Source: a virus. From it: a stretch of 40,285 bases of DNA. Of this stretch, positions 1-40,285 are shown piece by piece (position 1 is the first letter of the stretch; each line of letters begins with the position of its first letter). Position numbers and translations under genes: made by a program. The notes under the pieces are model-generated. The model was not told where the DNA came from, made no database searches, and saw nothing but the letters and a program-made list of their open reading frames with translations. The stretch spans positions 1 to 40,285 of IMG/VR virus record IMGVR_UViG_3300009034_000105; one strand, written 5' to 3'.

Positions 1-1198
1 AAACTAAAGACATTTGAATGCCAATTTTTAATCCTTTCCACCCACTCCAATAATCTCCGTTTTGCATAGCAACATCATCATTATAATTATGATGAGTGCG
101 TGCTGGTGTACTATGCCAACCGTGAGAATCGTATCGCTTATCATATTCAGTATTCTGTTTATGTCCCAATGGTATTGTTTGCAACTCACTACACAATGGT
201 ATATTTGCGTTCGGGTCAACTCCGTTTGAGTACATATATATTCTTTCGCTATCAACTGAAAGATATGAAATTTTCACACCGTCTTTATCTCTCGGAAACC
301 TGTACCAGCTTTTAATAATAGTCTCATCTTCTTTCGCAGTGAAACTAAAAGTATCTATGACAGTAATTCTATCCTCAATTCCCCAAATATAAAGCCTATC
401 TCCCCATAAACCGAACTGTTTCATCCTTAGACCGGAAATATCAACTCCCGGTTCATCGGCAAATTGTATCCAATCTTGAAATACCAACCTCTTATTTATC
501 TTAAAAAACTGTTTTGAAGAACTACTGGTATTTCCTTGATTCGATAAATAATAATTACCATCAGTATCTTTCTCAAACCAGTTAATATCAATAGTCAAGG
601 CTCCAGTTGCAGCAATTATATCATTATATAATTTTTTACCGATTTCAGAAGTATTACTAACATCATCGCTAATCCATATTTCTAAAGCATCAATTTTTTC
701 AAATGTATCTAAACTATAAAAATGAATCTTATCACCGGAAAACTCAATATAATAGCCGAAGAATTTTTTATAATTTACATCATAGACCCAAATATTATTA
801 CCTTTATCATTAAAAAATACCCTATCAAAATAAGTTGTTATTGTGATTCTACTATCAATATCAAAAAATTGCTCTTGACTTAATTTCCGCCATTCTAATT
901 CCTTTTCATCATTTTCAAAAAGCATATAAATATTACCATCAGCAATAATAAAAATCCTTTTATTACCACCTACATCGATATATTGATATATCCTTTGTAT
1001 TCTTGTAATATCAGAAAACTCGTCAAGAAAAGACTGAAAATATTCCCATTCCTTGTAACCCCAACGCCTTATCAATTTACCAGTTTCATCTATATCAAAA
1101 TTTTTAATATATGTCAAAGCATCATCAGGAATTCTGCTTTTTATATATTTATTTTTATATAAGCCTCTTATCCAGGTTGTTATCTGTTTAAATTTCAA
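1..1198 (-). CDS. Giant tail hub/nozzle-like protein, N-terminal part (continues at 40285 if circular)
   Basis: Minus-strand frame open from a TTG at 1198 to the window edge; I checked every codon and found no stop. TTG is chosen because GGAG sits 7 nt upstream and the codon overlaps the stop of the adaptor gene; the first in-frame ATG is far inside, at 925. This part encodes about 399 residues, rich in aromatic residues and beta-type alternation (many DGN, WGI and YxW stretches), as in beta-propeller tail proteins. In phase with the frame at 37950-40285, giving 1177 residues in total. Its place right after the adaptor fits a T7 gp12, P22 gp10 or SU10 nozzle role at the end of a short tail; the function is inferred from position and composition, not from a motif. 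Confidence 0.75.
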   Translation of the reverse strand, partial: MKFKQITTWIRGLYKNKYIKSRIPDDALTYIKNFDIDETGKLIRRWGYKEWEYFQSFLDEFSDITRIQRIYQYIDVGGNKRIFIIADGNIYMLFENDEKELEWRKLSQEQFFDIDSRITITTYFDRVFFNDKGNNIWVYDVNYKKFFGYYIEFSGDKIHFYSLDTFEKIDALEIWISDDVSNTSEIGKKLYNDIIAATGALTIDINWFEKDTDGNYYLSNQGNTSSSSKQFFKINKRLVFQDWIQFADEPGVDISGLRMKQFGLWGDRLYIWGIEDRITVIDTFSFTAKEDETIIKSWYRFPRDKDGVKISYLSVDSERIYMYSNGVDPNANIPLCSELQTIPLGHKQNTEYDKRYDSHGWHSTPARTHHNYNDDVAMQNGDYWSGWKGLKIGIQMSLV

Positions 1199-1821
1199 CT
1201 TACAACTCCAATATCCCTTTGAACATTATGTAATTTACCGCTATTCCTTTCCCTATTCTCTTTTCGTGCCAACATTGTCAATTTTCCATTTAATCTATTT
1301 CTCTCAAGCTCAATAGTACCGGTATCTCCCAAGTCCTCAAGCATAAAAACAACTACCATTTGCTTGATTATGTCCCAATAATGTATTGTTACAGAGATTT
1401 CATCAGTATTATTATCCATAGGAAACAGGTCAGGTGCAGTATCGCCTCCAAAACTCGTATAAATTATATCATAATCACCGGTACTTCCTTCAAGATACAA
1501 TGTATTACCCATAATAGCATACTTTTTTGATTTATCTATTAATCCTTTATAATAATGATAATCGAATTTATCAATTTTCTTACCATCGGCGTCAAGAATC
1601 TCAAGTACTACACATCTGTTAACTAACATATTAGTATCTAAATCATAAGAATTACTACCGTCAAGAGTTAAAGCATAAATTTCCTTAATATTCTCCCATT
1701 CTTTCATCCTACAAAATTCTGTTATCTGTTCATTAATAGCATCTTTAATCTGTTCTATCATTCTATCAGAAGTAAATCTTAATTTTTTCCCAATTCTATC
1801 ATATAATTGTTTAAAAGTCAT
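1195..1821 (-). CDS. Head-tail adaptor protein (SU10-adaptor/P22 gp4-like)
   Basis: 208 residues. The N-terminal half is helical (FKQLYDRIGKKL, then an INEQITEFC helix), followed by a beta-rich middle and a long C-terminal helix rich in Arg and Asn. This is the usual build of podovirus adaptor proteins that bind under the portal and join it to the tail nozzle. It lies between major capsid and the giant tail gene, where SU10-like phages carry the adaptor. It follows the terminator at 1834-1868, so its expression depends on read-through or on a promoter I could not see. Its stop overlaps the TTG start of the next gene, suggesting coupled translation. Confidence 0.65.
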   Translation of the reverse strand: MTFKQLYDRIGKKLRFTSDRMIEQIKDAINEQITEFCRMKEWENIKEIYALTLDGSNSYDLDTNMLVNRCVVLEILDADGKKIDKFDYHYYKGLIDKSKKYAIMGNTLYLEGSTGDYDIIYTSFGGDTAPDLFPMDNNTDEISVTIHYWDIIKQMVVVFMLEDLGDTGTIELERNRLNGKLTMLARKENRERNSGKLHNVQRDIGVVS

Positions 1822-1833
1822 AATAATCCCCGA

Positions 1834-1868
1834 TAAAAAAAGGAGGGAGGAGAAATAAATCTCCTCCC
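1834..1868 (-). terminator. Rho-independent terminator after the major capsid gene
   Basis: Perfect 8-bp stem GGGAGGAG (1845-1852) / CTCCTCCC (1861-1868) around an 8-nt loop. On the minus strand it is followed by TCC and a run of seven T (1834-1840). It lies 13 nt beyond the capsid stop. In a late operon it would cut down transcription of the tail genes relative to capsid. Confidence 0.85.
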
Positions 1869-1881
1869 AAAGCCATACCGT

Positions 1882-3096
1882 TTATGCTGAATAAGCAGTT
1901 ACGCCCTTCAATATCCTGTGAGTTTTATACAACTGAATCTGTAAACCGCAATAAGCACGGTATTCATCCTTGTATTCTGTCTTACTCTCAAGACCAATAT
2001 CCGCATAGAACTTGTCATCTAATCCTTTTAGAAAACGATAATTAGTATTCGCTAAATCAACACACATAGCCATTCCATTATAAGGTGCTTTATCAAAAAC
2101 CTTTTCGTGAATGAAAAGAGTTACTTCACCCTTAATCGGATGAGTATATTTTGTTATCCGCATACCGTAAGAAGTTTCTTTCTGACTCACAATAGTCAAT
2201 TTGCCCATTGCCCACTTGGTAAGAGCGTTCCCGAAAATCGGAGCACAAAAGATTATTTTTGCATCGCTCCCGTATTTAAGTGCAGATTCAACCCAAGCAA
2301 TCCATTCTGTTTCCGTAAGCGTACCATTAGCATCAGTGTCAATCTGTGTGGTTGGAAGCATATTATATACACCTCCAGTAAACCATTGCGGATGAGCACC
2401 AGTAACAAGACCTGTAGATTGGTATGCCCTTGCGCCGAAGAGGAACGCATGTTCCTTTTTCCGTGCCTGTTCGATACCTTTTTCAAGTCTCTGCTCGTCC
2501 CTATCTTTTCCATCGTACAATTCAGTAGCATCCTCAACCTCAGTTAGACCAATCCCAGTCCTGAATATCTGGATATAGTTAAATTCATTAGTCGCCTTCG
2601 TAGATTTTGGAGTCCTCATATCAGCGCCACTCTCGTCTGCACTTGACAGAATCTTAATATAGTCTGTCTGAGATTCAGTTACTCCGGATAAATCTATTAG
2701 ACTTCCATCAACAGTTTCGCCTGTAAGATTTCCTGAACCGGTCGCTGCTGCTTTTGCAGTAATAACAATATTAACAAAAGAAACAGTCGGAATCTGAATT
2801 ACATCACCAACAAGAAAATATTCCAGATTAGGAACTCCTATAGTACCATCGTCAGCAGCGGCAACATCCCAATTTCCACCTGCACCAGTAGCATTAGTAT
2901 CACTCCAGTTAGTTACAACTTCTTTTTCGTTCCACTCGAATTTTGGGTTATGACATTCCTTTTTCGGTAATTTGCTCAGGAAATACAAAAATGGTGCTTC
3001 ATTCACATCAAGACGATGCAGTACATCGTCCATATCCACAACTATACGATTCGCAAGTAAATCCGTTAAATCTTTAATTCCCAATATCTGTGGCAT
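1882..3096 (-). CDS. Major capsid protein (SU10 MHP / DUF5309-like)
   Basis: 404 residues, the usual size for an HK97-fold major head protein. The N-terminus (residues about 8-60) has the pattern of the SU10 major head protein family: a short helix, then the NEAPFLYFLSKLPKK segment and a conserved PKFEW strand. Later come the RLEKGIEQARKKEHAFLFG spine helix and RMTKYTHP-like strands near the C-terminus. It follows a scaffold-like gene and precedes the terminator and adaptor, the standard place. The ATG is preceded by GAGGTGAAATATA. I assign the family from pattern memory; the alternative is another HK97-fold capsid family. Confidence 0.8.
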   Translation of the reverse strand: MPQILGIKDLTDLLANRIVVDMDDVLHRLDVNEAPFLYFLSKLPKKECHNPKFEWNEKEVVTNWSDTNATGAGGNWDVAAADDGTIGVPNLEYFLVGDVIQIPTVSFVNIVITAKAAATGSGNLTGETVDGSLIDLSGVTESQTDYIKILSSADESGADMRTPKSTKATNEFNYIQIFRTGIGLTEVEDATELYDGKDRDEQRLEKGIEQARKKEHAFLFGARAYQSTGLVTGAHPQWFTGGVYNMLPTTQIDTDANGTLTETEWIAWVESALKYGSDAKIIFCAPIFGNALTKWAMGKLTIVSQKETSYGMRITKYTHPIKGEVTLFIHEKVFDKAPYNGMAMCVDLANTNYRFLKGLDDKFYADIGLESKTEYKDEYRAYCGLQIQLYKTHRILKGVTAYSA

Positions 3097-3110
3097 TATA
3101 TTTCACCTCA

Positions 3111-3875
3111 CTATTCAAATATTTTTTTCGTAGTCCTTCTTGCACCTAATATCCCTTTCTTAATTTTATCGGCAGGTGAAGTTTCTGCAAATTTACCGCC
3201 AACTACTTTGCCTCTATCTACAAAAATCAGATTATCTCCTCGTTTCTTTAATGGCTTTTTTAATTTCTCCTTACTAACAATTTGGACTGCTCGGAGCAAA
3301 GCCCGGCGTGGATTTTTCATTTTGTCAGACTTGGCAAAGCTCTCATTCAGGACATTAGCAACTTCAATTTCGATTCCCGGTGTAAACTCAAACTCGTATT
3401 CAGATTCAATTTCCTCTTTAAGTTTACCGATCACACCAGTCATCCTTGTCAATTCGACATTATCTTTGAGTCCGGGCAATTCCTTCCCCATCCGTTCTTC
3501 AATCCGTTTATCAATAACAGAGATAGGATTTTCCTCGAACTCGGCAATAAGTTTTTTAGCTTCTTCATCACTTTTATCTTCAATTCCAAAAGCAGTTTTT
3601 AACTTTTCCATTCTCACTTTTTCTGATTCATCTCTTTTCTTACCGGCTTCTTCCATTTCCTTAATCTTATTCTGGATTTCTGAAACAAACCGCTGTTGAT
3701 GTTTATAAGATTTTTTAGCCTTCTCAAAAAGGTCTTTATAATCTTTCTTTTCTCTTTTAGGTGGCTCTTCGGTTTCACCTAAAAGTGATTCAATACTTTC
3801 ATTATCACCACCAGAAGTTTCATCTTCATTAAAGATGTCATCAAAATCATCATTTTCTTCTGTTTTTATTATCAT
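3111..3875 (-). CDS. Putative scaffolding protein
   Basis: 254 residues. The N-terminus is strongly acidic (residues 1-40, many D and E), the middle is a long charged helix/coiled coil (about 45-110), and the C-terminus is basic (about 190-254, KKRG, RRTTKK), as in scaffolds whose C-terminal tail binds the coat protein. It sits just before the major capsid gene with 14 nt between them. GAGG is placed 7 nt before the ATG. No protease motif is visible. Function is inferred from position and charge pattern. Confidence 0.6.
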   Translation of the reverse strand: MIIKTEENDDFDDIFNEDETSGGDNESIESLLGETEEPPKREKKDYKDLFEKAKKSYKHQQRFVSEIQNKIKEMEEAGKKRDESEKVRMEKLKTAFGIEDKSDEEAKKLIAEFEENPISVIDKRIEERMGKELPGLKDNVELTRMTGVIGKLKEEIESEYEFEFTPGIEIEVANVLNESFAKSDKMKNPRRALLRAVQIVSKEKLKKPLKKRGDNLIFVDRGKVVGGKFAETSPADKIKKGILGARRTTKKIFE

Positions 3876-3921
3876 TATCTTACCTCATAAAATTAAGTTT
3901 CTATTTCCAAGAAATAGTCTT

Positions 3922-4239
3922 TTAAACTTCTTCTTCACCTGCAACCATAGCTTCTGCAATTCCAGCACCTTCACCAGCTTCAGCAACTTCTTCACCACTA
4001 ACTCGAGCAGTACTGAAAGAAAGCGTAAAATTACCGTCCTCATCGACATCCGAAACATCGGCATCGACTAATAGCGTAACAGTATCACCGACTTTCTTAT
4101 CAGCAAGTCCCTCAACATCAGCAGGTGCAACAGTCATTGAACCAAGCCCGATACCTTCCCCTATACCTTCTTCTGCAGGAACAGCAACTTCTTCCTCCGG
4201 AGCTATAATTTCTTCTTCTTCAATTCTTCTCTCTGCCAC
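3922..4239 (-). CDS. Acidic virion-region protein of unknown function
   Basis: 105 residues from a GTG at 4239, chosen because AAGGAGG lies 8 nt upstream; two further in-frame GTG codons at 4245 and 4248 are too close to that site. Very acidic at both ends (runs of E) with Gly/Ala-rich linkers. The middle (about 45-80) looks like a small beta domain with KKVGDTVTLLVDADV and a DEDGNFTLSF strand. It lies between portal and scaffold and overlaps the upstream gene by 20 nt. It could be a decoration or scaffold-helper protein; nothing confirms this. Confidence 0.6.
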   Translation of the reverse strand: MAERRIEEEEIIAPEEEVAVPAEEGIGEGIGLGSMTVAPADVEGLADKKVGDTVTLLVDADVSDVDEDGNFTLSFSTARVSGEEVAEAGEGAGIAEAMVAGEEEV

Positions 4240-4513
4240 TATCACCACCTCCTTCTATTTCTATCGTTGACCAGCTATTAAAAAAACTTAACACTGATTG
4301 CCAAGCAGCAACTCGCATTTTATTCTTTAAAAAACTTTCAGTCAAATTTTCTTCTTTAAGTTCTGCTATATTTTTGTATTGCTTTATTCTATTTTTTATA
4401 TAAGGCTCTAAATATTTCTTGAATAATTTAGTTCTCATAAATTCCCTTGTCAATTTCCGCTTTTCAATTTTCTCGAATTCAATAATTTCAAGTTCTTCTT
4501 TATTTAACTGCAT
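4220..4513 (-). CDS. Small hypothetical head-region protein
   Basis: 97 residues, starting right after the portal stop (TAAATG junction). Predicted almost wholly helical and charged (KKEELEIIEFEKIEKRKL-like N-terminus), with a W-containing segment near the C-terminus (AAWQSVLSFFNSW). Its 3' end overlaps the next gene and carries that gene's ribosome site. I do not recognise a family. Confidence 0.6.
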   Translation of the reverse strand: MQLNKEELEIIEFEKIEKRKLTREFMRTKLFKKYLEPYIKNRIKQYKNIAELKEENLTESFLKNKMRVAAWQSVLSFFNSWSTIEIEGGGDSGREKN

Positions 4514-6250
4514 TTACATACCACCCCCAGTTTCACTTGTTTCTTCAGGTGCAGATTCAGTCTGCCTTGCTTGCGGGGCTGCTATACCACCAGCTTTACC
4601 ACCGAAAAATTTACTAAGTACTCCCATAGCTTTTTGCTGTGCTTTAAGTTTCTTTTTCTGTTCAGGTGTTTCACCAAATACTTCCGCAAGTTCTCTTGAT
4701 TTTAAGCCAAACTTTTCAAGTGCAAGTTTCACTACAGCTTGAATATCACCACCGGCTGCCATAATCATTTGACCCATAACATTAACAGCATTAATGAACT
4801 GAGCTCGTTCCCTATCAATATCAGCAGCAAGATTCTTTAATGCTATATCAAATTTAAAATCTTCCTCAATATCAAGCTCGCTTAACTTAACAAACTTCTG
4901 AACTTTAAAAAATTTTACTCTCTCACTGTTACCTGCACCCTGATTAAATAATATAATAATATATTTTATAATATCAATAACATAAGGAGTAATATTATTT
5001 ACTAAGAGGTTGAATTTCTGCATTGCGTTCTGTGTTATTATACTCACTCCTCTCGCTGTTTCAGTTATGCCCCTACCTAATGTCGTACCCATCATATAAT
5101 CAGTTGCACCGGTTACTTGTTGCATTAATTGAATTATACTCGCCGTCACAGAATTACACTCACCAAGCATATTATTAATTGTAAAAATACTAACATCATT
5201 AGGATCGCCATCATAACCGACAGCATTGCCACCGCTTGCGTGTAGTTCCGTAAAATCTACATCAGCATTTTTATTGTACTTGAAAAGTAACTTAACAAGC
5301 AGACGAAAATGCCTTTGTCTCAAATCCATCGATTCATTTAGTAAATCTTGTAAGTCAGCAATCGGGGATATTAAAGACTTACCGAGTAAAGCATTACTCT
5401 CTCTTAATGCAACGATGGGGAAAAGTAAAGTTTTGCGCCTTGTTTTCATGTTATTTAATTCTGCTCTTATCAATTCTTTCCTGTTCCCGAAAGCTAATAT
5501 TATATCTTCAAGTTCACCATTGTCATCTATATCATACCTTGTATTCCAGGTCAAGACTTCAACTAAGTCATTATTATTCACAACTTCAGGGTGATAATAA
5601 GTAGCTTCACTTCTGAATTTATAAGTCTGGTTCTCAAGATCAATGACATCGGAAGGTGGTTTTGTATCCTTAATCTTTTCAACTTCATCTTTATAATAAT
5701 GTTCATCATAAGATAAGTCTAAATAACCTTTAAGGGTTCTTACAATAGGGTCAATGTCCTCGACTCTTTTCGCTTTCGTATCAAAATAGACATCAAAGAA
5801 ATTCAAACTATCAATATCAACTGTAAAATGACTATCCTCTTTTATCGGGATTAACTGTATCCATGAAATGTTATCAGTCAAAGAATTAAGCAGAAAGTCG
5901 TAACTAAATCTTTTAAGTTTCACTTTTTCGAGAAGCGAATTTACATATAATTCTATATTTTTAGCCATATGAATACACTTACCGCCTTCAATATCCATTG
6001 TAATCATCTTATCTCTACCAAACATACTTGCTACCAAGAACGCAAGTATTGTCTGAATAATAGTAAATGTATAAGGAATAAATTGTTTGTAATCAGCTTT
6101 TTTATCCGTAAAATCAAAATTATAAATCCGTTGATATTTCTTTATTAAAGTGTCAAGAGGTTGACGGAGTTTTTGAAAACCTTTGAACCGGGCATTAAAA
6201 GCCTCCGTCAACTTCTTTTTCTGTTCATCTGTTAAGTCGAGTAGTGCCAT
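4514..6250 (-). CDS. Portal protein (short-tailed phage type)
   Basis: 578 residues, typical for podovirus portals. Opens with a helical N-terminus (residues 1-40), then a long mixed region with membrane-like helices in the stem/wing (TFTIIQTILAFLVASMF, about 62-78) and a helical crown from about 330 on (NESMDLRQRHFRLLVKLLFK; GITETARGVSIITQNAMQKF). The C-terminus is Q/A/E-rich and disordered. It lies downstream of terminase and upstream of scaffold and capsid, the standard portal position. Its ATG overlaps the TAA of the upstream basic gene. Confidence 0.75.
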   Translation of the reverse strand: MALLDLTDEQKKKLTEAFNARFKGFQKLRQPLDTLIKKYQRIYNFDFTDKKADYKQFIPYTFTIIQTILAFLVASMFGRDKMITMDIEGGKCIHMAKNIELYVNSLLEKVKLKRFSYDFLLNSLTDNISWIQLIPIKEDSHFTVDIDSLNFFDVYFDTKAKRVEDIDPIVRTLKGYLDLSYDEHYYKDEVEKIKDTKPPSDVIDLENQTYKFRSEATYYHPEVVNNNDLVEVLTWNTRYDIDDNGELEDIILAFGNRKELIRAELNNMKTRRKTLLFPIVALRESNALLGKSLISPIADLQDLLNESMDLRQRHFRLLVKLLFKYNKNADVDFTELHASGGNAVGYDGDPNDVSIFTINNMLGECNSVTASIIQLMQQVTGATDYMMGTTLGRGITETARGVSIITQNAMQKFNLLVNNITPYVIDIIKYIIILFNQGAGNSERVKFFKVQKFVKLSELDIEEDFKFDIALKNLAADIDRERAQFINAVNVMGQMIMAAGGDIQAVVKLALEKFGLKSRELAEVFGETPEQKKKLKAQQKAMGVLSKFFGGKAGGIAAPQARQTESAPEETSETGGGM

Positions 6251-6492
6251 TATCTCCTGCGTCTCCGTCTTGGGAGTTTCCTCAATGTTTGTGCAAGTGT
6301 AATTTGTCTTAGTTCTCGTCTTTCAGTGGTTGTCAATTTCTTTTCGCCTTCGCCTTTTTTTTGGAGTACTTTTTTTCTTGCTGCCAATTTGCTTGCAGGT
6401 ATCTTTTTACCCTTTGCTACACCCATTTTTTTTCTTAATGCTCCCGGTCTTTTTATAGCTCCTTTAATCCATTTTTTTCCTCGTCTTGCCAA
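6250..6492 (-). CDS. Small very basic phage protein (MARRGKKWI... type)
   Basis: 80 residues from a TTG at 6492, preferred because GGAGG is 8 nt upstream; a GTG at 6501 touches that site directly. Begins MARRGKKWIKGAIKRPGALRK and ends in a run of Arg after QTLRKL. Small basic proteins with this N-terminus and a LAQTLRKL end recur beside portal genes in many tailed phages; their role is unknown, possibly DNA or scaffold binding. Coupled to portal by TAATG. Confidence 0.7.
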   Translation of the reverse strand: MARRGKKWIKGAIKRPGALRKKMGVAKGKKIPASKLAARKKVLQKKGEGEKKLTTTERRELRQITLAQTLRKLPRRRRRR

Positions 6493-6497
6493 AGCAA

Positions 6498-6674
6498 TCA
6501 CCTCCTACTATGCTTTATCTTATACCTTGCGACCTTACCGATTATCTTGAAAATTTCAGCCTCATTAAGAATAGTACCAACACGGGAGATGTAATCATCC
6601 ATCTCCCTTATTAGTGGGTCACTTGGTTTACTTACACCATAGTTTTTTAATACTCGTATTGCTATGCTACTCAT
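6498..6674 (-). CDS. Hypothetical 58-residue protein, paralogue of the next upstream gene
   Basis: Begins MSSIAIRVLKNYGVSKPSD and is helical and basic. Its first 30 residues match those of the gene at 6681-6830 (A..VL.N.GV..P......D..I), so the two look like tandem duplicates. Its last codons form the AGGAGG ribosome site of the basic protein that follows. Function unknown. Confidence 0.6.
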   Translation of the reverse strand: MSSIAIRVLKNYGVSKPSDPLIREMDDYISRVGTILNEAEIFKIIGKVARYKIKHSRR

Positions 6675-6680
6675 TTTGTG

Positions 6681-6830
6681 TTACTGTCGCTGTTGTCTGT
6701 CTTTCCTCTCTTGCTGCCGCTTGACAATGTTCCCTTTCTCTTTAATCAACTCATCAATTTTCTTAACCTGTTTTTCAGTAGGATTAGGAACACCTACATT
6801 TCTCAATACTTTTTTCGCTTCATCACTCAT
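6681..6830 (-). CDS. Hypothetical 49-residue protein
   Basis: Begins MSDEAKKVLRNVGVPNPTEK and ends in a Gln/Arg-rich helix (KRQQERKDRQQRQ). The ATG overlaps the stop of the upstream gene (ATGA). The N-terminal 30 residues resemble the product of 6498-6674. Function unknown. Confidence 0.6.
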   Translation of the reverse strand: MSDEAKKVLRNVGVPNPTEKQVKKIDELIKEKGNIVKRQQERKDRQQRQ

Positions 6831-6955
6831 CTTTTTCGCCTCTTTCCTCTCTTGTGTGGTTTTTGTCCTGTCGATTTAATACAGATTGCATAGGCACTCT
6901 TCACACCTTTTTGCTTCTTAACTTTCTCGACACATTTTTTTAATTTTTTCGGCAT
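6827..6955 (-). CDS. Small Cys-containing basic protein (MPKKLKKCVEKV... type)
   Basis: 42 residues: MPKKLKKCVEKVKKQ, then SAYAICIKSTG and a basic tail. The KCVEK...SAYAIC.KSTG pattern recurs in small proteins next to terminase and portal genes of many phages. A GGAGG site precedes the ATG (6962-6966). Role unknown. Confidence 0.65.
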   Translation of the reverse strand: MPKKLKKCVEKVKKQKGVKSAYAICIKSTGQKPHKRGKRRKR

Positions 6956-6973
6956 TTTCTACCTCCAATTATA

Positions 6974-8431
6974 CTACATTTTTGTTTGCTTGTCAAGTGT
7001 TAACTCTTCAAAATATTCTATAGGTATCCTGCTCTCCAGACCATACTTTTTTATTAAGTCACGGTAATACGGTAATTTTAATCGTGGGTCGAAGGGGGAG
7101 TCAATGTACCGCTGTTCCCGGAACGCAATATTATCGAGCTCCATTATCCCATACCGCAGACAGTCCATCAGGTCATCCCTCTGTTTTTTAGGTTCTTCCT
7201 TGACTATCTGGTCAAATTCTTCAAGTGTCGCATCAACCCATATATATTCAAGTAATTCATCAACCAATGGTTTAGTTCTGCCTTTAAAGAAATACAATCC
7301 TGCATACTCACCCCCATCCTCATCAGTTTTAATTGTCAACCGGTTCTTAACTTTCTCGATACCGACTGTTTTATTCTTATTAGCATATCGGATTAAGAAC
7401 CCAAGATACTTCCTTAACTCCTGTCTTACAGAAGTTTTACTTGTCTGCTCTTTACTCTGTGCCTTACTATCAATAATTACCTCGTTTCGCTTTATCCCAT
7501 ACCTATCCATAAAAATATCTATTTGTCTCGCAAGAGTTTCTACACCGATACCGCTTTTCTTGAACACATCGACACAATATATCGTATTACCTTCTTTATC
7601 ATAAATCAAGACAACCAAACCTGTTGGATGAGTCATACCGGTATCTATAGCCAGAATCTTCTTAGCATTTTTGATATCAAAGTTCTCTAAAAAATCGTCA
7701 ACTAAGTGAAAGTCCATATCGAATTCAGGGTAAACAAGCCCGGAGAAACTATCTTCTTCGCAGTTGAGATACCGCTTACACCAATCTTCACTATGTACCA
7801 TACGAAGCATATCCTCATAATCATCGGGTAGATACGGGTTATCTCTTGTCCTTACTTTCCACGCCTTGAACATTGGGTTATCTCTCTGGTCTCTTAACCA
7901 TAAACGCCATAAATAATTATGACCTTCCCAAGTGCTACAAAGTACCATTTCCCTTTTAATAGACTCGCCAAATATAGTTTCAGTCTTTCTAAGCCGGGTC
8001 ACCCAATATTTTATTATGAGTTCCTTTATCTCACTTGCCTCATCGAACATAACGAATCCAACTTCCTCACTACCATATTCAGTTACTGGTAAGTTCATCG
8101 GGTAGAATTGTATTTGACTTCTATTCCTTAATGTAAGGAGCATACTTGTTTTTTCCCAATCTTTTGACCAATTACTCACAAGGTCATATTTTCTACATAA
8201 CTCTATTGTTTTCTTGACCAATGTTTTCCTTAAAAATTTTTCTACTCTCCTGCCGAGTACACCATAATTACCTGGAAACCAAGTCGAAAGAAGAAGGGCT
8301 TGATAACAAAGCGAAGTTGTTTTTCTTGCCCCTACTCCTCCATATATCCACTTGAACCTGGCTGGATGTGTCGGAAAATCTGATAGTTTAGGAATAGGTT
8401 TATAATCTGAAAAGTCTGCTGCTTGATTCAT
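6974..8431 (-). CDS. terL: Terminase large subunit (ATPase and nuclease)
   Basis: 485 residues. N-terminal packaging ATPase: P-loop GGVGARKTT (residues 31-39) and Walker B VGFVMFDEASE with the DE pair at about 130-131. C-terminal RNase H-like nuclease: ILAIDTGMTHPTG (first Asp), VIIDSKAQSKE (second Asp) and DDLMDCLRYGI (last acidic residues). It drives genome packaging into proheads and cuts concatemers, docked on the portal. ATGA overlap with the small subunit gene. Odd point: the residue before the P-loop Lys is Arg, not Gly or Ser. Confidence 0.93.
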   Translation of the reverse strand: MNQAADFSDYKPIPKLSDFPTHPARFKWIYGGVGARKTTSLCYQALLLSTWFPGNYGVLGRRVEKFLRKTLVKKTIELCRKYDLVSNWSKDWEKTSMLLTLRNRSQIQFYPMNLPVTEYGSEEVGFVMFDEASEIKELIIKYWVTRLRKTETIFGESIKREMVLCSTWEGHNYLWRLWLRDQRDNPMFKAWKVRTRDNPYLPDDYEDMLRMVHSEDWCKRYLNCEEDSFSGLVYPEFDMDFHLVDDFLENFDIKNAKKILAIDTGMTHPTGLVVLIYDKEGNTIYCVDVFKKSGIGVETLARQIDIFMDRYGIKRNEVIIDSKAQSKEQTSKTSVRQELRKYLGFLIRYANKNKTVGIEKVKNRLTIKTDEDGGEYAGLYFFKGRTKPLVDELLEYIWVDATLEEFDQIVKEEPKKQRDDLMDCLRYGIMELDNIAFREQRYIDSPFDPRLKLPYYRDLIKKYGLESRIPIEYFEELTLDKQTKM

Positions 8432-9024
8432 TCTGGTAATTCCGTATTCCTTATAACTTTTGTTATTTTCGTTGGTACAACAATATTATCAGGTTTAGGT
8501 TTCTCAAAATGACTAATCACAGTAAATGACTTTTTGCTCTGGTCTATCTCGACCTTCTGCTCCAATAGCCCGAGTAACTTGTCCTCCAATTCCTCATATT
8601 TAAGAAGTTGTCCATAATATTTCTCTTTTATTTTTGCAATTTGCTGGTCTTGTATTGTCATATCACTACTAAAAACTAATTTTTCTAAATCCTCTTTTAT
8701 CTTTTGTTTTAATTGTCTTGTTTTTGCAAGCTGTGGTACGATTACAGTTTTATTATTAGTGAAAACTATAAGCTGTTCACCTATCGCATCAAGAGCTTTT
8801 TTTATTGTATAAAGAGAAGTGTTTAATTTTCTTGCAACTTGTAGCTCAGACTCACAATCAATATACTCTTGATATATCTTTAGGTATTGTGCCTTTTTTT
8901 TCGGGGCTAATTCATCAAATTTTTCTTGTGCTTTAAGAAACTGTTTTTCAGTTTCGCTTAAATTTTGTGTTGCCTCTTGTAATTCTTTAAGGTCGTTACG
9001 GACTTCTTCTATTTCATTACCCAT
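8428..9024 (-). CDS. Putative terminase small subunit
   Basis: 198 residues. The N-terminal 40 residues form a coiled coil (EIEEVRNDLKELQEATQNLSE); residues about 50-80 look like a helix-turn-helix (SELQVARKLNTSLYTIKKAL), as small terminases use to bind DNA; the rest is a long helix then a beta/extended tail. It overlaps terL by ATGA. It is the first gene of the minus-strand unit, and its ATG lies only 9 nt from the -10 box, so its mRNA may be leaderless. Assignment rests on position, the helix-turn-helix and coiled-coil build. Confidence 0.7.
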   Translation of the reverse strand: MGNEIEEVRNDLKELQEATQNLSETEKQFLKAQEKFDELAPKKKAQYLKIYQEYIDCESELQVARKLNTSLYTIKKALDAIGEQLIVFTNNKTVIVPQLAKTRQLKQKIKEDLEKLVFSSDMTIQDQQIAKIKEKYYGQLLKYEELEDKLLGLLEQKVEIDQSKKSFTVISHFEKPKPDNIVVPTKITKVIRNTELPE

Positions 9025-9032
9025 TGTTAATA

Positions 9033-9061
9033 ATTATAGTGCAATCTTGGAATTTTGTCAA
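9033..9061 (-). promoter_or_regulatory. Consensus sigma70 promoter for the late/structural unit
   Basis: Minus strand: TTGACA (9061-9056), 17-nt spacer, TATAAT (9038-9033), both hexamers matching consensus exactly. The expected start site (about 9025-9026) falls 0-2 nt before the small terminase ATG at 9024. No ribosome site can fit, so the first gene is probably translated from a leaderless message. Confidence 0.85.
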
Positions 9062-9103
9062 GGGAAATGTGCCTATTATAACTGAAATAAAAAAATTCAT
9101 AAC

Positions 9104-9125
9104 TTGCACTTTTTCAGAAGTGCAA
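9104..9125. repeat. Hairpin upstream of the late promoter
   Basis: TTGCACTT (9104-9111) / AAGTGCAA (9118-9125), perfect 8 bp with a 6-nt loop. It lies 43 bp upstream of the late -35 box. It could be a repressor or activator site for the late promoter, or a weak terminator for leftward transcripts (T-rich stretch beyond on the minus strand). Confidence 0.6.
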
Positions 9126-9247
9126 AAAGTTTATAATTGATATATTGTATGAATGTTATATAGTATTTAAGTGAAAAAAAAAACAGGTGTTTTTTCTGGT
9201 TTCTTTCTAACTGCCATTATATGTATATGATAGGATAATATGTCAAA

Positions 9248-9376
9248 AAAAAACCCATCCACCCTTTTTAAGTTGGGGTTACCGAAAAGTTGGATTCTTA
9301 TATTATGTATATTTAGGCAAGATTATATTATATATCTTTCGGTAACCCTATATTTTTTATGTACGATGGGTTTTTT
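9248..9376. repeat. Nested inverted repeat set 1
   Basis: Outer arms AAAAAACCCATC (9248-9259) / GATGGGTTTTTT (9365-9376) and inner arms GGGTTACCGAAA (9276-9287) / TTTCGGTAACCC (9337-9348), each a perfect 12 bp. The spaces between outer and inner arms are 16 nt on both sides, and the loop is 49 nt. T runs border both ends, so it could act as a bidirectional terminator, a cruciform or a folded RNA. Confidence 0.8.
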
Positions 9377-9424
9377 ATTATTATTATTATTATTAAAGAG
9401 TATTATTATTATTAAGAATAATAA
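9375..9424. repeat. TTA/ATT microsatellite tract
   Basis: About seven TTA units, an AAGAG break, then further ATT units and AATAATAAA. Almost pure A+T, directly between the two nested repeat sets; suitable as a DNA unwinding element. Confidence 0.7.
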
Positions 9425-9461
9425 AATTATATAACTGTTACTATATATATAATTATATTGT

Positions 9462-9744
9462 TGTAGTAAACAAGTGTTAAGTAGTATTAATGAAGTTAAA
9501 ATGTGATAAATCCTGTTTTTTTGATACCCGTTTTTTACAATTATACAGAAAAGTATTGTTTTTGTAAGGCTATGGTGTGGGGGGTTTCTCATAAATATAT
9601 TATCAAATAAGCCTCTCTACCCCGCCCAATAATCTGTATAATTGTAAAAAATCGAAGTCCCTATGAAATTAACATCTGGGATATTGTGAAATTATTATAT
9701 CTCAACATCTTATTCTAAATATTACTTAACACTTGTTTGCTATA
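9462..9744. repeat. Nested inverted repeat set 2
   Basis: Outer arms 9462-9488 / 9718-9744 pair over 27 positions: 16 consecutive Watson-Crick pairs (9468-9483 / 9723-9738) extended on both sides with three G-T pairs and no other mismatch. Inner arms 9531-9548 / 9634-9651 are a perfect 18 bp (TTTTTTACAATTATACAG and its complement). The three G-T pairs are G-U on a plus-strand RNA but would be A-C on the minus strand, so a plus-strand RNA fold is favoured. A 283-bp terminal-repeat element is the alternative. Confidence 0.8.
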
Positions 9745-9865
9745 CAAATCAAGGGTCGAAAATCAAATAACCGTCAAATAAGATTACAGGGAAACGGTGT
9801 CCCAATGTTTTTTCGGGGTGTGGGTTTTTTTTCGACGATTCGATATTCCTTAACTCCGTATCAAT

Positions 9866-9915
9866 TTACTAACAGGTTGTTAATAGTTATTAACAAATTG
9901 TTAATAACTTTTTTT
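9866..9915. promoter_or_regulatory. Tandem dyads D1 and D2 with T-run
   Basis: D1: TTACTAAC-AGGTT-GTTAATA (9866-9885). D2: AGTTATTAAC (9885-9894), AAATT, GTTAATAACT (9900-9909), perfect 10 bp, followed by a run of seven T. Both share the TTAAC/GTTAA core with D3 near the early promoter. Likely binding sites of one dimeric protein; D2 plus the T-run also resembles a weak plus-strand terminator. Confidence 0.6.
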
Positions 9916-10057
9916 GGCACAGTGAAATTACATCGAGTATTTTCATCGTCAATATTTTAATAGTCTATTTACTATTATAATAACAAGTTACAAAGCCCTT
10001 GTTTGGATAAAATGCTAAAATTCTGATAAAAAACCAAAAATAATTTGATTTTAAAAG

Positions 10058-10078
10058 TTACTAACAGGTTGTTAGTAA
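10058..10078. promoter_or_regulatory. Dyad D3, repeat of D1, 76 bp before the early promoter
   Basis: TTACTAAC-AGGTT-GTTAGTAA, perfect 8-bp arms. Its first 17 bases repeat D1 exactly (9866-9882). The pair of identical sites about 190 bp apart suggests a looping repressor or an initiator iteron. Confidence 0.6.
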
Positions 10079-10153
10079 GTATATAATTGTTGTTATAATT
10101 ATGAGTTACAGATTTACAACAAAAATGGTGTATCAAAAAAAGTGAAAATAAAC

Positions 10154-10182
10154 TTGACTTTTCTCATATTATACACTATATT
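10154..10182 (+). promoter_or_regulatory. Early promoter
   Basis: TTGACT (10154-10159), 17-nt spacer, TATATT (10177-10182). The start site should be near 10189. It drives the plus-strand unit that begins with the gene at 10221. The first nine bases (TTGACTTTT) recur in the internal promoter at 14349. Confidence 0.75.
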
Positions 10183-10190
10183 ATATATAT

Positions 10191-10206
10191 GATATTAGAT
10201 AATATC
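10191..10206. promoter_or_regulatory. Palindrome at the early transcription start
   Basis: GATATTA-GA-TAATATC, perfect 7-bp arms, lying between the predicted start site and the AAAGGAGG ribosome site. A likely operator, or a 5'-UTR stem that affects translation of the first early gene. Confidence 0.55.
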
Positions 10207-10220
10207 AAAGGAGGTAAAGT

Positions 10221-10412
10221 ATGATTAAACAAATAGCTATTTTTAGCGAATGTCATATATCAAAACTTCAAGAAAGAATTAATAAATTTCTTCAACTTGA
10301 ATTAATGGAAAGTATAAATATAATTTCAGTAACTCAATCCGAGAGTTGCGATGCTGCAGGAGCTTCATCTTTTACAATATCAATACTTTACGAAAGTTTA
10401 GAAAGGAGGTAA
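10221..10412 (+). CDS. Small protein resembling the Cse60 (DUF2758) family
   Basis: 63 residues, first gene of the early unit, strong AAAGGAGG site. The pattern is a short strand (IAIF), an amphipathic helix (LQERINKFLQLE), then two strands ending SFTISILYE. This resembles the roughly 60-residue Cse60-like sporulation/phage family, whose function is unknown. Family call is tentative. Confidence 0.7.
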   Translation: MIKQIAIFSECHISKLQERINKFLQLELMESINIISVTQSESCDAAGASSFTISILYESLERR

Positions 10413-10418
10413 GAGAAA

Positions 10419-10550
10419 ATGGATAGATTAATGGAAATGGAAAAATACTTAAGAGGTATTAATATTTCTGACAATGAATCGATAATAAAAATATTGCTGG
10501 AATTAATCGATTATTTAAAGGATAAGGAGGTGAGAGAAAGTGATGAATGA
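10419..10550 (+). CDS. Hypothetical 43-residue helical protein
   Basis: Starts MDRLMEMEKYLRGINISDNE and is charged and helical. The leader GGAGGTAAGAGAAA before the ATG is nearly identical to those of the next two genes, with GGAGG 9 nt from each start. Overlaps the next gene by 11 nt. No family recognised. Confidence 0.6.
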   Translation: MDRLMEMEKYLRGINISDNESIIKILLELIDYLKDKEVRESDE

Positions 10551-10674
10551 AAAAATATCCGATGAAGAAAGAATAGAGAATATTAAAAGTCTACTCAATT
10601 TGTATCTGCCCGATGATATAGTTGATGATGCAACAGTGGAAACATGGAAGAAAATAAAAAAAGAGAGGAGGTAA
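10540..10674 (+). CDS. Hypothetical 44-residue acidic protein
   Basis: GTG start at 10540 chosen because the shared leader (GGAGGTGAGAGAAA) puts GGAGG 9 nt before it, as in the neighbours; ATG at 10543 is the alternative. Contains LPDDIVDDATVETW. No family recognised. Confidence 0.55.
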   Translation: MMNEKISDEERIENIKSLLNLYLPDDIVDDATVETWKKIKKERR

Positions 10675-10680
10675 GAGAAA

Positions 10681-10845
10681 GTGAAAGTAAAGATAAAAAT
10701 TGACATTGCTTTCCAACCTGATACACAGATAATCAATACCTATGTTTTTCTATATAGAAGGAAAAACTATTATTTTTTTAGGTCAACTAATGGTAGTTAT
10801 GGTTGTTTGATTCTGAAAGATAGAATCTTTTACTTTAAGAATTAA
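10681..10845 (+). CDS. Hypothetical 54-residue aromatic-rich protein
   Basis: GTG start 9 nt after GGAGG in the same leader type as the two genes before it. Rich in Tyr and Phe (KNYYFFRSTNG, RIFYFKN), likely a small beta sheet. No family recognised. Confidence 0.5.
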   Translation: MKVKIKIDIAFQPDTQIINTYVFLYRRKNYYFFRSTNGSYGCLILKDRIFYFKN

Positions 10846-10864
10846 CAATGAAAGGAGGTCTAAG

Positions 10865-11086
10865 ATGCAGAGTAATCAAAATAATCTCAATTCCCAATAT
10901 CTCATAAATGAAATGTGTCTCATTGACAAGTGTGTCAAGTATAACCGGCTTGATGATATTCTTGTCGTTGAATTAATAAGGCGTTTTGGTGCGGTGTTAA
11001 GGCGTGATTATTTCCTTGAGATAGCGACCGGCAATATATTCAAGGCACTTGGATATTTGAATTATCAAGTCCAGAACTGGAGGTAA
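10865..11086 (+). CDS. Hypothetical 73-residue protein
   Basis: AAAGGAGG site 6 nt before the ATG. Mostly helical, with two Cys (MCLIDKC) and a basic RRFGAVLRRDYF segment. No family recognised. Its last codons (NWR, then TAA) carry the next gene's ribosome site. Confidence 0.6.
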   Translation: MQSNQNNLNSQYLINEMCLIDKCVKYNRLDDILVVELIRRFGAVLRRDYFLEIATGNIFKALGYLNYQVQNWR

Positions 11087-11089
11087 AGT

Positions 11090-11242
11090 ATGATAGTAAA
11101 ATTTATTTTGAATAACAAAATTATATTGGAATATAGTAATATTAACTATATATCCGATTATGAGATTAACGAGACTATAGCTCTACTTGCTTATGAGAAA
11201 AACTGCAAAATAAGTGATATTCATACAAAAAAGGAGGTCTAA
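11090..11242 (+). CDS. Hypothetical 50-residue protein
   Basis: GGAGG lies 5 nt before the ATG inside the end of the previous gene. Begins MIVKFILNNKIILEY. Its last codons (KKEV) double as the ribosome site of the following gene. No family recognised. Confidence 0.5.
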   Translation: MIVKFILNNKIILEYSNINYISDYEINETIALLAYEKNCKISDIHTKKEV

Positions 11243-11243
11243 A

Positions 11244-11339
11244 ATGAAAGCAATCAAAATAATCGACATTGAAAGACTGGTTGAGATATTGACAGGAAGC
11301 GTCAATATATATTCGTACATTATGGAGGTGGGGAAATAA
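11244..11339 (+). CDS. Hypothetical 31-residue peptide
   Basis: Begins MKAIKIIDIERLVEILTG. AAGGAGG is well placed and the stop overlaps the next start as TAATG. Very short, but packing and spacing support translation, perhaps mainly as a coupling leader for the DUF6573 gene. Confidence 0.45.
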   Translation: MKAIKIIDIERLVEILTGSVNIYSYIMEVGK

Positions 11340-11710
11340 TGACAGAAGTAATCAGTACTTACACAAGACAGCAAGCAATCGAGGACGGGGAACTGGTTGA
11401 TATATCGGATACCGCAGAAGTGAAGGAAGCAGGTTTTAAAATTCCCGTTTGCTTGACAAGGGCAGTTCACAAGACGGTAGAAGTACCTGAAAAGCTGAAA
11501 GGCTTACAGGATTATAAAGGTCGGCTTTGGGACTTATGCTATATGGCATCAATCCGTTTCAAGACATACAGGAAAGCTGGGAATGACTGTAAAATAGTAC
11601 CGTTCCTCTGTGATTTTCAACACACTGAAAGAGTCAAAAAGACTCACAAATTTTGGCTTGTGTTCAATGAACATGAAGGGTTTACAATAATGTATCCAGA
11701 TGATTATTAG
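11339..11710 (+). CDS. DUF6573 family protein
   Basis: 123 residues. Shows the family signature: YTRQQAIEDGELVDISDTA, EAGFKIPVCLTRAV, then a GRLWDLCYMASIRF stretch and a C-terminal FWLVFNEHEGFTIMYPDD. The family is common in phages, plasmids and mobile elements, with no known activity. Coupled to the previous small gene by TAATG. Confidence 0.85.
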   Translation: MTEVISTYTRQQAIEDGELVDISDTAEVKEAGFKIPVCLTRAVHKTVEVPEKLKGLQDYKGRLWDLCYMASIRFKTYRKAGNDCKIVPFLCDFQHTERVKKTHKFWLVFNEHEGFTIMYPDDY

Positions 11711-11727
11711 AGAGGAGATGTAAACTA

Positions 11728-12087
11728 ATGACAAAATCGGAAATTGGACTTAATAAAGAAAACAATGTGAAAAAAATATATGATTTGTTATGGTCTGGTC
11801 TCCCAATAACGACCGGTAATTTCAGACATAATATTGAGACAGATATAATTCAGGAGGGAGATGAAGATACAGATGTAACTATATTAAGATTTTATATTTG
11901 GAGTGAATGTTTTGAATCTACACAAATTGTTTATGACAATGAGGAAAATAATAGTTATGTTTTATATACTTTTGAGAATGTTACAGATCCTGATGACAAA
12001 AAAAATGTAGATGACAATATAATCAAAAGAGTTTTGGCTGAAATTATGGTTGCTGGGAATAAAATAACTGAGAAGAAAATAGAATGA
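11728..12087 (+). CDS. Hypothetical 119-residue acidic protein
   Basis: Begins MTKSEIGLNKENNVKKIYDL after GAGGAG. Acidic, alpha/beta pattern (DVTILRFYIWSE, NSYVLYTFENV). No family recognised. Confidence 0.6.
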   Translation: MTKSEIGLNKENNVKKIYDLLWSGLPITTGNFRHNIETDIIQEGDEDTDVTILRFYIWSECFESTQIVYDNEENNSYVLYTFENVTDPDDKKNVDDNIIKRVLAEIMVAGNKITEKKIE

Positions 12088-12118
12088 CAAAAAGTAATAA
12101 TAAGGAGATAAACCTGAA

Positions 12119-12256
12119 ATGATAAGACGAAGAAGAAAGCCAAGGAAGGGAATTGAAGTCAAAATTAACGGAGAATGGCATAGACTTTTTGTTTCAGAAA
12201 CCCTTTACAAAGAATATTTAAAAGACAAGAAAAAAAAAGGAGGTGAAAGAAAATGA
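12119..12256 (+). CDS. Small basic 45-residue protein
   Basis: Begins MIRRRRKPRKGIEVKING, with a strand pair (EWHRLFVSE) and Lys-rich tail. AAGGAG site upstream and ATGA overlap with the ArdC-like gene. Possibly nucleic-acid binding because of its charge. Confidence 0.55.
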   Translation: MIRRRRKPRKGIEVKINGEWHRLFVSETLYKEYLKDKKKKGGERK

Positions 12257-12705
12257 AAGCCGAAACGAAAGCAAAGATTCAGGAACTAAAAATTAAGTAC
12301 AAAGATGCTAAAGCGAAAGCGGAGCGGTTGACACAGGATCAGAAAGATAAAATAAAACTGGCAATCAGTACAGCACTGGCAAGTAATGGCAGGTTCAGTT
12401 GGGCAAACTTTATGCTGGTAAGTATGGAGGCAAAAGCAAGAGGGTTTGATAGTGTACCGTATCTTGAAATTAAGACATTCAAGGGCTGGTTGAAATATGG
12501 CTATCGTGTCAAGAAGGGCGAGAAGTGTATCTATAGTATTACATTTGTACTGTATAAGGATGGCAAGAAGTTAACCGGTGCTGAGCTTGACAGCGTTGAT
12601 TTTGCCGATGAGGAACAGAGAAAAGGGGTACGGTTATATCCCCGCTTGACTTATCTGTTTGCTAAAGAACAGGTTGAAAGTATAAAGAGAAAGGAAGTAA
12701 AGTAG
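12253..12705 (+). CDS. ArdC N-terminal-like antirestriction/ssDNA-binding protein
   Basis: 150 residues. After a Lys-rich helix come FSWANFMLVSMEAKARG (about 49-66), then TFKGWLKYGYRVKKGEKCI (about 76-94). This Trp-containing pattern ending in VKKGEK is the hallmark of the ArdC N-terminal domain (antirestriction proteins that bind ssDNA). The C-terminal protease domain of full ArdC is absent. A role in escaping host restriction or in DNA replication is inferred. Confidence 0.7.
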   Translation: MKAETKAKIQELKIKYKDAKAKAERLTQDQKDKIKLAISTALASNGRFSWANFMLVSMEAKARGFDSVPYLEIKTFKGWLKYGYRVKKGEKCIYSITFVLYKDGKKLTGAELDSVDFADEEQRKGVRLYPRLTYLFAKEQVESIKRKEVK

Positions 12706-12706
12706 A

Positions 12707-12910
12707 ATGAGTAGAATGATAGGAGAAATAAAAATCATAGTTTGGGTAGAAGAAAAAATAAGGGATATTGTTGACCCGGATAATGAGAAAAGTAATGTCG
12801 AGTTGTCGGAACTTATACAGCAGAGTCTTGAGGATTGTTGCCTTGACGAGGGTGAACAAGCTAAAATAAATGTTTTAATAGAGTTAGCTGAATTAATAAA
12901 CAGTTTATAA
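12707..12910 (+). CDS. Hypothetical 67-residue acidic protein
   Basis: Begins MSRMIGEIKIIVWVEEKIRD one base after the previous stop. A strand then acidic helices (SELIQQSLEDCCLDEGE). No clear ribosome site, so coupling is likely. No family recognised. Confidence 0.55.
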   Translation: MSRMIGEIKIIVWVEEKIRDIVDPDNEKSNVELSELIQQSLEDCCLDEGEQAKINVLIELAELINSL

Positions 12911-12930
12911 ACAATTCAAAATAATCTATG

Positions 12931-12952
12931 GCGGGGGCGTTATTGCTCCCGC
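12931..12952 (+). terminator. GC-rich hairpin, possible terminator or attenuator
   Basis: GCGGGGGC (12931-12938), 6-nt loop, GCTCCCGC (12945-12952): 8 bp with one G-U. Markedly GC-rich against its surroundings and placed between two genes. It is followed only by TTATTCTC, so termination would be partial. Confidence 0.5.
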
Positions 12953-12984
12953 TTATTCTCAATAGAACGAGAGGTAAAACGATA

Positions 12985-13824
12985 ATGAAAGAATTAACAA
13001 AACTATTAGACAAAGCACTTGATTTTAATAAGGCGTCGGGAGTAATGTTTTTTATTGACAAAAAAAATAGTTTTATAACCGATGGACATATATTATTATA
13101 TGGTTCAATGGCAAACTATATTATTAAATATAATGAAAAGACTTTCAAAATTCCATCTGCTCTGTTTGATAATATAGAAAAGAGTAAAAAGATAAAAGAC
13201 AAACAGTTCAAAATTGATGGTAGTGAACTTGTAAAAGATGCTTATCTCCCTGAAATTCAGGACATTAGAGACAAAAAAATAGAAAATTCAATACAATTCA
13301 CAGGGTTGTATTATCATAATAAAGATTATAGAAGTCGGGAAGTTATCTCTAAAGTCTTTATCAATAAAGGTACGGAGCAAGTTGGTTATGTTCAAGAGAA
13401 GTACTATAACCTGATTAACTACTTACTTATAGGGGACAGGGACATAAAAATTAACGGGCAGATGATAAAGGTCTGGGACACTTCAAAAGATAAATCGTTT
13501 GAACTGTATGTTATGGGAGTAAAACCCGATACTATTGACATACAAGCCGATTATGATTTATTATCAATAGCATTGGGAAGCAGGGAGACAGAGCAAAATA
13601 GTCCTGAAGATCCTGGAATTGAAAGCGAAATAGTGGAGCAAGAGATTAAAGAGGACGAGCAACCTCTTGAGAAAGAGACTATAACCATTGAGACCGATAA
13701 CCCGGAAGGCAAGGTTGACGGTGGAGATAATGACTTTATAGAGGATGGGGGCAGTCAAGCAGTAGCCGAACAGGTTGCAGTTGAAAGTATCAGGGAAATA
13801 ATCAACGAAGTGATGCAGGTTTAA
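12985..13824 (+). CDS. Possible sliding-clamp-like protein
   Basis: 279 residues from the ATG at 12985, which has GAGAGG 10 nt upstream; an ATG at 12928 would put the GC hairpin inside the gene. Begins with a helix (KELTKLLDKALDF), then strand pairs FFIDKKNSFITDGHILLYG, like the helix and ATDGHRL strand of clamp domains; later KVWDTSKDKSFELYVMGVKP resembles a clamp-type closing strand pair. The last 80 residues are acidic and disordered. A beta-clamp fold is my inference from pattern; it could be another replication accessory protein. Confidence 0.6.
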   Translation: MKELTKLLDKALDFNKASGVMFFIDKKNSFITDGHILLYGSMANYIIKYNEKTFKIPSALFDNIEKSKKIKDKQFKIDGSELVKDAYLPEIQDIRDKKIENSIQFTGLYYHNKDYRSREVISKVFINKGTEQVGYVQEKYYNLINYLLIGDRDIKINGQMIKVWDTSKDKSFELYVMGVKPDTIDIQADYDLLSIALGSRETEQNSPEDPGIESEIVEQEIKEDEQPLEKETITIETDNPEGKVDGGDNDFIEDGGSQAVAEQVAVESIREIINEVMQV

Positions 13825-13873
13825 AATTTAATATGGTAAGGGGGAATATTATATTTAAAGGAGGTAAACTGAA

Positions 13874-14059
13874 ATGGAATTAAATTTGAAGGTACTATAT
13901 TTTACAGAGCCAAGTCTTAACCGCCAAGAGTCGAATAGAGTTATTTGCTTTAAACACGCAGTGCAAAGAGCATTTAAAGATGAAAATATAAAAACTGTTA
14001 TTCTTAACGAGTACAATTATGAGCCCGACTGTGTAGATTGTATCGATTGTGAGGATTAA
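13874..14059 (+). CDS. Hypothetical 61-residue protein with C-terminal Cys cluster
   Basis: GGAGG site before the ATG (13859-13863). Ends CVDCIDCED, with another Cys-x-x-His near the middle (CFKHAVQRAF). These could bind a metal ion. No family recognised. Confidence 0.6.
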   Translation: MELNLKVLYFTEPSLNRQESNRVICFKHAVQRAFKDENIKTVILNEYNYEPDCVDCIDCED

Positions 14060-14060
14060 T

Positions 14061-14204
14061 ATGCAGAACCAGAACGATATGTCCTACACTCAATACATAA
14101 AACTATTACAGGAGCTTAAAGGTTTCTTTAAGCAGTGCATAAATATAATAGAGGAGAAGGAGGATAGTAAAAATGTTAATAATAAAAAAGATAAAGAAGT
14201 TTGA
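14061..14204 (+). CDS. Hypothetical 47-residue helical protein
   Basis: Begins MQNQNDMSYTQYIKLLQELK; GAGG 6 nt upstream within the end of the preceding gene. The C-terminal third is Lys/Asn/Glu-rich and overlaps the next gene in another frame. No family recognised. Confidence 0.5.
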   Translation: MQNQNDMSYTQYIKLLQELKGFFKQCINIIEEKEDSKNVNNKKDKEV

Positions 14205-14334
14205 AATAAGATTCTATTGTTCAGATTATATTATTGATTTTAATATTAAATGCGGTGAAACTTATTTCATATTCCATTTTTTCTGGAGCAAGCCGGTAAA
14301 ATCTCTATTCCTTTTTGATAAAATAATATACTAA
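14173..14334 (+). CDS. Hypothetical 53-residue aromatic-rich protein
   Basis: GGAGG 9 nt before the ATG. Basic N-terminus (MLIIKKIKKFEIRFYC) then Phe/Tyr-rich strands (ETYFIFHFFWSK). Overlaps the previous gene by 32 nt. No family recognised. Confidence 0.45.
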   Translation: MLIIKKIKKFEIRFYCSDYIIDFNIKCGETYFIFHFFWSKPVKSLFLFDKIIY

Positions 14335-14348
14335 ACAAAAATTTAGTA

Positions 14349-14378
14349 TTGACTTTTGATATTAAAGTATATTATATT
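14349..14378 (+). promoter_or_regulatory. Internal promoter of the early/middle unit
   Basis: TTGACT (14349-14354), 18-nt spacer, TATATT (14373-14378), in a 67-nt gap before the gene at 14402. Shares TTGACTTTT and the AT-rich -10 region with the early promoter at 10154 but lacks its palindrome, so it may escape that control. Confidence 0.65.
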
Positions 14379-14401
14379 ATATACTGGAGGTGAGATATAT
14401 A

Positions 14402-14551
14402 ATGGGTAGAATCAAGAAGTATAATAAATTGATGCAGGAGTATAACAGGGTATATAATATACTAAAACTGCATTGTGTCAAGAACAATTTGCGAATATAT
14501 GATTGCCTGATAGATGCAATGAAAATGTGGTTATTAGACCATCAGAAATAA
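14402..14551 (+). CDS. Hypothetical 49-residue protein
   Basis: First gene after the internal promoter; GGAGG is 11 nt before the ATG. Basic and helical (MGRIKKYNKLMQEYNRVYN), with two Cys. No family recognised. Confidence 0.5.
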   Translation: MGRIKKYNKLMQEYNRVYNILKLHCVKNNLRIYDCLIDAMKMWLLDHQK

Positions 14552-14571
14552 TATAGTAAGGAGATAAATCA

Positions 14572-14964
14572 ATGGAACAAAGAGTAATAAAATTCAGGGC
14601 TTGGGATTGTTTCAATGGAGTAATGTATTATTCTGATAATTTTAAAAGCCTCTCTTTGTATTTTGCTTTTTGTGAGGATTGTATTAAGGGTGGGAACAAA
14701 TTAATACAGATGCAATACACAGGACTTAAAGATAAAAATGGCATAGAGATTTATAAGGAAAGTATATGTCAGGTTACAAAATTTATGAGATGTAGGATAT
14801 TCATAGATTTGTATGAAGGTATAAAAATTGAGTGGATTGGTAAAAATGCAAGAGTCAGAATGTTCAAAGAAAGAATAGAACCGATATTTAGAAATCACGA
14901 AATAACATTTGAAGTAATCGGTAATATATATGAGAATCCTAATTTATTAAAATTATTAGAGTAA
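14572..14964 (+). CDS. YopX family protein
   Basis: 130 residues with the full YopX signature: KFRAWDCFNGVMYY near the N-terminus, MQYTGLKDKNGIEIYKESI in the middle and FEVIGNIYENPNLL at the C-terminus. Very common in phages of many hosts; the function is unknown. Confidence 0.92.
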   Translation: MEQRVIKFRAWDCFNGVMYYSDNFKSLSLYFAFCEDCIKGGNKLIQMQYTGLKDKNGIEIYKESICQVTKFMRCRIFIDLYEGIKIEWIGKNARVRMFKERIEPIFRNHEITFEVIGNIYENPNLLKLLE

Positions 14965-14979
14965 GGAGATAAATCTAAA

Positions 14980-16551
14980 ATGAGTAATCGAATCTTGCTT
15001 TATGTACCGTATGATGAACGGGACAAAGCAAAACTTATACCTACATATCATTGGGAAAAGAAACTTAAAAAATGGTCTTTCGATATAGATGATATAAAGA
15101 AACTTTTCGAAGTATTCCCTGAGTTAAAGAGAGAAATACTATCACAGGCAACCTCGATATACTTAAAAGAAAAACAGGGTCAAGATAATCAAGAGCGTTT
15201 GACTTGGTTAAGCAGGTACAAGTTCAAGCGATCCCCGTATCCTCATCAGCTTACTTGCCTACAAAGAATGTTATCTCATATTCAGTATGGTTTGTTTCTT
15301 GATATGGGTCTCGGAAAGACACAGGTCGCTGTCAATTTTGTGGATATAGTAAAGAAAAATGAGATAGAAAATCTTAAATGTCTGATTGTAGCACCTAAAA
15401 CTATACTTGAGAATTGGGCGGAAGAGATAGAAATAAATAGCAACCTTAATTATATTATACTTGAAGGCAGTAGAAAAAGAAGGATAGGCAAACTAAAAGA
15501 ACAGAAGGACTTTTACATTATTAATTATGAAGGCTTGGCAGTATTAAAAGAACAGGACTTATCTTACTTCGATATTGTTATATTAGATGAATCAAGTAAA
15601 ATAAAGAATCCTTCTGCACAGAGGACTCGGGAAGTCTTAAGACAATTCAAAGATGTAAAATATAAATATGCTCTATCTGGGACACCAATAAGTCAGAATA
15701 TTATAGATATATATAGTCAAATGAAATTTTTAAACCCCGATTTTCTTGGTCATAAATCCTTCTATAGTTTCAGGAACAGGTACATTATCTATGGTGGTTA
15801 TGGTAATTATGAGATCATCGGATATAAAGATTTAGATGTATTGAAGAAGAAAATCAGGAAGCATAGCATAAGATTGACAAAGAAAGAATGTTTGAAATGG
15901 TTACCATCGAAAATATATGAGAAGCGTTCTATTGTTATGCAAGGCAAAATGAAGGAACAGTATCAAGAGATGGAAAAGAACCTTATATTAGAGATAAGCC
16001 AGGACAAGACGATAACTGCTCCGATTATTTTGACTAAACTTTTGAGACTCCAGCAAATAACTTCTGGACAGTTTTTGGATAACTCCTCCCAAAATTTGAA
16101 GTTGCAGGAGCTCAAAGGTCTAATTGAAGATAATCGGGGCAATAATAATAAATTCGTGATATGGGTAAGGTTCGTAGATAGTTTGAAATTGATTAGAGAG
16201 ATGCTTTATGATATGAAAATAAAGTATAGTGAACTTTGGGGCGAGATTAAAGATAGGCAGGAGCAAATTAATAATTTTAATACCGGTGATAATGAAGTTA
16301 TGGTAGGTCAAATTCAAACAGGCGGATTGGGTATTAATTTGCAGGCCGGTAATATTGTAGTCTATTATGAGAATAATTTTAGCCTCCAGGATAGATTACA
16401 AAGCGAGGATAGAAGCCATCGTATCGGTATAAAAAAGAGTGTAACCTACCTTGATTTAGTTTATAAGGATACAATAGATGAGAAAATAATATACGCTGTC
16501 AAGAATAAGAAAGAGATAAGTGATTATATAATAGAGGAGTATAAGAGATGA
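14980..16551 (+). CDS. SNF2-type superfamily 2 DNA helicase/translocase
   Basis: 523 residues. Residues 1-80 form a phage-type N-terminal domain. Motif I FLDMGLGKT (about 107-115), Walker B VILDESSKIKN (about 198-208), motif III LSGTPIS, a C-terminal lobe with FVIWVRFVDSL, and motif VI SEDRSHRIG (about 475) with arginine fingers. It moves on duplex DNA and in phages is linked to replication or recombination. Its last 14 codons are copied as a non-coding leader downstream (16725-16772). Confidence 0.92.
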   Translation: MSNRILLYVPYDERDKAKLIPTYHWEKKLKKWSFDIDDIKKLFEVFPELKREILSQATSIYLKEKQGQDNQERLTWLSRYKFKRSPYPHQLTCLQRMLSHIQYGLFLDMGLGKTQVAVNFVDIVKKNEIENLKCLIVAPKTILENWAEEIEINSNLNYIILEGSRKRRIGKLKEQKDFYIINYEGLAVLKEQDLSYFDIVILDESSKIKNPSAQRTREVLRQFKDVKYKYALSGTPISQNIIDIYSQMKFLNPDFLGHKSFYSFRNRYIIYGGYGNYEIIGYKDLDVLKKKIRKHSIRLTKKECLKWLPSKIYEKRSIVMQGKMKEQYQEMEKNLILEISQDKTITAPIILTKLLRLQQITSGQFLDNSSQNLKLQELKGLIEDNRGNNNKFVIWVRFVDSLKLIREMLYDMKIKYSELWGEIKDRQEQINNFNTGDNEVMVGQIQTGGLGINLQAGNIVVYYENNFSLQDRLQSEDRSHRIGIKKSVTYLDLVYKDTIDEKIIYAVKNKKEISDYIIEEYKR

Positions 16552-16553
16552 AG
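16506..16553 (+). repeat. Direct repeat, copy 1 (3' end of SNF2 gene plus next start)
   Basis: 48 bp repeated at 16725-16772, offset 219 bp, with two differences (16521 T/C, 16547 G/A). This copy encodes the last residues of the SNF2 protein, then the ATG of the next gene. Confidence 0.9.
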
Positions 16554-16727
16554 GAAAAAGATATAAAAATATCATTAAAAGAAGAATTAAAAAACGGAAT
16601 GTTAGAAATAAAATTTTATATGAGTAAAAAGACATCTAAAATACTTAAAGAACATTTCAGTAAAAAAAGCTATGCTATATTACGTGGATTGAAACAAGAT
16701 AAAAAAGATATTGTTATTATTAATTAA
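16548..16727 (+). CDS. Hypothetical 59-residue basic protein, paralogue 1
   Basis: Begins MKEKDIKISLKEELKNG and overlaps the SNF2 stop (ATGA). The segment KFYMSKKTSKILKEHFSKK matches KFYVSKKVYEIFKEYFNSKK in the next gene, so the pair arose by tandem duplication. GAGGAG lies before the start. Function unknown. Confidence 0.6.
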   Translation: MKEKDIKISLKEELKNGMLEIKFYMSKKTSKILKEHFSKKSYAILRGLKQDKKDIVIIN

Positions 16728-16772
16728 GAAAGAGATAAGCGATTATATAATAGAGGAGTATAAGAAATGAAG
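16725..16772 (+). repeat. Direct repeat, copy 2
   Basis: 46 of 48 bases match copy 1. Here the former SNF2 coding sequence is non-coding; it supplies the stop codon of the previous gene, the GAGGAG ribosome site and the ATG of the next. Confidence 0.9.
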
Positions 16773-16937
16773 GGAAAAATAGTATTAAAAGGTGAATTTC
16801 CGAAAGAAGTAAAAATATCATCAATGGATAGATTATTAGAAATGGATAGATTATTAGATAGAAAATTTTATGTAAGTAAAAAAGTATACGAAATATTTAA
16901 AGAATATTTCAATAGTAAAAAGGGGCATAAGAAATGA
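16767..16937 (+). CDS. Hypothetical 56-residue basic protein, paralogue 2
   Basis: Begins MKGKIVLKGEFPKEVKISS. It contains a small internal repeat (MDRLLEMDRLLDR) and the KFYVSKKVYEIFKEYFNSKK segment shared with its upstream paralogue. ATGA overlap with the next gene. Function unknown. Confidence 0.6.
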   Translation: MKGKIVLKGEFPKEVKISSMDRLLEMDRLLDRKFYVSKKVYEIFKEYFNSKKGHKK

Positions 16938-17116
16938 AAAAGTTAATAGGTGATGAATTAATAAAAAAATTAGAAAGTAGCTTTGTAAGAAAATGTTATA
17001 CTTCGCACGAATGTTGTTTATGTCTTAATGATATATCTTTACATCAATTATATTATGATGGTGGATATGGAAAAAGGGCACATATAACTTGTGTAGATTA
17101 TTTTAAAGGAGTATAG
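16934..17116 (+). CDS. Small zinc-binding-like protein
   Basis: 60 residues. C-x2-C (CCLC) followed by YYDGGYGKRAHITC, giving a likely C-x2-C / H-x2-C metal site with the phage-typical GGYGKRAH motif. Such small proteins are frequent in phage early regions; exact role unknown. Confidence 0.65.
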   Translation: MKKLIGDELIKKLESSFVRKCYTSHECCLCLNDISLHQLYYDGGYGKRAHITCVDYFKGV

Positions 17117-17119
17117 GAG

Positions 17120-17320
17120 ATGAAATCTGATTATGAAAAATTTATAGAATTGTATGCAAGTTTTGGCATACTTCCTGTTGTAAAAAATAAAGAAAGTGAA
17201 GTTGAAGTTATATTACAAGAGGGCACTAATCCAAAATTAGTAGGGTATAATTCATTTTTTTCTCATATTTTGTTTGATTCAAAGACCGGTAAATTTATAG
17301 AACAAGGATTTTGGGAATGA
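17120..17320 (+). CDS. Hypothetical 66-residue protein
   Basis: Begins MKSDYEKFIELYASFGI and ends HILFDSKTGKFIEQGFWE, a strand ending seen in small phage proteins that I recall but cannot name. Shares ATGA with the next gene. Confidence 0.6.
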   Translation: MKSDYEKFIELYASFGILPVVKNKESEVEVILQEGTNPKLVGYNSFFSHILFDSKTGKFIEQGFWE

Positions 17321-17469
17321 GACCTACAATATTAAAAATCAAATGCCCTTATTGTAATACATCTGTATTAATTCATTCTGATTTTGATATGAAAGAGATA
17401 CAGTGCGGTTCTTGTAATAAGAAATTTAATATTAAAATTAAGAAGGAGGTTAAGAAAAATGAATCATAA
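17317..17469 (+). CDS. Zinc-ribbon protein, 50 residues
   Basis: CPYC near the start and CGSC about 20 residues later make a four-Cys zinc ribbon (ILKIKCPYCNTS; IQCGSCNKKF). Overlaps both neighbours by a few bases. Possibly a nucleic-acid or protein adaptor. Confidence 0.6.
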   Translation: MRPTILKIKCPYCNTSVLIHSDFDMKEIQCGSCNKKFNIKIKKEVKKNES

Positions 17470-17653
17470 TATAGTTCTTCCAAATGATATAGAAATTGAT
17501 AGAGGTTATTATAAAGATTGTATTGACTTATTGAAAAAGAATATGGAATTAATACAGAGTTTAATTAACTTAGTGGAAAAAGAAACAGTTATAGTAAAAT
17601 ATAAGATTGCTAATCAAAAAATCAAAGAAGAAAAATTAAGAAAATTATTATAG
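17459..17653 (+). CDS. Hypothetical 64-residue helical protein
   Basis: AAGGAGG is 9 nt before the ATG. Long amphipathic helices (KKNMELIQSLINLVEKE) suggest a coiled coil. No family recognised. Confidence 0.55.
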   Translation: MNHNIVLPNDIEIDRGYYKDCIDLLKKNMELIQSLINLVEKETVIVKYKIANQKIKEEKLRKLL

Positions 17654-17670
17654 AAAGGAAGTGATTAAAA

Positions 17671-17997
17671 ATGAGCAAGATATATGTAACTAATAAGAGT
17701 GGTCATAATATTGAGCCTGCCCTTCAGTTCGGTGACGATATTATATATCTCACTGAGGGTAAGGTCAATATATTCCGGACTGATGACTTGATAGAGGACT
17801 TGAAAGAAAAGTTAAAAGACTTCAATAGCGAGGATTATTTAATATTTACAGGTAATTCTATTGTATCAGGACTTGCTTTATCTATCCTTTTCACAAAATT
17901 ACCGGCAATTCATTTACTCTTATTCAATGCGAAAAGTATTGAATATGTATCCAGGTTAGTTGAGAATACGAGATTAAATTTGAAGGAGGCAAAATAA
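17671..17997 (+). CDS. Conserved phage protein of unknown function
   Basis: 108 residues. Pattern: SGHNIEPALQFGDDIIYLTEGKVN, then NSEDYLIFTGNSIVSGLAL and HLLLFNAKSIEYVSR. I recall this layout in many phage early regions, with no known role. AAGGAAG site upstream. Confidence 0.7.
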   Translation: MSKIYVTNKSGHNIEPALQFGDDIIYLTEGKVNIFRTDDLIEDLKEKLKDFNSEDYLIFTGNSIVSGLALSILFTKLPAIHLLLFNAKSIEYVSRLVENTRLNLKEAK

Positions 17998-17998
17998 T

Positions 17999-18460
17999 AT
18001 GGAACAAAACTGGAAGCATAAAGATACGAAGAATCTTGTCAAGTATTTTCTCGATATTCTGAAAGATAAGGCGAAAGCCGAGAATAAGATAAAGGAATAC
18101 AATAAACATATATCAGAGATAGATACTTTTCTTGCGAACAGGATGGTAGATGAAAGTGTAGATAAATTGGCTATCGATGGTATAGAATTCAAGCCGATTG
18201 ACGAGGAACAGTTCAGTCTTGACAATGAGAAAACAGAATATAAAATTTGGGACAATCCCGATTTTTTTGAATGGTTAAAAAAGATTGGCGAGGATGGGTT
18301 AATAAAAGTTAAAGAGACAGTACACCCGCAGACCCGTACTAAATTCTTAAAAGAGATGAGAGAACAGAATATAGAATTACCTGAATGGATTAAAGTTGCA
18401 TTCTATACGCACCTGAAATATAATAAATCGGCAGTCGGGAGGTTGGTTGATAATGAATGA
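17999..18460 (+). CDS. Conserved phage early protein, coiled coil
   Basis: 153 residues. An N-terminal helix rich in K, A and E (DILKDKAKAENKIKEYNKHI), then IDGIEFKPIDEEQFSL and a C-terminal WIKVAFYTHLKYNKSAVGRL. It sits two bases after the previous gene and next to nuclease and SSB genes, so a DNA metabolism role is possible. No named family recognised. Confidence 0.65.
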   Translation: MEQNWKHKDTKNLVKYFLDILKDKAKAENKIKEYNKHISEIDTFLANRMVDESVDKLAIDGIEFKPIDEEQFSLDNEKTEYKIWDNPDFFEWLKKIGEDGLIKVKETVHPQTRTKFLKEMREQNIELPEWIKVAFYTHLKYNKSAVGRLVDNE

Positions 18461-18725
18461 TAAATTTTGGAAGTGGATGCAAGAGAAAAAATATTGGGAA
18501 GTAGTTGAATGTGAATTTGGATACGGTGTTCATATATGCGATGAGGTTTTAAGATGTCCTACTTGTCAAGGCTGTAAAGATAATATTTCAAAACAAATGC
18601 TAATCGGTTATATGATTGAGTACTTAATTGAAATAAAAGCACCATTTCAGATACACTGGAAGATAAAATATATTACCCCTATTTATGATTATTTAAAGGG
18701 AATAATCGAGAGGGAAAGCAAATGA
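18453..18725 (+). CDS. Cys-containing hypothetical protein
   Basis: 90 residues from the ATG at 18453 with GGGAGG 10 nt upstream; a TTG at 18447 is too close to that site. Contains C-x2-C-x2-C (CPTCQGC), a likely metal site, and a Trp/Lys-rich N-terminus. ATGA overlap with the nuclease gene. Confidence 0.6.
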   Translation: MNDKFWKWMQEKKYWEVVECEFGYGVHICDEVLRCPTCQGCKDNISKQMLIGYMIEYLIEIKAPFQIHWKIKYITPIYDYLKGIIERESK

Positions 18726-19066
18726 ATGAATCAGCATTAAGAAATAAGGTCAGGGATTATCTTAAAAATAAAGATGGTTGGTATCGTAAAATTCCCTGTA
18801 ATATTTATCTTTCAGGTATCCCTGATTTTATCGGTTCTATTAATGGCAGGTTCATTGCAATCGAATTGAAACGAGATAATAAGGGCAAACTTACAAAGTT
18901 ACAAGAGATAACGATTAAAGAAATTAAAGAGAAAGGAGGTGGTATAAGTTTTGTAGCTTATGGTTGGTCGGACTTCATTAGGAAGTTCGAATTTATTTAT
19001 GAGGAGATTATGAAATGGAAAAACCAAAAAATAACTTACCGGCAAAAAGAAAGAAAAGGTCAATAA
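18722..19066 (+). CDS. VRR-NUC domain nuclease
   Basis: 114 residues, the size of stand-alone phage VRR-NUC proteins. Catalytic set of the PD-(D/E)XK type: GIPDF with Asp35, then FIAIELK with Glu48 and Lys50, and a GKLTKLQ helix next to it. The N-terminal Glu3 fits the conserved first acidic residue. Cleaves branched DNA such as Holliday junctions, probably trimming replication or recombination products before packaging. Overlaps the SSB-like gene by 52 nt. Confidence 0.88.
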   Translation: MNESALRNKVRDYLKNKDGWYRKIPCNIYLSGIPDFIGSINGRFIAIELKRDNKGKLTKLQEITIKEIKEKGGGISFVAYGWSDFIRKFEFIYEEIMKWKNQKITYRQKERKGQ

Positions 19067-19878
19067 GCAAAGATGTCAATTTTGATAAGTATTTTGATGA
19101 TAGTTATGATGACAATATTGACAGGAAGGATATAAAACTACCCCGAATCAAGATAATTCAGGGTAGCTCGAAAGATAAAGGCAAAGGCAAAGATGGCGAA
19201 TTTATCAATAGCATTACAAATGATTGCTATGGTAAACCAATAAAAATAATTCCAATTTTTCATTGGAAATCTCAAGTTATGTTTGATGAAAAATTAAATA
19301 TGATAGCACAAAGCCTTGACCATATAGTTTCTAATTTTGGTGATTGCAGAGGAACTTTTTGTAAAGATTGCAAACTTCAAAAATGGAATGGCGATGTTCC
19401 TCCTGATTGTAATGAAGTATTTAATTTTGCTATTGCTTTTCCTGAAGAATTGGATGAAATAATAAAAAATAGAGTAATGTTACCACCATTGATATTAAGT
19501 TTAATGCGTACTGGTACAACAGCAGCTAAATATATGGTAACTAACATAAGAATAAATCGAGGTAGGAAAATTCCTATCTGGGCTAATATTATAGAAATAA
19601 CAACATATCTTAAACAATTTCCAACACAGCCTGCTTGGGTACCGAAAGCAAAGATTGTCGGAGTAGTTAATCCTAAAGAAAAAATCAAAGCTGATTACTT
19701 GGATAGATTACATAGAAGCTATAAAGAAATGAGACTTAATGTTTCTTTTGATGATTTGATTCAAGATGTTGAGGAAACTGAAAGCCCGAAGAAAAGGAAG
19801 CCTGTAAAAAGAAAAGAAATAGTTATTGAGGAACAGGTTGGTTCTCCTTCGGAAGATGAGAGCGAAATACCATTTTGA
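19015..19878 (+). CDS. Putative single-stranded DNA-binding protein
   Basis: 287 residues. Basic N-terminus, then LPRIKIIQGSS, a beta-rich body with a four-Cys cluster (CRGTFCKDCKLQ... C, about 103-125) and a C-terminal acidic tail ending DESEIPF, the tip by which SSB proteins bind partner proteins. The layout matches the large phage SSB-like proteins that lie beside VRR-NUC and helicase genes. The call rests on the tail, body pattern and context. Confidence 0.65.
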   Translation: MEKPKNNLPAKRKKRSISKDVNFDKYFDDSYDDNIDRKDIKLPRIKIIQGSSKDKGKGKDGEFINSITNDCYGKPIKIIPIFHWKSQVMFDEKLNMIAQSLDHIVSNFGDCRGTFCKDCKLQKWNGDVPPDCNEVFNFAIAFPEELDEIIKNRVMLPPLILSLMRTGTTAAKYMVTNIRINRGRKIPIWANIIEITTYLKQFPTQPAWVPKAKIVGVVNPKEKIKADYLDRLHRSYKEMRLNVSFDDLIQDVEETESPKKRKPVKRKEIVIEEQVGSPSEDESEIPF

Positions 19879-19898
19879 TTAATTGCTGCGTATTTGCA

Positions 19899-19977
19899 AA
19901 GAGGCACGGTGGCGTAAATGGAGTAACGCTAATAAGGCTTGCCAAAGATGTAGGTTCGAGTCCTGCCCGTGCCTCTT
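19899..19977 (+). tRNA. tRNA-like element without a proper anticodon stem (degenerate tRNA or tRNA mimic)
   Basis: Acceptor GGCACGG/CCGTGCC (19903-19909 / 19967-19973), extended by paired bases to 11 bp (19899 and 19977). D-arm GCGT/ACGC with GG in the loop (19912-19929). T-arm GTAGG-TTCGAGT-CCTGC (19950-19966) is canonical. Between D and T arms there are only 20 nt, which contain a TTGCCAA loop-like string (anticodon GCC, Gly) but no 5-bp stem around it. No CCA is encoded. Not a working tRNA on this evidence. Confidence 0.5.
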
Positions 19978-20002
19978 ATATATATAGAAAGGTGGTGATA
20001 TT

Positions 20003-20161
20003 ATGAGTCCATATTACATTAAAGAAATTCATTATGTAGATAAAGAATTGATTATAGTTATAGGTCATTGCAATAAAGAAAATGAAGTATATAGAATAGA
20101 ATTAAACGCTGATAGATTATTGGATTATATGAACTATTTAGATAGTAAACCAAAAATATAA
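20003..20161 (+). CDS. Hypothetical 52-residue protein
   Basis: Begins MSPYYIKEIHYVDKELIIVI after GGTGGTG. A beta hairpin then an acidic helix (NADRLLDYMNYLD). First gene after the tRNA-like element. No family recognised. Confidence 0.5.
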   Translation: MSPYYIKEIHYVDKELIIVIGHCNKENEVYRIELNADRLLDYMNYLDSKPKI

Positions 20162-20221
20162 AAATTTGAGGCACAGTCGGGAGACTATGGTAAATATGAA
20201 GTCAAATAAGGAGCAAAGTAA
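20162..20221 (+). other. Intergenic relic with duplicated leader
   Basis: Holds GAGGCACAGTC, similar to the 5' end of the tRNA-like element, and then codons for KYEVK-stop plus AAGGAGCAAAG, nearly identical to 20884-20914. It appears to be a leftover 3' end of a copy of the gene now at 20488-20898. Confidence 0.5.
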
Positions 20222-20225
20222 ATGA
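20195..20225 (+). repeat. Leader repeat (copy at 20884-20914)
   Basis: 31 bp with one difference from 20884-20914: the end of a YEVK coding tail, a stop, AAGGAGCAAAGC/T and AAATGA. Related leaders (GGAGCAAAGCAAATG) also precede genes at 20488, 21070 and 22199. Confidence 0.8.
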
Positions 20226-20473
20226 ATAAAGATATAGAAAAGGTAAAACAATTCTTAATCAATAATGGTTGGAATATTGATAATGATGATAGTGATTTTG
20301 ATGCATATTTTAAAGATGGGAATATGGGTTTTAATATTGATAATGAAGAAATTGTTTTAATTGGGGATATAGGTGATTTTTATCACATAAAAATAGAAAG
20401 TGGGTGTTATTATCATTTATTAGGATATATGATACACCACAGATTAATAGCTATTGATTTTAAAACATATTAA
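20222..20473 (+). CDS. Hypothetical 83-residue acidic protein
   Basis: Begins MNKDIEKVKQFLINNGWNID. Rich in Asp, with a beta-type middle (EEIVLIGDIGDFYHIKIE). Uses the repeated GGAGCAAAG leader. No family recognised. Confidence 0.6.
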   Translation: MNKDIEKVKQFLINNGWNIDNDDSDFDAYFKDGNMGFNIDNEEIVLIGDIGDFYHIKIESGCYYHLLGYMIHHRLIAIDFKTY

Positions 20474-20487
20474 GAGGAGCAAAGCAA

Positions 20488-20898
20488 ATGAAATACAGCA
20501 AAAGACAGTTAAAAGGGCTGCTTGATAGTGCAGATATATGGGTTGAGAAATATGAAGGGAGATGTAATACATACGGAAGGCCGGGATGTCCATTATGCAA
20601 GTTGTATTATAAAAATGATTGTTGGGCATGTCCGATAAAATTAAGCACAGGATTAAGATTTTGTAGAGGGACTCCTTATGCGAATATACCAAATATATAT
20701 ATACCAAGAGGGAGGAAAACATGGAGTAGTGATAGGGAAATAATTAGGGATAGGGAAATACAGGTTAGTAAAATGTACGATGCTATTTGGTGGAGATATT
20801 ATGCGACCAAAAAAGATAAATTAAAAGAACTTCAATTTATTATATCACTGCTTCCAAAATCCTACCAGAAGAGATATAAGAAGTATGAAGTCAAATAA
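20488..20898 (+). CDS. Cys-cluster protein (CPLC...CWACP type)
   Basis: 136 residues. Residues about 24-58 hold GCPLCKLYYKNDCWACPI and a further Cys in FCRGTPY, matching the C-x2-C-x6-C-x2-CP arrangement of the 21174-21482 product, so the two are relatives. Probably binds zinc. The rest is charged helix. Preceded by GGAGCAAAGCAAATG. Confidence 0.65.
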   Translation: MKYSKRQLKGLLDSADIWVEKYEGRCNTYGRPGCPLCKLYYKNDCWACPIKLSTGLRFCRGTPYANIPNIYIPRGRKTWSSDREIIRDREIQVSKMYDAIWWRYYATKKDKLKELQFIISLLPKSYQKRYKKYEVK

Positions 20899-20910
20899 GG
20901 AGCAAAGCAA

Positions 20911-21042
20911 ATGAGTGATATTATGGAAGTATTTGAAATTGATACAGGAGAAGATTGTTATTGCGAAGATTGCGGAGAGACAAAATACTTGCAATTTGGA
21001 ATATGTATAATATGTGGTGGTAAAGTTATAGAAAATGATTAA
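20911..21042 (+). CDS. Small zinc-ribbon protein, 43 residues
   Basis: Acidic N-terminus then CYCEDCGETKY and CIICGGKVIE: two Cys pairs forming a zinc ribbon. Same leader as its neighbours. Function unknown. Confidence 0.6.
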   Translation: MSDIMEVFEIDTGEDCYCEDCGETKYLQFGICIICGGKVIEND

Positions 21043-21069
21043 ATTAAGAAAAAGCAAGGAGCAAAGCAA

Positions 21070-21177
21070 ATGAAATGCCCTGAATGTAATAGCGAATTAG
21101 AGATATGTGATGATGGAATTTTCAGACAATGTTATTGTAATGGTTGTAATAAGTGGTTTTTGGAGGATGAATTATGA
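21070..21177 (+). CDS. Zinc-ribbon micro-protein, 35 residues
   Basis: MKCPECNSELEIC then CYCNGCNKWF: two Cys pairs. Preceded by AAGGAGCAAAGCAAATG; ATGA overlap with the next gene. Short, but spacing and Cys pattern support it. Confidence 0.55.
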   Translation: MKCPECNSELEICDDGIFRQCYCNGCNKWFLEDEL

Positions 21178-21482
21178 CAAAACAACAAGCTAAAAAATAT
21201 TGTCTTATTGTCTGGAATTATCGGAGAAAGACGGGTTGTCTTAATGATAAATTATCTAAATGGTTACAGAAAAAACATCCTATAATACTTACTTTTAAAT
21301 GGAAGTGTGCTTATTGTGAAAAGTATTCAAACGATTTTTGTAAATCATGTCCGCTAAAAAAAGTATGGGGCTTAAATTGTCATGCTTCAAGTTCAGCATA
21401 TCACGAATGGGATACAACAAAAAATGTAAAAATTCGTAAAGAATATGCACGAATAATTTATAATGATATTAAAAGGAGTTAA
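21174..21482 (+). CDS. Cys-cluster protein, relative of 20488-20898
   Basis: 102 residues. CAYCEKYSNDFCKSCPLK (C-x2-C-x6-C-x2-CP), then NCHASSSAYHEW. Metal binding is likely. Charged helical ends. Followed closely by the Gp37/Gp68 gene. Confidence 0.65.
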   Translation: MTKQQAKKYCLIVWNYRRKTGCLNDKLSKWLQKKHPIILTFKWKCAYCEKYSNDFCKSCPLKKVWGLNCHASSSAYHEWDTTKNVKIRKEYARIIYNDIKRS

Positions 21483-21485
21483 CTA

Positions 21486-22184
21486 ATGTCCAAAACAAAA
21501 ATAGATTGGTGTGATTCATCAATTAATATCTGCTGGAGATGTTTTAATCATTGTGAATATTGTTATGCACGAAAAGAAGCAAAACGCAGAGCTAAATATT
21601 TAGGAATAAAAAGAGGGTATTCACAACAAATGATAAGGGCTATGGAACTTTTAAAATCTGATATATTTCCCGATTGGGAAAGAATATTTGACGATAACTG
21701 TAAAACTAAAAAACCGAAAAGAATTTTTATGGATTCTATGTCAGACATAGCTTATTGGGAGACGGAATGGATGGAGAAAGTATTAAATAAAATAAAACAG
21801 TATCAGTGGCATACATTTTTATTCTTGACTAAGTTCCCTAAAATATATAATCAGTATGAATTCCCTGAAAATTGTTGGCTGGGTGTTACATTGGTGGGTA
21901 AAGAAAATATAAGTAACTTAAATAAGATTGCAACGAAAACGCCATATAATTTTATATCAATAGAGCCGATTTCAGAAAATATGCCTATATTAGATTTGCT
22001 TTATTATCCTGATTGGGTAATAGTGGGTGCAGAAACCAATAATCGCAAAGGCAAGATAATACCAAAATATGAATGGATAGAAAACATAGTAAATCAATGT
22101 AAACCATATAAAATACCGGTATTTCTCAAAGATAACCTAAAATCCGTATGGGGGTCTAATTTAATTCAGGAGTTTCCGGAATAG
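21486..22184 (+). CDS. Phage Gp37/Gp68-like (DUF5131) radical-SAM-like protein
   Basis: 232 residues. Opens TKIDWCDSSINICWRC and has C19-x3-C23-x2-C26 (CFNHCEYC), the cluster motif of this family. Then FMDSMSDIAYW, FLFLTKFP, LGVTLVGKEN, FISIEPISEN, WVIVGAETN and KIPVFLKDNL, all family landmarks on a TIM-barrel pattern. The enzyme activity is unknown. Common on phages and other mobile DNA. Confidence 0.9.
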   Translation: MSKTKIDWCDSSINICWRCFNHCEYCYARKEAKRRAKYLGIKRGYSQQMIRAMELLKSDIFPDWERIFDDNCKTKKPKRIFMDSMSDIAYWETEWMEKVLNKIKQYQWHTFLFLTKFPKIYNQYEFPENCWLGVTLVGKENISNLNKIATKTPYNFISIEPISENMPILDLLYYPDWVIVGAETNNRKGKIIPKYEWIENIVNQCKPYKIPVFLKDNLKSVWGSNLIQEFPE

Positions 22185-22198
22185 AGAGGAGCAAAGCG

Positions 22199-22378
22199 AT
22201 GCATGAAATAAAAAAAGCGAGAAAAATAATGCAAAAAGCATTTAGAAAAGATAAGTTTTTTAAGCTAACTTATATTTCTAATATTGCTATGATTTTGTAT
22301 GATAATAATATAGTTCTTGGTTTAGAGAAAAGAAATGATATAGCTGAAAAAATATTGGAAAGAATTTTTTGTGATTAA
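22199..22378 (+). CDS. Hypothetical 59-residue protein
   Basis: Begins MHEIKKARKIMQKAFRKDKF after GAGGAGCAAAGCG. Basic helical N-terminus. No family recognised. Confidence 0.5.
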   Translation: MHEIKKARKIMQKAFRKDKFFKLTYISNIAMILYDNNIVLGLEKRNDIAEKILERIFCD

Positions 22379-22437
22379 GAACTATAGCAAAAGACGCAGG
22401 AGTTCCCAAAATGACATTATCGAAAGGAGGCGCAGAA

Positions 22438-22650
22438 ATGAAAGAGACATTAGAAGAATTTATAAGTTGCGAGATTGCCTTCTTTAACTTCTGTAAAATG
22501 AGGCAGGGCATAATATATAAGGAATGGTGTAAGAAAACAAAATGTAAAGATTGTCCTTATTATAAATTAGTCGAACTCCTCTACAAAGAGCGACAGAGGG
22601 CAGATAAGATTGTGGATGAAATTGAGAATGGTGGTGGCTATTTTGGATAA
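22438..22650 (+). CDS. Cys-containing 70-residue protein
   Basis: ATG at 22438 chosen because GGAGG lies 7 nt before it; an upstream ATG at 22411 has none. Contains KKTKCKDCPYYK, the C-x2-CP end of the local Cys-cluster type, plus two earlier Cys. Helical elsewhere. Confidence 0.6.
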   Translation: MKETLEEFISCEIAFFNFCKMRQGIIYKEWCKKTKCKDCPYYKLVELLYKERQRADKIVDEIENGGGYFG

Positions 22651-22651
22651 A

Positions 22652-22793
22652 GTGAAAAAGAAAATAATAGTATTATGCAGTGGAGGAAAAGATTGATTAT
22701 AAATCTAATCATGTGGCTGTAATAGGTACAGACCCAACTCTTGTATTTGATACAGCAAGCAATTTATTAGAAAAAAGGAGGAGCAAATGGTGA
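22652..22793 (+). pseudogene. Scrambled remnants: PP-loop start joined to a copied gene fragment
   Basis: A GTG frame (22652-22696) reads VKKKIIVLCSGGKD then stops; SGGKD is the PP-loop of QueC/ATP-sulfurylase-type enzymes, which normally run for 200 residues. It runs into a 30-bp copy (22681-22710) of 23289-23318. From there another frame reads EEKIDYKSNHVAVIGTDPT to a stop at 22793. I read this as debris of recombination; a translated 37-residue peptide from 22680 is possible. Confidence 0.55.
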
Positions 22794-23023
22794 AAATAAG
22801 TGTTGATAAAGACAGAGAAATTCTTTTGGAGGAAGTTTATAATGGCATTGGATTAAAAACAAGAGATAATGAATTTATGGGAATTTGCATGAGGGATAGT
22901 GGTTTTGAATTTAATTACGAGGGTAAATGGTATGAGGCTAAAAAAGGGATAATAAAAGAGATGAAGCCTCCAAAAGTAGAGTTAAAAAAGAAGGCAGATT
23001 TAAAAAGAGATGAGCGACCTTGA
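22787..23023 (+). CDS. Hypothetical 78-residue protein
   Basis: AGGAGGAGCAA precedes the ATG. Beta-rich first half (MVKISVDKDREILLEEVYNG, FEFNYEGKWYEAKKG) and a Lys-rich tail. No family recognised. Confidence 0.55.
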   Translation: MVKISVDKDREILLEEVYNGIGLKTRDNEFMGICMRDSGFEFNYEGKWYEAKKGIIKEMKPPKVELKKKADLKRDERP

Positions 23024-23171
23024 AGTTTATAAGGAAATTGTTATTTTCTACACTCAAGGCGTAGTTAGTGATGTTGAAGAGGCAAGAAGGTTTGTTATAG
23101 AGTTGATGGAAGAAAATGAAAATCTTAAAGATGTAATAAAAAGAAAAGTTTGGATTGTAAAGTTAAGATGA
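23010..23171 (+). CDS. Hypothetical 53-residue protein
   Basis: Begins MSDLEVYKEIVIFYTQGV. Helical, acidic middle (EEARRFVIELMEENENL). Overlaps the previous gene by 14 nt and the next by ATGA. Confidence 0.5.
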   Translation: MSDLEVYKEIVIFYTQGVVSDVEEARRFVIELMEENENLKDVIKRKVWIVKLR

Positions 23172-23323
23172 TTATGAAAGCTAAAATTATAAATATAGAT
23201 AAGTATAGAAAAGAGAAATACAGAAAAAGTTTAGACGAATGGTTGAAAAAACAAAAGAAATTTAAAAAAGTATTATTGTCAGAAATATTGGAGGAAAAGA
23301 TTGATTATAAACCTAATCTGTAA
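23168..23323 (+). CDS. Hypothetical 51-residue Lys-rich protein
   Basis: Begins MIMKAKIINIDKYRKEKYRK; ends EILEEKIDYKPNL. Its 3' end is the sequence duplicated at 22681-22710 and also carries the next gene's ribosome site. Function unknown. Confidence 0.5.
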   Translation: MIMKAKIINIDKYRKEKYRKSLDEWLKKQKKFKKVLLSEILEEKIDYKPNL

Positions 23324-23555
23324 AGAATGTCCCTGTATCAAAGGTGATACCTGGTGCAGTCTCCATAATAAAGAGACTTGGAAAAATAATAAAATGTGTA
23401 AGGAAGGAATTTTCGAGAGAATAAAGAATGGAATCTCAATAGCAAGTGATTTTTATAATAAGAATAAAGACGATATAAGAATTGCAGGAGTTGAGGAAAG
23501 ATTAGAAGTTCTTGACAGTGCTTATAAGGAAATATTAAATGCCGAAAGCAATTAA
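23301..23555 (+). CDS. Four-Cys protein related to the MCM-like protein N-terminus
   Basis: 84 residues from a TTG with GGAGG 6 nt upstream. ICKECPCIKGDTWC, then a fourth Cys in NKMCKEGIFERI. The same C-x2-C...C...C plus EGI helix opens the adjacent MCM-like protein (ICSECTYIKEDDGFC, SMCREGIEEKI), so they share a duplicated zinc module. Overlaps that gene by 17 nt. Confidence 0.65.
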   Translation: MIINLICKECPCIKGDTWCSLHNKETWKNNKMCKEGIFERIKNGISIASDFYNKNKDDIRIAGVEERLEVLDSAYKEILNAESN

Positions 23556-25710
23556 GTTCATCTGTTCTGAATGTACTTACATTAAAGAAGATGACGGGTT
23601 TTGTAATATTAAATCAGTTAAAACAACCTCCGAGACTTCAATGTGCAGGGAGGGCATTGAAGAAAAAATACGCAGGGGTAATGAACTTCTCGAAAAATAT
23701 AGAAAAGATAAGAATAAAAAAAACGAAGATATATTATTAAAAAGGATTATACAATACCAGAAGAAACTTGCCGAATTGACAGAAAAAGATATTGAAAAAG
23801 CGGAAGAAGATTCCATAAAATTTCATAAAGTACCTATACAACTAATTAGTAAGTCTAAATATTATAATAAAGATATTCAGATAGATTGTGTTTTAATGGG
23901 AAAAGATTACGAATCATATATAATTCCGAAAAGGATAATTGCATCTTGTAAATCTTTAAATAGAATAATGCAAAGATGTGCACTTTGTCCATTATACAAA
24001 AAGGAAAAAAAATTTGAAATAAATTATTTGAAACACCGGGATATTATACTTGATATGATAGACATAACTTCTAATCAGTTAATCGGTATCATAAGAAAAA
24101 ATCTCATACTGCCAAAATGTATTAATATCAATCTCAATATTGTTGAAGAACAGAATATAGAAATGTTGCAAGTTATACCCGAACTCCAGTCGGAGATGAT
24201 AGATTACCAATACACAATTAAAAGAGCTTTGTTTATGGGTGAAGGACTTGAAACGAATTTAAGTTATAATATGCAGGGAACTACACTTCCTGATAGTAAG
24301 AATCAACTTGCTCTCTTTCTTGTCAAAAATGCTATAAAGAGCGAAGATGATATATCTAATTTTAAATTGACAAAAGATATAAAAGAAAAATTAAAGAAAT
24401 TCCAGCTTGAAAAAGGTCAGAGTATATCGGAAAAGTTAAATGAGATATATGAGGATTTTACTCATACTGTTGAACCCCGTATTTATGGCAGGAAAAACCT
24501 GCATTTCGCTGTTGATTTAGCTTACCATTCAGTATTGAGTTTCAATTTCCTTGATGAGTTTGTAAATCGGGGCTGGATAGAAGTTCTTTTAATTGGAGAT
24601 ACGAGATGCGGTAAGACTGAGCTTGTCAAAAAAATGGTAAAACATTACGGGATAGGCGAATTCGTAACAAGCGGAGAGAATACATCTTTTGCCGGCTTAG
24701 TGGGTGGAGTACAGCAGACCGGTAAACACTGGATGTTGAATTGGGGAAAATGGATATTAAATAACCGTAGGTTAATTGTAATAGATGAAGCTGATGGCAT
24801 TGAACCCGACATGCTTGGTAAATTGAGCGGTTTAAGAAGTAGCGGTATTGCTGAAATTGTTAAGATGGGTCAAAAAGAAAAGACTATGGCAAAGACAAGA
24901 GTAATATGGATAACTAACCCGAAACGAGGCAACCTCAAAAGGTATAGTTTTGGAATACAAAGTATTAAAGAGATATTTCACAGACTTCAGGATATATCGA
25001 GACTTGATTTCGTGGTGGGGGTGGCTAAAGATGATGTCCCAATAGATGTCATAAATAAAAAATATCACAAAACAACTATGAGACAGAAATATAAAAAAGA
25101 TTTGTGTCATTCACTTGTAATGTTTGCCTGGAGTCGTAAGCCCGATAACATAAAGTTCACCGAAGAAACAGAGGATTTCATATTAAAAAAATCTATTGAG
25201 CTTGATAAAATGTATAGTTATAATATACCACTGGTTACCGGTGCGGAGATGAGAATAAAACTTGCTAAAATGGGTATAGCTTTAGCCTGCAGGCTATATA
25301 GTGTAGATAAGAGCAGTGAGAATATTGTAGTTGAGAAACAGCATATCAAGTTCATTGTGGATTATTTAAACCAAGAATATTCAAGAAATTGTTTAGATTA
25401 TTTGTCTTATTCAGATCAAAAAAGACAAGAGAATTCTATAAGTGATAAACATAAATTACAAGAATTAATAGATTGGGATATAGAGAAAATTTCACTGTTC
25501 CTGAATCTGAACCAATACACAATAGGTGATATTCAAGATATATTAGAGACTGGCAGTAAAACTGAAACTAAAGGATTCATAACCCGGTTTGTTAAATTAA
25601 GAGCATTAAGAAAATCCCGTACATATTATATAAAAACACCGGCATTTATCGAATGGTTGAAAGATTTAAAAAGCAAAATAGCTAAAGATAAAGATGAGGT
25701 ATTTTTTTGA
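23539..25710 (+). CDS. MCM-like AAA+ replicative helicase
   Basis: 723 residues. Residues 7-37: four-Cys module. Then a charged linker and N-terminal domain with a second Cys group (CALC, about 152-155). AAA+ core: VEPRIYGRKNLHFAV (about 312-326), P-loop GDTRCGKTEL (about 352-361), Walker B LIVIDEADGI (about 412-421), sensor 1 VIWITNP, and SRLDFVVGVAKDD (about 487), like the MCM SRFD arginine finger and following strand. A C-terminal winged-helix-like region follows. Probably unwinds DNA at the phage origin. MCM-type helicases are typical of archaea and eukaryotes and less usual in phages. Confidence 0.8.
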   Translation: MPKAIKFICSECTYIKEDDGFCNIKSVKTTSETSMCREGIEEKIRRGNELLEKYRKDKNKKNEDILLKRIIQYQKKLAELTEKDIEKAEEDSIKFHKVPIQLISKSKYYNKDIQIDCVLMGKDYESYIIPKRIIASCKSLNRIMQRCALCPLYKKEKKFEINYLKHRDIILDMIDITSNQLIGIIRKNLILPKCININLNIVEEQNIEMLQVIPELQSEMIDYQYTIKRALFMGEGLETNLSYNMQGTTLPDSKNQLALFLVKNAIKSEDDISNFKLTKDIKEKLKKFQLEKGQSISEKLNEIYEDFTHTVEPRIYGRKNLHFAVDLAYHSVLSFNFLDEFVNRGWIEVLLIGDTRCGKTELVKKMVKHYGIGEFVTSGENTSFAGLVGGVQQTGKHWMLNWGKWILNNRRLIVIDEADGIEPDMLGKLSGLRSSGIAEIVKMGQKEKTMAKTRVIWITNPKRGNLKRYSFGIQSIKEIFHRLQDISRLDFVVGVAKDDVPIDVINKKYHKTTMRQKYKKDLCHSLVMFAWSRKPDNIKFTEETEDFILKKSIELDKMYSYNIPLVTGAEMRIKLAKMGIALACRLYSVDKSSENIVVEKQHIKFIVDYLNQEYSRNCLDYLSYSDQKRQENSISDKHKLQELIDWDIEKISLFLNLNQYTIGDIQDILETGSKTETKGFITRFVKLRALRKSRTYYIKTPAFIEWLKDLKSKIAKDKDEVFF

Positions 25711-26330
25711 AATTAGAGAATCATCTATATTATGAGACGGAACTTGGGAAGCAATTTTTTGGGAACAATCTTGATTTATTACCATTGGTAAAAGAGAAAG
25801 CTGATTTTGGCTTTGCAGACCCACCTTATGGGATAAATAAAGCAGAATGGGACAATGAATTTAGTCATTTTTTTATTAACTTTTTTCAAAATAAAGTGTA
25901 CGGTGGAGAGATTACTTGTGGTGATAATAATATTGCAAAATGTATAAATGAATTAAATGAATATAAAGGAATAATGCACAATTTTAATAAAAATGGTATG
26001 ACTTTCAATAAAGTAGGTTTTGAAAATGTTATTACAGGAATATTATTTGGTAAAATAAAAAGAGGGCAGAATTATATTGCTTTTTCTATAAGGCAAGATA
26101 AACCTAACCATCCTTCTCCAAAACCAATTGAAATGATGATAAAAACGATTAGACGATTTACAAATAAAAACGATTTAGTCCTTGACCCATTTCTTGGCTC
26201 GGGCACAACAGCAGTAGCTTGTGAAAAACTAAACCGTCGATGGATAGGAATAGAGATAAACGAAAAGTATTGCGAGATAGCAAAACAAAGAATTTATGCC
26301 GAAGTAGTACAAGGTAAGTTAAAATATTGA
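25707..26330 (+). CDS. DNA adenine-N6 or cytosine-N4 methyltransferase, beta-type order
   Basis: 207 residues from a TTG overlapping the MCM stop; GAGG lies 8 nt upstream. Catalytic motif DPPYG at 38-42, then HPSPKPIEMM and the SAM-binding LDPFLGSGTTAVACEKL at about 160. The order catalytic-then-SAM motif is the beta arrangement. It is shorter than most relatives, with a small target-recognition region. Likely modifies phage DNA against host restriction, working alongside the ArdC-like protein; target site unknown. Confidence 0.88.
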   Translation: MKLENHLYYETELGKQFFGNNLDLLPLVKEKADFGFADPPYGINKAEWDNEFSHFFINFFQNKVYGGEITCGDNNIAKCINELNEYKGIMHNFNKNGMTFNKVGFENVITGILFGKIKRGQNYIAFSIRQDKPNHPSPKPIEMMIKTIRRFTNKNDLVLDPFLGSGTTAVACEKLNRRWIGIEINEKYCEIAKQRIYAEVVQGKLKY

Positions 26331-26518
26331 TAACACAAGAGCAAAAGAAAAAGGCACAAAAAGAATATTACGATATTCTTACCAGATTAGCTAAAGAAAG
26401 TACAAGTATATATTCACAATTCAAGACAAAGTGCCGAGAAAAGAAAAGGTCATATAAATCAGTTTTAATTGAACTGATGAGAAAGTGGATAAATGACAAC
26501 AATCTGCAAAAGATGTAA
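26327..26518 (+). CDS. Hypothetical 63-residue protein, possibly DNA-binding
   Basis: TTG start overlapping the methyltransferase stop (TTGATAA). Basic and helical; the end RSYKSVLIELMRKWIND resembles ribbon-helix-helix second helices, but the strand is missing. Weak call. Confidence 0.5.
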   Translation: MITQEQKKKAQKEYYDILTRLAKESTSIYSQFKTKCREKKRSYKSVLIELMRKWINDNNLQKM

Positions 26519-26648
26519 CCGACCATTAAAAAATAAATACAGTATCAGAAGAAAATACGGTTACTGGTGCTGGAAGAAATATAATGAGAAAATTATAATC
26601 GATTTGAATTATAAGTTACCTTTGAAGTTGCCCCGCCCCCCAAACTGA
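26493..26648 (+). CDS. DUF6011-like small zinc protein
   Basis: 51 residues: MTTICKRCNRPLKNKYSIRRKYGYWCWKK resembles the C-x2-C-xRPL...S...GYGxxC pattern of DUF6011. Last plus-strand gene; its 3' end overlaps the convergent minus-strand gene by 33 nt. No terminator is visible between the converging units. Confidence 0.55.
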   Translation: MTTICKRCNRPLKNKYSIRRKYGYWCWKKYNEKIIIDLNYKLPLKLPRPPN

Positions 26649-26924
26649 TAATATCGCAGTAGTAAAGCCGATAAAGAAAAATACCCATCCTTTATTTTTA
26701 TCCCATTTACCTTTTTTCTTAATCTCTTTATTAATCAATTTTTCAAGATTATTTGACTTCCATTTATAGACCATCATCTCATTAGACATTGAGGAGTAGT
26801 TACTCAATTTCATTGTAAGTTTTTCTTTCGTTTCCCTGTCAAGACAACTCAAGTCATAAGCCATTGAGAATGTCGTGTAACTTATTATCAAGCTCACTAT
26901 CAGACATATTTTTAATATCTTCAA
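26616..26924 (-). CDS. Exported/membrane protein, possible outer spanin-like partner
   Basis: 102 residues from a TTG at 26924, chosen because AGAGGAGG lies about 10 nt upstream and the start gives a clean signal peptide (MKILKICLIVSLIISYTTFSMA, cut before YDL). An ATG at 26954 adds ten residues. A second hydrophobic segment near the C-terminus (GWVFFFIGFTTAILSVWGAG). Its start lies inside the upstream coiled-coil gene in another frame, as in Rz/Rz1 pairs, but there is no lipobox Cys, so the spanin idea is tentative. Confidence 0.55.
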   Translation of the reverse strand: MKILKICLIVSLIISYTTFSMAYDLSCLDRETKEKLTMKLSNYSSMSNEMMVYKWKSNNLEKLINKEIKKKGKWDKNKGWVFFFIGFTTAILSVWGAGQLQR

Positions 26925-27102
26925 TATTTTTTTTCCTCCTCTCATTGATTTCATTCAATTTTTTTTCTGCTGTTATATTTATTTTATCAAGTACATCTCG
27001 TACTTTACCATTCTCATTTTGGTTTGTAGCTTTAATAAGAATGTAAACGAGTCCGGATACTAAAGCAACAAAAACCCACCAGAACTTTTTTAGCCATTTC
27101 AT
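26854..27102 (-). CDS. Membrane-anchored coiled-coil protein, possible inner spanin-like
   Basis: 82 residues. N-terminal membrane anchor (FWWVFVALVSGLVYILI, about 7-23), then charged coiled coil (DVLDKINITAEKKLNEINERRKKN). The build of an inner spanin (Rz). Last lysis-cassette gene but one; it overlaps the following exported protein by 71 nt. Spanin role inferred from layout. Confidence 0.55.
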   Translation of the reverse strand: MKWLKKFWWVFVALVSGLVYILIKATNQNENGKVRDVLDKINITAEKKLNEINERRKKNIEDIKNMSDSELDNKLHDILNGL

Positions 27103-27104
27103 TA

Positions 27105-27311
27105 CTATACACCGTTATTCTTTCGCTTATTGTGGTCATAGAGTAAAATCCATATTTCAACGAAGGCAAGAACTCCCAAGATTATACCATCGGAGAAATT
27201 GCCTATACTGAATAATCTCAGTGTAAACATTACAAGTACAACCAAAAGAAAAACGGTTATCCAGAAATAAGGTGGACAGAACTTTCCTTTACTACAAAAA
27301 AATGCTTTCAT
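27105..27311 (-). CDS. Two-transmembrane protein, holin candidate
   Basis: 68 residues with two hydrophobic segments (WITVFLLVVLVMFTLRLF and GIILGVLAFVEIWILLY) and a basic tail (DHNKRKNNG), the shape of a class II holin. Next to the endolysin and coupled to a 26-residue membrane peptide by TAATG. AGGAGG precedes it. Confidence 0.55.
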   Translation of the reverse strand: MKAFFCSKGKFCPPYFWITVFLLVVLVMFTLRLFSIGNFSDGIILGVLAFVEIWILLYDHNKRKNNGV

Positions 27312-27391
27312 TACACACCTCCTGTAATTTTCTTGTATAGATATATCACTCCTGCAAGGAGAATGATACCTGCTATAATTAAGCCTATCAT
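27311..27391 (-). CDS. 26-residue transmembrane peptide, lysis region
   Basis: MIGLIIAGIILLAGVIYLYK then KITGGV: one membrane segment and a short basic tail. ATGA overlap with the endolysin and TAATG with the next gene, so translation coupling is likely. Could be a pinholin-like or antiholin-like peptide. Confidence 0.5.
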   Translation of the reverse strand: MIGLIIAGIILLAGVIYLYKKITGGV

Positions 27392-27891
27392 ACTCGTTTT
27401 AACCAACCTTTGAAAAATATTTTTTGTGATGTTCTAAATTTAATAATATTAATATAACGCATAAATTGAAAACCGTTAAGGCATTTCAATAATTGTTTTT
27501 CGTTAATATTTGCTCGGTTGTTAATTATATAGCGTATTGTATTTGTGCCGATTATACCGTCAACTTTTAATTTTGTATTACACAATATGTTAATTGATTT
27601 TTGCAGAAATTTACCGGCAATTCTAATTCCACAATTTACAGCAGTATCAAATAACTCATCTGCTATATCCTGAGGGAATATATCCAGACTTAATTTATCC
27701 CAATATTCAGTTTCATAAATATTTTTTGCAACTTGTAAAGGTAATTCTTTCATTTTACCTACATATTGACAATGCCTTGCAACTTTTTCAGTTATACCGT
27801 ATTTCGTTTTACCACCCCTGTCTAATCTATGATTAGAATATACGCCCTCAAAATGCAATGTTTTTTTAAATGCTATTTCAAAATCTGCCAT
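27388..27891 (-). CDS. GH108 endolysin (lysozyme) with peptidoglycan-binding domain
   Basis: 167 residues. HFEGVYSNHRLDRGGKTKYG (from residue 13) is the GH108 signature, with Glu15 the expected catalytic residue. Then LFDTAVNCGIRIAGKFLQ and VDGIIGTNTI, the peptidoglycan-binding domain (PG_binding_3 type). It cuts the glycan strand at lysis. No signal peptide, so it needs a holin, and holin candidates follow directly. Confidence 0.92.
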   Translation of the reverse strand: MADFEIAFKKTLHFEGVYSNHRLDRGGKTKYGITEKVARHCQYVGKMKELPLQVAKNIYETEYWDKLSLDIFPQDIADELFDTAVNCGIRIAGKFLQKSINILCNTKLKVDGIIGTNTIRYIINNRANINEKQLLKCLNGFQFMRYINIIKFRTSQKIFFKGWLKRV

Positions 27892-30800
27892 TTATCTTAA
27901 TCCCTTTAATTCTTTTATTAATCTTTTCTGCTGTAATTTTATTAGACTTTTAGTCTTTTTCATACTATCAAGTTCCTTTTTTATTTTTCTCTGCTGAATC
28001 TGTTCTATTGTTTTCGGTTTTTTCTCAAATTTATATTGATAAAAGAATAATGATTTATAAGGTTTTTTTCCAGTAGCTACATCTTTAATATCTTTACCAG
28101 TATAATAAAAAGGGATTAATCCTTTAAAATATTGCCTTGTATAATACCAATTTTGATATGCTAAATTGTCCCTGCCATTAGCGAAATCTATAATAGTTCT
28201 ATTTAAATACCAAGCTCCTCTCAAAATCGGTGCAAAACCGGGTGGTGTTGTCAATCCCTGTGCTTGATATAATTGCCACATAAAATTTACATTAGCCAGT
28301 TTTAGCGATTGAGAGGCTGCTCCCCAAGTAATAAATCTAAAAAGAGCTAATCTTTCAGTAAGTCCAACTTTATTGCCCCAAACATCATAGCCTTTAAAAG
28401 CCCGTCTTATAATTTCCGGTATTCTTCTGAAATAGTTATTTAAAGTCCAAGAAGAAAACATAAATGCCATTCTACCTGTATCTGATTGAAGAATAGGGGG
28501 TAAATTAACTCTTAAATAACTCCACTGTGTTGTGCGAAATTCCCGTTGTGCATATTCCACTGCCAATCTCACATTCTTAAATCTTTTTATGCCTCTATAA
28601 AAAGAAGCAAGAATTGCTGTTCTTACATTAAGATTATCTGAAGCAGATACATTCAAAAAAGCCCCTCTCCATAGTTTGTTCATAAAAGACTTTTCGGCAG
28701 CTTCCATAGGTATTCTTGTTTTATATTCACCTATCAGTTTCAAGATTCTTTTTCCTTTTTTACTGAACATATGTTTTATAGCCCAAGTAAAAGCTGCTGT
28801 TCCTTCCATAGCCCAAACACTTGCTCCTTGCCCGCCTACATTCCTAATAAAGAATTTTGGTCTCATATCAAGATAAGCTAAATGAGACAGAGCAGAGACT
28901 AAATTGACAGTATCTCGCCACGGTCTTTTAGATATCTTCATACCCATAGTTCTTAATGTACCGGAAAATAAATTCTCAAGTGTATTATTTATATTTTCCT
29001 CAAATTTCAAGGGTCTTTTAGCCAATGTTCTCATCTGATTTTCCATAAATCTTACAACAGTTGCATCAAATTTAGAGCTATCCTGAATTATATACTTTAT
29101 TGGTTGTAGTCTTTGCATAGCCTTTGCTGTATAAATATATCGTAAATTTATTGAATACATAGCCCTCATAGATTTATACGGGTCTTTAATTATTAAATGA
29201 TCTAACAATTTATCAACTCTATGCTGTGCTGTTCTTAAAAATAAACTTCTCGTTGGTATGTAACGCATAGCCTTTGCTAATTGTACTGGTATAGTTCCAG
29301 TTGTATATATATCATTTAGAATAGTGGGCTTTAAAATATGAGTAATATAATCATTCAATCTCAATATTTCTTTCTGCCCTGCCATTCTTCTTATATAATT
29401 TACTTTATCAAACATTTCTAAAGTTTCTGTTCTCAATATTTTAGCTTTGTCAAGTTCAAATTTATTTAATTTATCTTTAACTAAGTCACCTTTATCCATA
29501 TATTCCCATAGATTTTTTAGACTCTGTTTAAAATTTATCTTATTCACCTTCGCTAATTTTTTATGTTCTTTCATTAATTTGTTTATAAATATACTTTTCA
29601 TTTCCGAAGCAATCATAGGGGCTGTCATCGCATCAGTCATCTCATCGGCAGCAAAAGTTAATCCGTATTTAGATAATGTATAATCCGCAGGTGTAATTGG
29701 TGATGTAACTCCAACGCCTAATGGTCTCCCTTCTGTATGAATCATTAATTGCGGTGGTATTTCTTGTTTAGTTATTCCAATAAGTCGTTTCGCTACAAAA
29801 TTAATTTCGTTTATTTCTCTTTTTTCAAAGAATGGTAAAAACTTTTTAAATTCTTTTATATCGGTTATTTTTCTTCCTTCCTGCAATAAACCTTTTCCCT
29901 TTAACCAAGTCCCCAAATAAGAACTGCTCAATATTCCAGTCTTTTCATCTTTAGTTAATGTTTTAAAATTCTTAAGTTCTTTATATAAACCTTCACTTAA
30001 TTTTTTATAAGCAGTACTTATATCTTTTTTCCTCTCTAATTCTGTTACCATTTGTAACGGTGAAATTTCTTTTATCCTGATTCCTTCTTTACTGAGTTTT
30101 TTAGCATCTTTAAATTGTTTTATTACTTGATTTATTCTATTATCAACAAATTTAATTGCTTCTTTTTTTGTTTCTGGTTTTATATCTAATCTCTCTATTG
30201 CTAATTTCGTAGTATTTCTTATCAATCTCTGCCTTGCTAAAAATTCTGCTTCCTGTATTGAAGTGCTTTTTGCAACAATAGGTGCAGTCTTTTTAAATTC
30301 AACTTTTAAATTTTTAATTTGTTCTTTTGATAATTTAGAAAAAATCTTCTCTGTAATTTTTGTTTTTTCTCTTAAAAATAATTTAGCTAAATCCTTTTTT
30401 GTTACTTTATCTTTACCTATTAATCCTCTTAATCTATTTAACATTGAAATATCAGTCTTTCTAAATTTTTTCATATCTACAGCTATTTTACGAAAATCCG
30501 CAAATTCTTTTACTATTCTTTTTGTATTCTCTAAAGATTTCTTTATTGGATTACCCTTCTTTAATTCATAAACGAATCTTGTTATATAATTTTTTGTTAA
30601 CATCGCACTATTTCTATAATCCTTATATCTTAATAAAATATTTTCTATTTCCTGAAAGGCTTTGTCTGCTGCTTCGTGTGTCGGTAATTTCTTATCCAAA
30701 TAAGTTTTCATTCTTCTCATATATAAATCTGCAAATCGTTTCTTATATTTATTATGAACTTTAGAATATAGTTGTCCAAACCTCAACATAAAAACGGTTT

Positions 30801-32055
30801 GTACAGGATTAACTAATTCAACTTCTTTACCTCTACCTCCAGTCATTGCAAAATTTGCTATTGTTTTTTGTGCTTCTGGTGAATTACCTCGCTCAGCCAA
30901 TTTTATTAATAGATTCTTTTTTAAAGTTTCTTGTATTCTTGATTTTTTTATAGCATTATAAATAGCTTTATCAGTTCCCATTCTACTTAATTGAGATAAA
31001 TTGACAACTCCCATTGTTAATAGAATAGAAAGTAAATCTTCTTTATCTATTCTACCATCTTTAATTAATTGTGAAGTTACAGCCCAACCACCGCTAACAC
31101 CAGTAGCAGCTAAATGTCGAGGTATAAATTTTTTTATTGGTAATCTACCAAGAACTGCACCGAAACCAAAATTACTTATTCCAACTTTCAATAAGTCTGG
31201 AGCATCAAATCTCTTTTCCCTTACTTGTTTTATAGCCCGATCACTTATTCCTTTAACCGCCCAGGCAAAACCTTCTGTTGCCATTCTTGTAACCCATTTT
31301 AACATATTCGGAGTCAATTTTGCTAAAAATGGCATAGTCTTAAATGATTTTACAATTATTGGTACAACTGCAAGTTGTTTTAATAAATACAATGAAGTGC
31401 TAAAACCAGCTATATTACCAATCACATTATAAAATTTATATATATCACTATTCGGTTTATAATCAGTTGTATCTTTACCAATAAAACCACCTGAAAAACC
31501 ACCTGAAAAACTATCCATAATATCTGTAATTGTCGATAATCTTGATTTTCTTCTTTTCCAAAATATTTTTCTGTCTCTTTCACTTAATTTTTTGAATATC
31601 TCTTCATCTATCTCTATTTGTTTTCTTCTTTCTAAATTAATTATTCCTTGCTTAATTCTATCGGGCTCTGTTATCTCTATTTTCCCAACTTTCTCTTTTA
31701 ATGCTTCCGGCACTCTCCAGTCTATCTTTTCTTTTATCATAGTTATATTTTCTTTTATCATTTCAACATCTTCTTTAGTTGCTTCAGGTTTGACCTTGAT
31801 TCCAAGTTCCCTTCCTATCTTTTCATAATTTATTCTCTCTTTAGAAACTGCCGGTAAGTATTCTTCAATCCTGATTGTAGGATCATATTTCCTTAGATTA
31901 GTCAATATTTTTTTGTCGGTATAATCTATAAATTCAGGGAAAGCTTTTTTAAAATTGGTAGGATTCTTTAACTTTTCCCATATCCAAGTATCGCTCTTTT
32001 CTGGATAGGATTCAGGATAGCGTCTTTTAAACTCATTAATAATAATATTTGCCAT
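27892..32055 (-). CDS. Very large internal virion/ejection protein
   Basis: 1387 residues, by far the longest single-frame gene wholly inside the window. The N-terminus holds a small domain (INEFKRRYPESYPEKSDTWI). Hydrophobic stretches lie at about 215-245 and 320-340; very long basic helices occupy about 350-800; the C-terminus is basic with aromatic patches (MFSSWTLNNYF, YTRQYFKGLIPFYY). Size, lack of signal and place before the endolysin match T7 gp16-type proteins that leave the head and span the cell envelope. No lytic transglycosylase motif is visible. No clear ribosome site; probably coupled to the gene before it. Confidence 0.65.
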   Translation of the reverse strand: MANIIINEFKRRYPESYPEKSDTWIWEKLKNPTNFKKAFPEFIDYTDKKILTNLRKYDPTIRIEEYLPAVSKERINYEKIGRELGIKVKPEATKEDVEMIKENITMIKEKIDWRVPEALKEKVGKIEITEPDRIKQGIINLERRKQIEIDEEIFKKLSERDRKIFWKRRKSRLSTITDIMDSFSGGFSGGFIGKDTTDYKPNSDIYKFYNVIGNIAGFSTSLYLLKQLAVVPIIVKSFKTMPFLAKLTPNMLKWVTRMATEGFAWAVKGISDRAIKQVREKRFDAPDLLKVGISNFGFGAVLGRLPIKKFIPRHLAATGVSGGWAVTSQLIKDGRIDKEDLLSILLTMGVVNLSQLSRMGTDKAIYNAIKKSRIQETLKKNLLIKLAERGNSPEAQKTIANFAMTGGRGKEVELVNPVQTVFMLRFGQLYSKVHNKYKKRFADLYMRRMKTYLDKKLPTHEAADKAFQEIENILLRYKDYRNSAMLTKNYITRFVYELKKGNPIKKSLENTKRIVKEFADFRKIAVDMKKFRKTDISMLNRLRGLIGKDKVTKKDLAKLFLREKTKITEKIFSKLSKEQIKNLKVEFKKTAPIVAKSTSIQEAEFLARQRLIRNTTKLAIERLDIKPETKKEAIKFVDNRINQVIKQFKDAKKLSKEGIRIKEISPLQMVTELERKKDISTAYKKLSEGLYKELKNFKTLTKDEKTGILSSSYLGTWLKGKGLLQEGRKITDIKEFKKFLPFFEKREINEINFVAKRLIGITKQEIPPQLMIHTEGRPLGVGVTSPITPADYTLSKYGLTFAADEMTDAMTAPMIASEMKSIFINKLMKEHKKLAKVNKINFKQSLKNLWEYMDKGDLVKDKLNKFELDKAKILRTETLEMFDKVNYIRRMAGQKEILRLNDYITHILKPTILNDIYTTGTIPVQLAKAMRYIPTRSLFLRTAQHRVDKLLDHLIIKDPYKSMRAMYSINLRYIYTAKAMQRLQPIKYIIQDSSKFDATVVRFMENQMRTLAKRPLKFEENINNTLENLFSGTLRTMGMKISKRPWRDTVNLVSALSHLAYLDMRPKFFIRNVGGQGASVWAMEGTAAFTWAIKHMFSKKGKRILKLIGEYKTRIPMEAAEKSFMNKLWRGAFLNVSASDNLNVRTAILASFYRGIKRFKNVRLAVEYAQREFRTTQWSYLRVNLPPILQSDTGRMAFMFSSWTLNNYFRRIPEIIRRAFKGYDVWGNKVGLTERLALFRFITWGAASQSLKLANVNFMWQLYQAQGLTTPPGFAPILRGAWYLNRTIIDFANGRDNLAYQNWYYTRQYFKGLIPFYYTGKDIKDVATGKKPYKSLFFYQYKFEKKPKTIEQIQQRKIKKELDSMKKTKSLIKLQQKRLIKELKGLR

Positions 32056-32061
32056 ATCATA

Positions 32062-33141
32062 TTAGTCAAATTTAATTACTGGTTCACCAATTACTCTTTT
32101 TATCGCCGGAGTTTTAGGTATAACGAACGCTCTTTTTTTTCTTAATCCTGTAAGAATAGGAATTACTGCTTCTTCAGTTTTTATTTTCTTAACATTCCAC
32201 ATATCTGATAAAGCAGAAAAGATAGGTCTTGAATAAGTCAATGCTTGTGAATAACTCATTTGTGGACTAATTAAATTCATAACTTGAGCGTCTAAATGTT
32301 CTAAAATCTGTGCTAAATTAGTATCCAAATTTATTTTTTCACCTTCAATTTCAACAACTGGAACAACCGACCTTTGTTTTTTTAAGCCATCTATATTAGA
32401 AAAAATCCTTTTCAGCAATGTCTGCTTTGCCATTCGCTCCTCCGGGCTTTCTCTACCTACTCCTCTATACATTGCTCTTGTTCTTGACAGTGATAATCCT
32501 GTCATTTTTTCAAGGTCGGTTTTTTTTGGTATCTTTTCGTTAAATTTTCTTATTGATTTATTATATTTGCTTCTTGAACTTGTAAATAAATTTTCTGCAT
32601 CTTCAAGTTCTTCTTTTATACTTTTACCAGCTCTTTTATTTGCTGTATTTACTAATTCCATTACCACCCCAGCAAAATTTTTATTTGCACTAATCGTATT
32701 ACCTGCTGATATTTCAGAAGGTAATTTTTCTTTCTGTTCATCACTTAAAGGAACATTAAGTCTTTTAGAAATATCTAAAGCAATTTGACTTGCTGTCTCT
32801 CCACTCCGTATAACTCTTTTTAAATATTTACCTGCATTTATTGTCGGTAATACTGTTTCTCCTCTTTTTAAAAGTTCTTTATATTCTTCAACTCTTGATT
32901 TTTGACTATTCATTTCAGTTTCAGCTTTTCTTAAATTAGATTCATATTCTCCTATATCCCCACCAACTAAACCTGTAAGCCATCGGCGATAAGGACTAAT
33001 AGCCCAATCATCAGCAGCGATTTCTCTCATAACTTGTTCTGCTCCTGCCCTTGTACCAATCAATGCCCCTGCGATTCCTCTACCCCACCTTTCAGCAGCA
33101 GTGGGTGGTTTTGCAAATGCTTCTACTAACGGTGTTACCAT
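32062..33141 (-). CDS. Putative ejection/internal virion protein
   Basis: 359 residues with GGAG 7 nt before the ATG. N-terminus has Gly/Ala-rich helices (WGRGIAGALIGTRAG), then a coiled coil (about 68-95, 170-215) and a basic tail. Sits between other putative ejection proteins. Function inferred from position. Confidence 0.55.
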   Translation of the reverse strand: MVTPLVEAFAKPPTAAERWGRGIAGALIGTRAGAEQVMREIAADDWAISPYRRWLTGLVGGDIGEYESNLRKAETEMNSQKSRVEEYKELLKRGETVLPTINAGKYLKRVIRSGETASQIALDISKRLNVPLSDEQKEKLPSEISAGNTISANKNFAGVVMELVNTANKRAGKSIKEELEDAENLFTSSRSKYNKSIRKFNEKIPKKTDLEKMTGLSLSRTRAMYRGVGRESPEERMAKQTLLKRIFSNIDGLKKQRSVVPVVEIEGEKINLDTNLAQILEHLDAQVMNLISPQMSYSQALTYSRPIFSALSDMWNVKKIKTEEAVIPILTGLRKKRAFVIPKTPAIKRVIGEPVIKFD

Positions 33142-33145
33142 AATA

Positions 33146-33520
33146 TTACTCCTTCAACCATTTACGAAATTCCTCAGGCTTTAAATCTCTCTGTTTTATT
33201 TTCCATTCTCTCATTGTTTCCATTAAATCATTATATAATTTTGGATTTATTTCCTCTTTCGGAAATTTGTGTGGTCGTTTTGCATATTCCACGAATGTAT
33301 CTGCTATAACATTATTCAGAGTATTCCAATCCTCTTGGGTCATTCCTTTTACTGCACCTATTCCACCTTCTTTTTCCGGGAATATATTACTTAACCAATC
33401 AAGCGCATTAGTTTGACTACCCTGAACTAAAATACTATTCATCAAGGTTCGTAATGTATAGCCACCGAATAATTTTTTATCGGGATTGCCAACCATCGCT
33501 TTTGCTATTTTGTCTGCCAT
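33146..33520 (-). CDS. Hypothetical virion-region protein, 124 residues
   Basis: Begins MADKIAKAMVGNPDKKLFGG after AAAGGAG. Includes GGYTLRTLMNSILVQG and a basic helical C-terminus. In the ejection-protein block, but no family recognised. Confidence 0.6.
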   Translation of the reverse strand: MADKIAKAMVGNPDKKLFGGYTLRTLMNSILVQGSQTNALDWLSNIFPEKEGGIGAVKGMTQEDWNTLNNVIADTFVEYAKRPHKFPKEEINPKLYNDLMETMREWKIKQRDLKPEEFRKWLKE

Positions 33521-33532
33521 AATTTTACTCCT

Positions 33533-34150
33533 TTAAGCTAAAGGAATTGGTCTCATTAATTCTTCTTCTATAGTATTTTTTTTTGTAGTTTTAGGTTTAT
33601 AACCTTCAAATGCTTTTACTAAACCCCTGCCAATTTCTTCTTCCGCCCATTGTGCCCACGGTGCTCCAATAGTACCAAGTAAATCTGCAAATGGGTCTCC
33701 TACTGCAAGTTGTTTTTGAATACTTGGTATAATTTGTGCCATTGCGAGCATTCTTTGAGCATGTGCCTGCTCTACTCTAAATTTTTCCTGCATTTCTTGC
33801 CTTTGTATAGAAGTCATTGCTCTTAATTGCTCAGCCGCTTCTGTTTTACTTAATTTCCGCCCTGCTGCAAGTTCTACAGGACTACCAAGTAATCGTCTTT
33901 GACTAAATCTACGCTCCTGCTCTTTTGCTTGAGTTCGAAAAATTCCTTGAATATCCTTTTTTGCTTGCTCTCTTAATCTCCCATAAATCTCTGATATTCC
34001 TTTTAGAGCTTCTGTTGGTTTAGACTGCATTAATTCTATCAATGATTTTATCTGTGCTGCACTTTTCTCCTGTCCTTTTTTGCCAGATAAATAGGAAAAA
34101 ATGCCCTGTCCAATTTGTATCCCCAAGGCTGCTGCTATTGGTAATGGCAT
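33533..34150 (-). CDS. Putative ejection protein, 205 residues
   Basis: N-terminal Gly/Ala/Ile segment (PIAAALGIQIGQGIFSYLSG) followed by long Gln/Arg-rich helices (REQAKKDIQGIFRTQAKEQ; MQEKFRVEQAHAQRML). This is the typical look of P22 gp7/gp14 and T7 gp14 class internal proteins that form the DNA conduit. GAGGTGATATT before the ATG. Confidence 0.6.
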   Translation of the reverse strand: MPLPIAAALGIQIGQGIFSYLSGKKGQEKSAAQIKSLIELMQSKPTEALKGISEIYGRLREQAKKDIQGIFRTQAKEQERRFSQRRLLGSPVELAAGRKLSKTEAAEQLRAMTSIQRQEMQEKFRVEQAHAQRMLAMAQIIPSIQKQLAVGDPFADLLGTIGAPWAQWAEEEIGRGLVKAFEGYKPKTTKKNTIEEELMRPIPLA

Positions 34151-34159
34151 AATATCACC

Positions 34160-34420
34160 TCATTTTGATATGATTCGGTTTCTATTAAAATCAATAGATT
34201 GAATATTACTTATATTATGATTTTTCTTAACATATGTTAAGTAATCGTTGAGTTTCCTGTTCTCATCTGCAATTTGTCTCATTATTGCTACTTCATCCGT
34301 ATTATAATCAATTCTCAATTTGCCTATCATCATAGTCAAACCATCAATCTTTTTACGAAAATCAGCAAGTTTGTCCCGCTCATCTTTTGTCATTTTAAAT
34401 TTCTTTTTATCTTTGCCCAT
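34160..34420 (-). CDS. Small coiled-coil protein
   Basis: 86 residues, strongly charged helix (KKFKMTKDERDKLADFRKK, then DEVAIMRQIADENRKL). GGAGG precedes the ATG. It overlaps the membrane protein gene before it by 14 nt. Function unknown. Confidence 0.55.
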   Translation of the reverse strand: MGKDKKKFKMTKDERDKLADFRKKIDGLTMMIGKLRIDYNTDEVAIMRQIADENRKLNDYLTYVKKNHNISNIQSIDFNRNRIISK

Positions 34421-34586
34421 TCTTTTTACCTCCGTTTTTGATATAACTTATTCCTGCCTTAACCATACCTTTAACAACAAATATCATGGCAACCCCAATA
34501 AAACCAAAATTAGCATTGATTAACAAATCAACTTTAGTCTTAAGGACTGCTACATCGATACAAAGTTGTCTTATTATTTCTTCCAT
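34407..34586 (-). CDS. Small one-transmembrane protein, 59 residues
   Basis: Begins MEEIIRQLCIDVAVLKTKVD, then a hydrophobic segment (INANFGFIGVAMIFVVKG) and a basic end (KNGGKKNGQR). The ATG overlaps the fibre stop (TAATG). Its form (short helix, one membrane span, basic tail) fits a holin-like or membrane accessory protein; not certain. Confidence 0.5.
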   Translation of the reverse strand: MEEIIRQLCIDVAVLKTKVDLLINANFGFIGVAMIFVVKGMVKAGISYIKNGGKKNGQR

Positions 34587-36985
34587 TATGCTATTAAACC
34601 ATGTGCTTGCAATCTATCTATAATTGCATTTATTGCTGTTCTTGCCTCTGCATCTATTGTTGTTCCTCCCGAAGGGTCTGATATAGTTGCTCCCTGTGCC
34701 CCCACAACTTGAGTGTCCCCAACTTTAAGTACTGAACCAATCAAGTTAATATCTTTATTGCTTTCCCATATCCCACTGACCCTGCCAAGTTGAAAATAAG
34801 TAGTATTGTCCTCATCCCATAATTTTAATCTATAATCTTTCGCTGTATCTTTTGTACCATAAAGACCTAATCTTTTAAATCCAGCAGCTCCTCCAGATGA
34901 ACCACCACCAAAATAAAAATCTAAGAAAGTACCACTTTTAGACATCCACCATTCAGCCCAATTACCTACACCAGCCCCAACTCTAAATCTTGTCGAAATT
35001 CCACTTGAGTCCATTCCAAAATAGTAATTAAAAGAAGGTGAATCCATTAGCCAGAACCCTGTTCCATACACACTTAACCAGCTATTTGCACTATCCCAAA
35101 ACATTTCTATATCATCATCAGTACCGAAATATAATTTTTTGTCATCACCAAATTTCTGACTTCCATAAATACTTAACTGTGCATTGACTTCTAAACTTGC
35201 TACATCAGTAATATCACCGCTATTAAGACCAAGACTATTACAGGTAAGCTCGTCATTAATATTTAATGCAGTATTAAACTCAAATCTACTTAATGTATCG
35301 TTATATTTCAAAGTCTTATTATAACCTGTACCATCAAAAAAAGTTATTATACCAGCAGTTGTACTACTATGTCCAAGAAATAAATCCTCAGTGAATGTGG
35401 CTCCTGCACCATAAAAATTTTCAAAAGTTGCTAATCCATCAGAATCTACTGAACCTCTTTCAACATTATTATAATCTTTAAATAAAACTTTATTAACTCC
35501 TGCATTATCACCCATTCTCAATAATAAATTTATCCCTGAAGGGGCACAAATTTCTTGAGTTCTATGTGTTTGAATAATTACTTTTCCAGTAGCTGCATTA
35601 GCAAAACTTACATGTGCAAAATGAACTATTTGACCTGTTGTAGGAATCACATTTGTAATTGCTGTCAAAGATGAACCGGCATAATTATTCGCAGCTAAAT
35701 ATAAAGAATCACCATCACTCCAATTCTCTGCACCACCAGAAGTATTAACCTCTGTCAATTCGCCTCTCATAGCTACTAAACCTGTCGCAAGATTAGGTAT
35801 AGATTCAGCAGTCATTCCGATTACATGTGTTTTATCCCAATCTGTATTACCTGCAATTTCAATCGTAGGTAATTGACCTGATGCACCTGAAACATATACT
35901 GGAAGTCCTTTTCCTATTGTTGCTCCAGAGGCATTTTTTACTGTTAATGATACTCTGACAGGAGTACCAATTCCAACATTTATTAAATTTGAACCATCAC
36001 CATAATAAAACGGTGCATATAAATTATCATTGAACTCGAATCGTACAGATGCAGAATTCCATTTTAAGCCTTTAGTTACAGCAGTATCAAGAAATAAACT
36101 GTAATTATTTAAAAGTTGTAAATTTTCAGCAACTCTTAAACTACTATTAAATTCAAATCTTGAATTTACAGAACCCCATTTCAAAGATTTCGTATTTGCA
36201 GTATCAAGATACAATGGTTTATTATCATCAAGTCTTAATTCCCCTGTTAAATCAAGGTTTGCGAATAAAGGTGAACCGTCGGTATGCAAATCTGCTAATT
36301 GTGCATTAGTATCAACTAAATTATCATAATCCGTTTGGTTTAAATGATAACCTGCACTATCTCCAAAAATATTAGATAAATCATTGTGATTAAATATTCC
36401 TGCCATCTTAACCCAAGCAGTACTATTATAAATATAAAATGTATCCTCATCTTCTACACCACAGGCATAGCTTTCATTCGGGGTAGTAAATTCCCAAGCA
36501 GTACCATTCCATTCTGCTATATCATCATCGTGTCCAGCCCAAGCTCCAGTACCGCCAGTTGCTACAATGTACCTATCTCCTGTTGACGGACTTCCTGGAG
36601 GTGCAGTTAAATCTTTATCCAATACGCTTTTTTGCCAATCGACTCCCTGTGCAAACTGCTGAACATAGGATTGCGTTGCCAAAATGTCACTTGAAGTAAC
36701 GAGCCTGACTTCATCTATCCCCTCAAGCATTAATGCTTTTTTAGCTTCACCAGTATCGTCAAATGTCCAGAGACCATAATCCTCTGTAAATGGCTTGACA
36801 AACTGTAAATTCATTCCAAGCCCTTCGTGAATATTCCAAAGTTGAGTATCTATACCACGCCAATTATCATTTAAACAAAGACCGCTTGTATTCTCTGTTC
36901 CATCAGGTAAAATATCAGTAAGTTCTGCAAAAGGTGTCTCGTTTAACTGCCATATTCCAAAACCATAATGTGCTGTTATAGCCAT
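34586..36985 (-). CDS. Tail fibre protein with DUF2793 segment
   Basis: 799 residues. N-terminal virion-anchor region (1-100); around residues 118-170 a DUF2793-like segment (TAPPGSPSTGDRYIVATGGT... AEWNGTAWEF); repeated beta units with YLDTANTKSLKW and FLDTAVTKGLKW, each followed by RFEFN, forming a shaft; and the classic C-terminal ISDPSGGTTIDAEART... LQAHGLIA tip. It contacts the host surface, with host range likely set by the middle-to-C-terminal region. GAGGAG 8 nt before the ATG. Confidence 0.88.
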   Translation of the reverse strand: MAITAHYGFGIWQLNETPFAELTDILPDGTENTSGLCLNDNWRGIDTQLWNIHEGLGMNLQFVKPFTEDYGLWTFDDTGEAKKALMLEGIDEVRLVTSSDILATQSYVQQFAQGVDWQKSVLDKDLTAPPGSPSTGDRYIVATGGTGAWAGHDDDIAEWNGTAWEFTTPNESYACGVEDEDTFYIYNSTAWVKMAGIFNHNDLSNIFGDSAGYHLNQTDYDNLVDTNAQLADLHTDGSPLFANLDLTGELRLDDNKPLYLDTANTKSLKWGSVNSRFEFNSSLRVAENLQLLNNYSLFLDTAVTKGLKWNSASVRFEFNDNLYAPFYYGDGSNLINVGIGTPVRVSLTVKNASGATIGKGLPVYVSGASGQLPTIEIAGNTDWDKTHVIGMTAESIPNLATGLVAMRGELTEVNTSGGAENWSDGDSLYLAANNYAGSSLTAITNVIPTTGQIVHFAHVSFANAATGKVIIQTHRTQEICAPSGINLLLRMGDNAGVNKVLFKDYNNVERGSVDSDGLATFENFYGAGATFTEDLFLGHSSTTAGIITFFDGTGYNKTLKYNDTLSRFEFNTALNINDELTCNSLGLNSGDITDVASLEVNAQLSIYGSQKFGDDKKLYFGTDDDIEMFWDSANSWLSVYGTGFWLMDSPSFNYYFGMDSSGISTRFRVGAGVGNWAEWWMSKSGTFLDFYFGGGSSGGAAGFKRLGLYGTKDTAKDYRLKLWDEDNTTYFQLGRVSGIWESNKDINLIGSVLKVGDTQVVGAQGATISDPSGGTTIDAEARTAINAIIDRLQAHGLIA

Positions 36986-36988
36986 AAT

Positions 36989-37249
36989 TTATACTCCTCT
37001 TAATTTCCTTTTTCCTTCTTTAATTTCATCTTTATCAAAATATCGGGATAAAAAATTATTGTGCTTAATATTTTTCCCGAAAGAATCATTATGATATTTT
37101 ACCATAATATCAAAAATTTTATTTCTGTCTGTCAAATTTTTAATAGAATCTAAAACTTTTTTTGCCTGCCCAACATCGCCACATTTTACATTCTTCATTC
37201 TATTTTTACATAACTTTATTGCCCGCTCTTTAAAAGTTCCTTTAATCAT
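36989..37249 (-). CDS. Hypothetical basic protein, 86 residues
   Basis: Begins MIKGTFKERAIKLCKNRMKN; ATGA overlap with the previous gene. Basic, helical (KKVLDSIKNLTDRNKIFDIM). Between small tail genes and fibre; function unknown. Confidence 0.6.
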   Translation of the reverse strand: MIKGTFKERAIKLCKNRMKNVKCGDVGQAKKVLDSIKNLTDRNKIFDIMVKYHNDSFGKNIKHNNFLSRYFDKDEIKEGKRKLRGV

Positions 37250-37410
37250 AACCTATATCCATACTTCGTACCATAATACATACCATAACCATCAAATAAA
37301 TTTAACGGTATATCAATTAATATATCTCTTATAACTGCTTTCTGAAAAACTCCTTCATCGTCTTTCAAGCCTTCAATAAAAACTTCCTTAAATTCTTCTT
37401 CTTCAAGCAT
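37246..37410 (-). CDS. Hypothetical 54-residue protein
   Basis: Begins MLEEEEFKEVFIEGLKDDEG and ends YGMYYGTKYGYRL. It overlaps the gene before it by 8 nt and the next by ATGA. Acidic start, Gly/Tyr-rich end. No family recognised. Confidence 0.55.
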   Translation of the reverse strand: MLEEEEFKEVFIEGLKDDEGVFQKAVIRDILIDIPLNLFDGYGMYYGTKYGYRL

Positions 37411-37801
37411 TTCTTGTCATATCCTTCCTAAAAATAAGGTTTCCTCTTATAGCTGTATAAACTTTATCAATCTTACTAAATTCTACATCGAAAGGAAAAA
37501 TATCTGATCTCAAAACTTTAGTATTGTCGCTATCTAACAATATAGCCATTTGATTGATTTCAGTCAAGTTATAATCTATTGCCTGATTATCAACAGATAA
37601 ATATATCCCGTTTGGAACTCCACTAATCCTTGTTTTCTGTATAACTGAATCTTGATTTTCATATTCGTCTCTCAATGTAAATCTCAAATTAAAAACAGAT
37701 AAATTGACAAGTTCTCTATTTAAATCAAAAAAAGCTAATTTTATAAGTACACTATCCGCTCTGTAAACCAGATAATCAAAGTCCTCTGTTGGTTTTGCCA
37801 T
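37403..37801 (-). CDS. Small beta-rich tail-region protein, 132 residues
   Basis: ATG at 37801 chosen with GAGAGG 8 nt upstream; a TTG at 37807 is too close to it. Beta pattern: DYLVYRADSVLIKLAFFDLN, FNLRFTLRDEYENQDS, YTAIRGNLIFRK. The ligand-like layout recalls N-terminal baseplate/fibre adaptor domains (BppU type). Likely a structural adaptor of the tail, not proven. Confidence 0.55.
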   Translation of the reverse strand: MAKPTEDFDYLVYRADSVLIKLAFFDLNRELVNLSVFNLRFTLRDEYENQDSVIQKTRISGVPNGIYLSVDNQAIDYNLTEINQMAILLDSDNTKVLRSDIFPFDVEFSKIDKVYTAIRGNLIFRKDMTRNA

Positions 37802-37803
37802 TA

Positions 37804-37950
37804 TCAAACCTCTCTTATATTATAGTCTATAATTCTCAAGTTTTCAATAATCAATTTCAAATTCTCATTATAAATATTTACCTTTTCTTCATCAGTCATT
37901 TCAGAATCAATATATTTTAAGTTTAATTGTAAATTTTTATAATCAGGCAT
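37804..37950 (-). CDS. Hypothetical 48-residue protein
   Basis: Begins MPDYKNLQLNLKYIDSEMTD; helical with acidic middle. The ATG overlaps the stop of the giant tail gene (TAATG). Its last codons hold the ribosome site of the following gene. No family recognised. Confidence 0.5.
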   Translation of the reverse strand: MPDYKNLQLNLKYIDSEMTDEEKVNIYNENLKLIIENLRIIDYNIREV

Positions 37951-40285
37951 TACCGCATCCTCGCCAGTTTATCGTAACCTATAACAATCTCGTCAATTTC
38001 CGCAGGGCTTCGATTCGCATCTTCACTTGATATTTCAACCTCCATTTTTTTGCCAATGCCATTATAAATCATAGTCTCAGCAATATGAATATTTTTTGCT
38101 TTCCTGATATTCGGTTCACCCCACCTATAGTCATTGTCAATAGTATAATTTAATACAACATCAGTAAAATATTTACCGGCAATTCTTATAAGCTTATAAA
38201 TTTTATTGAATCCTACAGTACCTATATCAAACGCCTTTGTTTTAATTTTCCATTTTATCTTATGTCCATCATCATTATTCTCTTTCATAAGTTCAAATAT
38301 TTTTGGTTCAGATGTCCCATCACCATTAGTTCTAACAGCACTTAATAAAGTTTTGAATTTATTTGTCTGAATATCAAATAAGCTATTCTCATCCATAATA
38401 GGATCGTAATATTCATAGTCTCTCCAGTAATTATATTTCTGATTATATAGAAAAATACGATTATTTTCTATACTATCCCCTATCGGAATATGGAATTTTA
38501 TCTCCGATTTTGCCCAGTCAACCTCGATAAATGCTTTATCTATTGCACTAAAATTTATACTGTCCGGATTCTTAGTATCAAAATAATCTCTCAATCTCTC
38601 GTGTTCTATATTCATAACCCTATTACCTGCAATATGATATATACCATACTGATTAAGAAAATAGACAATATCATTTAATTCGTCTATGAGGTTGGGATTT
38701 TGACAACCTATTTTTTTAGATATATCAAGCAACTGACCTCTATCAACTTCACCAAGTATAGCATATATCTTACCCTGTTTAAATAAATAACAATAATCTC
38801 TTACCGATATACCGGCAACTAAAGTATCTCCATCTCCACTTTCTATTGGGCGTACATTATCGGGTGGTATATTTTCAGGATTATCTATTGCTGAATGCAT
38901 AAGCAAATTACTATTTTCTTCATCAAGTTTATTTATCATAACAAACTGGTTTTTATGTACTAAAAATTGATTGAATTTGAATCTTCTTGATGATAACGTT
39001 TCTTGATAATAAGATTTTGGTATATATTCTGCATTTGCTTTTTTGTCATAATAATTTGTAACAGGAGTTACAAAATCAGTTATTGTATTCACTAAAAATG
39101 GCAACTCGTCCCAAGTAATACCATTTGAACTATCCTGTCTATAAATTTCTATTGCCTCAACATCATCATCCGCTGTGCCTGTGCTGTAATAATCTCCCAA
39201 GTCAAGTCCATAAACATCTATAGCATAACTATTAACAGCTCCGATATTTATTGGTTCTGTTTGTATTCCAATTAAAGTTTTCTGACCGCTTACAAAACGA
39301 TAAACCATAGCATAACGATAATATCTAATTTTTAATGTTGAAGTATCATCTATAACAACTTTATATTTAGGGCATTTAGGGGTATTCAATTTATGAATAA
39401 TATACTGCTGTTCCACACTCTCCCAATCAGAAATATTAGATTTCAAATAATAACCCAATTCAACTATTTGGTTACCACTAACCATATCCGCAACTCTTTC
39501 ATATAATTCTGATTTAGTTTCTTCAAGATTTAAAAGTAAGGAACTTTCTAAAAATTTATTCATTGTAATAGGATAAGTTAAAGAAGTATCATCTACTATA
39601 TTACATTTAAATTGAGTTGAATCCAGATTATAAGAATATAGATATTTCTTATCATTGAACTTATCTCCAAAATGCAAAAGATTTCTATAAACGAAAATAG
39701 GATTAAGTACTTCATTGTGAGTATATTTCTCAACACCGTCGGCTAATAATGTCAACGGAAGCCATCGTATTTGACCGTGTTCAGAATACATATTACCAGT
39801 GTCTTTGTTCAGTGTTAATAAGGCATTGTATTTTGAGATTTTAGGAGAAGAAAAGATTAAAGTGGTATATGCAGAGCCTACCTTACCAAATATACCATCG
39901 CTTTCTACTATAAATGGTTTGTAATATCCATTGATTATAATACCAACAATATAAGAAGAATCTATTTTGTATATAATACCATTTTTTGAATATAAATAAT
40001 TTTCGTTTGCTTTCCCCTCTAATATCTTTATTTCATTCCCACTACTATTCTTGAAAAAATAATCAGACTTAATATAAATTCCAAGATAATTAAAAAAAAC
40101 AGATGTGCCTATTCTTTCTGTTCTTCTAAAATAAAAATTTATAGGCGAAAAATATCCCTCAGATTGATTCTGTCTCTTCCAAAAATCAACATACCAATCA
40201 TTATCAAAACCATCTTTACCGGTTTCGTAAGTCCACCGACCATAAGAACTTATAACATTTGTATTACTGTTTCCAATTTTTTTAC
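37950..40285 (-). CDS. Giant tail hub/nozzle-like protein, C-terminal part (runs off right edge)
   Basis: Open from the right edge to a TAA at 37952-37950, checked codon by codon with no stop. The ATG at 39791 is an internal Met, not the start, because the frame continues upstream in good coding style. In phase with the frame at 1-1198 if the ends are joined: 3534 nt in all, 1177 residues. Beta-rich with WRDYEYYDP, YKVVIDDTSTLKIRYYRYAM and GDTLVAGISVRDYCYLFKQG, in line with beta-propeller tail hub or nozzle proteins. The N-terminal part is at 1-1198. Confidence 0.75.
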   Translation of the reverse strand, partial: KKIGNSNTNVISSYGRWTYETGKDGFDNDWYVDFWKRQNQSEGYFSPINFYFRRTERIGTSVFFNYLGIYIKSDYFFKNSSGNEIKILEGKANENYLYSKNGIIYKIDSSYIVGIIINGYYKPFIVESDGIFGKVGSAYTTLIFSSPKISKYNALLTLNKDTGNMYSEHGQIRWLPLTLLADGVEKYTHNEVLNPIFVYRNLLHFGDKFNDKKYLYSYNLDSTQFKCNIVDDTSLTYPITMNKFLESSLLLNLEETKSELYERVADMVSGNQIVELGYYLKSNISDWESVEQQYIIHKLNTPKCPKYKVVIDDTSTLKIRYYRYAMVYRFVSGQKTLIGIQTEPINIGAVNSYAIDVYGLDLGDYYSTGTADDDVEAIEIYRQDSSNGITWDELPFLVNTITDFVTPVTNYYDKKANAEYIPKSYYQETLSSRRFKFNQFLVHKNQFVMINKLDEENSNLLMHSAIDNPENIPPDNVRPIESGDGDTLVAGISVRDYCYLFKQGKIYAILGEVDRGQLLDISKKIGCQNPNLIDELNDIVYFLNQYGIYHIAGNRVMNIEHERLRDYFDTKNPDSINFSAIDKAFIEVDWAKSEIKFHIPIGDSIENNRIFLYNQKYNYWRDYEYYDPIMDENSLFDIQTNKFKTLLSAVRTNGDGTSEPKIFELMKENNDDGHKIKWKIKTKAFDIGTVGFNKIYKLIRIAGKYFTDVVLNYTIDNDYRWGEPNIRKAKNIHIAETMIYNGIGKKMEVEISSEDANRSPAEIDEIVIGYDKLARMR

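Follow-up and report, generated by a model that had tools for sequence, protein, structure and literature searches.

The crenarchaeal plasmid pRN1 requires a stem-loop in cis for its replication, and its relatives have kept the structure of this stem-loop and not its sequence (PMC4234260). Stem-loop origins like that of pRN1 have also been proposed for the phages BIP-1, BPP-1, and BMP-1 (PMC4234260). The MCM helicases described in bacteria come for the most part from phages and other mobile elements (PMC5862659), and we found no mapping in the literature of the replication start of phages with MCM-type helicases. Here we describe a bacterial virus that encodes such a helicase. Its IMG/VR record of about 40,286 bases, referred to throughout as the window, contains a 283-base element of two nested hairpins at 9462-9744 (Table 1), which we consider, with a probability of about one half, to be a structured DNA site that forms the stem-loop part of a replication-origin region.

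The element resembles the pRN1 origin (Berkner et al.) in several respects: both are large imperfect stem-loops in non-coding DNA, and both replicons encode an archaeal-type initiator/helicase with a winged helix. As to a structure that outlasts its sequence, nested repeats recur in 18 of 31 MCM phages (see below), but of the three nearest relatives two have only a weak repeat or none. There are also clear differences. The nested double repeat of the window covers 283 bp compared to 100 nt for the pRN1 stem-loop, which lies directly 3' of its replication gene, whereas the window element is located at a divergent junction (9.5 kb) with the MCM gene at 23.5-25.7 kb. Furthermore, the pRN1 helicase belongs to SF3 and is accompanied by an AEP domain, whereas the window helicase is an MCM with no AEP fused to it. 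Thus, of the features that we looked for in a pRN1-type origin, a large stem-loop in non-coding DNA is present, and because an AEP domain and a position next to the replication gene are not, we do not class the element with this type. The phage lambda origin, oriLambda, likewise has protein-binding repeats beside an A+T-rich stretch, but these are direct iterons inside gene O, and lambda lacks a comparable large nested repeat (its score of 17.0 in the survey described below is under the shuffle maximum).

Table 1. Coordinates of the element, its surroundings, and the relevant phage genes in the window.
Feature	Position	Strand	Basis
Outer arm, left	9462-9488	+	27 positions paired with 9718-9744, 24 Watson-Crick and 3 G·T
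Outer arm, right	9718-9744	+	Partner of 9462-9488
Inner arm, left, TTTTTTACAATTATACAGA	9531-9549	+	19-bp perfect match to 9633-9651
Inner arm, right	9633-9651	+	Partner of 9531-9549
Apical region; G-run GGTGTGGGGGG and C-run CTACCCCGCCC, mutually pairable	9573-9629		Predicted fold and sequence
100 bp with the highest A+T content of the genome (91%); candidate DNA-unwinding element; overlaps the first outer-arm bases	9371-9470		Composition
Second nested inverted repeat, bounded on each side by A/T tracts; arms 9248-9259/9365-9376 and 9274-9287/9337-9350	9245-9379		Bidirectional terminator-like hairpin
Two neighbouring dyads, type TTACTAACA-GGT-TGTTAGTAA; candidate protein-binding sites	9866-9907 (starts 9866, 9887)		Pattern scan, 2 and 4 mismatches to a perfect copy
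Third dyad, perfect, TTACTAACAGGTTGTTAGTAA	10058-10078		Pattern scan
Sigma-70-type promoter, TTGACA-17-TATAAT, late operon	9033-9061	-	12/12 consensus matches; motif match only
Promoter-like site, TTGACT-17-TATATT, before the early operon	10154-10182	+	10/12 matches; motif match only
First late gene, small-terminase-subunit position	8428-9024	-	No family match
Terminase large subunit (terL)	6974-8431	-	phrog_2, E 2e-24
First early gene	10221-10412	+	ORF with AAAGGAGGT ribosome-binding site
MCM replicative helicase; N-terminal domain, AAA+ domain, C-terminal winged helix	23539-25710	+	Pfam PF00493, E 1e-15

At spacers of up to 300, no perfect inverted repeat in the whole 40-kb window is longer than those formed by the two pairs of arms. 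The initial annotation had described outer arms with 27 positions, three G-T pairs, and no other mismatch, which we confirmed pair by pair; the inner repeat, given there as 18 bp, is indeed perfect but is 19 bp long, and can be extended to 20 by a G·T pair at 9530/9652 (plus strand). Its view that such arms are unlikely to arise by chance is also borne out: when the 1196-bp intergenic region was subjected to 2000 dinucleotide shuffles, perfect repeats of at least 16 bp were seen in seven, and neither a repeat of at least 19 bp nor a nested pair was seen in any. At the level of the genome, we scored chains of exact-seeded arms within 600 bp and compared them with block shuffles of the same genome, which preserve base composition in 200-bp blocks and not dinucleotides. 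The window scores 30.6 against a maximum of 21.7 in 20 such shuffles (z 8.8).

An open frame of 808 codons spans the joined ends of the record, indicating that it is circularly closed. From 9024 every late gene runs to the left and from 10221 every early gene to the right, and the two sets meet near 26.5 kb; there is therefore a single divergent junction, at 9025-10220, and the element lies inside it. It is located ~1 kb upstream of terL, with the terminase genes beginning ~0.4-1.0 kb downstream of it. The cumulative GC-skew minimum falls at 9022, next to the element. Since skew tracks gene direction here, we do not count it as independent evidence; we dropped its use as proof of an origin, as the unidirectional genomes of one IMG/VR phage (G034) and Youna2 have no internal minimum. 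The arm sequences are not in excess elsewhere in the genome, as dispersed iterons would be.

Several other features of the junction deserve mention. The nested repeat at 9245-9379 resembles a smaller version of the main element and would act as a bidirectional terminator. The three TTACTAACA-GGT-TGTTAGTAA dyads beside the early promoter (9866-10078) are likely sites for a phage regulator or initiator. We also note that only ~9 bases separate the end of the perfect -35/-10 match of the late operon from the ATG with which the first late gene begins (9024-9061), and therefore either the late transcript would have almost no leader or translation truly starts at a codon further inside the gene.

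The AlphaFold model of the window MCM (mean pLDDT 76) has its matches among full-length MCM chains of archaea and eukaryotes, and places the predicted winged helix at about residues 646-720. Homologues in Bacillus, Weizmannia, and Microbacterium phages are AEP-MCM fusions of ~1000 residues; the window phage has only the MCM part and lacks the AEP primase domain. The window TerL is ~24% identical to that of Paenibacillus larvae podoviruses (API480, SV21).

Close relatives of the phage and of the element were sought in several ways. A blastn search with the element returned nothing related from phages, plasmids, or the 201 genomes sampled from a single bacterial class, and an exact scan of IMG/VR with the inner arm gave two matches, both inside one unrelated gene. 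Searches with TerL peptides, SNF2 helicase peptides, and a Walker-A pattern found no close phage relatives, and scans with MCM and TerL profiles yielded distant relatives only. The MCM profile matched many IMG/VR phages, three of which, in full-length records (G016, G003, and G010), share both TerL (30-32% identity) and gene order with the window.

To ask how general the architecture is, we surveyed 31 MCM phages (26 genomes comprising 25 IMG/VR records and the window, four MCM isolates, and API480) and 19 controls without MCM. The controls, which belong mostly to one TerL lineage, were 15 IMG/VR records in which the absence of MCM was checked plus lambda, R3.3, LS06, and Lj965; the last four were taken as diverse isolates after a lambda-TerL scan for extra controls gave near-identical lambdoids, which were not used. 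A genome was scored positive when its best repeat exceeded the shuffle maximum by more than 2 and was mostly non-coding. By this measure, large nested inverted repeats are present in 18 of the 31 MCM phages and in two of the 19 controls (Fisher p 0.0008); as the MCM link was found by following the window, and is thus partly post hoc, we also calculated it without the window, and it holds (p 0.0012). When only the 3 kb upstream of terL were considered, repeats with z of at least 4 were found in 12/24 MCM phages and 0/19 controls (Mann-Whitney p 1.5e-4), the z values being 6.6 for the window and 5.5 for its nearest relative by TerL, G016. In the survey of whole genomes, the other 13 of the 31 MCM phages have no strong repeat, and these include the two other nearest relatives: in G003 the place corresponding to the element holds just a weak 13-bp pair, and G010 has none. 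API480 has only a modest repeat, elsewhere in its genome. One control (G049) carries a strong non-coding nested repeat at 37702-38053 (score 26.6, z 10).

The elements of this class are 120-600 bp long and have no sequence in common, and they are not copies of one another, since no two MCM genomes share more than 2% of their 20-mers. For half of those examined (10/20, the window and nine others) the most A+T-rich 100 bp of the genome lie in the element or within 400 bp of it, a placement expected by chance in ~2% of cases each, although non-coding DNA is A+T-rich in any event. A motif search over 22 elements recovered CACAATA in seven (0.9 expected) and CTCTCTC in seven (0.7 expected), and neither survives correction for the number of words. 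The word TCACAATA/TATTGTGA occurs in the elements of the window, G007, G017, and Wollypog, whose sequences are unrelated; this is suggestive, and is not significant after correction.

The cultured phages provide a useful comparison. The AEP-MCM loci of Bacillus phage BSTP10, Weizmannia phage Youna2, and the Microbacterium Krampusviruses encode homologous MCMs (30-33% identity to that of the window) and, like the window, have an inverted repeat in a non-coding gap by an A+T-rich stretch. Unlike in the window, the repeat is just upstream of the AEP-MCM gene (39733-39967 in Youna2, 1429-1613 in BSTP10), and it has no sequence similarity to the window element. Youna2 has two large hairpins, at 6637-7058 and 39733-39967, one 2.2 kb upstream of terL and the other just upstream of the AEP-MCM gene, and these have in common a 23-nt arm, TTGGAAAGGAGTGTAAAGTTCAA, whose 19-nt core has no further copy in the 50 kb of Youna2 searched. 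In the Krampusviruses, the arms are made of short repeated units, unlike those of the window element: the gap before AEP-MCM holds an inverted array of CCCACAAT/ATTGTGGG units (31675-31778 in Hager and the same gap in L339-L345), which is absent elsewhere in the first 50 kb of Hager and is kept in two subclades with diverged flanks.

The anatomy of the element, its A+T-rich neighbour, and its position, together with an MCM gene in the phage and the finding that such elements recur among MCM phages but are rare in controls, support an origin. The function itself, the identity of the binding protein, and the formation of hairpins in vivo are what we infer; of the two possibilities favoured by the initial annotation, a cruciform origin is the one that we prefer. 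Initiation could proceed as follows. The phage MCM, through its winged-helix domain, and/or a partner protein, as the most likely initiators, would gather at the nested repeat and the nearby dyads, and the A+T stretch at 9371-9470 (91%) would melt. The exposed strands could then fold into the nested hairpins, which would either keep the bubble from closing or offer their loop sequences as sites at which the helicase is loaded and priming takes place; two forks would then depart, one running with early and the other with late transcription. Eukaryotes and archaea depend on dedicated loader proteins to load MCM, and we recognised no such protein in the window phage. Such an origin could reveal a minimal form of MCM loading, with DNA structure in place of loader proteins.

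It is conceivable, though we hold this with somewhat less assurance than the reading of the window element as part of an origin, that MCM phages share a class of structured origins: a large nested palindrome next to the stretch of highest A+T content in the genome, found in most cases where the terminase/late operon or the AEP-MCM gene begins, with its shape under selection and its sequence turning over completely, the window element being one member. The recurrent nested palindrome also provides a concrete cis-element in phages that are in culture (Youna2, BSTP10, and the Krampusviruses). Many elements of the class adjoin terminase genes and not the MCM gene, which would also fit a packaging or late-control site.

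One such site would control transcription at the early/late switch, the arms serving as paired operators through which a regulator loops the DNA or insulates the divergent promoters. The position of the element between divergent operons, a -35/-10-like site on the minus strand in the left arm (9480-9452), and the three dyads nearby are all consistent with this. Transcription control leaves the long exact inner arms, the A+T-rich neighbour, and the MCM link unexplained, however, and several elements of the class lie in codirectional regions. We consider this reading unlikely; it would not conflict with an origin located there as well.

We regard as similarly unlikely that the element yields, early or late in infection, a structured non-coding RNA of plus-strand sense, ~283 nt long and with the outer arms as its closing stem; a functional plus-strand RNA was the other possibility favoured initially. 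The plus strand folds well as RNA (-84.8 kcal/mol, z -8.3 against shuffles), 13.5 kcal/mol better than the minus strand, but the latter also folds strongly (-71.3 kcal/mol, z -7.0). If the arms were maintained as RNA, G·U would be expected as the usual mismatch on the transcribed strand, and A·C only seldom. All three exceptions in the outer arm are G·U on the plus strand, as are 11 against 3 A·C over the whole element, but the corresponding probabilities are only 0.16-0.25 and 0.06. Across 13-14 comparable elements in related phages there is no consistent strand bias (G·U:A·C counts include 16:14, 15:16, 4:4, 5:9, 8:11, 4:10, 4:10, and 7:6), and one of 14 elements departs from composition at p<0.05. 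Because neither G·U nor A·C is consistently favoured among the arm mismatches of the class, the RNA argument is weak.

A TATAAT at 9448-9453 has no -35 partner, there is no terminator after 9744, and no pair of a two-hexamer promoter and a terminator frames the element. Rfam searches at gathering and permissive thresholds gave no credible match for the element (no covariance-model match at E<=5 in the region) and none for 20 related loci beyond sub-threshold microRNA models on perfect hairpins, which were discarded as weak. The large ornate phage RNAs ROOL and GOLLD (PMC12286853) are, like the element, long structured elements in phage genomes, but neither these models nor an RNA-type mismatch bias could be detected in the region and over the class, respectively. 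The element is not an intrinsic terminator, as it lacks a terminator U-tract at either end (flanks TACAAATCAAGG and CAACAATATAAT), and U-tracts after the stem are almost absent from both strands in the class, the exception being BboS-125 on one strand. Nor is it assigned to retron msr-msd, there being no reverse transcriptase among the scanned ORFs (all those >210 aa included). As a class, the elements look like DNA palindromes; for the window taken by itself, RNA becomes a less likely reading, and the earlier case for a plus-strand RNA is not supported.

A DNA packaging site, that is, a pac/cos region recognised by terminase, is slightly less probable still. It would account for the ten phages, among those with an identified terL, whose strongest repeat is found upstream of this gene at a distance of no more than 2.5 kb, but none of the 19 control phages, which have other replication genes, has such a repeat there, and in BSTP10 and the Krampusviruses the repeat is by the AEP-MCM gene, far from the terminase. 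Finally, a mobile element remnant (MITE), suggested by terminal inverted repeats that enclose ~280 bp, is very improbable: as the initial annotation had held in arguing against a decayed transposon, and as the search for MITE copies that it proposed now bears out, the element is present in single copy in its own genome, has no match in phages, plasmids, or the 201 genomes of one class, is flanked by no target-site duplication, and contains a second, inner perfect repeat that is not a MITE feature.

We also note three features of the early region. A DNA methylase ORF with a TTG start (25707-26330) is possibly truncated; its match to the N6_N4_Mtase model is confined to the C-terminal part. The early operon contains a single tRNA-Leu gene, with anticodon AAG, at 19903-19975. 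Three early genes (17671-19878) match families named after cyanophage Pam3 (gp32, gp33, and gp34), similarities that seem to point to an old shared replication module.
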